NCBI GenBank assembly: GCA_015178975.1
Contig: WHVD01000244.1
Span: 33,569 to 97,568 of the forward strand
Origin: Hysterangium stoloniferum
Taxonomy: Eukaryota; Basidiomycota; Agaricomycetes; Hysterangiales; Hysterangiaceae
Direction: 5' to 3'
Length of the DNA stretch: 64,000 bases
The translations under genes and the position numbers were made by a program. The notes beneath the pieces were generated by a model, which saw only the letters and a program-made list of their open reading frames with translations, was not told the origin of the DNA and ran no database searches. Below, piece by piece: positions 1 to 64,000 of this stretch (the first letter of the stretch is position 1; each line of letters starts with the position of its first letter).

Positions 1-103
1 ATAAGTAGCCTAGAGTCCATGTATCTAGTCATTCGTTTGCCTTACGGCCAAATAGACAAACGGAACCTTATTGCTCTCTGTTCTCGCGAGCTTAATTCTA
101 ACA
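1..103. mobile_element. Probable terminal part of an LTR that runs off the left edge
   Basis: The first 103 bases have no counterpart in the other macro-repeat copies. Homology to the second copy (from about 18829) and to the inverted copy (ending near 50855) begins only at 104. The unmatched stretch ends in ...ttctaaca, the CA terminus expected of an LTR, and is followed by tattc, which could be one copy of a 5-bp target duplication. The other end lies outside the window, so this is inference from a single junction. Confidence 0.4.
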
Positions 104-156
104 TATTCATGCTTTCCTTGCATCGGCAGATGTAGCCCGGGATCGGGATTTCAAGG

Positions 157-1315
157 TCAAGGGCTGTTCGTCTTACCGGGAATTCTATCTGTGACCATTG
201 ACAGGAAAACTTCATAATGCAAACTCACACGACCATGCCCAAGAACCAAGGACTGAACAGGCAATTGGGTGAATATAAGAAACCTTTTTAGATCCGCACT
301 GTCTCTTGTCGCTGGTTCACGGCATATTATTATATTTACAACGGTTCGTGATCTAGAAGAGGTGTCCACATTGGCATTTTCATGCTGGACAAAGTCTTCC
401 CACGCTAGGATCCGCTGTACATCTTTGCTTACTTCTTTAGATCCGCCCGGGCACCCATGTTGCTCGTGGTGCGAGGAACCTTGAGGTGTTTGTGCATGAC
501 TTAATTTTATTGTAAGACCCCACTAGGTGCCCTTAGAAAGATGATGTCTAGGATGAGTATGTACGGTAGTGCAAGTCTGCAATGTGCCTGCATAAAAATA
601 TAAATGCCAATTGATTGTAAGTAATACCGTAATTAACCGATTTGGACCCAGTGTGCTCCCGAGTTCATTTCCACTGGATCGGGATTTAGTCCCAAGTCTT
701 CCCGAATCAAAGTGTACACATTACCAACCACCTCATTCAGAAGTCATTTATTAAGAATGAACTTCTGCACAAATCTCTTGATAGTCTCCTTACTGACGCC
801 GCCTTCACCCCACGCCTTCGCCAGCTCCTCCCCCATTCTCTTTGCGATATTCGTATAAGGGTCAGGAGAAGCAGAAAGTCTGCATCGGGCTTAAAAAAAA
901 GAAACCTACAAAAGGAATTTCCAGGTCCAACAGTCTCGATATCATCGCCCACACGTGCTCGGATTCAGAAAACACTGCCAAATGCGATCTATGGTGTTCA
1001 GAACACCGCAAGGACTTGAAATGAAGGAAGCAAGTAATCACAGACATCAACCAAAGAATGCTTCCCGGATTTCTCGAAGGCCACAACTAAATGCGCATAG
1101 ACTTTCGCATCAGAGCTACTCGTGGATGGCCTTGTAGTTGAGCGTGGCGTAGGGGTCGTACCCGCCTCAGCCGTGACTCCCGGGGCAAGCACAGGTGCGG
1201 CTTTCAGCATTTCATTTTCCGCCTCACTCACTGTCCCTGTCCCTTTCAAGTGTTCATTGCCCGCGGGGCGTGATGCGTTTGCGTTGTCGCCCAATCCAAT
1301 GTCAACTGTCCCCAC
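157..1315 (-). pseudogene. Unassigned reading frames shared by the macro-repeat copies
   Basis: Several minus-strand frames (for example 157-369, 737-952 and 998-1315) have recognisable counterparts in unit 2 (19706-19918, 19965-20198) and on the plus strand of the right arm (49239-49883, 50508-50966). I do not recognise the product. The frames are short, no consistent intron chain could be built, and the copies differ by stops and indels, so this looks like a decayed gene. It could also be non-coding repeat with chance frames. Confidence 0.3.
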
Positions 1316-2303
1316 TCCAACACAAAAGAAGTCCCGCCCGTCTTCAGCAAACCATTCATGAACAGCGCGTGCGCTAATGGGTTCGTATGCTGCGCAGCTA
1401 AGTGAGAGTGCACCTGATGTGAGTTGTAGGGAGCGGCAGCCTGAAGTTTCGTATCAACACAGAGATATATTGAGCGTAATGCTTAGGGAGCGGTTACCTT
1501 TGTGGATTACCCATGGAATTTGGGATGGCGAGCGGGGATCTTGAGGGTGCCATTCGTAGTCGTAGTGATCCGGGAAACAGGGAATTTGATGATTGAGCCG
1601 CCGCAGGATCTGTAGACGTAGAGGTAAAGCAGTATAAGCCGTCAGATACAATAAATATTCAGGTTCTGTTTTATTTCTTTTTCTCAAAAGGTGGACAGGG
1701 TACCTCAGCCGCAGCACCCTCTAGATGGGAGATACAGTGAGAAGTAAATAAGATAAATTCTCAAGAGCAAAATTAACCGTACATTGGCGATGACAAGTGA
1801 GAAAGTTTCTCAGGTAGACTGGAGCACAAAGAGGACGGACATGCCGCCTATATTCAAACAGATAGCGTGGTACAGGCATCAAGACCAGAGGTGCACGTGG
1901 AATCATTAGACGACGTCGCAGCTATCCTATACGAGCAGGAGCGATGATCCACGTTATGCTTCGCGCGTTTGGAAGATGTTATGGTAATTGCCAACGTCCC
2001 GTCCGAATGCGGAGCACGGGATTGTCAGCTCGGATCGCCAGACGATCATGCCGTCTAGCTTGCTTGCTTCAGCCGGTCTTAGTCAGGCCATGGATAACTA
2101 TGCGACTCCCTCTTAACCCATTCCTCTGGCAACCTTAGGATTTTCGTATTTGCAGCTATTTGTGCACCCTTGTACCCCATGCTCCCCCATAACCCCGGAT
2201 TGTCCACGAAACGGTGTGGATTATCAGGGAATCAACTATATCCACACGTTCAATGATTGGTCTTCAATAGGTTGATTTCAAGTCGCGCGCCCTTTCTAAG
2301 CCC

Positions 2304-4700
2304 ATGTTGAACTTCAGCAATACCAAGCACACGCTCCTGCCTTCACTCATCCCCTCATCCCAGATGATGATGAAGACCGCTTTTCCTAATACATACGGTC
2401 AGGCTCAGAATCAGATCCAAACATCAAGTCCGAATCAGGCTCTAGCTGCAATTCCCCGTCTAGGTACTTGCAGCGGTATTGACATGAAAATCTCCATAGC
2501 CTTCAATACTAGCAACAATATGCCCTTCAATACCCTATCTCACCGCCTGTTGACATGCCGTCCCCTCACTGGACCCTGTGAATTTAGAGACTATGCGTCA
2601 TCGACGAGCGCAAGTGTTAGTCTTAACCCTCCGGAAGTCGTGAGAGGGTTTATGTTTGGCGCGAAGGGGTGGAGGAATGAGGGGACTTTGGGATCTGGAG
2701 GTGGGGACTTTGTGTGCAGCAGCAGCGGGCGCGAGAGGGCCAAGGTTTAATGGGATATCGCTCACGGGATCGGAGCCAGTTTTGAGGTCGGGTGCATCGA
2801 TGTCAACTGCGTATCCGCATAGCGTTTCAGGTGTCGTTGGGGGCAGGGGCGAAGCAGGCGGTACGGGTCCGACCACAGTAGTCGCAGCTATCCCCACAAT
2901 CGCAATCCTAGTGTAGCCAGCTCCACAATCAAAGTTCCAGCGCCGCACCGCAACACCAACCTCACACCCAATCTTGATCCCAATCTCAACCCCACTTCAA
3001 GCGACAACAACGACCCCATATCAGTCTTACGACGCCTTGGCAAAACTCCTTTCCAAACCCTCGCAGCCGCAGTCGCAATCGCATACTTGATCACAACCTC
3101 AACCACAATTGCGACCCGGACTGGTACTTTTGCTCTCTACGGCTGCACGGATTGTGGCTGAAGGGCACAAACTGCTGCTGGACAACAGGCTCAGGCGTAG
3201 CGGCAGAGTCAAGCGGGGAAACATGATCAAAATTAACGACCACATCGTCATCAATCTCCAGGTGCTAGTGTAAGAAGTATTGTGCCTGCGCCTGCATCAA
3301 GGCAGGGTAGGAGTGGAAGTGGCGACAGGTGGGTTGGATGTACATTCAGATGTGGAGATTGTGAAGCTCACTATAGACTATGTTGTTTGTCTTTGTCTTT
3401 GCAGGGGCAGTGGTTGAGCGTGTAGTGAAAGGAACGGGAGTGACGAGGAGGTGCCTTGGGATGAAGAGTTAGAGAGGAAGTGAAGGAAGGTTGTAGGTGA
3501 GAAGGAAGGACAGTGCGAGGAACCAACACAAAAACACCAAGCTGGAGATCGACAAAATCATCTCGTTTGTGCTATAAAACCTATTCCCTCCACCGTTCAT
3601 TCCACCACCTACACACGCTCCCCTCTCGTTCTGCGCTGATGGGTATGCTTGCGCGGCTTAGTCTCAAAGAGGCGTGTGTTGTTTTGAAACCCGCTTCTTC
3701 AACGTCATCGTCATCATCAACAATAAAAAGTGAAGGATGTTCCGAGGCCAAGCTGAAACGCGCCACTACCTATGACGAAGACGACTTTGAACAGAATTCG
3801 AATCTGCAACCAACGAAGGATTTATTACTTCGACAGATAATATCTCGCCCCAGGGCCTGCTGCCAACCTCCCACCGAAGGGTCTTGGGAACGCGCGGTGC
3901 CCCACCCGCTATTCTCTCGAGTGGGTTAGTGGATTGAGAGACTGCAAAGGAGTTGTTTGATATGTGAGTGACTCGTGATCCTAGGTTTTTCGATATTCGG
4001 TGTTGACTTTTCCTTTTCCAATGGTGGTAGATATGTTAGCGTAAGCAGTGTTTATCCTTCTTCCTTTCAAAAGACGAATGTTTATAGTGCTTTCTGCTAT
4101 TTGTCAGCCCTTCGTATCCATCCTAAACCACGTTCTCCACACTGTCCAAAGCGATCTACGAACGGGACCTGTTCCTCTTCACCGCCGGTAAGTCCTTTCG
4201 CACTTCTTTCCCTTCCAGCCTTCTTTATAATACAACTCGTATAAACATGCTAACCCCATAGACAGTTCTAGCAATCTCATCTCGCCACCTCCCCCTCCTG
4301 CCCAAGACTCCACAAATCGCCATGAACCTCCCTGAATACGCAGCAGCAACAGCCTTCATCGATGGCGTGAAGAGCGTTGAGATGGGGGAGGATAGGAGTT
4401 GGTTGTATGGGGCGGTTAGTCGGGCCTCTTTCTTTCTTCTTCCCCTTTTTTGGACGAATACACCAGAGTCGCGCTAGATCTTGAGAACCATACCCTGTAA
4501 TACCTTCGTCGCATGCGCGATCACCACACGTGGCACCCTGCTCGTAATCGTCGCTTGGACAACTGCACCATTGTAAATACGCAGCGACATCGTGTCAAAC
4601 AAACTCTTCAGCGCTGCAAGGGTGGGCACGAGATTGATGAACCTGCGACTGCCGGACACGGACGGGTGCAGGAAGCTGTTTAGAGACTTGCGAGACACAA
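2304..4700 (+). pseudogene. Decayed fungal-specific transcription-factor gene, left copy
   Basis: The reading frames at 2304-2750, 3513-3929 and the pieces to about 4700 match the minus-strand frames at 46501-48660. The identity comes from the better-preserved relative at 44470-45315, which has the conserved middle-domain motifs of fungal Zn-cluster-type regulators (PARRWEEDR, then IPTDLN and LSEQHERE after an intron). In this copy the segment encoding that motif has collapsed to VKSVEMGEDRSW near 4370-4405. A TGG codon has become TGA at 3935-3937, in the context G-L-V-D-stop-E-T-A. The frames on either side of 3900 are out of phase. No DNA-binding zinc cluster was found. The role as a regulator is a family inference and this copy is very unlikely to work. 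Confidence 0.55.
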
Positions 4701-7218
4701 CCGTGAAAGCGTGAACTCAGCTCGTCGCGATCGCGATCGCGCTTAGCGTGCGTGTTCTTGACTTTGGTTCTGCAGGATAGTGACAATAACCTGTACAGAA
4801 GGCTCAGAGTCAGGTTGCCCAACCGTACTCGTAGAAGCGCCTGGTTTACACTGATTGCGGCCCCGCTGCGAGTTTCTCCACTGGCATGGGAAAAGGCGCT
4901 GCGTCCCGCTTCCCAAGATTGCATAGCCGGAACCAGTCTTGACTGACAGGTAGAAACGCCGTTTGTGGTGGGCGTGACGCAAGGCGAAGGGGCAGTAGGT
5001 AGTGCAGTGGAAATGGTAGATAACGGTGTCGGGTTGATTTCCATCCCTCTCCTAAAATGAAAGAGTGATTTTGCAGTAAAATGATATTGGACTGACGTTG
5101 GCGTTAGGGCATACAATGACAAACGCAAAGGCGCAGCGAGAGTAGACATGCCCAGAATGATATGTCCGCTTCAACCCACCATAACAAATGATAAAAGTGG
5201 TCAAATATCCAGTCGATCTTAGATTATGTAAGATGGGCTAAATTTTGGGCGCCTTCAATCGAATCCTGGTGTGATTAGAAACCAAGGGGACGGCGGCAAA
5301 TCCTCACAGTCGCAGTCATCGCAGTTCCAAGAATGATAATACCAATCACATAAATTCACCAACCCAATCTCTCTTTCTATCAACCACAATCCCATTCCAA
5401 GCTAGACTTTCTTAGACGGGGATATTACTCTTTTTCAATATGCGCGTAGTCCGCGGGTTTGCAGCTGCACGCTAGATGTGTAGATGCATATACGAAGGAA
5501 CAAGACACTCCTCGAACATCCTTTTCCATCCCGAGTTAGATTGGGTATTGGACCTCTTCCACCTCCATGTTTATCTATCCTCGCGGAGAATAGGATGGCA
5601 GTGGCAGCGCTCTCTACTCTTCCCTCCCTTTCCCGTCTGCGCATAATCGGTGGTTCGCATCCGTACGTCAGGCAATTGTGCGAGTGCAGACTCTTAGACC
5701 ATACATACACCCTGAGCACTTGGGTGCATCGGGGTACGCAGATGCACATAAGGTGTATGTGCGAGTTTTGGATCGTTCCATTTCACCCCAACCTATCACT
5801 CCCAGCGTACGATCTTGTGGCGACGTGGATTTGAACCTCTTCCTCCGGCTAAGTCTGTCCTGCCTTGACACTCAAATAGTGGTGGATGCGTCTGTTTAAA
5901 CTCTCTTTAACACCTTTTTATTGTTTCTATTTACTCTCTCTTCTCTTCTTTTGATACCTTATTCTATTCCCCCCGCTTTCCTTTCGGAATCCACTCAGAA
6001 TCGTACTAGCCTTCTTCTCTGGATGAATGTGTATTCCCCCTGCCCTCCTACCCACAACCCAACAACCACCCAGCTTTCGACGCTGTGAAACCACGACGCT
6101 ATGCTGTGTTGTTAAAGGCCGAAAGCCGCAGACACCAAGTGTGAGGGAGGCGTTATTCGCTATGATAAATCTCTATTCCACCGTCCTGTCAGCCACGCTC
6201 CTCTCACAACCAACAACAACAACCTACTGACCTACTCGTACAGTCCCGCGAAAAAAACGCCATATTAAAGACCTCCTGGCATCCTACGAACTGTCGCCAT
6301 ACGGTACAACTATCACGTTCGCGGGTGGAAATATCCTTGAAGCGTTTGAGGGCGGAGGTGTCGGTAGTCGTTTCAGAAAAAAAAAAAAAACTTGTTAGAT
6401 GGTCACATTGGGAAGAATTCAACGGAAGCTAAATGATTCTCCGGGCACTCTTTCATGATAAGCTATACGCAAAAGTATCTCTCTGTCTGGGGGGATGAAG
6501 TATATTCTATTTCGCTCTCCCCTGGCATGAGCCAGTTGAGGATTGCCGGGGTTTGGGCGGGTGGCATGGCTGTTGTTCCCTCTCCTCATACGCCCCCACA
6601 AATAAAGAAAAAGAAAACGCAATAAACTGGCATCTGTAAATATATTGGGAGAAAATTAAGATCGGCGTGGGTGTGGCAAGAGATGTGATTAGTAATGAGT
6701 GTTTACATTTTATTTATAGAGATCTGATTGAGAGGAATAGTAGCAGCCCGCTGAATTACTAACTAAAACAGTGTTCCAGGGTACTTTAAGAATCCACCTC
6801 ACATCGTCCCTCGCATCGATTGAAAGCGGTCATTTCTTCGTGGCAGAGTTTTGGCTATGAAGTGGCGATCGAGGATTGAACAAAGCGCTTGGTGAGGGCC
6901 TGAATCAGACAAATGTCCGCATGGATTAGTGAGTCATTGTTGCCGACGGTCTGGCGGGGATGATAGACTTTTAAGTGGGATCCTTTGTAACGTCACCATC
7001 GTCCATAGATCCACTGCACTTTCCTCCGAGGCTAGTGTTCACAATATGTTCACCGCTAGTCTAAGGAGGGTACAGGGATTATACAAAGCGATTGTATGCG
7101 CTCTTAAATTCCCCCAACTAAGTAGGTTCCTACAGCTATGAAATCCGCCTCCAGAGCGGGTTAGATAAAAGGCAACGATGCTGGTTTGGTTGGGATATGT
7201 AGGCGTTATCCGAGATGA
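4701..7218. other. Macro-repeat sequence without a supported gene
   Basis: Only short overlapping frames are present on both strands. The segments 4440-5700 and 5700-7200 recur in reverse complement at 56400-57720 (also 45320-46720) and 54900-56400 respectively, which explains their apparent conservation. The 3' end of the 567-codon gene is at 7219. I see no RNA gene or transposon terminus here. Confidence 0.6.
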
Positions 7219-9157
7219 TTAATAACCCAGCCAAATTGATATTTCAGAAGGTGAACCATATGTGTTTAACACTGATATCAAGCTCGAGTTAGACGTTACC
7301 GACACACCAGTGAAGGGTGTGGCAATTACGCATAAGAAGGAACGAGCGATGAGAACTAAACATTCAAGACGCTCAAGGTGAAGTGAGTCGCTGATTGAAC
7401 CACGCATTGTTTTACAATGTCGAAGGAAACGCAGAAGAATGGCGATGCTATTGAGGCTGCGCACAGTGGTACACGCGGATTCGGGGTCGGAAGATTCCGC
7501 TATCAGCTGCAGAGTAACCAAGATTATTCGTTCGCCAGACGCTAAGAGCGGCCGATCTGGACTTGTTTGCATCAAAATCAGACTGGTAGGAGAATTTCAT
7601 GAGAGGAGGTAAGACAATACTGGAAGGTAAACATTGTAAACATACCGCAGGATGGGCCCAATGAGTGAAAACACCACATTCAGCTGGCTGATGTGATCGG
7701 TGCGAAGTGTGTTGTTGAAGAAGAAGAGCTGCACGGCCCGGGTATCATAGAACAGTAAATATGTGTAAAAATCATCATGAAGTGTCAAGGATGCAATATC
7801 CAAGTTTATGTCGTCCACTATAACCTCCAATACAGCTCCAGCAATATCTTGAAACCATGCATCTTGTTGTATGCAATTAATGAAAAGCCGTATACGATGA
7901 TCATTATATCCATACAACCGTCGTTGCTGGCCATTTTGTCTGTTTTGGTCTTCGTCAGCAGGATGAAAAGATGTGATGGCGGACGCACGGTTGTAACCAG
8001 AATTCAAAGTACCCTTTGATCGCAGTGACCTCCTCTACGGACAGCTGACGCACGTGGCAAATTTTTTCCACAATACACACAAGGCCAATAACGGGATTTG
8101 GATATTGACTACCAAAGCATGATAAATATCGGGCGAGTTGCACGATAAATGTTGATGCAACCTCATCTAAGTTGGTGTGTAGCGGTGACTCGATTACAGT
8201 ATTATAAAGGGATGACGTGATTGCAGCTGACGTATTATTTCCATCTGTCCATCGAGTGCCGGGGCAAAGTATCAGGGCCCAACCCAAGCATGTCACAAGC
8301 TCTGTAGCGTGACTTTTGTTAATTTGGTATGAACCCACCCAGCAGTCACGTAAGATCGACACGGCCCGTTTTCGAATTTGAGGCGAGTATGAGGGTCTGT
8401 GAAGACATAAGTATTTCGAATATATTCAATGATTGGCGCGGAGTCAACCCTACCTACACAAATCAATGCTCTCTTGAATTAGACGTCCCAGTCTTGGGAG
8501 AGTCAAATACTTTTGTGAGAACCTGTCACGCGCGCCGTGCGAAAGCACTCTATGTGCAATTTGCTCGTACACCGTCAACTTTGCCATCAGTGAAGTTTTC
8601 TTTGCAATGTAAAGGACTTTCATCCCAACCCTTTCCAAACCTACTCCACCATAATACCCGAGTCCTATTTCAATACTTGCAGATGTGCCATCATCCTGTG
8701 AGGCCGCTCCCCAGTCATGACTGCGATATGGGCTCGGCTTGGATGCGGTGTCCGTGGGCCTCCCTGGCATCGTAACAATAAGCGGTGGGTCATGGTAACT
8801 CGTTTCTCCTTGACACTGAAATGCACAGAATGTCATACAGAGTACATGATAATAGCATTGTACTTTACTTACCAACTCGTCAACCCAAACCTCTACATGA
8901 TTTTCAGACAATGGTATGTGCTGGCCATCATCGGGTGCCAGGTAACATATATCATGCCTGGGTTCATTACAGCTCCATCGTTCTCGGAGCTTCAACCGGA
9001 ATCTTTCTCTCATCCTCGTCTCAATGATCTGCTCCAGTTCCTCTGAGCTCAATACACCTGGGGAAATCAAAGGTGGTAACTCCTCAACATCTTCGAGGAG
9101 GGCTTCAGTCGTTGCCGAATCGTGATTCCCCAGACTCGCCTCGTTGAAAGTAGACAT
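7219..9157 (-). CDS. Uncharacterised 567-codon protein, left-arm paralogue (5 exons)
   Basis: Function unknown; no family recognised. The gene model reads from an ATG at 9157 and joins exons 9157-8873, 8815-8454, 8396-7985, 7926-7646 and 7582-7219. All joins are in phase and total 1704 nt (567 aa plus stop). The donors are GTAAGT, GTAGGG, GTCCGC (weak) and GTATGT, and the acceptors end in CAG. The protein is soluble-looking, with no signal peptide or membrane segment seen. The N-terminus is acidic (LLEDVEELPPL), followed by an Arg-rich stretch. A paralogue at 52948-54885 has exactly the same five exon lengths and differs only by substitutions, which argues that both are real and constrained. 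A TATA-like CATAAAAG lies 43-50 bp upstream in both. The third intron (donor GTCCGC) is the least certain part of the model. Confidence 0.75.
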
Positions 9158-9199
9158 TAGTAGGTAGCAGTCGTACTTACATTAGAAGGGGGTGCGGCG

Positions 9200-9207
9200 C
9201 TTTTATG
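9200..9207 (-). promoter_or_regulatory. TATA-like box of the left 567-codon gene
   Basis: CATAAAAG on the minus strand lies about 43-50 bp upstream of the ATG at 9157. It is conserved at the same distance in the right-arm copy (52899-52906). The function is inferred from position and conservation. Confidence 0.4.
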
Positions 9208-9858
9208 CAGCAGTCAGTCGGAACAGCCTTGTGGCCGTGCCTACACAGGATTTACGGCAGTTCATCCCTGCCTTCGTAAAGAAGGTGCCCTCACCCCTCC
9301 CTCAACCATATAGGCTGCAGTGTACCAAGCTACCTTACTACTTTCTTACGCCTTCCGCTGAAGGCTCACAGCTTCCAATAATAGTTTGGTCGATTGTCAC
9401 CCTCATAGAATAGTATTTCTGGTGTTCTTGAGCGTCAGAGTTGAAATTAAAACCGCTGTTCTGTTATTCGAGAATTGACATTGTCATGTATAATATAAAT
9501 ACAGTCCAGAGCGATGCTTCCCGCCTGCTGCCTCAAGTTGGCGCTGTCAACCTCAGTCTTTATCAGGCGAGATTCGCGCTATCGTGCTTGCTCAGAGTCA
9601 TCTCGTTGGGAGTAGACATTGGTGGACAGCAGTCGTACTGATACCAGGAGGGGATGCAGCCTTTCTATGGCGCAGTCAGCCTGAGAGTAATTTCGAGCTA
9701 TAGTCTTGTGGCCGTGCTTGTACAAGGATACACTGCCGCGGTGAACCCTTTTTGGAGCACCGCAAATGCTTCCCAAGGAGATAAAATTTGATAATGAATT
9801 TTGTTTTGTACCAAACGTTATTTAAAATAGATATTTTAGGTCATACAAAGATGGAATT

Positions 9859-10250
9859 TGTAAGGCTGTCGGTATCAGCCTCACTCGGTCAACACGGACA
9901 GGACTAAGTTTTCTTTATTTTTACATCTCAGTAGGATACAAGGTGAATGCGAGGTTCCCTAGGGAAGAGTGGGGAAAGGATTAATGGTCAAGGAGAAGAT
10001 ATTCTATCACTATAAGATATGGGGTTTTTATATAGAGTCAAGGTGAATGGGGTGGAAGAACAAGGAACCGCATGATCAGGCACAGGGGTGCTACTTAACA
10101 ATAAAGTGGCGGATCAATGAGTGGCTGATGGGAGAGGTTGGTGATGATGACCGCATGATAAGGCACAAGGGTGCTACCAAATGGCGGAACAATGAGTGGT
10201 TGATGGAAGAGGTTGGTGATGACGTATGTGGTAAGGTGGCCAGGCTTACA
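9859..10250 (+). mobile_element. Solo LTR (392 bp) with 5-bp target duplication
   Basis: The element starts TGTAAGG and ends GGCTTACA. It is flanked by gaatt at 9854-9858 and 10251-10255. The inverted macro-repeat copy near 52230-52260 lacks it and reads straight through, so the empty site is visible. A TATA-like run (tttttatatagag, about 10025) fits an LTR promoter. The right half holds two diverged copies of a unit of about 80 bp (about 10062-10222). No internal retroelement sequence remains. The parent family cannot be assigned. Confidence 0.85.
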
Positions 10251-10556
10251 GAATTAAAGGTAACCTTTAAATTGAATTTAACAGCATTGTTTTTGCTGCA
10301 TAAAATGAGTCATTTTAAGAGAACATTAAAAGGAAACAATAGTTGAAAATTAGATAGACTTTTGCAAGACTAAAACTATGGCATTTGATATCTAATTTAA
10401 GGAGTACTTAACTCCCATTCTGTTAGGTAATCGAGCCTTGAAGAATGCGCAAACGGAAAAATGAGACAGTGTATGTCTCAAAATGACATAATTAACTTCG
10501 GTTTGAATTTCCTCTTGAAATGTATTGTTATATACGTGTAGTATAGTAAGGTGGAA

Positions 10557-10584
10557 CTCTCAGCGAATCGCATATCGCTGAGAG
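10557..10584. other. Palindromic recombination-site-like sequence, left end of the Crypton-like element
   Basis: Perfect 10-bp inverted arms (ctctcagcga / tcgctgagag) flank an asymmetric 8-bp spacer (atcgcata), the geometry of a simple tyrosine-recombinase site. Twenty-two of these bases (10562-10583) recur identically and in the same orientation at 17872-17893. A third copy of one arm is at 11338-11347. The functional role is inference. Confidence 0.5.
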
Positions 10585-13500
10585 TAAGTCACTATATTTG
10601 TCCAGATTTACCCGTCACGCGGCGTAAATCTCGTCGACCCCCGTAAATCGCGGCATCGCGCCGGCACGACGGCCACGCCTCGCCGCACGGCAGAGACGTC
10701 CGGGGACCCGGCTCCAGGGGACCTTTGGCAACTCACTCACTTCTACACCGCCGCTCACTCACGCGGGTTCCGCGCTCGCACGCACGCACGCACACTCTCC
10801 TCTCTCTTTCTTTTGTCGTAGTAAGATAGCACCACCAACAAAGTCGCAGCGCGATTTATTTTATTTTATATATATAAATAAATAAATAATTATTTCCATT
10901 TGCACCACCAAAAAACTATTTTTTCTAGCGAGTTCTTTTTCATTGGGTAGGGGGGGGGGGCGGCGATGAGTTTTGTTATATCATTTATGGGACGTATAGA
11001 CCCTGCCATATTCAAATTACCAATATAAATTACATGAGTCCCATTTCTGGGAGAGCACGGCATGTTCCTTGATTTTTTATATAGCCATCTGTTTTCATTT
11101 TGGCTAGATTTACGGTGGTAAGAGCAGGTAAGATAGGAGGTAAGTGAGCGCTTAGCGAGATTTACAGGTGGATTTACCGTGGATTTACCGTAGATTTACA
11201 CATCCGGGCGGCACACTTCCAAATGGTTCTTCAAAAAAATTATAATTTATAACCAACAAATATATATATATATTTCTATACAAAAAATTGATTAATCTAG
11301 TGCAAGTTTGCACGGGCAGTTGCTCCTCGTCGTGTCACTCTCAGCGAAATTGCTTATGTAATGGTTCAAACCACCCCCACAACCTCGACCACTTTGAAGC
11401 GCCCGATTGACTCAGCATGTCTTCGCACATCCATCCATCTTCATTCCATGTAACGTGGCTTCTCTGGTCTGGCTTGGTACGGTTCAGAACGTGGCATTCT
11501 CGATTCCACCATCGTCTTGCTGTATGGACATCGACAAATCCGATCCAGCAGGGAAACCTGCTGGCCTCGGTACACGCTCCCAACCGTATACTACCCACCA
11601 CTGGGTCACCAAGATTCTCAGAGTTCGATGCACGCGTAGGTCGGCACGAATCGACTATCTTATCACTCCCTTTGGACCAGGCTCAGTAGTAGACTCCTAA
11701 TCAGTAATTCTGGATGGGCGAAACGGTCGGGGTAGCGGTATCCCCCTGATGAGAGCTCTCGTCGGCTCGAAACCGTTACTATCCCGTTTCCCCTAGCCAC
11801 CCTCTACACTAGCTGACAAAGTTCAATCTTCGGAGACAACTGTTTGCGGCGAGTGATAAGGTGGTGGTCCGCCCAGCGGCGCTCTGGTGGACGCTGGTGA
11901 CCTCGCGTTGTCAAGGTCACCTGGCTATTCTCGCCAGTCACGGTACCCCCGTATCGCTCATCTCCACTCCAAGAGAGACACCACGTCGTGATCGAGGACG
12001 CGGTGGTGGATACAATAACAAAACCTGAAACCTACCGAGTAAGTCACTACCTACAGAAATAAGTCGCACCGATGCCGATGCCCTACCGCACTCCCCCAGC
12101 CCCACCCCATCTCTCTAATCTCTCCCGCCCGCCTGTCACGGTACTCGCATCGCCCATCTCTCGCCCATCTCTCTCTCTCTCTCTCTCTCTCCCTCTTCCG
12201 GCATTCTCGCCTGTCACGGTACCCCCGTATCGCCCATCTCCACTCCAAGACAGACACCACGTCGTGATCGAGGACGCGGCGGCGGACGCACCAGCGCCCT
12301 ACCGCACCCCCCAGCCAGCCCGCCAGCCCCACCCCATATCTCTCTCATCTCCCCCTCTTCCAGCATTCTCGCCAGTCACGGTACCCCCGTATCGCCCATC
12401 TCCACTCCAAGAAAGACATCACGTCGTGATCGAGGACGCGGCGGTGGACGCACCGATGCCCTACCGCACCCCATGTCTCTCTCTCTCTCTCCCCCCCTCT
12501 TCCGGCATTCTCGCCTGTCTCGGTACTCGTATCGTCCATCCATCTCCATCCCGCCGCACCACCAAGACAAAGAGTCCCAGTTTACACCGCACCATCAACC
12601 CCGCCAAGCCACGCTGTCGTACAGCCAGGACTGCCTATATCCCAGCGCCACGTTTGGCGGCACACAAGAGAGCGGGAGGAGCAGCTATGAGGTGTCTGTC
12701 ACCATCGTGGTGCGTATTCTCCGCTTCTACAAAGAGCGGTTGAAGTTGAACCACGACGACTGCCTCTGAATGCTCGTCATTTCTTATCATGCTATGTATA
12801 TATGTCAACATTCTATTTACAGTACTAATGCTCCGTTTTACTTACATAGGATGTGGACTTTTAGCTCCTCATTCCTATGCGGGCTACCTCTGCATTCGCG
12901 GTCTAACTGACGACTGGACACGATATGATATGCCTTCATCACGGAAAACTGGAGTGCATCCGAAACGGAAGATATGACCCACTGGGGGCGACACGAGGTC
13001 AGGTTGTTACCATGAATCGCCTTGCTCTCTCTCTTGCTGTGGGCGAGACTGCCACAATGTAGTTGTGAGTTTCTTGACCCTGTTTTGGAAATGTGACTGG
13101 ATTCTAATGGTATTTTATTAGGTTCCAAGCATTATGGACACGTCTACCAACCCTACTACTGCATCTTCCGTTCCATCAGCCTGCCCCCATCCCAGAAAGC
13201 TACAGATACCGCTCCTGAGGATTCCTCCGTCCCAGCATCATCATCGTCCTCTTTTGCCCTCTTCAGGACGATGTCCTCTTCCGATGCCAAAACCAACGCC
13301 GCCCACCACCAAACCATCACCATCAGCAGCAAAAGGATCAGGCCTAGGAAGCACATCTGCAAGCGCTAGGGTATCGACAAGGAATGTGGGTGCAACACAT
13401 GGTGCGTGTAACTACTTGAACTACTATCTCACTAGTCAAAATGCTGATCGTCAACAACAGGTCATGTTTGCTTATTGGTGATGTCCTGTTTTTCATCATA

Positions 13501-13981
13501 CATGGTGGCAAAACAACGGTCTTAAGGGCCTGAGTTAAACAGCATGTTATGCAGGACATACATGGTACGTTTCCTCCAAATACGGTTTCTTTCGATGATT
13601 ACTGACCCCTACAATATAATCATTTTAGTGGCAAAGCATTCGCAGCATGAGAAACAATGTCTGACAACGTAACACCTTACCAACCCACCACTACCACCAC
13701 TACCATCACTATAACAAATGTGATATGGTATGGGTGGTGAAGTCGAAGAGGAGCTCCCACCCCTTTTCCTTCTGCACCATCAATGAGGTGGCGATAGATA
13801 AGAGCTGGACTTGATTCTGGGGCGGGGTGGGATCAATGGGGAAAAGAAGGGGTAGAACCAAATCGCGGTATTTTTCTTGTATATGTAGTTAAATATCGCC
13901 ACATTGGATGTATTTTAAACCAATCTATGTGAATGATCACTTTGAAAAAGTCACTGTATTCGTGTATTGTCTCAGATTGAT
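10585..13981. other. Non-coding part of the Crypton-like element upstream of the recombinase
   Basis: The segment 10600-10780 is GC-rich. The segment 10840-11340 is AT-rich, with repeated gatttaccg motifs around 11106-11205 that resemble subterminal repeats. The segment 11341-13560 has only short or low-complexity frames, including the proline-rich 12072-12743 frame, which is a by-product of the tandem repeats. I found no recognisable second gene. A split N-terminal exon of the recombinase cannot be ruled out. Confidence 0.5.
11930..12550. repeat. Imperfect CT-rich tandem repeat
   Basis: A unit containing cacggtacccccgtatcg, then ccatctccactccaag, then cacgtcgtgatcgaggac recurs near 11939, 12212 and 12376, with partial copies near 12137 and 12514. 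Spacing is irregular (about 164 and 273 bp) because (CT)n tracts at 12172-12192 and 12476-12490 vary in length. Confidence 0.8.
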
Positions 13982-14036
13982 TTATTGAGTAACAAGGGCA
14001 AAGTTTGCCTCCGCCTTCTCAAGGTTTGTCAAAGGG

Positions 14037-16483
14037 ATGTCGCCAAAGTTGAAGCACATGCATACAACTACTTCAACGAAGAAATGTGGCCATTCTATGA
14101 CAAAAAATAAGCCAAAGCCGGCAAGACTGTCCGTTGCTGAGTTAAAAACGGTCAAAGACGTCTCAATGAAAGAGCACGGATTTGCCAAAACTACAAATAT
14201 TAAATATAACCAACGGCTTCGTGAGGCAAGAATGTGGTTGAAGGAGCTGGTGGAAACCGAACAATCCCCGACTATTCCTCCAGGGGCTAATGAACTAGGT
14301 TGCCACCTAGGCAGTTTTGACTGGACGCCAGGAGAGCTAGAAGGCGCTTTCAACAATATACCAACTCGGGCTTCACCTTGGATTCTTGGATTATTCATTG
14401 CATACAAGTGCTTCACCCAGAAGACTAAAGTGACAACAGCATGGCAGATACATGCAGCATTCAAACAGGTGTGGGAAACTGTGTATGTAAAAATAAAACT
14501 ACTCGTGTCTTCTTCTACTGATGTTGTATGGTACATATATATATATAATTAGGGACCCTAACGGAAGATGGTCTGGCCCCTGGCGGTGGGATCACGAGAA
14601 AGGGACTGGTTGTGGCAATCCAGCCAATTCTCGAGATGTCGAACGCATCATTGACGCCATCAAACGGCGTGACGGAAACGAGGGAAGCCGTTCACACTCC
14701 ACGGCAATGACGAAGCAGGATATGGACAAAATAATTCAATGGTCAAATCAACTCTGTCCAGATTCGATGCTAGAAGAACTGGGGAAGCTATCCCAGGGAG
14801 AATACTGGAAGGAACTTCCCTTTGTAGTGAAGCACTTTATGATGCGTGCATTTGCTACAAGCGGATTCACCCTATGGACCCGGTGCGTCTTTGTAGCTAC
14901 ATATTAATAGAAGTGAAGTGCCCGCGAATTTGAACTATTTAATTTATTTCAGAAATTTCGAACTCGCCAAGCTACAGTATAAACATATCACCCTAGACCT
15001 CAAGACGAATGACGATTACAAATACGCCTACTTCAAGGTCTCTTTACTCGATAGGAAGAACTGGGCTCACCATCAAACCAGGGATGAAATTATACACGGT
15101 TAGTTCACTCTCTCTTTGAATGACCCACTCTGATGTATATATTTTAATTTGGAAATGAATTACAAAAAAGGGCACGAATATCATATATACGAGCAGCCGG
15201 AGAATCCAAATATCGACATGCACTTCCACTTTCTTCGATGGCTCCAATTTTCCAACCAATTCATCTACCACCGTCCGCTGGAAGCGGACGACTATATTTT
15301 CCCTGCCATAGGCTCGAATGGAATTGCCCGGATTGAGACTCCCATTCCCCACGATACCATTCAAAAATGGCTCGACGAGTTTGTTGAGGCATGCGAGATC
15401 AATTTAGGTCGAGGCCGGCTGACCACGCACTGTTTTCGCCGAGGTGGAGCGCAGTATCGTTTTATGTACGCACACTTTGGGAAGCGATGGAGTCTGGCAA
15501 TCATTCAATGGTGGGGAGGGTGGGCTGAAGGAGAACACGTATGTAGGCTTTATTTTTTTAATGTTTTGGAACAGATATCTAACCAACCTCTAACTAAACC
15601 CCCTAACCCAACCCCTAACCCCACAATAATCACAGCGGGACACCCTGATTCGGTACCTTTTGGATGAACTATACCATTATGAAGAATCACACGGCGATGC
15701 ACTCCGGCCGATCTCTCACGAAGCCGATAAGTCCTTTCTCAGCGAACACGTCGAGTCACGGCCACCTTCCAAATCTGAGCTACGTGAGATGATGGTGGCA
15801 CAGGCAAAAGCACTCGAAGAAAAAATCCTCACTTCTTTAACTGCTGCCCCCATCGCCTTTGCTGCTTCAGGCGACACAAATACCGGCCACGCAGCAGCAG
15901 GGGACAATCCTGGCCCACATTCTCGAACATCCCAAATGACACCAAACGAGATCAATGCGAACGCAAACACAAAAAACCCTGCCATGCTCACCTTGCCAGA
16001 AAACCGCAGGCTGTGTATACCCTCAATCGCACGGAAAGGCCCACTCCATTTGCGCTGGAAACAGATAATTCACGATTGGGAAAGTGCCGATCCATCCCGT
16101 GGCCATTATGTCCCACTCAAGGATTGGGATCCTGAGTGGTTGAGAGGAGAAAATCGAACGACGTTCGGCGTAAAGTACCGCCAAAGAAAGCTCGTCGCGA
16201 TGGAATATATTGAAAGGCGAGTCAGGTCTCACAGTTCATCTCCATCTATCTACAGTATCTCACTCAGTGCCGTTCCTTGCTTGATTTTCTCAATTCACCA
16301 CATTCACCGTTGCGCAGATGCCAGCAAGACGACACTGTATTTCTCACCAAATGGCCGGCCGCCCATGAAGGTCCCAAGAAATTGCTCGAAGCAATCACGG
16401 ACGATCTGAAGGACAGGGAGGTCATCAAGTCGCGAAAAAGCCATAAAGGTCAAATCAAAAATAAAAATAAAAATAAAAAATAA
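14037..16483 (+). CDS. Crypton-type tyrosine recombinase with GCR1-like DNA-binding domain (6 exons)
   Basis: This gene probably encodes the integrase/transposase of the surrounding element, a nuclear enzyme that cuts and joins DNA through a Tyr nucleophile. The model joins 14037-14482, 14553-14882, 14953-15098, 15171-15538, 15636-16225 and 16318-16483. All joins are in phase (2046 nt, 681 aa). The catalytic set is visible: Arg-I in LWTRNFELAKLQ (its codon is split by intron 2), the hairpin Lys in SLLDRKNW, HxxR as THCFRRGGAQ, a Trp in WWGGWAEGEH, and the Tyr in IRYLLDEL. After a variable linker comes a GCR1_C-like block (PLKDWDPEWLRG, then KYRQRKLVAMEYIE). The C-terminus is Lys/Asn-rich. Intron 3 uses an unusual AAG acceptor and intron 5 a GTCTCA donor. 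The start at 14037 is the first ATG of the open frame, and an upstream exon is possible. All catalytic residues are present, so it could be active. Confidence 0.78.
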
Positions 16484-16518
16484 AAATAAAAATTCATGAC
16501 ATGATATACGCAACAACG

Positions 16519-16608
16519 CCACCCATCGTTTGAATCATTATATTACACTAAGTCATTTCAGTCCCACCCATCGTTTCAATCATTATATTACACTAAGTCA
16601 TTTCAGTC
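16519..16608. repeat. 45-bp tandem duplication
   Basis: Two nearly identical 45-bp copies (16519-16563 and 16564-16608) contain acccatcgttt and attacactaagtcatttcag. They lie just downstream of the recombinase stop. An A-rich (aaaat)n tract precedes them at 16455-16492. Confidence 0.9.
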
Positions 16609-17303
16609 TCAGTGTCAATTTTATACACCCAGTCACAAACACAAGCCGTTTCAATCCGAATTTATTTATACTATTTTAATATACGGACAAAACAATCGAT
16701 TATGTACCACGACGATAAAAGTTTGGTTGAGGGGGGAAAGGGGGGCGCGCGCGCGCTCACTAAGGCAGGTTGAAGGTGGGGTTGGATTGGAGAGGAGGGC
16801 GCAGTAGCGGCAAGGGGAGCGAGTGGAGCGAGTGGAGGGGAGCGGAAGTGGAAACCCAAAAACACCAGGAGGAAGAAAAAAGGGAGAGAGATCAGTAATC
16901 GGCATAATAATCAAAGCAGATAATCACTCATCACTGGCTGGCAAAAGCAAACGCATTTCTCATCGACAAATAGGACCAAAGAAACCGGGCGAGTTGAAGA
17001 TGGGGTGTGGCTCAAGTAGTCGAGTACAGCCTGTAGAAAAGGAGACCATGTGGAGTGTGCATGGTTTGCTTAAACGAGAAAGTACGCACTAACGATGTGA
17101 ACGAGAGAATGTGTGGAAAGTCTTCAGCCATCCGTGATGGAGAACCTTGGCTGCTCGGCAGACATGGTGCAATTATGTGTTCAAGTTGCTTAAACGAGAG
17201 GAGAGTTGTTTTTGGTGAAGAGTAAGCTGGCTTGGGTGAAAGCCAATATGAGTTCGTGTCATAATGTTCGAGGATGTCTGGCTCACCTGCACCTGAAGGC
17301 CCC

Positions 17304-17510
17304 AAGGAGAGGGAGAGGGAGGGAGAGAGAGAGAGAGAGAGCCAGGCCGAGAGAGAGAGAGAGGGAGAGGGAGAGAGCCAGGCCAAGGGAGGGAGAGAGA
17401 GGGAGAGCCGCCAGGCCGCCAAGGGAGGGAGAGAGAGGGAGAGCCGCCAGGCCGCCGAGAGAGAAGGGAGAGAGAGAGAGAGAGAGAGAGCCGCGAGAGA
17501 CGGAGGGCGG
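17304..17510. repeat. GA-rich microsatellite block
   Basis: This is a degenerate (GA)n/(GGGA)n tract with repeats of gccaggcc. Long frames on both strands here (Arg/Glu-rich or Ser/Leu-rich) are low-complexity artefacts. The segment 16610-17300 and the GC-rich 17510-17790 hold no supported gene. Confidence 0.85.
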
Positions 17511-17871
17511 TGTGTGTGGTGGGGAACGAGGGGATGAGTGAGGACGCTCACATCGGGTCCAGCAGGCCGGCCCCGAGAGCAAGACAGGACGGACAGGACG
17601 GAGGGCGGTGTGCGTAGGGGAACGAGGGGGGGTTCGTTTTTGAAACCAGGTCACGTGTGCGGGGTGGGCCGTGGCGGGGTGCGCCGGGTGGTCGGGTAAG
17701 GCGGCCGGCCACCTGACTCGAGCCGACTCGCGTCACCACCCGACCACGCGGCGCACCCCCCCCGCGCCGCGGTAAATCTGGCGAAGTAAGTCCTTAGGTG
17801 TTATCATTTACAAAAACAAACAAACTCATATGTATTTGTAGCTTAAAGTTGCTATTAGGTAACGTATATAT

Positions 17872-17893
17872 AGCGAATCGCATATCGCTGAGA
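17872..17893. other. Second copy of the palindromic site, right end of the Crypton-like element
   Basis: The 22 bases are identical and in the same orientation as 10562-10583. They are flanked by a direct repeat of 15-16 bp, cttaaagttgctatta, at about 17842-17857 and 17894-17909, placing the site between two short repeats 17 bp inside the right boundary. Confidence 0.5.
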
Positions 17894-19256
17894 CTTAAAG
17901 TTGCTATTACATTCTTGAGGGTGTCCTTTTGTGTTGTGTTAATAAATTTAGTAATAAGATTTTAGAGTACATCAAAATGAGATATTTAGTCAATGGATTT
18001 GAAATGTTTCTGAAATTTAGAATTTTGCACACTACAAAATTCATCGTGCTCTACGTGTCACTCTGGAGATAATCTGTGTACGAAGCCGCAAATCAAAGTT
18101 GCATGATTTGACTGTTACATGTTGAGCAGTGAGTGGGTGAGCACAAATATGAGCAAAGGAATTACTGGCAGGTAACTACATGTGAAGCAATAGCAGTGAT
18201 ACATATAGTATTATGCTAAACTGTGGGATTCATGGTCTTGTTAGCCAAAACCGTTGTGTTTGTGTCGACAATGAGTCTCAGAATATTTACTATTAATCTC
18301 ATATAGGTGTCCCCAAGTTCATTTATTGTAATGTACAACCACTGTAGTAAGAAAATGCACTTGAATGAAGTGTTCTAGACGCTGTTATCCACTGTCAAAA
18401 ACACTTTCCTTAAGTGTACAAACATTGCGCAGAATGCTGCAAATTCCCTACAATGGAATATAAATTTACAAAATCAAGTTAAATGGCCATATATCTATCG
18501 CACATTTTATCGGTGCCGAAGGATGATTGGCTTCGGAGGCAGGTCAACCTTCGGTCTGTGCTAGGAACAACTGCAAGCAAACCATAATATTAATCCCTCA
18601 CCCACATGTTCGGAACTGAACATCCAACTACAGTGTAAATCGAAAATTATTAAGCCGTGGATTGTTTCAAATAGATCTATAATTCTCGTTTTCAATCGAC
18701 AAATCAATCTAGCATTGCTTTTCGAGGGTTGCGGAAGGATTCTTTACGCTGCTCTGGACTGAAACTATCGTTTATTGGCTAGCGCCCATTGAAACGCATA
18801 CTCGGGTTCTCCCTGGGACGCCCAGAAATATTCATCCTTTCCTTGCATCGGCAGATGTAGCCCGGGATCGGGATTTCAAGGTCAAGGGCTGTTCGTCTTA
18901 CCGGGAATTCTATCTGTGACCAGGAAAATTTCATAATACAAACTCCCACGACCATGCCCAAGAACCAAGGACTGAACAGGCAATTGGGTGAATATAAGGA
19001 ACCTTTTTAGTCTCTTGTCGCTCATATTATTATATTTACGATGGTTCGTAATCTAGAAGAGGTGTCGACATTGGCATTTTCATACAAAGTCTTCCCACGC
19101 TAGGATCCACTGTATATCTTTGTTTGCTTCTTTAGATCTGCCCGGGCACCCATGTTGCTCGTGGTGTGAGGAACCTTAAGGTGTATGTGCATGACTTAAT
19201 TTTATTGTAAGACCCCACTAGGTGCCCTTAGAAAGATGATGTCTAGGATGAGTATG

Positions 19257-19535
19257 TCTAAGGTTCGGCTTTAAAGATAGCGTAATCCTTCGGTTTGAGC
19301 TTCTTACGAAGAGGAACGAGCAGAGTAGGAATAGGCTCCAATTCGAAATAACTGCTGTAGCTAATGGGTGGCTTCCCTATTTATGCCAGCATTCGTAGAC
19401 TAAACCCCCTAGCGACAGATAATAGAAATGAAACAGTGTAATGATCGGAAATTTATCTAACCTCTCTTTACCCTCTGAGACAACGGCGGTAGACCGCTCC
19501 GTGCCAAGTCCGCCACCAGGTCCGCTCCCGTTACA
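19257..19535 (-). mobile_element. Solo LTR (279 bp), copy A
   Basis: The element is flanked by gtatg at 19252-19256 and 19536-19540. Unit 1 has the uninterrupted site (gatgagtatgtacgg near 550-566). Read on the minus strand it begins TGTAACGGG and ends at a terminus mutated from TGTAAGG to TCTAAGG as read on the plus strand. It has the same length and sequence family as 51151-51429, which sits at a different position of the macro-repeat. A TATA-like cataaatagg is internal. Confidence 0.85.
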
Positions 19536-20207
19536 GTATGTACGGGTAGTGCAAGTCTGCAATGTGCTATAAATGCCAAGTGATTGTAAGTAATACCGTA
19601 ATTAACCGATTTGTACCCCGTGTGCTCTCGAGTCCATTTCCACTGGATCGGGATTTAGTCCCAAGTCTTCCCGAATCAAGGTGTACACATTACCAACCGC
19701 CTCATTCAGAAGTCATTCATTAAGAATGAACTTCTGCACAAATCTCTTGATAGTCTCCTTACTGACGCCACCTTCACCCCACGCCTTCGCCAGCTCCTCC
19801 CCCATTCTCTTTGTGATATTCGTATAAGGGTTAGGAGAAGCAGAAAGTCTGCATCGGCCTCAAAAAGAAACGTACAAAAGGAATTTCCAGGTCCAACAGT
19901 CTCAATATCATCGCCCACACGTACTCGGATTCAGAAAACACTGCCAAATGTGATTCTATGGTGTTCAGAACACCGCAAGGACTTGAAATGAAGGAAGCAA
20001 GTAATCACAGACATCAACCAAAGAATGCTTCCCAGATTTCTCGAAGCCCATAACTAAATGTGCATAGACTTTCGCATCAGAGCTACTTGTGGATGGCCTT
20101 GTAGTTGAGCGTGACATAGGGGTGGTACCCGCCTCAGCCGTGACTCCTGGGGCAAGCACAGGTACGGCTTTCAGCATTTCATTTTCCGCCCCACTCACTG
20201 TCCCTGT

Positions 20208-20638
20208 TGTTAATTAGTAGACAAGATTTCGAAAGGGTAGAGTCTATTTGCGAAGCTCAGTGAGTGAGTGAGTAAACTCCACTATGTATTATAGTACCTG
20301 TTTGTGAAGCTACAAGATATTTTAATGAGTAATAGAATAATAATGAATGACTGCGCATATACCTCAGTGAGTGAGTGAGTAAACTCCACTGAGGTATATG
20401 GCGAAATATCACGACTTTTTATCTAATTTCTAATTATTTTAGGAGAGATATTAGGAGAGTAAATAGGGGAAATTTAGATACTCGAAGTTTCTAGTCGATT
20501 GCATCATTAAGGAGAAATTCGTGATTAGGAGTTATTCCCCCCTTGACGGCACCTCAATATATGCACATATATGCACATACATTCGTCATTGTAGATTTGA
20601 TTCCGATTTAGGTTTATGCGAAGACTTGATTACTAACA
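20208..20638 (-). repeat. 3' LTR of the copia element
   Basis: The LTR is 431 bp with TG...CA ends. It contains a near-perfect inverted repeat (catatacctcag / ctgaggtatatg) around 20355-20401 and a direct repeat of gtgagtgagtaaactccact. It matches 25494-25920. Confidence 0.95.
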
Positions 20639-20650
20639 CTTCCCCTCAAG
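20639..20650 (-). promoter_or_regulatory. Polypurine tract of the copia element
   Basis: The minus strand reads gacttgaggggaag immediately before the 3' LTR, the expected position of the plus-strand primer. Confidence 0.7.
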
Positions 20651-23600
20651 TCAAGTATTGATAAGACCGAGTTTTGATGTAAAATAGATGAGTTTTGGGC
20701 GAGGTAAAGCTTTGGTGAATATGTCTGCTGTCATATCTTTGGTAGGACAATATGCGAGTGTAACTGTGCCATTCTCCACAATTTCATATATGAATTTGTA
20801 TTGTATGTTGATGTGCTTTGTTTGTCCTTGAAATCTGTTATTCTTCGATATGATAATAGCGGCTTGATTGTCGCAATGGAGTGTGATTGATTTTGTAAAT
20901 GGATGAAAGACTTCATTCATGAATTTGCGAATCCAGCATGCCTCTTTGATGGCATATGTGGCTGCAACGAATTCGGCCTCGGTGCTAGATAAAGTTACGA
21001 GTCTTTGTTTGTTTGAACTCCAAGAGAATGCTCCACCATTTAATAGAAAACAATAGCCTGACATCAAATGTCGATCTGGTTGTTGTCCCCAATCTGCATC
21101 TGTATATCCTGTTATTCCACTCTCGTTCCTTCCCAATATTAATTTGAAGTCTCATGTTCCCTTCAAATATTTCAGTACTCTTTTTGTTGCTTCCCAATGT
21201 ACTCGTCCCGGATTCTCCATGAATTGAGATAAGATAGACACTGCGAAAGCAATATCTGGCCTTGTACCCATTGCAGCCCACATTAATGAACCAATGGCTT
21301 CGCGATAAGGAATGTTCTTCATATTTTCGCGTTCTTTTGGTGTGGTCAGACATTGTTCTTTTGATAATAATGGTTTGGGGTCCATAGGCAGTGTGATTGG
21401 AACTGCATCTTGTAAATTGAAACATTTGATGATCAAGTTGATATATGCGGTTTGTCCGAATGAGATTGTATGCACTTTTATATCGTATTTGACCTCTATA
21501 TTTAGTAACCAATGTAATTCACCCATATCCTTCATTTTAAAATGCGATTTGAATTGCTCCTTTGTTTGAATTATTCCTTCGTTTGTGTTTGCAGTGATGG
21601 TGAGATCGTCCACAGCTACTGCAATGATGATAATACTGTGTTCCACTCGTTTGTAGAATACGGCTGGATTGGATAGTGAGCAAGTAAATCCCATTTTATT
21701 CATCACCTTGCTGAGTAGCTTGTACCATTCTCTGCCTGACTGTTTTAAACCGTATAGAGCCTTTTTCAATTTGAGTACTTTCAATGGTGGACCTTGAGGA
21801 AATCCCGGTGGTTGGTGCATATACACCGTTTCTGTAAGCTTTGCATTTAAGTATGCATTGTTGACATCCATTTGCTCTATAGGCCAACCGTTCTGGGCTG
21901 CTGTGCCTGTGATAAGCCTCAGTGAGGCCAAACAAACAATTGGAGAAAACATCTCTTCATAGTCCGTCCCAAATACTTGTGTAAAGCCTTGAGCTACTAG
22001 TCGTGCCTTATATGTATTGATGTTTCCATTCACATCGTGTTTTATTCTTAACGTCTATTTAGAACTGACTATATTGATTCCTTTGGGTTTGTCGACGAGT
22101 TCCCAGGTGCCTAAATCGTGTAAGGCCTTCAACTCCTTTAAAAATGCCGGCTTCCACAATGGCCAATCATTTCCTCTCATAGCCTCTTCCACTGTAGCTG
22201 GTACACCTTCTTGAATGTTTGCAACCATCCCTATCATTTCTAATCTCTCGTTGTCCATCCTGTCTGTAAACTCCATCCATTCCAATGGGCTATATGCGTC
22301 TGTATACGAAATGTTTTTATCAACCATAATTGGCAGCTCACTTGGACTATCTTCCCATAAAATTGAGTCTTCATCAAAACCGTTTTCGTCTTCTAATATA
22401 ACACATGTAGCTTTTCCGAATTCTTCTGGTACTTGTAGTCTTGGAGAAAATTCGATCTGACTAGAACCTGCGGTACCTTCCCCTTGTCTAAGACGGTGCA
22501 TATAATCAGATGGAAATCTGGTTCTTGAACTTCGTCTCAATTGCTCTTGAGGTAAGGATTCCGTAGTTTCTGGTAGCTCTGGAATGCTAACTTGAGGCGA
22601 TTCGGGCAATGGTACGTCTGTGGGCATTTGAGGAAGTATTTTGTATGTTTTGGGCTCTAGATCCCTTCCTGATACGAGTATAGGAGCCCCAGCTTGCTTG
22701 GGGAATGCCACATTTCGTTCTATGGTCACGGTTCGTTTGTCTGGCCAATATATGCGGTGACCTTCACTGTTAAAACTGTACCCGACCCAGTGGCCTTCTT
22801 TTGCCTTGGGTCCTAGTTTACCTCCCTCTGGCTCCATCCTCACATATACCATCTCTCCCCATTCTGGTAAGTCACTTAGATTTGGCTTCTTGTTATGAAG
22901 TAACTCATATGGTGTTTTTCCATCGAGAGCTGATGTTGCAGTTCTATTCTTCAGATAAACTGCATGTTGTATGCACTCGCCCCATAGGAACTTGGGCAGA
23001 TTCACAGCGATGAGCATCGATCAAGTGTGTTCGACTAATGTTCGATTTAGTCTCTCTGCGACACCATTCTGTTGGGGAGTATCGTGAACAGTTAATTGCT
23101 GGAGGGTTCCGCGTGAGGATAGATAATCTTTAAACTCATTGCATGTATATTCGCCCCCATTGTCTGATTGTAACTTCTTAATTGTAGTGTCTCTTTGTTG
23201 ATTTAAAAATGCCTCGTATGCTTTGTACTTTTGGAATGCTTCTCCCTTTGTTTTCATCAGGTAGGTTTTTGTTTCCCTTGTGAAATCATCAGTAAATGAT
23301 ATATACCATCTACAACCTCCGATGGTTTGAACTTCAGATGGCCCCCATACATTGGTGTGTATCTTCTGGCCTTGAGATTTGGCTCATTCTGATTTCCGAA
23401 CCTTTGGAATTGGTTCTTGAGTAATCTTTCCTTTGATACAGGCTTCACAAAACTCGATAGGCTTCGAGTGATCTAACGTAATTCCTTCGATTGTCCCATT
23501 TTCGACCATTCGCTTCGCAGCAGCTGGTGCTATGTGTCCCATACGTGTATGCAGCTCGTTTATTGTCATTGTAGTGTAGGCGTCATTTTGTAGATTATTG

Positions 23601-25489
23601 GTCTCATGGATAATATAGCTTCTTTGATATAGACCATTGATTTGATCGATTTGCCCGCATATACCTCCCTCTGGATTTCGAAGGGTGCATTTTCCATCGC
23701 CGAATGTGCATGAGAACCCCTTTTTATCGCAGCATGCGATTGACACTAAAGTAAATGCTAATTTGGGTGAGTACAACACATTTTGTAATGTGATGTTAGT
23801 GGGCTTGCTGCCATTTTGCACTTGTATGCACATATTGCCAATTCCCGTGGCTAGGAACTCTGTCTTATCAGCGGCACGAATTTCCGAGTGTCACGAACGT
23901 ACAAGCTCAAATTTCGATAACATTCAATTTAATATTTCTTCGACATTCCTTCGACTTTCCAACTCGACTTCCGACTCGACTTCCAATTTGACTATTCTTC
24001 GACAATATCTTCGACAATCTCGAATATCTTCGACTTGTCTCAGGTTGATGTCATTGATGATTTCATTTTGATATCATATTATCATCATAGGTAAATGATA
24101 TATAGTATATAAGGGCAATGATAGGAACGAAGGAAGTCAGTCAGAAAACCTGTATTATATTATATTATTACTGTATTACATAATTGTCGAACTTTTCCGA
24201 GTCCTTCTTTGAATTATTTATTCATGAGCCTCTGTGTCCTATCTTTGCCTCGTGCTTTATCAACAGGACGAATTAATACTTCATCTAATGAGGCATCTTT
24301 ATTCGATATTGTTGAATATTCTTCGATTGTTTATTTGACTTTATTGAGTAAAATTCGATTTGTGACACCGAGGTGGATCTATTGTTTTGAAGCTTGAGAA
24401 TAGGCTTAGATATGGGGACATATGAGAATTGGCCCCAGAGTCCCATACTTCAACGATTTTTGTGCCATTATTGTTAGTTTCGTTATTTGTTAAAATCCCC
24501 ATGTTTAATGAGCTAGCGAATGCATATGACTCTTCGTTTGCGATGTTTGCATTCCTGTTATTGCCTGTATTGTACCCCCTTTGATTTGTGCTATTGCGCC
24601 TTGAATTTCCACGCATATATCTTGGTCCTTGCCCCTCCTTACCACCACCTTTAGCCCAACAATCGGCTATGACATGCCCGATCCGTCTGCAATTCGGATT
24701 GAAGCATGTCAGATTTCGATTTTGAGTTGTGGAGGTGTTTCTCGAGTTCCAGGGGTTATTGCTAGGACCTGTACTTCGTCGCTCGCCCTTAGTATTGACT
24801 AGGAGGGCTTGATTGTTGGTATTAGTTGAGTTTGGGGCTTTCTTTGATTTTCTATGCTCATATTCGGCTTTGATCATTGTTATTAGACTTGTTGGAGTTA
24901 AAACAGTTCCAGTGGCTGTTGCAGAAGTCGTTACTGCATTCATCATGACGTCGTAAGAGTCCGGGAGTGAACTCAACATGATATTGAAGAAATCGGTACC
25001 TTCTACCTTCATTCCCATGCCTGCTAATCGCTGATGCATTTCGAGCAGGGTGTCAAGGTGGGAATGCACATCTTCCCCTTCTTTGCACTTTAGAGCGCAC
25101 ATTCTGCGCTGCAAATCAACTTGAGCCATTTTTGGCTTCAACTCGAATTCCTGGCAAACGGCCTGCCATACTTCTCTTGCTGTGCCGAGTCTTTGAAGAC
25201 TGAGCATAAGAGAAGGGCCAACAGATAGGAAGATCTGAGCTTTGACTTGTCCTTCACGTGCAAGGTAACGATCCAAATGTTCCTCTTGCTTGTCCCTAAG
25301 ATCTAACTGATCATTTGTTAATACAGTTCCTGCAACATATACTGTAGGATCTGGGGGGCGCTGTGCACTTCCGTCAATGTGTTTCAACAGTGCACCTGAT
25401 TCCAATATGGATAATATTCGGCTTTTCCAAGCGATCCAATTTTTGCCATTATCAGCGAGTTTCTCGAGTGTGACTATAGCGGGGCCCAT
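20651..25489 (-). pseudogene. Copia gag-pol polyprotein, broken
   Basis: This encoded Gag and the enzymes for copia retrotransposition. Gag begins at the ATG at 25489, only four bases after the 5' LTR, and ends in a CCHC knuckle (CFNPNC...GHVIADC). Protease has VWDSGANSHM. Integrase has HTRMGH...CEAC, FTDDF, SDNGGEY and NGVAERLNR. RT has YMHQPPGF and VAVDDLT in place of the usual YVDD. RNase H has GYTDADW and STEAEF. From 23833 to 20651 there is one frame, broken only by stops at 23384-23386 (TGA), 23021-23023 (TGA), 22055-22057 (TAG) and 21152-21154 (TGA). A 479-bp solo LTR splits the protease. Even after subtracting it the frames on its two sides are out of phase, so there is at least one more indel. 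It cannot be active. Confidence 0.93.
23889..24367 (+). mobile_element. Solo LTR (479 bp) nested in the copia protease
   Basis: The ends are TGTCAC...GTGACA, flanked by ccgag at 23884-23888 and 24368-24372. It has short sub-repeats of cttcgac and ctcgacttcc (23935-24045) and a TATA-like stretch (gtatataaggg, about 24105). It has no internal coding sequence and is younger than the copia element it interrupts. It does not resemble the other LTRs in the window. Confidence 0.92.
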
Positions 25490-25493
25490 AACC

Positions 25494-25920
25494 TGTTAAT
25501 TAGTAGACAAGATTTCGAAAGGGTAGAGTCTGTTTGCAAAGCTCAGTGAGTGAGTAAACTCCACTATGTATTATAGTACCTGTTTGCGAAGCTACAAGAT
25601 ATTTTAATGAGTAATAGAATAATAATGAATGACTGTGCATATACCTCAGTGAGTGAGTGAGTAAACTCCACTGAGGTATATGGCGAAATATCACGACTTT
25701 TTATCTAATTTCTAATTATTTTAGGAGAGATATTAGGAGAGTAAATAGGGGAAATTTAGATACTCAAAGTTTCTAGTCAATTGCATCATTAAGGAGAATT
25801 CCGTGATTAGGAGTTATTCCCCCCTTCACGGCACCTCAATATATGCGCATATATGCACATACATTCGTCATTGTAGATTTGATTCCAATTTAGGTTTATG
25901 CGAAGACTTGATTACTAACA
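25494..25920 (-). repeat. 5' LTR of the copia element
   Basis: The LTR is 427 bp, lacking one gtga unit found in the left LTR. Most differences between the LTRs are transitions at CpG. The primer-binding region directly following it (minus strand ggttatgggcccc) overlaps the gag ATG. The tRNA cannot be named without a search. Confidence 0.95.
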
Positions 25921-27021
25921 CCTGTCCCTTTCAAGTGTTCATTGCCCGCGGGGCGTGATGCGTTTGCATTTTCGCCCAATCCAATGTCAACTGTCCCCAC
26001 TCCAACACAAAAGAAGTCCCGCCCGTCTTCAGCAAACCATTCATGAACAGCGCGTGCGCTAATGGGTTCGGATGCTGCGCAGCTAAGGGAGAGTGCACCT
26101 GATGCGAGTTGTAGGGAGCGGTAGCCTGATGTTTTATATCAACACAGAGACATAGTGAGCGCATTCCTTAGGGAGCGGCTACCTTTGTGGATTACCCATG
26201 GAATTCGGGATGGCGAGCGGGGTTCTTGAGGGTGCCATTCGTAGTCGTAGTGATCCGGGAAACCGGGAATTTGATGATTGAGCCACGGTAGGATCTGTAG
26301 ACGTAGAGGTCAAGCAATATAAGACGTCAGATACAATAAATATTCAGGTTCTATTTTATTTCATTTTATTTCAAAGGGTGGACAGGGTACCTCAGCCGCA
26401 GCAACCCTCTAGATGGGAGATACAGTGAGAAGTAAATAAGATACATTCTCAAGAGTAAAATTAACCGTACATTGGCGATGACAAGTGAGAAAGTTTCTCA
26501 GGTAGACTGGAGCACAAAGAGGATGGACACGCCGCCTATATTCGAACAGATAGCGTGGTACAGGCATCAAGATGAGATGTGCACATTGCGGACCTTGATG
26601 GAATCATTGGACGACGTCGCAGCTATCCTATACGAGCAGGAGCGATGATCCACGTTATGCTTCGCGTGTTTGGAAGACGTTATGGTAATTGCCAACGTCC
26701 CGTCCGAATGCGGAGCACGGGATGTCAGCTCGGATCGCCAGACAATCATGCTGTCTAGCTTGCTTGCTTCAGCCAGTCTTAGTCAGGCCATGAATACCTA
26801 TGCGACTCCCTCTTAACCCATTCCTCTGGCAACCCAGACTCCCTTGAAACCCATAGGATTTTCGTATTTGCAGCTATTCGTGCACCCTTACCCCATACTC
26901 CCCCATACCCCCGGAGTGTCCACGAAACGGTGTGGATTATCGGGGAGTCAACTATAATCCACACATTCAATGATTGGTCTTCAATAGGTTGATTTCAAGT
27001 CGCGCGCCCTTTCTAAGCGGG

Positions 27022-27036
27022 TGTCCTTAAATTTCA
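27022..27036 (+). repeat. Left inverted repeat of the Harbinger element
   Basis: tgtccttaaatttca is a perfect inverted match to 31370-31384. Similarity does not clearly extend beyond the 15 bases. Confidence 0.7.
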
Positions 27037-27361
27037 GGCGGGTGAAGACTAGTCCTAACAAGTTCCTCATTGTGAGTTGCCGATTGGGACCGAAGGATAA
27101 GTTGAGTGTCAGGTCAAGTGGTCGGGGGCTGAGAGTGGGCGAGCACATGCAAAGGCAGAGAGCAGGATACTTAGAGTAAGACTTCTAGAGATGTTTGTGG
27201 GTGTTCTGAGTCGATATTCTCATTAGAGAGTATTTGCAACTAATAAGTATCAGCTCTGGAATGATCTGGACATCAACACTGTATCGTCGATCAAAATATT
27301 TCCCAATGTGTGACCTAAAATGTGACAGCTGAGTCTCCAAACTGGGCTCTTTACCCTAACA

Positions 27362-27683
27362 GACGTGTTCTCAAGGCCATCACCTTGTGTTCCAGTGGTC
27401 CCCAGTGAGTTCAACCTGTCCCCTCTGTTTTCTATGCTAACTGACTCTTTTCTGAGGCTGTCATCATGTTTTCCAGGTTTCTCAGTGCATCCAAACCATA
27501 TCCCTTCTTCATAATCTAACACACATTCTCAAGGCCATCACTTCGTGTTCCAGTGGTCCCCAGTAAGTTCAACCCATCCCCTCTGTTTTCTATGCTAACA
27601 TATATATTCTTTTCTGAGGCTATCATCACATTTTCCAGGTTTCTCAGTGCATCCAAACCATATCCCTTCTCCCTAATCTAACA
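27362..27683. repeat. Tandem duplication of about 160 bp
   Basis: Two copies (about 27362-27522 and 27523-27683) share aaggccatcac, cagtggtccccagt, ctctgttttctatgctaac and catccaaaccatatccctt. They lie in the 5' non-coding part of the Harbinger element. Confidence 0.85.
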
Positions 27684-27715
27684 CGTGTCTGCAAGGTCCA
27701 CATATTCTGAATGCC

Positions 27716-28975
27716 ATGTCCTACCAATTCAGGACTGTGTCACCTTCTGACTTCTATCACACTTCCCTTCTCTCGCCCTCACCTCCTCTCCCATCATCAC
27801 ATGTGATGCCCCTCACGCCCACACTCCCATCTTCAAAACGTGCAAGATACTTATCTGAAGCATCCAACATGCAGGTCCCACACCCCCATAGTCCCATGAA
27901 CATGGATACCCCCATATGCCCTCTTCCCCCCAACTCCTCTTCCATGGTCAATGCCCCCCAACTGGTCACTCTGGTCAGGTCATCTCCATGCCATCGCCAG
28001 GTCACTTCAGTCACATTATCTCCATGAGTGTTTGAAGGTGAGTCAGACACTGGCATTTTCACTGATGGCAGCAAGGATGCCTCTTCACCCACCAAGAAGA
28101 GGACACAATGATGCAAGCCCAGGGAGGAGTTCATGACCAATGACCTCAAAGCACTTTTGAGTGCAGTTCTAAATGTCAACCCCTGGATGTGCACGCATGG
28201 GGAGTCAAAGGACAAGTGGCAGGAGGTGTCAGTTTTGGTCAAACAGGCTAATGCATGTGAGGGACGTTCAGCTGATACACTGAAAAACAAGGTGTACAGT
28301 CTCTTGAAAGCTGTTGAGGTGCGTTTTTTTTTCTTTATGTATTTTATTTAACAACTCTATTAGACTCGAGGTGTTAGCACATGGAATTCTCTCGCTCGTG
28401 ATGCAGATCTTTTCACTGCCATCTCAGGTCGTTTGGATTCTGTGGCAGCTCTCAAAAAACTGGCAGAGGAAACAAGAGAATCTGATTGCGAGAAAGTGAA
28501 ACTGGTATGTTGTTCTTGATATTATATCTTTATTCTACTCACTTTTTTTAGGCAGCCGAAGCTCAGAAGACTGCTGGCTTGAACTTGCGTGATGTGATGA
28601 TGAAGGGCCATTCACACCGATCCCTGAAGAAGCACACTCAGGACAATCTTTTTTCAGCCACAGGGCATTATGACAAGCACAGGAAGACTCCTCTGGCTCT
28701 GGCATATCAATGTTGACAAGCCGACACACTTCGAAGAGCAAAAAACGCCATGAAGACACACTTGAGTCAATTATCGGCCTCATTCGTACTTCAGTGGATG
28801 CAAGGGAGGTTATGATCAGTGAGCAATGCAAGCAGACAGAAGTGTTCATTCTGGAGGCGCATGCAGCACGAGAGGAGGCACATGCAGCATGAGAGGAGGT
28901 GCATGCAGCATGACTTGCCAGTGATGAGATTGCAAAGTCACTCATTGATGTGTTGAGACAGGGTTTGTTGGGATG
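27716..28975 (+). pseudogene. Harbinger accessory Myb/SANT-like protein, broken
   Basis: This is the second protein of PIF/Harbinger elements, which helps the transposase bind DNA. The frame from 27716 continues to 28318 but has TGA at 28025-28027 and 28109-28111. It contains the trihelix-like block KDKWQEVSVLV...GRSADTLKNKVYSLL. An intron (GTGCGT...TTAG, about 28319-28362) leads to an exon ending at 28502 (GTATGT), then an exon with NLRDVMMKG. The C-terminal coiled part (from about 28710) is in another frame, so an indel is present. It has two more TGA codons at 28890-28892 and 28911-28913. In the 21-bp repeat there, the first copy still reads CGA (28869-28871), showing that the stops are mutated Arg codons. 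Confidence 0.7.
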
Positions 28976-29103
28976 ATGTTTGTTTTTCTCCATTTTCTTG
29001 TGATTTTATCATAGTCAGTTTTCTCAACAATGTTTTGTATACAAAAAAGATAAAAGAAACTTGTTTTATTGTGAGGAATACAATGGAATACAACAGAGTA
29101 AAA

Positions 29104-30025
29104 TTAATCATGAAAATATATATCTACAGTTGGCGGCATGCAACCATAACGAATAGATGTTTGATTCAGAGTGAGACATGCATGGGCATTGCACAATAGG
29201 ACACCAATGCAATACATTGTTCCACACTGTGTCCCCAATATCTTCTGCTTTGCAACTGAATTGAGAAATGGCCAGTCCTGAAGGACAAGGCCAAATCCAT
29301 GCTCCACTGAAATGTACACCCTACCCATTGCCGTGTTCCATGAACGCTGTTCTTCAGAGAGTGGTGCAACTGCAGTGTATGAGCTCACCATGACTGGACT
29401 TGTGCCATATGCCGAATCTCCATAGATCTGAAAGTATCAGCACTCAGGGGGGTCATCTAAAGTCGATCCTGGTTGGATCGCCTTCTGCTCTAACATTGCT
29501 AGGAGCCTGCTCTCAGCTAGAACTCCCACATCATTTTGAGGGGCACAAAATGGTCCGCTGAGATGTACCACTAGCCCATTGGGGGCTACAATGCCTTGGA
29601 ACTTCATGCCATGGCACTTCTTGTAGCCAGTGTACACAAGCTCCTGAAATTCACCTGGTCGACAGGTGGGACGGATTGTGCAATCGATGAAGCTGAATAT
29701 TGTAGATGTGGGTGCTCCAAAGTTATGAATGGCTTTGGCATATTCTTGAAGACGATCTGGGTTGACAACCCCTTCTGTATCCCAGTCTAGTAGATGATCC
29801 CACCGGTTGTTGAGAAATTTTGCTGTGGAGTTGATGAGATCAGAGATGACATCCTGCGACAAGTTATATTTGGCAGATAGAGCCCACTGGTCCTCTGGGC
29901 TACACAATCGTGCACAAAGAAGTGTGAATGCCTAGACAGCAGTGGCTTTGTTGCAGTTAGGAGTGATAAGGGGATCTGGGATCTCAAGGATTTGGCTCAA
30001 TAGTATGAGCTCATCTGCTGTGAAT
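29104..30025 (-). pseudogene. Harbinger DDE transposase, main exon, broken
   Basis: One frame runs from an acceptor at 30025 to a stop at 29104. It has the DDE_Tnp_4 layout: FTADELILLSQIL at the N-terminus, ARLCSPEDQWAL, the first Asp in FSFIDCTIRP, GYKKCHGMKFQ, the second Asp in YGDSAYG, and Glu in SVEHGFG. Two in-frame stops break it: TAG at 29932-29934, where a Gln (CAG) fits, and TGA at 29437-29439, where an Arg (CGA) fits. Both are single C-to-T changes on the coding strand. Upstream exons (30057-30330) were not resolved. It is not functional as it stands. Confidence 0.8.
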
Positions 30026-31369
30026 CTATATAAATATGTTAGCAATGGTCATCAAATCAAAATATATCCATACGCACCTGAATGCCCAAAGACACCCCAA
30101 CCGCCCAAGCCTGTTCAGATAGTCCACAGTAATCCTCTCTCCTCCCTGATCTGGCCGAGGTCATTGCTTGGGTAGTGCAGAAATGGTTGCAAGAGTTGCA
30201 ACATTGGCTGCATCGTGAAGTTAGAGTTCGATGGTGGGGAACAAAATGGGTGATGCAGTGAGAGGCTGTGCTGTGCAATGTTGGATAAAAACATTGGCAA
30301 TAGTACTGGCAATGAGGGCCTTCTGTCACCTGGAGAGTGTTTTTCTCAATGGTCTTGACTGCATGACAGACATGATTATGCTACAACTAATGTTGAATAC
30401 TAGGTACCACAGACACCAATATTATCCAACATAATATCAGATCAAAAAATGCTAATATACATTAGTTGCAAATACTCTCTATTGCCTAGTATCTACAACT
30501 ACAGTGGATTCATATACAAATTATTGGCATCTAGAAAATACTAACTAAGGGAGGAGCGGAAATGTTACTGACAAATAAACTTGACTAGAAACTGGAAGGT
30601 CACAATAAGTTCAGAGGCCATGATTTAACCAAGAGCAGAATTACAAGAAAAGGAAATAGTCCACAGGTTACAAGTATATATGGGCATATGTGAAACATAT
30701 GTAGCATATGTAGAATGGATCATCACAATAAAAAGGGACATATTAGAGTATAACCAGATAGTACGAGTATAATTTGATAGGGGCATAAATGGGGTTTGAT
30801 TGCTGTGAAAGCATATGTCAGCGTCGGGTGACCGACAGTTTCCGATGTGATGACTTGATCAATAACTTGAAACGTCAATAGGTGGCAATAACCTCGGGGA
30901 CCATCGGGTTGCGACACAGTCATAACAGGTTTGAATCTACATTCAAGTATCCAAATATGACTATGGCCTTGTCCTGACCTCATCTTGATCTTGACTTTCC
31001 AAACCCTTTCCGGCACCTTGCCAAATCCTGTCCCCTTCCAACCTTCTTGCTTTCACCTTATTCTTCAACACTTTTTTTGGCCTCCTTGGGAACTCAGCCA
31101 AATGGGGAGGTACTGTTACAACCTGTGCTCGGAATCCTGAACAACCTCCAAACCACCTGACATCACCCCCCATTCTCGGATATCCATCGGATACCAGATT
31201 TCCTTTTTGGGCTATTTCCTTATGTCCCATTGGTATGCCCCATATGTCTGAATATGTTATGTCCTTTCATCCTAGTTTGTATTCTCCGAGTCTCAGAAAC
31301 CCATTGTTATGACTGTGTCACAACCCTGTCACAACCCAACGGTCCCCGATAGTTAAGTTCTCGCATGTT
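30026..31369. other. Rest of the Harbinger element, no supported gene
   Basis: Minus-strand frames at 30057-30330 may include the 5' exon of the transposase but show no motif. The frames at 30723-31016 and 30961-31230 have no recognisable domain. Confidence 0.4.
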
Positions 31370-31384
31370 TGAAATTTAAGGACA
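31370..31384 (-). repeat. Right inverted repeat of the Harbinger element
   Basis: tgaaatttaaggaca is the exact reverse complement of 27022-27036. Confidence 0.7.
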
Positions 31385-31387
31385 ACT

Positions 31388-32519
31388 GACAGTAACTTTG
31401 TGAGGGCACAGCACACAAGCTGAAGCCACATCCTTCCATTTGGACTCTGTCAGATTTCCAACCTCCCGGCACACAACTTAACACCCTCCATCTATTCAAT
31501 AATAATGAATCTGGTAATTCCATTAATGATGTCCTGGCACTACATCTCCCATCATCAATCCCTCAAGAAATGAGATCTCTAATCTGTGCTAATAGTTTGA
31601 TTCCAACAGAGATGATTCTCCAATTTGCCCAAACAAATGCAAACCTTGATCAGCTTTGGAAATAGCTGTGATACTGTTCAGGTGGATATCATTTCAAACA
31701 CACCAACATGTCTGGTCAGCAACCAAGCACACAAATATATGCACAATTCAACAGTATCACAAAGAAAATCAATAAGCCAGCTGATGCCTACCATCAAACA
31801 TGCCAGATGCTACTTTGTCTGGAACCCAGCATGAGCAACAGCTCCTACTACCTGTCCTGATTTAAGATTCTATCAGCTGATGATGTTAAAGGCCCAATCT
31901 CAGATGAAAATGACCCTACAGCTACCTCCAGTCCATTTGCTGTTCTTGGTGAATGACATCATGTCCATTCATGGATCTGGAATATGCCAACATTTAATGA
32001 TTCAAGTGAACTTTTAGATGAGGGTAACTGTATGCTTGAGCTTTGACTCACTCCTGCTTTCTTAAATCTCTTAGTAGAATGGTTCCATCCTCATGCTAGA
32101 CTGAGTTGGTGGAATAAAGAAGTCATTATCATCATTGAAGAGATGTAATGAATGTTGGCCTATGGTGTGTATAAAGCAAAGTGGTGAGAGCAAAATCAGT
32201 GGAAAATGTGGGCTGAACCTTGTCCAGTTTCAATTACAAGCAGGATATCTGAAGAAGAAGACAATTACACTGCATTGAGAAGTGGTATGGGTATTTGGTT
32301 AGCAATGGCCTTGATTCCCCTTGGCTTCACCCAGATTATGACTTTGATGGCTAGTTCTTGTCACTGTGCCATTATTTCATATATGAATTATCTTTTATTT
32401 AGATAAAGATAAAAATCCATCTGCTGTTGCTAAAATGGCATATGAGATGAAGGACAAGAGCCACTGATAACTCTTAGTTGTAGATGGGAGACAAAGGAAC
32501 TTTGAGCTACATGACTACT
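31388..32519. other. Intergenic sequence, nothing recognised
   Basis: AT-rich sequence with frames no longer than about 70 codons and no known motif. It has no counterpart elsewhere in the window. Confidence 0.5.
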
Positions 32520-33235
32520 ATGACAGAGCTAGGGTGCAGAGATGGAGATATAGGAGAGTAAGGCTGATAAAGGAGATAGAGGGAGAGCAGCCAGAGACAG
32601 ATACTGTGGATATGAAGAGACCATGACAGAGACAGAAGGTGAGACAGATACAGAAGTGAGACAGAGAAATAGAATGTGAGACAGAGGGCACAGGTGGGTG
32701 ATGGAGAGGATGAGGGAGGGAGATAGTAATAATGAGGGAGGAAGACAGTGGCAGAGAGACAGGGACCTCAATAGAGAGATAATAGAGGTGAGACAGGATG
32801 ATGGAGAGAGACAGTGGCAGAGAGACAGAGATACGATTAGAGACATGACAGAGAGATAAATGGGGTGAGACAGACAGCAATGAGAGATAGTGGGAGGAGG
32901 AGAGGCATAGAGACAGAGACCTCGATAGAGAGAAAGTATTATTGAGGCAGAAAGCAGGGGTGGGGGGCAGAGAGGCAGGATGATGGAGAAGATGAGGAGA
33001 GACACAGAGAGTGAGTGAGAGGGAGGAAGAGAGCTAGAGAAGAGGAGGAAAGACAGAGAGGGAGGAGGAAAGACAGAGATGGAGACAAGGGAAGGAAGAA
33101 CAGGATGGAGTGATGGTGAGGGAGGGAGAGCTTGAGAGACAGAACCTGACTATGAAAATGGAGCCTGATGAATGGACTGATAGGGGCAGAGACAGGGGGC
33201 AAGATGCAAGATAGAGGTAAGTATCTCTGTCCCAT
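32520..33235. repeat. Degenerate GA-rich tandem repeat
   Basis: The plus strand is almost purely purine over about 700 bp, built of gagacag, agagaga and gatggag words. The Ser/Leu-rich minus-strand frames (32518-33235) are artefacts of this composition. Confidence 0.85.
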
Positions 33236-34039
33236 AGTTCAGACTTATTTTATTTATAACTAAAGCATAGGTGTAGCCTCTGAAGTAAAAGCTACATTCT
33301 GGATACTCACTTACTTACTTCATAGATTGTGTATGATGCCTAGAAAGATCAAATACAAATACCTGAGCCAAGAAACAGCCAGGAACAGATAACTGATGAA
33401 CTGAAAAGGCATGTGACAGAAGCATGATGACAAAGCCATGACAGAATTATGTGCTGTACACAAGATGACAGAAGTATGGCACTTGACAGACCTCTGTCAT
33501 CTCTGCTGGTCACAGAGCATGTACAATTTACCATGGAGATACTTGACAAAATGTCTCAGATGACCTGCACCATGACTTAGTTCCCTTGTGACTCCTAGTC
33601 TCTGGCCCCATGGTGGACAAACTAAGGGTCACAGCTACGTATGTATTCTACATACTTTTCATTTGTTTCAGTATACTGGAGCAGCCAACAGTTTGTGCAA
33701 GGGTGCAACATGTAAGTTGAAGCCAAGTGTGACTTATGATAGAGAAACTGGTCAACAGTGATATGTATGTACATAGTAAACCCTTCAAAATCATCAGTTT
33801 CAGTACTTAATATGTGCTAGGATCAATTTCAATAGGCTTGTATTACAAAAATAGAAATATACCATGAATGAGGTTTATGTTGGGGTTTTCCCATCCCATC
33901 TGAAGTGGATGGGTCTCTCCCTATGCTACATTAGTTTCCCTATGCTACATGTAAAGACTATAGTCAATTATGTGGTGGATTGTTCAAATTGAGATGGTCT
34001 TTATGAGAAATGATGCATTTGAGTGACATATGGTGTGGC
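33236..34039. other. Intergenic sequence downstream of the NLR gene
   Basis: No gene is supported. A minus-strand frame at 33964-34155 overlaps the NLR 3' end in another frame. No polyadenylation element could be assigned with confidence. Confidence 0.5.
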
Positions 34040-37000
34040 CTACATACACTGGACACAGTATTTGAAAAAGAGAGAGAGAAAAATTGGGAAAAGGAGAAAT
34101 AAATATTTAGCCTTCCATGTTTGCCTTTCCCTTCCCATATGAGAGGATGACTCATTAAACTTCACCCTGGATGCCAGAGTATCTGGGTGTTCAATCCCTA
34201 AAATCTGCTCCCTGGCCTCTAACAGCTGGATGTGGAGTCTTTCTGCATCTTGCCATCTTCCCATATGGGAATATGTCCATGCCAAGTCATTCCTAGAGGC
34301 CAGGGTCTCTGGATGTTCAAACCCTAATATTCGCTCCCTTGCCTCTAAAACAGAGACCTGCAGTCTTTCTGCATCTGGCAATTTTCCAATCTTGGAATAG
34401 GTGTTTGCCAAGTCATTTCTAGAGGTCAGGGTCTCTGGGTGTTCAAACCCTAATATTTTCTCCCTCACTTCTAACACATGGGCCAGCAGGCCTTCTGCAT
34501 CTGGCAATTTTCCAATATTGGAATATGTGTTTGCCAAGTCATTCCTGGAGATGAGAGTGTGGGGATGGTCATTCCCTAGGACTCTCTCCCTGCCCTCCAA
34601 AACCTGGACCTGCAGTCTTTCAGCATCTGGCCATTTTCCCATATTGAAATATGTCTTTGCCAAGGCATTCCTAGAAGTCAGGGTGTGTGGGTGTTCAGTC
34701 CCTAGTCTCTCTCTAGCCTCCAACACCTGAATATGGAGTCTTTCTGCCTCTGACCATCTGCCCATTTTTAAATATGTGTTTGCCAAGTCATTGCTGGAGA
34801 TCAGGGTGTCTGGGTGTTCAGTCCCTAGGATTCTCCGTCTCACCTCCAACACATGAAGCAGCAGTATTACTGCATCTGCCCATTTTCCCATTTTAGAATA
34901 TGTGTTTGCCAAGTCATTCCGGGACATCAGGGTGTCTGGTTGTTCTTTCCCTAGTATTCTCTCTCTGGCCTCCAAAACCTGGACCTGCAATATTGCTGCA
35001 TCTGCCCATTTTCCCATAGTCGAATATGTGGTTCCCAAGTCATTCTTGGAGATCATGGTATGAGGGTGTTCAGTACCTAAGATTCTCTCCCTGGCCTCCA
35101 ATACCTGGACTTGCAGTCTTTCTGCATCTAGCCATCTTCCCATATGGGAATATGTCTGGGCCAAGTGACTCCTTGCAGTTAGAGTGTATTGGTGTTCAGT
35201 TTCTAGGACTCTCTCCCTGGATTCCAACACATGAACCTGCAGTTTTTCTGCATCTCGCCATCTTCCCATATTGGAAAATGTCTGTGCCAAGTCAATCCTA
35301 GAGGTTTGGGTGTATTGGTGGTCAGTCCCCAGAATTCTCTCCCTCACCTCCAACACTTGGGTGTGCAGTCTTTCTGCATCTGGCCATCTTCCCATGCTGG
35401 AACATGTATTTGCCAAGTGATTCCTGGAGGCAAGGGTGTCTGGGTGGTCTGTTCCTAGGATTCTGTCCCTGGCCTCCAACACCTGGGCCTGTAGCCTTTC
35501 TGCATCTGGCCATCTTCCCATATTGTAATATATCAATGCCAAGTCATTCATGGACATTAGGGTGTATTGATGCTCATTCCCTGCAATTCTCTCCCTGGCC
35601 TCCAACACTTGGAGCTGCAGTTTCTCTGCATCTGGCCATTTTCCCATATTTGAATATATCTGTGCCAAGTGACTCCTGGCAGTTAGGGTGTATTGGTGCT
35701 CAGTCCCTAGGACTCTCTCCCTGGATTCCAAGACCTGGACAAGCAATCTTTCTGCATCAGGCCATCTTCCCAGACTGAAAAATGTCCATGCCAAGTCACT
35801 CTTGGAGGTTAGGGTGTATTCATGTTCAGTCCCTAGGATTCTGTCCCTGGCTTCCAACACTTGGACCTGTAGTTGTTCTGCATCTGGCCATCTTCCCATA
35901 TTGTAATATGTCTTTCCCAACTCTCTCCTAGAGTCCAGGGTCTCTAGGTGTTCAGTCCCTAGGATTCTCTCCCTGGCTTCCAACACCTGGACCTGCAGTC
36001 TTTCTGCATCGGGCCATCTTCCCATGTTGGAATGTGTCAAAGCCAAGTCACTCTTGGACATTAGGGTGGATTGGTGTTCATTCCCTAGGATTGTCTTCCT
36101 AGCTTGCAACACTTGGACCTCCAGTCTTTCTGCATCTAGCCATTTTCTCATATTGAAATAAGTCTTTGCCAACTCTCTCTGAGAGTCCAGAGTGTCTAGG
36201 TGTTCACTCCCCAGGATTCGCTCCCTGGCCTCTAACACCTGGACTTGCAGTCTTTCAGCATCAGGCCATTTTCCCATATTGGAATATGTCCATGCCAGGT
36301 AACTATTGGAGATTAGGGTGTATTGGTGTTCAGTCCCTAGGATTCTCTCCCTGGCTTCCAACACCTGAACCTGCAGTCTTTCAGCTTCTAGCCATCTTCC
36401 CATTCTATAACATGTCCAAGCCAAGTCACTCTTGGAGGTTAGGGTGTATTGGTGTTCAGTCCCTAGGATTCTCTCCCTGGCTTCCAATACCTGAACCTGG
36501 AGTCTTTCTGCTTCTGGCCATCTTCCCATATTGGAATATGTCCATGCCAGGGAACTCTTGGAGGTTAGGGTGTATTGGTGTTCAGTTCCTAGGATTCTCT
36601 GCCTGGCATCCAACACCTGAACATGCAGCTGTTCTGCATCTGAGGATCTTCCCATACTATGATATGTCCAAGCCAAGTCACTCTTGGAGGTTAGGGTGTA
36701 TTCATGTTCAGCCCCCAGGATTCTCTCCCTGGCTTCCAACACCTGGACCTGTAGTCTTTCTGCTTCTGGCCATCTTCCCATATTGTAATATGTGCTTGCC
36801 AACCCTCTCCTAGAGCCCAGAGTGTCTAGGTGTTCAGTCCCTAGGATTTTCTCCCTGCCCTCTAACACCTGCACCTGCAGTCTTTCTGCATCTGGCCATC
36901 TTCCCATATTAGAATATGTCCATGCCAAGTTACTCTTTGAGGTTAGGGTGTATTGGTGTTCAGTCCCCAAGATGCTCTCCCTGGCTGCCAACACCTCAAC

Positions 37001-40000
37001 CTGCAGTTGTTCTGCATCTGGGTATCTTCCCATACTGTAATATGTCCAAGCCAAGTCACTCTTGGAGGTTAGGGTGTATTCATGTTCAGCCCCCAGGATT
37101 CTCTCCCTGGCTTCCAACACCTGGACCTGAAGTCTTTCTGCTTCTGGCCATCTTCCCATATTGTAATATGTGCTTGCCAACCCTCTCCTAGAGCCCAGGG
37201 TGTCTAGGTGTTCAGTCCCTAGGATTTTCTCCCTGCCCTCTAACACCTGCACCTGCAGTCTTTCTGCATCTGGCCATCTTCCCATATTAGAATATGTCCA
37301 TGCCAAGTTACTCTTTGAGGTTAGGGTGTATTGGTGTTCAGTCCCCACGATGCTCTCCCTGGCTGCCAACACCTCAACCTGCAGTTGTTCTGCATCTGGG
37401 TATCTTCCCATACTGTAATATGTCCAAGCCAAGTCACTCTTGGAGGTTAGGGTGTATTCATGTTCTGCCCCCAGGATTCTCTCCCTGGCTTCCAACACCT
37501 GGACCTGGAGTCTTTCTGCTTCTGGCCATCTTCCCATATTGTAATATGTGCTTGCCAACCCTCTCCTAGAGCCCAGGGTGTCTAGGTGTTCAGTCCCTAG
37601 GATTTTCTCCCTGCCCTCTAACACCTGGACCTGCAGTCTTTCTGCATCTGACCATCTTCCCATATTAGAATATGTCCATGCCAAGTTACTCTTTGAGGTT
37701 AGGGTGTATTGGTGTTCAGTCCCCAGGATGCTCTCCCTGGCTGCCAACACATGCACCTGCAGTTTTTCTGCATCTGGGTATCTTCCCATACTGTAATATG
37801 TCCAAGCCAAGTCACTCTTGGAGGTTAGGGTGTATTCATGTTCAGCCCCCAGGATTCTCTCCCTGGCTTCCAACACCTGGACCTCCAGTCTTTCTGCTTC
37901 TGGCCATCTTCCCATATTATAATATGTGCTTGCCAACTCTCTCCTAGAGCCCAGGGTGTCTAGGTGTTCAGTCCCTAGGATTTTCTCCCTGCCCTCTAAC
38001 ACCTGCAACTGCAGTCTTTCTGCATCTGGCCATCTTCCCATATTAGAATATGTCCATGCCAAGTTACTCTTTGAGGTTAGGGTGTATTGGTGTTCAGTCC
38101 CCAAGATGCTCTTCCTGGCTGCCAACACATCAACCTGCAGTTGTTCTGCATCTGGGTATCTTCCCATACTGTAATATGTCCAAGCCAAGTCACTCTTGGA
38201 GGTTAGGGTGTATTCATGTTCAGCCCCCAGGATTCTCTCCCTGGCTTCCAACACCTGGACCTCCAGTCTTTCTGCTTCTGGCCATCTTCCCATATTATAA
38301 TATGTGCTTGCCAACTCTCTCCTAGAGCCCAGGGTGTCTAGGTGTTCAGTCCCTAGGATTTTCTCCCTGCCCTCTAACACCTGCACCTGCAGTCTTTCTG
38401 CATCTGGCCATCTTCCCATATTAGAATATGTCCATGCCAAGTTACTCTTTGAGGTTAGGGTGTATTGGTGTTCAGTCCCCAAGATGCTCTTCCTGGCTGC
38501 CAACACATCAACCTGCAGTTGTTCTGCATCTGGGTATCTTCCCATACTGTAATATGTCCAAGCCAACTCACTCTTGGAGGTTAGGGTGTATTCATGTTCA
38601 GCCCCCAGGATTCTCTCCCTGGCTTCCAACACCTGGACCTGGAGTCTTTCTGCTTCTGGCCATCTTCTCATATTGTAATATGTGCTTGCCAACTCTCTCC
38701 TAGAGTCCATGGTGTCTAGGTGTTCAGTCCCTAGGATTCTCTCCCTGGCTTCCAATACCTGAACCTGGAGTCTTTCTGCTTCTGGCCATCTTCCCATATT
38801 GGAATATGTCCATGCCAGGGAACTCTTGGAGGTTAGGGTGTATTGGTGTTCAGTTCCTAGGATTCTCTTCCTGGCTGCCAACACATGGACCTGCAGTTGT
38901 TCTGCATCTGGGTATCTTCCCATACTGTAATATGTCCTAGCCAAGTCACTCTTGGAGGTTAGGGTGTATTCATGTTCAGCCCCTAGGATTCTCTCCCTGG
39001 CTTCCAACACCTGGACCTCCAGTCTTTCTGCTTCTGGCCATCTTCCCATATTATAATATGTGCTTGCCAACTCTCTCCTAGAGCCCAGGGTGTCTAGGTG
39101 TTCACTCCCTAGGATTTTCTCCCTGCCCTCTAACACCTGCACCTGCAGTCCTTCTGCATCTGGCCATCTTCCCATATTAGAATATGTCCATGCCAAGTTA
39201 CTCTTTGAGGTTAGGGTGTATTGGTGTTCAGTCCCCAAGATGCTCTTCCTGGCTGCCAACACCTCAACCTGCAGTTGTTCTGCATCTGGGTATCTTCCCA
39301 TACTGTAATATGTCCAAGCCAAGTCACTCTTGGAGGCTAGGGTGTATTCATGTTCAGCCCCCAGGATTCTCTCCCTGGCTTCCAACACCTGGACCTCCAG
39401 TCTTTCTGCTTCTGGCCATCTTCCCATATTATAATATGTGCTTGCCAACTCTCTCCTAGAGCCCAGGGTGTCTAGGTGTTCAGTCCCTAGGATTTTCTCC
39501 CTGCCCTCTAACACCTGCAACTGCAGTCTTTCTGCATCTGGCCATCTTCCCATATTAGAATATGTCCATGCCAAGTTACTCTTTGAGGTTAGGGTGTATT
39601 GGTGTTCAGTCCCCACGATGCTCTCCCTGGCTGCCAACACATCAACCTGCAGTTGTTCTGCATCTGGGTATCTTCCCATACTGTAATATGTCCAAGCCAA
39701 GTCACTCTTGGAGGTTAGGGTGTATTCATGTTCAGTCCCCAGGATTCTCTCCCTGGCTTCCAACACCTGGACCTGCAGTCTTTCTGCTTCTGGCCATCTT
39801 CCCATATTGTAGTATGTCCTTGCCAACTCTGTCTTAGAGTCCAGGGCATCTAGGTGTTCAGTCCCTAGGATTTTCTCCCTGCCCTGTAACACCTGTACCT
39901 GCAGTCTTTCTGCATCTGGCCATCTTCCCATATTAGAATATGTCCATGCCAAGTTACTCTTTGAAGTTAGTGTGTATTGGTGTTCAGTCCCCAAGATTCT

Positions 40001-43000
40001 CTGCCTGGCTTCTAACACCTCACCCTGCAGTTGTTCTGCATCTGGGTATCTTCCCATTCTATAATATGTCCAAGCCAAGTCACTCTTGGAAGTTAGGGTG
40101 TATTGGTGTTCAGTCCCTAGGATTCTCTCCCTCATCTCTAGCACCCAGACCTGCATTCCTTCTGCATCTTCCCATCTTCCCATCTTGCAATATGTGTTTG
40201 CCAAGTCATTCCTGGATGTTAGAGTGTATGGATGTTCTTTTCCTAGGATTCTCTCCCAAGCCTCCAACACCTGTATCTGCAGCCTTTCTCCATCTGGCCA
40301 TCTTCCCATTTTGGAATATGTCAATGCCAACTCTTTTCTAGAGGCCAGGGTCTCTGGATGCTCAGTCCCTAGGACTTGCTCCCTGGCCTCTAATACCTGG
40401 ACTTGTAGTCCTTCTCCATCCAACCATTTTCCCTTCTTAATATATGTCTTTGCCAAGTCATTCCTAGAGATCAATGTGCATGGGTCTTCTCTTCCTAGTA
40501 TTCTCTCCCTGACTTCTAATACCTGGACCTGCAGTCTTTCTGCATCTGGCCACCTTCCCATATTGGCATATGTGTTTGCCAAGTCACTTCTAGATGCTAC
40601 AGTCTCTTGGTGTTCACTCCCTAGGATTTGCTCCCTAGCCTCCAACACCTGGATCTGCAGTTCCTCTGCATCTTCCCATCTTCCCATCTTGCTGTATGTT
40701 TCTGCCAAGTTAGCCCTGGAAGTCAGGGTGTATGTGTGTTCAGTGCCTAGTATGTGCTCTCTAGCCTCAACTATATCAATCTCAAGCCGTACTGCATCTG
40801 ACCATCTGTTAGTCTCCTTGTATACAAAGGCAAATCTCATGGAGAGATCATCATAATATATATTATTCTTGTCATTTGGTGCACCCTCATTTGTTACAAT
40901 GTGAGGCAAAAGTTCTTGTTGAAACAACTTGCCATTCCCTGTATCATCACACATATTAATACATCCTGTTATCAATGCTCTGGTTGCACATAGATGAGGT
41001 ACATCATCAATAGCCAGTGCCCACTCTCTTATCCACATATGAATGACAGGGTGCATTGTCCATGAAAAAGATCTTTGTGTGGCAGGATCTCTGGATAACA
41101 GTGAATAATCACAAAGGACCTGCATGGCCTCTCTGAATGGCAGACTAAGCCACTGTCCATAACTATTGGATTTGAGTAACTGATGTGGAAGCTCTGATGT
41201 GGTAGTCTGTAATACACCACCACATGTAGTTGCTGGTGGCAACTCTGCAGCTTGTTTGAAAATGGTTTCCATAATATTCTGGTGATGAAAGAATCCCAGA
41301 ACTTTCAGAATGAATAATGCATCTTGGGCACTTCTCGATTTTGTAGCCTTCTTCTCAATCATACTATATGACACTTTTAAAGTGCTATAAATATTGTTAT
41401 TATATCCAGATGCCCCTTTCATTGATGGATTGTCTGCACCAAAGAAATCTGCTTGATATTTTTTGTACATGACCAGATACTCTGTCACTGGACAAAGTCC
41501 ATTTGAGATGGTTGAGCCTGCAATATCCACAGCAAGAGGAAGGAACCCAAGTGTAGCAATAATTTGTTTAGACAATTCTTGAGTTGCAACATTTGTTTCA
41601 ATATCAGAGTTAGCTGCAATTTTAAATAGAGTAAATGCTTCATCCCTCTCCATTGGAACAACATTTTCAAACTCTGTCACATTGTTGCAGAGTCTAGGAT
41701 TACGGCTTGTGATCAATACATGAATCTGGCGGATTTGTGGCAAATAGTCTCCAACCACTCCATCCATTCCATCAGCATTGTCAAAGATGAGGAGGTATTT
41801 CTTTTGAATCTGTGCAAGCCATTCCAAAACTGCTTCAGCAGACTTTTCAACATCATGCAATTTTGCATCAGGCTCATCTGCAATATTTGAAATATCATTT
41901 GCTAGAGTTTCTGCATTTGTAGCATCTAGCCAGAAAATCCTCGAAAAGTTACTTAAAATTCCTAAATGAGTACTAGCAGGAGCAATCAAATAATTTACAG
42001 CTTACTAGTTATTGTTCATGAGTTCTTCAATGAATTTCAAACAAATCTGAGTTTTCCCAACTCCTCCCATACCATACAAAAGGAAATGCTTCCACGCGGA
42101 GTGTGGGCTCTGAGGGCAAAAAAAGTTCCGAAGTCTCATGAGATATTTTTCCCGTCCTACAAATCTTGGACTAGGACGGAACTTGGGAGTGTATATAGGT
42201 CCTTTGGAAGTATCCTCTGTGTAACACCATTAGCTCAAGTATTTCTATTTCTATTGATACCAACCACTTTGCTTATCAAATTCTGTCCACTGGATTTGCA
42301 CTGCAAATGGAGCTTTCCGGACCATGTCTTGTACAATCAATGATATGGTATTGAAGTCATCATCATCCATGGATTGAAATTTGGCCATGCCACTGTGACT
42401 CTTATGCATGCCTATTGATGGGACATTAACACTGCCAGGAACCACAGCAGATGATTTGGGAACAATCTGGATGCATGCTGTTGTGGATGTGTTTGCGATA
42501 TATTAGAATTCTGAAACTCACAATTTTAAATGTACCATCTGCAAGACGAGTTGGAAAATATTCATAGAAAAATTCCATCTGAAAATCAGCAGCAATCGGG
42601 TTAAAATCAGAGTTTTGTTGTTGTAATAGCTCTGAGTGAGAGATCAAATGCTTCAACAAGGTATTGTTTGGCCGGCAGCACAATGAAATAAATTTTAACA
42701 CCATGTCTGTGCCTTGGTGAGGTGTACCAAGAAAGAGAATGCCATACGTTGATAAACAGATCCATTTGTATCGCATAAGATGCCTCTTATTGGCCATAGA
42801 AGCTTGTATCAGGGCCTATTACCAGCAGGCATGAAAAAGGTAACGATGAGTTTGTATTTCAAGATGACGTACACTTTTAAGAATAATACCCCCTAAACTG
42901 TGTGCAATAAAAATTATTGGACGCCTCTAAAGAACATTGACAATATTAATGAGCAAGGCAAGTACTGTTGATTTTCAGTCAACGAACCGTCGTGCGATCT

Positions 43001-43429
43001 GTCTCTCTAGAATTGGAAAGTTTTGCCAGAAAATCCTGTGCGTGGCCATACAAAGTCTGCTGAGAAGATTGATTCTCTGTATAAGCATCGTAACCGTAAG
43101 ACCAAATTCGTGCTGTAGGAATAATCTGTGGGAGGAAGTCCCGGAGCCAGAGCTTCCCGTTATCGGCTGTCCAGGATGCTTCGCGATGGCCATCAAACCC
43201 ATGAATAGCGACGATACTATGAAATCCGGAAACTATTAGCCAGTTGATACTGATATATCTGGAATTCAACTACTTACTCAATGGTTGGTGAAGTTCCCGG
43301 TGAAAGCTCTTTAATTCCGAAACCGGGATCATTGTATGTATCCCGTTGTTGATCCACGGCATCAGCAGGATCAGCACTTTCCAGTTCACTTACAGCGGCA
43401 TAATGAATGGGTGTTGGAGTGGATGACAT
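34040..43429 (-). CDS. NLR-type receptor: alpha/beta-hydrolase, NB-ARC, about 53 TPRs (3017 aa)
   Basis: The architecture is a fungal NOD-like receptor: an N-terminal esterase-like effector, a nucleotide-binding switch and a repeat sensor. In known cases these act in self/non-self recognition and regulated cell death; its role here is inferred. Seven exons join in phase: 43429-43278, 43216-42988, 42926-42873, 42815-42522, 42466-42265, 42216-42006, 41951-34040 (9054 nt). Hydrolase signs are IVAIHGFDGH, nucleophile Ser137 in FIAHSLGG and probable His267 in HSGMAKF. NB-ARC signs are RFVGREKY, P-loop GMGGVGKT with Lys365, Walker B LLIFDNADG, LITSRN, LGFLPLA and MHPVIH. TPRs of 42 aa (consensus TYSNMGRWPDAERLQVQVLEARERILGTEH, in part) fill residues from about 755 to the end. 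The last repeat degenerates into a short Phe/Leu-rich tail. The last intron uses an AAG acceptor, the least certain splice site. No stop or frameshift was seen. Confidence 0.9.
36720..40121 (-). repeat. 378-bp higher-order repeat inside the TPR array (about 9 copies)
   Basis: Three 126-bp TPR units alternate in fixed order. One type starts LDTLGSRRELASTYYNM, one EYTLTSKSDLAWTYYSMGRY, and one QYTLTSKSNLAWTYSNMGRW. The trimer repeats about nine times (repeat units 7 to 33) with near-identical DNA. The outer TPRs are more diverged and have no trimer order. Boundaries are approximate (to within one 126-bp unit). Confidence 0.88.
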
Positions 43430-44469
43430 ATTGAGATGGGATGGTAATAGTAATGAAGTGCTGGATACGTGTGAGAAGACAGCGATACGTTTTGTGACTG
43501 CACCGCACCCAGCACAGCCCAGTTAATTTTGGGGCTTGTACATGTGCCAGTTAAATTGGTTCTGTGAAAACGAATACAGCATTTTCAGGGGACGAATAAT
43601 GACAATGACAACGTTTATTTCACCTGTGCATCATGTAAAGCACCATGCATAATCTGCACAAAACCTATCAGTCGGACATTAGTGAAGTTGTTGGAGTATA
43701 AAAGCAACCGCACTGAAACGTAATGAAGATTTCCATAAATTCCCTTTGAATTCCGCGAGGCTTAATTTCTTGCTGAAAAAGTCCTTGCTGAGACACCAGA
43801 CACCTTATTTTTATAGTTGCTGTTTCGGAAAATGATGACAATTTCGAAGTCTTTCGTACAGTCTGTCTATGTACAGATACATTCCACAGGAGAGGGTTGT
43901 CAACATCCAAAGTAACATAGTGTGTATATTTTAGTTGGTGTCGTGTCGCGCTGAAGCAAAGAAAACTGTCGCATGTCCTTGGGAACGCGAAATCTTTATT
44001 CTTCTCGAGATCAGTCATCATTTTTTGAGGTAGTAATAATTGTACAAAATCTCGTAACTACGTCTAAGTCAGATGTAGGGATTTCATGAGACATATAAAA
44101 GCAGTAGTCATGGGACGGGTAAAGTTGCTCAAAGCACATACACACCACATCGTGAACTGTGGTACCGCTGGAAGGGCATTGCATGCATTCTACCTAGGCG
44201 GAATCGTATCAAGCAGGATCAAAATGAGAGACATACAACAATGCCTAAGGCAAAATCATGTCACAATGCAGCAGAGGAGATAAGTAACGGGCAGAAATGA
44301 TAAAAATCAAGAAGACATAAGAAAACGAGCTATGGACAACTTCACTATGGCATCCCCTTGAAAATCAGCACACGATACCAAGCCTTTGCACCTCTAATCG
44401 CCTCGTCGTCCCGCATCCCCGCCGGTTTCCCCCCCACCACTGCGTCGAACCCGATCGACATTGAAACTG
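43430..44469. other. Upstream region of the NLR gene, no supported gene
   Basis: No clear TATA box is seen in the 150 bp before the NLR start. A 117-codon minus-strand frame at 43668-44021 has no recognisable domain and was not called. This stretch has no counterpart elsewhere in the window, so it belongs to the unique central segment and not to the duplicated arms. Confidence 0.45.
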
Positions 44470-45315
44470 TTTATTCAAGTCCACGCACGGTTTAACCTTC
44501 GCGCTCGTGTTGCTCTGAGAGGGGCGCTGTACTCGGGAAAGGGGAGAAATTCGGATTTAGGTCTGTTGGTATCCTGACTTTGCACAAAAGCATCAACATC
44601 ACGAGCAAGGTGAGGAAGAGGAAAGAAATGAAAGCAAGGAAAATAAAACAGAGAAGCCCGACTAACCAACTAGCCAACCCCCCATAAAACCAACACCTAT
44701 CCTCCTCCCACCTCCTCGCAGGAAGACCATAAACACTCATGAGCAGATACGCCTGAACCCTATCAACGCTCTTCAGTCGTCGATGGCAGCCGCTGCTGCG
44801 TGTTTAGCGAAGTGCATGCCGATTTTGTAGGCAGCAAGGTAGTGAGATGAGATTGCTAAGGTTGTGGGTTGGGCTAACGTGTTTGTACAAGGTGTATTAT
44901 AAAGAAGGCTGGAAAGGAAAGAAGTGGTAAAAGACTTACATACCGACAGTGAAGAGGAACGGATCTCGTTCTGAACGTTTTGGACAGTGTAGAGAACGGG
45001 GTCTGGGATGGATAGGAGGGGCTAGTAAATAGCAAAAAAAGGAAAAACACTACTCAAGCTGGCATATTTGAAAAATATTCCACCAATGGAAAACAAAAAA
45101 GTCAACACCAAACTCGAAAAGACATAGAATCACAAGCCACTTACATATCAACCAACTCCCCTGCGGTCTCCCAATCCACCAACCCAGTCAAAGAAATAGC
45201 TACAGCGGGCGCGTTTAAAACCCGTCCTAGTGCGAGATTGGATGCAGGTCCTGGGGTGAGGCTTCATCATAGGCAGAGGAGTGTTTCAGCCTCTTCACTT
45301 TTGACTGTCGATGAT
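44470..45315 (-). pseudogene. Fungal-specific transcription-factor fragment, best-preserved copy
   Basis: This is a fragment of a fungal transcription factor (middle homology domain, Fungal_trans type). Minus-strand pieces in order are LGRVLNAPAVAISLTGLVDW (about 45155-45235), SIPDPVLYTVQNVQNEIRSS (about 44945-45005), ISSHYLAAYKIGMHFAKHAA (about 44805-44870), SVYGLPARRWEEDRCWFYGG (about 44680-44740), and IPTDLN with LSEQHERE (about 44495-44570), separated by short introns. The Trp codon mutated to a stop in the other two copies is intact here (TGG at 45171-45173). A frame break around 44760-44790, the lack of any DNA-binding region and the missing C-terminus make it a partial, probably dead copy. 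Confidence 0.6.
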
Positions 45316-46500
45316 GAAGCGGGAAAGGGAGGGAAAAGGAGATAGCGCTACCACTGCCATCCTATTCTCCGCAAACATAGATAATCATGGAGGAGGAAGA
45401 GGTCCAATACCCGATCTAACTCGGGATGGAAAAGGATGTTCGAGGAGTGTCTTGTTCCTTCATATATGCATCTACACATCTAGCGTACAGCTGCAAACCC
45501 CGCAGACTACGCGCATATTGAAAAAAGAGGTGTAATATCCCCGTCTAAAAGGTCTAGCTCGGGATGGGATTGTGGTTGATAGAAAGAAAGAGTGGGTTGG
45601 TGAATTTATGTGATCGGTATTATCATTCTTGGAACTGCGATGACTGTGATTGTGAGGATTTGCCGCCGTCCCCTTGGTTTCTAATAACACCAGGATTCGT
45701 GTCAAGGACCCAAAATTTAGCCCATCTTACATAATCTAAGATCGACTGGATATTTGACCACTTTTATCATTTGTTATGGTGGGTTGAAACGGACATATCA
45801 TTCTGGGCATGTCTGCTCTCATGCTGCGCCTTTGCGTTTGTCATTATATGCCCCAACCCCAACGTCAGTCCAATATCATTTTACTGCAAAATCACTCTTT
45901 CATGTTAGGAGAGGGGGTGTTGACCATGGAAAAGGAGTTGGGGGAAGAGGGCATACATATGGGGATCTGTACAAGAAGTGGGAATCAACCCACTGCACTA
46001 CCTACTACATCTTCGCCTTGCATCCCGCCCACCACAAACGGCGTTTCTGCCTGTCGGGCAAGACTATCATAAACTGGTTCCGGCTATGCAATATTAAAAA
46101 GCGGGACTCAAAGCCTTTTCCCATGCCAGTGGAGAAACTCGCAGCGGGGCCGCAATCAGTGGGTAGACTCTGCGCTTCTACGAGTGGGCAACCTGAGTCT
46201 GAGCCTTCTGTACAGGTTATTGTCACAATCCTGCAGAACCAATGTCAAGAACACGCACGCTAAGCGTGATTGCGACGAGCTGAGTTCACGGTTGTCTCGC
46301 AGGCCTCTAAACAGCTTCCTGCACGTCGTCCGTATCCGGCAGCCGCTGGTTCATCAATCTCGTGCGCACCCTTGCAGCGCTGAAGAGTTTGTTTGACGCG
46401 ACGTCGCCGCATATGCACGATGGTGCAGTTGTCCAGGCGACGATTACGAGTAGGGCGCCACGTGTGGTGTTTGCGCATGCGGCGAAGGTATTGCAGGGTA
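45316..46500. other. Macro-repeat sequence, no supported gene
   Basis: Plus-strand frames at 45754-46263 match 56957-57286 and, in reverse, 4595-5149. They are copies of the same block and show no domain. They may be part of the 3' region of the transcription-factor remnant on the other strand. Confidence 0.4.
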
Positions 46501-48660
46501 TCGTTCTCAAGATCTAGCGCGACTCCGGTGTATCCGTCCGAAAAGGGGAAGAAGAAAGAAAGAAGCCCCACTAACCGCCCCATAAAACAAACTCCTATCC
46601 TCCCCCCATCTCAACGCTCTTCACGCTATCGATGAACGCTGTTGCTGCTGCGTATTCAGGGATGTTCATGGCGATGTTGTGGAGTCTTGGGCAAGAGGGC
46701 AGGTAGCGAGATGAGATTGCTAAAACTGTCTATGGGGTTAGCATGTTTATACGAGTTGTATTATAAAGAAGACTGGAAGGGAAAGAAGTGGGAAAGGACG
46801 TACCGGCGGTGAAGAGGAACAGGTCCCGTTCGTAGACCGCTTTGGGCAGTGTGGAGAACGTGGTTTAGGATGGATACGAAGGGCTGACAAATAGCAGAAA
46901 GCACTATAAACATTCGTCTTTTGAAAGGAAGAAGGATAAACACTGCTTACGCTAACATATCTACCACCATTGGAAAAGGAAAAGTCAACACCGAATATCG
47001 AAAAACCTAGGAACACGAGGCACTCACATATCAAACAACTCCTTTGCAGTCTCTCAATCCACTAACCCACTCGAGAGAATAGCGGGCGGGGCACCGCGCG
47101 TTCCCAAGACCCTTCGGTGGGAGGTTGGCAGCAGGCCCTGGGGCGAGATAACCTGTCGAAGTAATACCAAATCCTTCGTTGGTTGCAGATTCGAATTCTG
47201 TTCAAAGTCGTCTTCGTCATAGGTAGCGGCGCGTTTCAGCTTAGCCTCGGAACCTTTTTCACTTTTTATTGTTGATGATGATGACGTTGACGTTGAAGAA
47301 CCGGGTTTCGAAACAACACACGCCTCTTTGAGACTAAGCCGCGCAAGCATACCCATCGGCGCAGAACGAGAGGGGAGTGTGTGTAGGTGGTGGAATGAGT
47401 GGTGGAGGGAATAGGTTTTATAGCACAAACGAGATGATTTTGTCGATCTCCGGCTTGGTGTTTTTGTGTTGGTTCCTCGCACTGTCCTTCCTTCTCACCT
47501 ACAACCTTCCTTCACTTCCTCTCTAACTCTTCATCCCAAGGCACCTCCTCGTCACTCCCGGTCCTTTCACTACACGCTCATCCACTGCCCCTGCAAACAC
47601 AAACACAAACAACATAATCCATAGTGAGCTTCCCAATCTCTGCATCTGAATGTACATCCAACCCACCTGTCCCCACTTCCACTCCTACCCTGCCTTAATG
47701 CGGGCCAGGCACAATACTCCTTACACTAGCATCTGGAGATTAATGACGATGTGGTTGTTAATTTTGTTCGTTTCGCCGCTTGACTCTGCCGCTGGGCCTG
47801 AGCCTGTTGCCCAGCAGCAGTTTGTGCCCTCCAGCCGCAATCCGTGCAGGCGTAGAGAGCAAAAGGACCAGTCCGGGTCGCAATTGTGGTTGAGGTTGTG
47901 ATTAAGTATGCGATTGCGACTGCAACTGCGAGGGTTTGGAAGGGAGTTCTGCCAAGGCGTCGTGAGACTGATATGTTGTCGTTGTTGTCGCTTGAAGTGG
48001 GGTTGAGATTGGGATCAAGATTGGACGTGTAGCTAGTGTTGCGGTGCGGCGCTAGAACTTCGATTGTGGAGCTGGCTATACTGGGGTTGGATTGCGATTG
48101 TGGGGATAGCTACGACTGCTGTGGTCGGACCCGTGCCGCCTGCTTCGCCCCTGCCCCCAACGGCACTTGAAACGCTATGGGGATACGCAGTTGAGATCGA
48201 TCCACCCGACCTCAAGACTGGCTCCGATCCCGTGAGCGATATCCCATTAGACCTTGGCCCTTTGCTGCTGCAAACATAAAGTCCCGCCTCCGGATCCCAA
48301 TGTCCCCTCACCTCCTCCACCCCTTCACACCAAACATAAACCATCTCACAATTTCCGGAGGGTTAACACTAACACTTGCGCTCGTCGTTGAAGCACAGTC
48401 TCTAAATTCACAGGATCCAGTGAGGGATGGCATGTCAAAAGACGGTGAGATAGGGGATTGACGGGCATGTTGTTGCTAGTATTGAAGGCTATGGAGATTT
48501 TCATGTCAATACCGCTGCAGGTACCTAGACGGGGAATTGCAGCTAGAGCCTGATTCGGACTTGATGTTTGGATCTGATTTTGAGCCTGGGGCAACCGTAT
48601 GTATTTGCTAAAGGAAAAGCGGTCTTCATCATCATCTGGGATGAGGGGATGAGTGAAAGC
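46501..48660 (-). pseudogene. Decayed fungal-specific transcription-factor gene, right copy
   Basis: Counterpart of 2304-4700. Minus-strand frames at 48346-48594, 48033-48344, 47054-47482 and 46747-47034 match the left-arm frames. The frame at 47054-47482 is open through TTYDEDDFEQN-like sequence to G-L-V-D and then hits TGA at 47054-47056, the same mutated Trp codon as in the left copy. The domain motif near 46600 is collapsed as in the left copy. Confidence 0.5.
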
Positions 48661-49238
48661 AGGAGCGTGTGCTTGGTATTGCTGAAGTTCAGCATGGGCT
48701 TAGAAGCGTGCGACTTGAAACCAACCTATCGAAGACCAATTATTGAACGTGTGGATTACAGTTGACTCCCTGATAATCCATACGTCCGTGGACACTCCGG
48801 GATTATGGGGGATTATGGGGTACAAGGGAGCACGACTAGCTGCAAATACGAAACTCCTATCGGTTTCAAGGGAGTCTGGGTTGCCAGAGGAATGGGGTAA
48901 GAGAGAGTCGCATAGTTATCCATGGCCTGACTAAGACCGGCTGAAGCAAGCTAGACGGCATGATCGTCTGGCGATCCGAGGCTGACATCCGTGCGGACGG
49001 GACGTTGGCAATTAGGTAACGTCGCGAAGCATAACGTGGATCATCGCTCCTGCTCATATAGGATAGCTGCGACGTCGTCCAAGTGCACATCTCGTCTTGA
49101 TGCCTGTACCATGCTATCTCTTTGAATATAGGCGGCGTGTCCGTCCTCTTTGTGCTCCAGTCTACCTGAGAAACTTTTCACATTTGTCATATGTAAGGTT
49201 ATTACTCTTGAGAATTTATCTTATTTACTTCTTACTGT

Positions 49239-49883
49239 ATGGCCCATCTAGAGGGTGCTGTGACTGAGATACCCTTTCCACCTTTTGAAACAAATAGAAA
49301 TAAAATAGACCCTGAATATTTATTGTATCTGACGGCTTATATTGCTTTACCTCTACGTCTACAGATCCTACCGCGGTTCAATCATCAAATTCCCGGTTTG
49401 CCGGGTCACTACGACTACGAATGGCACCCTCAAGATCCCCGCTCGCCATCCCGAATTCCATGGGTAATCCACAAAGGTAACCGCTCCCTAAGGATTGCGC
49501 TCAATATGTCTCTGTGTTCATACGAAACTTCGGGCTACTGCTTCCTACAACTCGCATCAGGTGCACTCTCACTTAGCTGCGAAGCATACGAACGCATTAA
49601 CAAATGCGCTGTTCACGAATGGTTCGTCCAAGACGGCCGACACTTCTTTCGTGTAGGAGTGGGGATAGGTGACATTGAATTGGGCGACAATGCAAACGCA
49701 TCACGCCCCGCGGGCAATGAATACTTGAAAGGGACAGGGACAGTGAGTGGAGCGGAAAATGAAATGCTGAAAGCCGCACCTGTGCCTGCCCTGAGAGTCA
49801 CGGCTGAGCTGGGTACCCCTACGCCACGCTCAACTACAAGGCATCCACGAGTAGCTCTGATGCGAAAGTCTATGCGTATTTAG
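49239..49883 (+). pseudogene. Unassigned 214-codon frame of the macro-repeat
   Basis: This is the longest frame of the unassigned sequence (counterparts at about 998-1720 and in unit 2). It contains YEWHPQDPRSPSRIPWVIHKG. It has no recognisable domain and no secure exon joins. Intact here, interrupted in the other copies. Confidence 0.35.
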
Positions 49884-50507
49884 AGATGGCCTTCGAGAAA
49901 TCCGGGAAGCATTCTGTGGCTTATGTCTGTGATTACTTGCTTCCTTCATTTCAAGTTCTTAGGGTGTTCTGAACAGCATAGATCGCATTTGACAACGTTT
50001 TCTGAATCCGAGCACGTGTGGGAGATGATATCGACACTGTTGGAACTGGCAATTCCTTTTTAAGGTTTGTTTTTTGAGTCCGATGCAGACTTTCTGCTTC
50101 TCCTAACCCTTTTATGAATACCGCAACGAGAATGGGGGAGAATCTGGCGAAGGCGTAGGGTGAAGGCAGCGTTAGTAAGGAGACCATCAAGAGATTTGTA
50201 CAGAAGTTCATTCTTTACGAATGACTTCCGAATGAGGCGGCTGGTAATGTGTTTCTTAAGTCAGAACCATACATTGATTCGGGAGGGCTTAGGACTAAAT
50301 CCCGATCCAGTGGAAATGAACTCGGGAGCACACTGGGTCCAAATTGGTATTACTTACAATCACTTGGGATTTATATTTTTATGCAGGCACATTGCAGACT
50401 CATACTTGCACCTCCCGTACATACTCATCCTAGACATCGTCTTTCTAAGGGCATCTAGTGGGGTCTTAAAAACAAAATAAAGTCATGCATTTACACCTGA
50501 AGGTTCC

Positions 50508-50966
50508 TTGCACCACGAGCGACATGGGTACCCGGTCGGATCTAAAGAAGCAAGCAAGATGTACAGCAGATCCTGGTGTGGGAAGACTTTCTCCGCCGAT
50601 GTCGACACCTCTTCTAGGTCACGGATCATCTTAAATATAATAATATACCCAGGGACAAGAGACAGTGCGGATCTAGACAGGTTTCTTATATTCACACAAT
50701 TGACTGTTCAGTCCTTGGTTCTAGCGCATGGTCGTGGGAGCTTGTATTATGAAATTTTCCTGTCAATTGTCACCGATGAATTACCAGTTAGGCGAACAGC
50801 CCTTGACCTTGAAATCCAGATCCCGGGCTACATTTGCCGATGCAAGGAAAGCATTAATATTTCCGGGAGTCCCAGGGAGAACCAGAGTATGTGTTTCAAC
50901 GAGCGCTCGCCAATAAACGATAGTTTCAGTCCAAAACAGCTTCTTCACACTGGAAGGCTGCTCTAA
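50508..50966 (+). pseudogene. Unassigned 152-codon frame of the macro-repeat
   Basis: Counterpart of 157-369 on the minus strand (shared SRSR...NIII, TRDSADL.RFLIFTQL). It contains ALDLEIQIPGYICRCKESIN. No family recognised. It probably belongs to the same decayed gene as 49239-49883. Confidence 0.3.
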
Positions 50967-51150
50967 GAATGTAAAGAGTCCTTCCGCAACCCTCGAAAAG
51001 CAAGCTGCTAGATTTATTTGTCGATTGAAAACGAGTATTATAGATTTATCTGAAAATATCCACGGCTTAAAAATTTTTGATTTACACGGCAGTGGATGGT
51101 CAGTTCCGAACACGTGGGTAAGGGATTCATATTATGGTTTACTTGCAGCT

Positions 51151-51429
51151 TGTAACGGGAGCGGACCTGGTGGCGGACTTCGCACGCAGCGGTCTACCGC
51201 CGTTGTCTCAGGAGGTAAAGAGAGGGTAGATAATTTTCCGATCATTACACTGTTTCATTTATATTATCTGTCGTTAGGGGGTTTAGTCTACGAATGCTAG
51301 CATAAATAGGGAAGCCACCCATTAGCTACAGGAGTTATTTCGAATTGGAGCCTATTCCTACTCTGTTCGTTCCTCTTCGTAAGAAGCTCAAACCGAAGGA
51401 TTACGCTATCTTTAAAGCCGAACCTTACA
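51151..51429 (+). mobile_element. Solo LTR (279 bp), copy B
   Basis: TGTAACGGG...CCTTACA is flanked by cagct at 51146-51150 and 51430-51434. The homologous place in the left array (about 18560) is empty. Its length is identical to copy A at 19257-19535. It includes a TATA-like cataaatagg (about 51300). Confidence 0.88.
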
Positions 51430-51434
51430 CAGCT

Positions 51435-52947
51435 GTTCCTGGCACAGACCGAAGACTGACCTACCTCCGAAACCAATCATGCTTCGGCACCGACAAAATG
51501 TGCGATAGATATATCGCCATTTAGCTTGATTTTATAAATTTATATTCCATTGTAGGGAAGTTGCAGATTCTGCGTATCCTGCGAGCTGGCCCTTCAGTGT
51601 TTGTGCACTTGAGGAAAGTGTTTTCGACACTGGATAACAGCGTCTAGAACACTTCATTCAAGTGCATTTTCTTACTACAGTGGTTGCACATTACAATAAT
51701 TGAACTTGGGGACACCTATCTGAGATCTAATAGTAAATATTCTGGCACTCATCATCAACACAAACACAATGGTTTTGGCTAACAAGACCATGAATCCCAA
51801 AGTTTAGTATAATACTACTATATATCACTGTTCTCGCTTCACATGTAGTTACCTGCCGGTAATTCCTTTGCTCATATTTGTGCTCACCACTCGCTGCTCA
51901 ACATCTCACCATGTAACAATCAAATCATATGCAACTTTTGTTTTGCGGCTTCGCACAATGAATTTTGTAGTGTGCAAAATTCTAAATTTAAGAAACATTT
52001 CAAATACATTGATTAAATAGCTCATTGATGTACCATAAAAGGTTATTACTAATGTATTAACACAAGACAAAAGGACACCGTTAAGAATGGGAGTTATGTA
52101 CTCCTTAAATTAGATATAAAATGCCTTAGGTTTCGTCTTGCAAATGTCTATCTAATTTTCAACCATTGTTTCCTTTTAATGTTGTCCTAAAATGACATTT
52201 TATGCAGTGAAAACAACGCTGTTAAATTCAACCTAAAGGTTACCTTCAATCCCATCTTTACATGACCTAAAATGTCTATTTTAAGTAAGGTTTGGTACAA
52301 AACAAAATTCATTATCAAAGTTTATCTCCTTGGGAAGCATTTTGCGGTGCTCCAAAAAGGGTTCACCGCGGCAGTGTATATCTTTGTGGAAGCATGGCCA
52401 CAAGACTATAGCTCGAAATTAATCTGGGGCTGACTGCGCCATAAAAAGGCTGTATCCCCTTCTGGTATCAGTACGACTGCTGTCCACCAATGTCTACTCC
52501 CAACGAGATGACTCTGAGCAAACACGATAGCGCGCAATCTCGCCTGATAAAGACTGAAGTTGACAGCGCCAACTTGAAGGCAGCAGGCGGGAAGCATCGC
52601 TCTGGACTGTAATTACATTATACATCGCAATGCCACTCCTCGAATAACAGAAAAGCGGTGTTACTTTCAACTCTGACGTTCAAGAACACTAGAAATACTA
52701 TTCTATGGGGGTGACAATCGACCAAACTATTATTAGAAGCTGTGAGCCTTCAGGGGAAGGCGTGAAAAAGTAGTAAGGTAGCTTGGTACACTGGAGCCTA
52801 TATCGTTGAGGGGGTAAGGGCACCTTGGTTACGAAGGCAGATGAACCGCCGTAAATCCTGTGTAAGCACGGCCACATGGTTGTTCCGACTGACTGCTGCA
52901 TAAAAGGGCAGCACCCCCTTCTAATGTAAGTACGACTCTACCCACCA
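51435..52947. other. Macro-repeat intergenic region upstream of the right 567-codon gene
   Basis: No gene is supported. It contains the empty sites for the Crypton-like element (near 52080-52095) and for the 392-bp solo LTR (near 52240). A TATA-like CATAAAAG is at 52899-52906. Confidence 0.6.
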
Positions 52948-54885
52948 ATGACTACTTTCAACGAGGCGAGTCTGGGGAATTACGAGTCGCCGACGGCTGA
53001 AGTCCCCCTCGAAGATGTTGAGGAGTTACCCCCTTTGATTTCCCCAAATGTATTGAGCTCACAGGAACGGGAGCAGATCATCGAGAGGGGGATGAGGGAA
53101 AGATTCCGGTTGAAGCTCCGAGAACGATGGAGCTGTAATGAACCCAGGCATGATATATGCTACCTGGCACCCGATGATGGCCAGCACATACCACTGTCTG
53201 CAAATCATGTAGAGGTTTGGGTTGACGAGTTGGTGAGTAAGGTACAATGCTATTATCATGTAATCTGTATGACATTCTGTGCATTTCAGTGTCAAGGAGA
53301 AACGAGTTACCATGACCCACCGCTTATTGTTACAATGCCAGGGAGGCCCACGGACACCACATCCAAGCCGAGCCCATATCACAGTCATGACTGGGGAGCG
53401 ACCTCACGGGATGTTGGCACATCTACAACTATTGAAATAGGACTCGGGCATTATGGTGGAGTAGGTTTGGAAAAGGTTGGGATGAAAGTCCTTTACATTG
53501 CAAAGAAAGCTTCTCTGATGGCAAAGTTGAGGGTGTACGAGCGAATTGCGCATAGATTGGATCTGCACTGCGGGCTTGACAGGTTCTCACAAAAGTATTT
53601 GACTCTGCCAAGACTGGGACGTCTAATTCAAGAGAGCATTGATTTGTGTAGGTAGGGATGACTCAGCGCCAATCATTGAATATATTCGAATACTTATATC
53701 TTCACAGACCCTCATACCCGCCTCAAATTCGAGAACGGGCCGTGTCGATCTTAAGTGACTGCTGGACGGGTTTATACCGGATTAACAAAAGTCACGCTAC
53801 AGAGCTTGTGACATGCTTGGGTTGGGCCCTGATACTTTGCCCCGGCACTCCAGGGTCAGATGGAAATAATACGTCAACTGCAATCACGTCATCCCTTTAT
53901 AATGCTGTAATCGAATCACCGCTACACACCAACTTAGATGAGGTTGCATCAACATTTATCGTCCAACTCGCCCGATATTTGTCATGCTTTGGTAGTCAAT
54001 ATTCACGACCCGTTAGCGGCCTCGCGTGGATTGTGGAAAATATTTGTGACGTGCGTCAGCTGTCCGTAGAGGAGCTGACTGCGATCAAAGGGTACTTTGA
54101 ATTCTGGTTACAACCGTGCGTCCGCTATCATATGTTTTCATCCTGCTGACGAAGACTAAAACAGACAAAATCGCCAGCAACGACGGTTGTATGGATATAA
54201 TGATGATCGTATACTGGTTTTCATTAATTGCATCCAACAAGATGCATGGTTTCGAGATATTGCTGGAGCTGTATTGAAGGTTATAGTGGACGACATAAAC
54301 TTGAATATTGCATCTTTGACACTTCATAATGATTCTTCCGCATATTCACTGTTTTTTGATACCCGGGCCGTGCAACTCTTCTTCTTCAACAGCACACTTC
54401 GCACCGATCACATCAGCCAGCTAAATGTGGTGTTTTCACTCATTGGGCCCATCCTACGGTATGTTTACAATGTTTACCTTCCAGTACTGTCTTACCTCCT
54501 CTCATGAAATTCTCCTCCCAGTCTGATTTTGACGCAAACAAGTCCAGATCGACCGCTCTTAGCGTCTGGCGAACGAATAATCTCGGTTACTCTGCAGCTG
54601 ATAGCTGTATCTTTCGACCCCGAATCTGCGTGTACCACTGTGCGCAGCCTTGATAGCATCGCCATTCTTCTGTGTCTCCTTCAACATTGTGAAACAATGC
54701 CTGGTTCAATCAGCCACCCATATCACCTTGAGCGTCTTGAATGTTTACTTCTCATCGCTCGTTCCTTCTTATGCGTAATTGCCACACCTTTCACTGGCGT
54801 GTCGGTAGCGTGTAATGCGAGCTTGATATCAGTGTTAAAGACATATAGTTCACCTTCCGAACTATCAATTTGGGATGGTTATTAA
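52948..54885 (+). CDS. Uncharacterised 567-codon protein, right-arm paralogue (5 exons)
   Basis: Function unknown. Exons are 52948-53232, 53290-53651, 53708-54119, 54178-54458 and 54522-54885, of 285, 362, 412, 281 and 364 nt, exactly the lengths of the left-arm paralogue at 7219-9157. All joins are in phase. Introns are 56-63 bp. Shared stretches include ERWSCNEPRHDICYLAPDDG, SHATELVTCLGWALILCPGT, NLDEVASTFIVQLARYLSCF and LASGERII. No signal peptide, membrane helix or catalytic motif was noticed. A stop in the third intron's region (gac taa) supports that intron being removed. An apparent full-length open gene inside a decayed repeat suggests selection or a very recent duplication. Confidence 0.75.
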
Positions 54886-57720
54886 TCATCTTGGATAACG
54901 CCTACATATCACAACCAAACCAATAGTAGCGTAGCATCGTTGCCCTTTATCTAACCGCTCTGGAGGCGGATTCCATAGCTGTAGGAACCTACTTAGTTGG
55001 GGGAATTTAAGAGCGCATACAATCGCTTTGTATAATCCCTGTAACCTCTTTAGACTAGCGGTGAACACATTGTGAACACTAGCCTCGGAGGAAAGTGCAT
55101 TGGATCTATGGACGATGGTAACGTTACAAAGGATTCCACTTAAAAGTCTATCATCTCCGCCAGGCTAGCGGCAACAATCACTGAGTGATCCATGCCGACA
55201 TCTGTCTGATTCCGGCTCTCACCGAGATCTTTGTTCAATTCAGGATCGCGACTTTCTAGCCAAAACTCTGCCATGAAAAAACGACCGCTTTCAATTGAGG
55301 CGAGGGACGGTATCAGGTGGATTCTTAAAGTACTCTGGAGCACTGTTTTAGTTAGTAATTCAGCGGGCTGCTACTGCTCCTCTCAATCAGACCTGCATAA
55401 ATAAAATTCAAACACTCATTACTAAATCACATCTCTTGCCACAACCACGACCATCTTAATTTTCTCCCAATATATTTATAGATGCTAGTGCACTGCGTTT
55501 TCGTTTTCTTTATCTGTGGGGGCGTATGAGGAGAGGGAACAACAGCCATGCCACCCGCCATAACCCCGGCAATCCTCAACTGGCTCATGTCAGGGGAGAG
55601 CGAAATAGAGTATACTTCATCCCCCCCAGACGGAGAGATATTTTTGGGTATAATTTATCATGAAAGAGTGCCCGGAGAATCATTTAGCTTCCGTTGAATT
55701 CTTCCCAATGTGACCATCTACCAAATTTGGTTTTTTTCCTAAAACGGCTACCGACACCTCCGCCCTCAAACGCTTCAAGGATATTTCCACCCGCGAGCGT
55801 GATAGTTGTAGCGTACGGCCACAGTTCGTAGGATGTCAGGAGGTCATTAATATGGCGTTTTTTTTCGCGGGACTGTACGAGTAGGTCAGTAGGTTGTTGT
55901 TGTTGGTTGTGAGAGGAGCGTGGCTGACAGGACGGTGGAATAGTGATTTATCATAGCGAATAACGCCTCCCCCACACTTGGTGTCTGCGGCTTTCGGCCT
56001 TTAACAACACAGGATAGGGTCGTGGTTTGACACCATCGAAAGCTGGGTGGTTGTTGGGTTTGTGGGTAGGAGGGCAGGGGGAATACACATTCATCCAGAG
56101 AAGAAGGCTAGTACGATTCTGAGTGGATTCCGAAAGGAAAGCGGGGGAAATAGAATAAGGGAGTAAAAGAAGAGAAGAGAGAGCAAATAGAAACAATAAA
56201 AAGGTGTTAAAGAGAGTTTAAACAGACGCATCCACCACTATTTGAGTGTCAAGGCAGGACGGACTTAGCCGGAGGAAGGGACCTCGCCGCAAGATCGTAA
56301 GCTGGGAGTGATATAATGGGGTGAGGGTGGAACGATCCAAAACTCGCACATACACCTTATGTGCATCTGCGTACCCCGATGCACCCAAGTGCTCAGGTTG
56401 GAATGGCATGGTCGAAGAGTCTGCACTAGCACAATTGCCTCACGTACGGATGCGAACCACCGATTATGCGCAGACGGGAAAGGGAGGGAAAAGGGAGATA
56501 GCGCTACCACTGCCATCCTATGCTCCGCGAGCATAGATAAACATGGAGGAGGAAGAGGTCCAATACCCAATCTAACTCGGGATGGAAAAGGATGTTCGAG
56601 GAGTGTCTTGTCCTTTCATATATGCATCTACAGATCTAGCGTGCACCTGCAAACCCCGCGGACTACGCGCATATTGAAAAAGAGGTGTAATATCCCCGTC
56701 TAAGAAAGTCTAGCTTGGAATGGGATTGTGGTTGATAGAAAGAGAGATTGGGTTGGTGAACTTATGTGATTGGTGTTATCATTGTTGGAACTGCGATGAC
56801 TGCGACTGTGAGGATTTGCCGCCACCCCCTTGGTTTCTAATCACACCAGGATTCGTGTCAAGGCACCCAAAATTTAGCCCATCTTACATAATCTAAGATC
56901 GAGTGGATATTTGACCACAGACATTATTTAACCTTTTTATCATTTGTTATGGTGGGTTGAAGCGGACATATCATTCTGGGCATGTCTGCTCTCATTCTGC
57001 GCCTTTGCGTTTGTCATTGTATGCCCCAACGCCAACGTCAGTCCAATATCATTTTAGGGCAAAATCACTCTTTCATTTTAGGAGAGGGATCTGTACAAGA
57101 AGTGGAAATCAACCCACTGCATTACCTACTGCATCTTCGCCTTTCGTCGCGCCCACCACAAACGGCGTTTCTGCCTGTCGGCCAAGACTATTATGGACTG
57201 GTTCTGGCTATGCAATCTTGACAAGCGGGACTCAAAGCCTTTGCCCATGCCAGTGGAGAAACTCGCAGCGGGGCTGCAATCAGTGAGTAGACCCTGTGCT
57301 TCTACGAGTACGGTTGGGCAACCTGAGTCTGAGCCTTCTGTACAGGTTATTGTCACAATCCTGCAGAAACAATGTCAAGAACGTGCACGCTAAGCGCGAT
57401 CGCGACGAGCTGAGTTCACGGTTGTGTCTCTTAAGCCTCTAAACAGCTTCCTGCAAGTTGTCCGTATCCAGCAGCTGCAGGTTCATCAATTTTATGCACA
57501 CCCTTGGAGCGCTGAAGAGTTTGTTTGACGCGACGTCGCTGCAAATTCACAATGGTGCAGTTGTCCAGGTGATGATTACGAGCAGGGTGCCACGTGTGGT
57601 GTTTGCGCATGTGGCGAGGTATTGCAGGGTATCGTTGTCACGATCTAGCGCGACTCCGGTGTATCCGTCTGAAAAAGGGGAAGAAGAAAGAAAGAAGCCT
57701 GACTAACTGCCCCATAAAAC
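54886..57720. other. Macro-repeat sequence, no supported gene
   Basis: Reverse counterpart of 4440-7218. Frames such as 56265-56570 and 56957-57286 recur in the other copies as part of the repeat and lack domains. Confidence 0.55.
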
Positions 57721-57738
57721 TAACTCCTATCCTCCCCC

Positions 57739-57905
57739 TACAAAGGAGACAATGGTTACAAAAGGAAACAACAGTTACACCAGAAACAATGGTTACAAAA
57801 GGAGACAAAGGTTACAAAGGAGACAATGGTTACAAAGGAGACAATGGTTACAAAGGAGACAATGGTTACAAACAGAAACAATGGTTACAAATGGAAAGAG
57901 TGGTT
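57739..57905. repeat. Minisatellite of 18-bp units
   Basis: Units of the type ggttacaaaggagacaat repeat about nine times with variants (aaaggaaacaac, cagaaacaat). It lies at the point where homology with the left arm ends. The following 57940-58085 is AT-rich. Confidence 0.9.
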
Positions 57906-58084
57906 AAATTGACTCTCAACTGCAAGTAATTACTGTGGTCACTCAATTTATTTATTTTGATTTAACATATTTTATTTTGATTTATTGAATTTTATTTTAT
58001 TTTATTGTTTTTCATTTCAATTTATTTTATTTTTAAACATTTTACATTCATTTATTATGTTTTATTTGAATTATTCTGATTTTA

Positions 58085-58760
58085 TTGAGGCCAATCAGAG
58101 GGGGATGGAGGAAGAAGGAAACAGTACACACAGCAGCTGGACAAAGAGAGAAAGAAATAGTACACACACTCACTGAAGAAAGAGTACACACACCACCTGG
58201 AGGAAAGAGAGGGGTGGTCAGAGGAGGATGGTGGAAGAAGGAAATGGTAGACACACACTGCAGGAAAGAGGGAGGAGGTTAATCAGAGGAACACACACTG
58301 GCTGGAGGAAAGAGGAGGACAAAGAGAGAGGGGAAAGGGAATGCACACTGGCTGGAGGAAAGAGAGAGAGCCAATCAGAAGAGGACAGAGAGAGAGGGAA
58401 ATGGAACGCGCACCAGCTGGAGGAAAGAGAGAGGAGGCAAATCAGTGCAGGACAGAGGAAGAAGGAAATGGTAGATGCACCAGCTAGAGGAAAGAGAGAG
58501 CCCAATGAGAGGAGGACGGAGAGAGAAGGAAATGGTACACACACCTGGAGGAAAGAGAGGAGGATGATCAGAGGACAAAGAAAGAGGAAATGGTACATGC
58601 ACCAGTTGGACAAAAGAGAGAAGAGGTCAATCAGAGGAGGACAGAGAGAGAAGGAAATGGTACACACTTGCTGGAGGAAAGAGAGAGGAGGTGGATTAGC
58701 ACAGGATGGAGGGAGAAGGAAAGAGTACATGCATCACCTTGAGGAAAGAGAGAGGGTGCG
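58085..58760. repeat. GA-rich minisatellite of about 60-bp units
   Basis: Imperfect units contain caatcagagg, gaggacagagag, aggaaatggtacacac and ctggaggaaagagag, recurring about ten times. Frames on both strands are artefacts. Confidence 0.88.
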
Positions 58761-58764
58761 CTGT

Positions 58765-59031
58765 AAATGGGTGTGAGTGTGCAGTGGTGGATGGGTGTGG
58801 GTGGATGGGTGTGGGTGGATGGGTGTGCAGTGGATGGGTACAGGTGCGTGGTGGATGGGTGCAGGTGTGTGGTGGATGGGTGCAGGTGTGTGATGGATGG
58901 GTGCACGGTGGATGGGAGCGATGGATGGGTGCACGGTGGATGGGAGCAGGTGCACCATGGATGGGTGCGGGTGGATGGGGTATGCAGTGGATGGGTGTGC
59001 AGTGGATGGGAGTGGGTGCACTGTGGATGGG
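58765..59031. repeat. G-rich minisatellite (ggatgggtg units)
   Basis: An array of short units built on gtggatgggtg, with cores such as gtgtgcagtggatggg. Its right edge coincides exactly with the first base of the inverted LTR fragment. Confidence 0.9.
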
Positions 59032-59397
59032 TGTTAGGATACACACACAGGGCGGGTTTCTGGAGAAACCCACGGGATATCCAGTAGGACTTGGCTTCAG
59101 CTTATAGGCTGCGCCCTCGCTAGATCATGTTGTCCAATTTCAAACAGGCAGACGGGGATCCCAGGGAGTCCGGGCAGGGTTCGTGGGTCGTAGGTCGTAA
59201 GTTGGAGGTCGTGGGTCGTGAGTCGAGATAGTTGAGAGAGATAGATGCGCCGGAGCCCATGGGCTCCGACTAATGAGAGCGATGTGAAGCAAGCAAGGTT
59301 TTTAGAGCAGAAAATGTTATTAGATTACTGGGGGGAATCTAAGCTAATTTTCTGACTGGATTGTATGTACAACATCTGCCAGTTTAAATAGACCGTG
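59032..59397 (-). mobile_element. Inverted partial LTR of the same gypsy family
   Basis: These 366 bp are the near-perfect reverse complement of 59853-60218, the 3' half of the adjacent LTR. They start TGTTAGGATACAC and stop exactly where the full LTR begins. The simplest reading is an older LTR in opposite orientation into which the gypsy element inserted. Confidence 0.7.
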
Positions 59398-60218
59398 TGT
59401 TACGACCGGACAAATCCCGCCGGACTCTGGGCACTAACTCATACGCCCCCACGCGCTACAAGCACCAATCGTCTGTTTATAGGATTTCCCACCCGGACTC
59501 CGTTACGTCAAGACTCGTTACGTTCGACCTCATTAAGACACATATCAGTCACCGGACTTCCCCCGGACCCCGTCTCTGTCTATGTCCGTCTTCGTCCCAC
59601 GCATCAGTCACCGGAACCTGCTTAGAATCCCGTCACCGCTCTAATCGAGCCCCGTTCCCGTTTTAGTCAAATGACCTGTCACGATTTAGGACTCCGCTCC
59701 CGCTCCGTTTCCTGTTATGGGTTATGCTTTGTCACGATTCGGACTCCGCTCCGTTCCGTCCCGTTCCTAACACCAATTTGGTGTTTACTATTCCCGTTCT
59801 ATGTTTTGCTCATTTCGTCTCATTATTACTGGATTCGGTATGTCATGCATTCCACGGTCTATATAAACTGGCAGATGTTGTACATACAATCCAGTCAGAA
59901 AATTAGCTTAGATTCCCCCCAGTAATCTAATACATTTTCCTCTCTAAAAACCCTACTCTTATCAGACCGCTCGCACTAGTCGGAGCCCACGGGCTCCGGC
60001 GCATCTATCTCTCTCGACTATCTCGATTCACGACTCTCGACTCACGACCTACGACTCACGACCCACGAACCCCCGCCCGGACTCCCCGGGATTCCCGTCC
60101 GCCTGTCTGAAATTGGACAACACGATCTAGCGAGGGCGCAGCCTATAAGCTGAAGCCAAGTCCTACCGGATATCCCACGGGTTTCTCTGGAAACCCGGCC
60201 TGAGTGTGTATCCTAACA
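59398..60218 (+). repeat. 5' LTR of the gypsy element
   Basis: The LTR is 821 bp, starts TGTTACGACC and ends TCCTAACA. A TATA box (ctatataaac, about 59859-59868) marks the probable promoter, with the transcript start about 30 bp further on. If instead the LTR began at 59032 it would carry 366-bp inverted ends, which I consider less likely. Confidence 0.75.
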
Positions 60219-60254
60219 GTATTTTCTGACTAATACTCGCAGATTGTTTTCATT

Positions 60255-61544
60255 ATGCCACCAAGAAGAAGTACACGCGCACAGTCATCAATGCCTGGAC
60301 CGTCGACTCTTCATTCCCCGTTAACTCTGTATACCAGTCAGACGCTTGCGAACCGGTCGGAACCCATGGAAGAAGCCCGCATCGAAGAAATCCCGGAAGA
60401 CCTGGACGAATCCGAGCGTGAGGACGATTCCGTGGCCCCCGACAAGGGCAAAGGTGTCGAAATCCCTCCTGAAAATCCTCCACCTTTTCAACGACCGAAC
60501 ACGAGGGATCCTACTTCTGAGTTTTTAGCAGGTACTATAGATAAATTCATGACGCACCTGCTAGAAGAACGAAAAAGAAAGGAACAAGAACCTCCACGGT
60601 CAAAAGTCAATGCTCCGGAACCCTTCACGGGTTCCAACCCAAACAAACTCTCTACTTTCCTCATGCAATGTCGCTTCAATTTCCGCGATCGCGCCGCTGC
60701 ATTCTCCACGGACTCCCGAAAAGTCAACTACGCACTTTCATATTTGTCGGGATCCGCGTTGAAATGGTTCGAACCGGCTTTTAGCGGGATTACCGAGGAA
60801 GAGCCGCTCTGGCTTGAAAATTGGGAAGCTTTTGTTGAGGAGCTTGAAACCAACTTCGGCCCGTATGACCCGACAGGAGAAGCCGAGAATAGTCTCACAA
60901 ATCTTCGTATGAAGGACACGCAGCGCATCACGGACTACATCGTCCAATTCAATAATCTTGCAGCTCGTTGTCAGTGGGGCGATCCCGCTCTCCACCACCA
61001 ATTCTACGCCGGTCTGCCGTCCCGCCTTAAAGACGAAGTCTCAAAAGGAGAAGATGGCAAGCCAAAAACCCTGTCCCGTATGTGCCTCAAAGCTCAAAAC
61101 GCGGACGCACGTTATTGGGAACATCGCGCGGAAGTTGCCCGCGAGACATCCGCAGACAAAATAAACAAGTCCAAGGACAAAAACAATAACACCAATTCGT
61201 CAACCAGCAACCAGAACTCCACGCAATCCGACAAGAAGAACGATAAAAAGTCTTCAAACAACAACAACAATAAGGACAATAAGGACAACAACAAGGGTCA
61301 ACAGTCCGGCAAGCAAGCCGGAAAACACGACCTCTCAGGCAAACTCGGACCTGATGGCAAATTGACTCCACAAGAAAGACAACGTCGTATGGACAACAAC
61401 CTCTGTCTCTTGTGCGGGAAACCCGGTCATCGAGTCCCGGAATGTCCGCTGGCAAAAGCAAACTCTTCAAAGGGTCGATCAGCCAAAGCCTCCACGGAAA
61501 CCCCGTCGAAGGACAAACTGGCTGCCGATTCAAAAAAAGAGTAA
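60255..61544 (+). CDS. Gypsy Gag polyprotein (429 aa)
   Basis: This is the structural protein of the retroelement particle. The ATG at 60255 is 36 bases after the LTR. The retrotransposon-gag domain is recognisable (LSYLSGSALKWFEPAF, then NFGPYDPTGEAENSL and FYAGLPSRLKDEV, residues about 150-265). A long Asn/Lys/Ser linker follows, then one CCHC zinc knuckle (CLLCGKPGHRVPEC, residues about 385-400). The frame is fully open. It ends at TAA 61542-61544, four bases after a run of seven A, where ribosomes can slip back into the pol frame. Confidence 0.92.
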   Translation: MPPRRSTRAQSSMPGPSTLHSPLTLYTSQTLANRSEPMEEARIEEIPEDLDESEREDDSVAPDKGKGVEIPPENPPPFQRPNTRDPTSEFLAGTIDKFMTHLLEERKRKEQEPPRSKVNAPEPFTGSNPNKLSTFLMQCRFNFRDRAAAFSTDSRKVNYALSYLSGSALKWFEPAFSGITEEEPLWLENWEAFVEELETNFGPYDPTGEAENSLTNLRMKDTQRITDYIVQFNNLAARCQWGDPALHHQFYAGLPSRLKDEVSKGEDGKPKTLSRMCLKAQNADARYWEHRAEVARETSADKINKSKDKNNNTNSSTSNQNSTQSDKKNDKKSSNNNNNKDNKDNNKGQQSGKQAGKHDLSGKLGPDGKLTPQERQRRMDNNLCLLCGKPGHRVPECPLAKANSSKGRSAKASTETPSKDKLAADSKKE

Positions 61545-61568
61545 GCAACCCCGCGGACTCCACGCGGG
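61532..61568 (+). promoter_or_regulatory. Programmed -1 ribosomal frameshift signal between gag and pol
   Basis: The heptamer A AAA AAA (61532-61538) is in the correct phase of the gag frame (tcA AAA AAA gag taa). Eleven bases further is a stem cccgcg / cgcggg (61550-61555 with 61563-61568) with a 7-base loop. The -1 frame continues directly into protease. Confidence 0.75.
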
Positions 61569-64000
61569 TTAGGGGTTGCGTTGCCTCTCCGCGCATTCAA
61601 GAGTTCACTCGCCTCAACGCATCCGCTCTTTCACATTCTGATTCATTTTTCATTAAACTTATGTCTAATATGCTTCCGAAATTCGTTTTTTCAGCTCTCA
61701 TAGATTCCGGCTCAACTCATTGTTTTTTAGATACAAAATTCACGCAAAAAAATTCTTTGTCAACTTATTCGATAAATCCCGTCGCTCTCCGCCTCTTCGA
61801 TGGCACAAGTAATTTGGTTGTTACCCAAGCTTGTGATTTACCCATCAGTTTCCCTTGTGGAACATCTCAATTGGTCACTTTCTATGTGACCCAGTTAGAC
61901 TCAAGTTGCTCGGTGGTTCTAGGACATAACTGGCTTACCCGCTACAATCCGTTGATTGACTGGATAGCTAACAGTATAACATTCCGAACTCCCGTGGCGA
62001 CCGAGGAAACTGCGCCTGTCTCGGCCTCCACGGCACCCATGGCCTTCCCGGCACCTGCAGTCTCGAGGACTCCTGTGATCCCTACGGCACCTACAGCTTC
62101 CCCGGAACCCACGGCACCTCCGTCCATTTCTCTGATTAATGCTGCAGCTTTTATTAGGGCTTCAAAAATGGATGGGTCCCAGGCGTTCACTATCAACTTA
62201 AAAATTGATGAAGCAACTGGACGTTTCTCAACCCCAGTATCCGAATCTGAGCAAGCTGCTGACCTAGAAGGCGTCCCGGAGAAATACCATGACTTCGCGG
62301 ATGTTTTTAGCAAGCAAAAAGCTGACCGGCTTCCGCCTCACAGAGAATACGACTTAAAAATCGATCTTGAAGATGGCGCCCAGCCACCCCTAGGACATAT
62401 TTACCCGCTTTCGTCCACGGAACTATCCGCAATCCGTGATTTCCTGGATGAACATTTGTCCATAGGTTTTATTCGACCCTCAAAGTCTCCTTTTGGAGCA
62501 CCTGTTTTGTTTGTCAGAAAAAAGGATGGATCCCTTCGACTATGTGTTGATTTTAGAGGACTCAATGCTGTCACCAAAAAGGACAAATATCCACTCCCAC
62601 TTATATCTGACCTGCTCGATGCTCTGCGGAATGCCCGGATTTATACCAAAATAGATCTCAAGCACGCCTATCATTTGGTCCGGATTGCCACGGGCGACGA
62701 ATGGAAAACCACTTTTAGAACCCGCTATGGGGCCTTCGAGTGGTTGGTCATCCCTTTTGGACTCACTAATGCCCCATCTGTTTTTCAGCGTTTTATCAAC
62801 GACATTTTCTCCGACATGCTCGATGTATGCGTCATTGTTTACTTGGACGACATTCTTATCTAGTCCGAGAATCCCGCGGAACACGACAAACAAGTCCGTG
62901 AGGTTCTCCGGAGGCTCAGACAACATGGTTTATTCGCAAATGGTAAAAAATGTACTTTTGACACGGACTCCGTGGAATACCTAGGTTTCATGATGGGACC
63001 CGATGGACTCCACATGGACGAAACTAAAGTGCAGGTCATCAAAGATTGGCCCGAACCCCGAAAAGTTAAAGATATCCAATCCTTCCTCGGCTTTGCCAAT
63101 TTTTATAGACGTTTTATCCGTGGATATTCCGACATCACGGTACCCTTACCCGTCTTACGCGTAAGGGTACTCCGTGGAACTTTAACGATAAGTGTCAAAA
63201 AGCTTTCAATCTTTTAAAAAATTCTTTTTCCACAGCTCCTATTCTGTCGCATTGGAAACCGGACTTCCCGCTCATTGTTGAAACGGACGCCTCCGACTAT
63301 GCACTTGGAGCCATTCTCTCTATCCAGGACTCCGACGGAGAAGTTCACCCCGTGGCTTTTCTGTCCCGGACTTTTACCGGAGCAGAGCTCAACTACGACG
63401 TTCATGATAAAGAACTTCTGGCAATCTTTTCAGCTTTCAAAGCGTGGCGACACTATTTGGAAGGTTCAGGAGCTCCTATTGACGTTGTAACAGATCACAA
63501 AAACCTGGAATACTTTTCTACCACAAAACTCTTGACCCGTCGGCAGGCCGCTGGTCTGAATATCTCTCCGCCTTCAACATGATTATCCGTTTTCGACCCG
63601 GCCGTCTCGGCGGCAAACCGACGCTTTAACTAGACGATGGGACGTCTATCCTAAAGAGGGGAGCAACGACTATGCAATGGTAAATCCGCACAACCTGAAA
63701 CCTATCTTCACGAATCAACAACTTACCGCATCGGTCCACGCAACTTTCCTCGTCAATCCCATTGTCCGTGGAATTATCATTATGGATATCGAAAAGTTAC
63801 ATCAAGATATTCTATCGGCAATTCCGCTAGACCCAGTTACTAAAGCTCATCTGGACAATCCCGTGGACCCCGATCAACCTCGGTGGTCTCTTGATCAACA
63901 TGGTTTCATTAGACTTGACGATCGTATCTATGTACCGGACTTCGACGGCCTCCGCCTCAGGATCCTTCAATATAAACATGATCATCCACTCTCAGGACAT
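61539..64000 (+). pseudogene. Gypsy Pol polyprotein, broken and truncated
   Basis: This encoded protease, RT, RNase H and integrase. Signs in order are protease ALIDSGSTHCFLD, RT VLFVRKKDGSLRLCVDFRGL then YTKIDLKHAYH then VYLDDILI, RNase H VETDASDYALGAIL with TDHKNLEYF, and the start of the integrase HH-CC finger (LRLRILQYKHDHPLSGH at the window end). Lesions are a TAG at 62861-62863 right after the RT active site, where family members have Tyr, and frame changes near 63145, 63549 and 63616, each explained by loss of one base. Two of the losses fall in C runs, so assembly error must be considered for those. Unlike the copia element, the stop is not a C-to-T change. Confidence 0.88.

Follow-up and report, generated by a model that had tools for sequence, protein, structure and literature searches.

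The locus described here raises the question of what is encoded by a very long minus-strand gene in a 64,000-nucleotide stretch of a basidiomycete genome (the window, from Hysterangium stoloniferum), and what its protein might do for the fungus. A first-pass annotation had proposed a giant NLR-type receptor with an esterase-like N-terminus, an NB-ARC domain and about 53 TPRs, and this proposal is borne out by family models, by a gene structure conserved in paralogs, by dN/dS values below 1 and by a predicted TPR model that resembles kinesin light chain. We consider it likely that the gene product is a fungal receptor of the STAND/NLR class, with the sesB-like/NB-ARC/TPR architecture, that senses its ligand in the manner proposed below. 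Judged from its sequence, such a receptor would be of a known kind, distinguished by an extreme repeat array, by an abundance unusual for its lineage and by a possible membrane anchor.

The gene is intact and is divided into seven exons (Table 1). The joined frame comprises 3018 codons including the stop and specifies 3017 residues with no internal stop, which is the number of in-phase, lesion-free codons counted originally, and the last exon lies within an open frame of 2653 amino acids, far above what chance would produce. All six introns have GT..AG borders, and these are conserved in six of six close paralogs and in four of the five paralogs at about 60% identity, the alignment of the fifth being unusable (10 of 11 in total). 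Among the close paralogs the lengths of the introns vary by 1 to 10 bases, and those of the exons only by multiples of three. The boundaries of introns 5 and 6 were chosen because the stretches called intron contain stops, or a shift of one base, in three close paralogs; with these final boundaries, five of five close paralogs are open across the hydrolase and NB-ARC regions. An automatic model of 3025 amino acids, which differs at the same two introns and whose choice for intron 5 has no AG acceptor, was rejected, and a model with an intron 6 of 33 nt was likewise dropped.

Table 1. Positions in the window of the gene, its exons, its predicted domains and its repeats
Feature	Position	Strand	Basis
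Whole gene, 7 exons, 3017 aa + stop	34040..43429	-	Frame open when joined; paralogs share the introns
Exon 1, start ATG at 43429	43278..43429	-	Joined frame
Exon 2, HGFDG at residues 56-60	42988..43216	-	Joined frame and motif reading
Exon 3, HSLGG (presumed nucleophile elbow), residues 136-140, about 42902-42888	42873..42926	-	Joined frame; motif in 28/30 loci
Exon 4, LGTPH motif	42522..42815	-	Joined frame and motif reading
Exon 5, HSGMAKF with the candidate catalytic His, residue 267, about 42397	42265..42466	-	Motif in 25/30 loci
Exon 6, presumed P-loop GMGGVGKT, residues 359-366, about 42073-42050	42006..42216	-	Joined frame and motif reading
Exon 7, remainder of NB-ARC, TPR array, tail and stop (stop included)	34040..41951	-	Open frame
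N-terminal DUF676/sesB-like alpha/beta-hydrolase domain, exons 1-5	42265..43429	-	DUF676 1.4e-4, barely over cut-off
NB-ARC region (P-loop, LLIFDNAD, LGFLPLA, MHP near 41056); intron 6 lies inside	41000..42100	-	NB-ARC 1.1e-16
Degenerate first TPR	40751..40876	-	Repeat analysis
Regular TPR units: 52, each of 42 aa except one of 41	34202..40750	-	Repeat analysis and TPR_10
Central part of array, period-3 higher-order repeat, 378 bp	36341..40120	-	Lag-3 identity 95%, lag-1 80%
Hydrophobic C-terminal tail YLFLLFPIFLSLFFKYCV, possible tail anchor	34052..34105	-	Alignment, hydropathy, predicted helix

A search with profile HMMs, which the first-pass annotation had suggested as a check, returned NB-ARC (E = 1.1e-16), DUF676 (1.4e-4) and 53 stretches of TPR_10, all from Pfam. 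DUF676 is a putative serine esterase family. The N-terminal alpha/beta hydrolase of sesB-like/NB-ARC/TPR receptors is thus recognized here marginally, at 21.9 bits against a cut-off of 20.3 for the joined N-terminus, and by DUF676 rather than by the published sesB profile. PADLOC matched the same domain to DUF626_VIII (3.2e-8), and no PDB chain matched it by sequence up to an E value of 10. The Ser and His hydrolase motifs, P-loop, Walker B and MHP-type motif that had been reported were all located in the joined protein: HSLGG, HSGMAKF, GMGGVGKT, LLIFDNAD and MHP start at residues 136, 267, 359, 434 and 680. We take these to be the nucleophile elbow, the candidate His, the P-loop, Walker B and the MHP motif, with LGFLPLA presumably corresponding to GLPL and HGFDG to an oxyanion-type motif. 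The acid residue that would complete the candidate triad of the hydrolase was not found. Among the 30 loci that score highest for NB, which include that of the window gene (L039), the HG[FL]DG-type, HSLGG and H..M.KF motifs occur in 27, 28 and 25, and the P-loop, Walker B, GLPL and MHP/MHD-type motifs in 28, 26, 29 and 27, respectively. The protein therefore has, in its middle part, the NB-ARC that characterizes the class, complete with these four motifs. In the PDB, this region has matches to 9h2l, an NB-ARC domain-containing protein (4.4e-5), and to Roq1, a plant receptor (0.0075).

The gene belongs to a large family within its genome (111.1 Mb in 554 contigs). Its NB-ARC region gave 92 matches, which merge into 85 places with the window gene counted; these include fragments, and one gene is perhaps counted twice, as two matches on contig C23 cover different halves of the query. 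In at least 67 of the 85 places a hydrolase match precedes the NB-ARC on the same strand by no more than 2.5 kb, as judged from 91 hydrolase matches of a longer list. The protein queries came from an earlier gene model, a few residues of which are intron in the final one. The window gene, which lies on contig C162, is most similar to a sister copy on C84 (98% identity), followed by C528 (93%), C277 (91%), three copies on C157 (83-85%) and C70 (80%); more distant members sit at around 60% (a large group) or at 39-51%. A family of this size is not exceptional for the phylum: according to the available text of a review, basidiomycete genomes carry 83 NLRs on average, with a maximum of 602 (PMC10197012). 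The 5.8S and LSU rRNA sequences of the present genome bear signatures typical of Agaricomycetes, and DUF6533, a family common in that class, has at least 150 matches in it. The kind of N-terminus is less expected. In the available parts of the respective papers, sesB-like domains are described as almost missing from basidiomycete NLRs (PMC9815663), one sesB-like/NACHT/WD40 protein is listed for the basidiomycete Piriformospora indica (PMC4986451), and in the ascomycete order Sordariales sesB-like domains are among the most frequent N-termini and NB-ARC/TPR is the commonest NB-ARC pairing (PMC12258605). Our observations suggest that sesB-like NLRs, said there to be almost missing in basidiomycetes (PMC9815663), can be abundant in them; they may have been missed in annotation owing to a divergent hydrolase.

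The C-terminal part of the protein consists of 42-residue TPRs with high internal identity, as expected for the class. Units of the window gene share a mean identity of 79% with one another, those of a paralog on C157 81%, and the mean between the two genes is 78%; over all units, identity within a gene is barely above that between genes. The centre of the array is organized as triads (units 6-35), DNA identity being 95% three units apart and 80% between neighbours. Comparison with the sister copy is informative: the first five and last 17 units of the two arrays correspond one to one at 94-100% identity, whereas the centres differ, leaving 52 regular units in the window gene and 47 in the C84 gene. 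The central units of the window gene are closer to units of their own array in 22 of 30 cases and to the C84 array in seven, with one tie; those of the C84 gene are closer to their own array in 17 of 25 and to the window array in six, with two ties. In the C157 paralog, seven exact pairs of units lie 13 units apart, which points to a recent block duplication. The length and regularity of the array had been called unusual. This holds against the literature, the highest count of highly conserved TPRs named in the available text of a 2014 survey being 21, but not within the genome itself: the C157 paralog, a single open frame of 4247 amino acids, has 90 regular TPRs (90-91), so the window gene is not the longest even there. 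A model of nine TPRs predicted from a three-sequence alignment shows regular helices, with a mean pLDDT of 90.7 in the best of five models and 70.0 in the worst. In a Foldseek comparison, TPRs of kinesin light chain head the list of its matches, and the near-identical Podospora repeats 4y6c and 4y6w come 22nd and 30th.

The variation among the units is not evenly spread. Ligand-contacting positions of TPRs are given as 2, 5, 9, 12 and 13 in the available text of PMC1261162, and these fall on unit columns 10, 13, 17, 20 and 21 when the units are aligned on the conserved L7, A8, Y11, G15 and A20. At these columns the window, C84 and C157 genes have mean entropies of 2.01, 2.12 and 1.90 bits, as against 0.78, 0.80 and 0.69 in the others (a C84 unit with a stop and the degenerate first C84 unit being excluded), and random sets of five columns reach values as high in 14, 1 and 13 of 100,000 draws. 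In helix A, the entropy of the remaining columns is 0.86, 0.89 and 0.69 bits. Adding positions 33 and 34 weakens the effect but preserves it (60, 44 and 115 of 100,000), and in each of the three genes the ligand register comes top among 42, with offset 1 nearly equal. Likewise, pN/pS is 1.03, 1.04 and 1.27 at the ligand columns and 0.43, 0.39 and 0.42 elsewhere, column 14 being excluded. The contrast in pN/pS between the two sets of columns is clear, yet a value near 1 is no formal proof of positive selection. Variation is thus concentrated on the concave ligand positions in three of three genes, although the 98% likeness of the window and C84 genes in the NB-ARC region brings this closer to two tests than to three independent ones, and columns 3, 6, 7 and 14 are about as variable. 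Column 14 corresponds to TPR position 6, which also touches the ligand in HOP according to the available text of PMC1261162; the loop columns 3, 6 and 7 have pN of 0.36-0.38 and pS of 0.13-0.27.

Beyond the array, the protein ends in a hydrophobic tail that is conserved in the closest subfamily and is possibly a membrane (tail) anchor. Among the matches listed for a query of the last 66 residues, 16 places, that in the window included, reach into the tail. The maximal 19-residue hydropathy is at least 1.66 in 11 of 11 aligned tails (C215 was left out of this count and of the pN/pS count), and a model predicted from three sequences has a single helix running through the tail at a pLDDT of 66-81. 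One of the 11, C157_212, carries an in-frame stop ahead of the tail. Outside the close subfamily, two of five sampled members (C112 and C103) stop soon after the last TPR with no hydrophobic tail, the other three being uninformative. The main rival to an anchor is that the segment is untranslated, either as the pyrimidine tract of a seventh intron so far unseen (GTGAAG..CAG) or as 3′ noncoding DNA, and the tail codons are indeed T-rich, with an AG kept in all 11 aligned tails. Nonetheless, the two indels found ahead of the stop are of three bases, whereas those after it include 1, 2 and 5 bases; C70 does not have the GT of the putative intron; and pN in the tail (0.135) is below pS (0.266), with every aligned tail hydrophobic. 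On balance a noncoding origin seems rather unlikely. Among the papers listed by literature searches no anchored fungal NLR was found, which does not prove that none has been described. If true, a membrane-anchored fungal NLR with a lipase-like domain of its own would hint at the site of receptor action.

It is also worth considering the gene in light of its surroundings. The window is rich in repeats common to contigs C162, C84, C528, C174, C237, C362 and others, mostly at 80-95% identity, and it holds copia and Ty3 pieces, a DDE transposase piece and a gag frame of 436 amino acids. The first-pass annotation described everything around the gene as decayed; the parts of the window examined agree with this, the copia and Ty3 pieces being split over several frames, although the gag frame persists. 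In such a setting, the gene and its flanks might simply have been copied along with transposon-rich blocks, the arrays growing by slippage or unequal exchange and most copies being unexpressed or dying. The recurrence of the flanking repeats on many contigs fits this, as do the C84 copy, which is collinear past the gene and has an in-frame stop, and a dN/dS of 0.95 against C84, the closest copy, over the post-hydrolase (NB-ARC) part; this last figure comes from just 18 changes, so recent constraint on that part is not demonstrated. Across the initial 814 codons, which cover the hydrolase, the NB-ARC and the first repeats, dN/dS is nevertheless 0.43, 0.43, 0.40, 0.43 and 0.42 in five of five comparisons (C84, C528, two C157 copies and C70), exon lengths change in multiples of three while intron lengths drift, and the frame of the window gene has stayed open throughout, all of which makes an origin as a mere by-product of duplication decidedly improbable. 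C84 is collinear with the window over a stretch that begins near 34 kb and reaches 46 kb or beyond, the identity being 97.7-98.0% beside the gene and 90% farther away, so the two contigs may represent haplotypes or duplicates. Near-identical tandem repeats are hard to assemble, and the exact repeat number could in principle reflect a mis-joined or collapsed array, or C84 and C162 could be two haplotypes of one locus. The array has no frame break, though; 48 of its 52 units are distinct in DNA, no exact duplicate exists among the 28 triads starting at units 6 to 33, and arrays of other lengths are found at other loci. We judge these possibilities unlikely, and haplotype status would in any case leave the reading of the domains unchanged.

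A different objection concerns function. The protein could be a non-immune STAND scaffold or an adaptor of the kinesin light chain kind, its array gathering many copies of an endogenous partner and its length setting the stoichiometry. The folds nearest to the nine-TPR model are indeed the TPR domains of kinesin light chain, and the framework columns of the TPRs are strongly conserved. Such a scaffold would be expected to keep its binding residues alike, yet here they are among the most variable, and a housekeeping adaptor would hardly exist as dozens of diverging paralogs with an enzyme-like N-terminus; we find this quite improbable. The gene is best read as an NLR whose predicted role is probably in non-self recognition or immunity. 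A part in non-self recognition becomes more probable in view of the excess variation at ligand positions, the differing repeat number in near-identical copies and the behaviour published for the class in the available text of PMC4986451. Counting against the receptor reading are the marginal DUF676 match, the in-frame stop of the C84 sister copy and the fragmentary members of the family.

Past the domain architecture, we infer the mechanism from the class. The concave face of the long, kinesin light chain-like TPR solenoid would bind a non-self or modified self molecule, and binding would release the NB-ARC switch to allow nucleotide exchange and oligomerization. The resulting clustering would activate the DUF676/sesB-like hydrolase, which could act on membrane lipids or another ester such that the cell is killed or restricted, and the hydrophobic tail of the closest subfamily may hold the receptor at the membrane near its substrate. 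We propose that specificity shifts rapidly because the centre of the array gains, loses and homogenizes blocks of TPRs (triads in this gene) while its ends stay fixed. It is possible, although far from assured, that the locus exemplifies a germline diversification of receptors through shuffled repeats, larger in scale than the fungal cases that we found in the literature: a basidiomycete with a large hydrolase-NB-ARC repertoire and solenoids of up to about 90 TPRs, some of them tethered to the membrane at the C-terminus, in which new surfaces arise by amplification of central blocks between fixed ends. With the paralog set and the recent pair of copies, it becomes possible to test whether shuffling of repeats diversifies fungal NLRs, and to do so in arrays much longer than those named in the available text of the 2014 survey.

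Comparison with known systems helps to place this protein. The NCBIfam model of a bacterial FxSxx-COOH system TPR protein (NF040586) scores 1543.7 bits against a cut-off of 300, in 15 stretches of which the best lies in the TPR array; the likeness shown is confined to the TPR part, and the FxSxx-COOH system context is absent here. Kinesin light chains (KLC1/KLC2) share the TPR fold and provide the best Foldseek matches of the nine-TPR model, but kinesin light chain is a motor adaptor with about six TPRs and neither NB-ARC nor hydrolase. An identity as a kinesin light chain was rejected, the architecture being a different one in which NB-ARC and DUF676 are present. Plant NB-ARC receptors such as Roq1 are alike in the NB-ARC region, and differ in that Roq1 has a TIR N-terminus and LRRs in place of a hydrolase and TPRs. 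The nearly identical TPR-like repeats of P. anserina (4y6w/4y6c) superimpose on the nine-TPR model with a TM score (target) of 0.82-0.83, an rmsd of 3.1 and 32-33% identity; unlike the window protein, they are fragments of 211-212 residues, the size of five repeats, in a chain without NLR context. The closest parallel is with Pa_2_10340 of Podospora anserina and other fungal sesB-like/NB-ARC/TPR NLRs (PMC4986451), which, in the available text of that source, share the N-terminal sesB-like hydrolase, the NB-ARC and the C-terminal near-identical 42-residue TPRs. Pa_2_10340 is described there as behaving similarly, with near-identical 42-residue TPRs, variable ligand-face positions and a changing number of repeats (PMC4986451). 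In contrast to its 2 to more than 15 TPRs, as given in that text, there are 52-53 here and 90-91 in the paralog, and the present protein differs further from that account in its basidiomycete genome, its period-3 higher-order repeat and its hydrophobic C-terminal tail.

A repeated block in the window, holding a frame of about 240 amino acids that gave no match in a Pfam search, is also carried by contigs C162 (the window's own), C528, C174, C237, C362 and C84, with 92–95% identity among the copies. In the Ty3-type retroelement of the window, gag is a single 436-aa frame and pol is broken across at least two frames.

Features in the window and on other contigs of the genome
Feature	Location	Strand	Basis
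Repeated block	window 8450-9181	-	sequence comparison
Repeated block	window 52930-53655	+	sequence comparison
Ty3-type retroelement	window 60234-63582		gag and pol frames
Extra 5.8S/LSU copy L074	C15:56248-56402		compared with best copy, L073
Extra 5.8S/LSU copy L075	C90:356836-356990		compared with best copy, L073
271-aa frame	C84:130151-130963		transposase-like by eye

The TPR array of the C84 copy of the window gene (98% identical) contains one in-frame TGA, at C84:123015. On the same contig, the 271-aa frame, which by eye resembles a transposase, sits between two stretches whose window counterparts join without gap near 32030. A search of the whole genome with DUF6533 gives at least 150 matches; among those listed, many are clustered on contigs C542, C24, C57 and C535.

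By eye and uncounted, the changes in the extra rRNA copies relative to L073 are seemingly mostly C-to-T and G-to-A; they look as if a mutation process acting on repeats had produced them.
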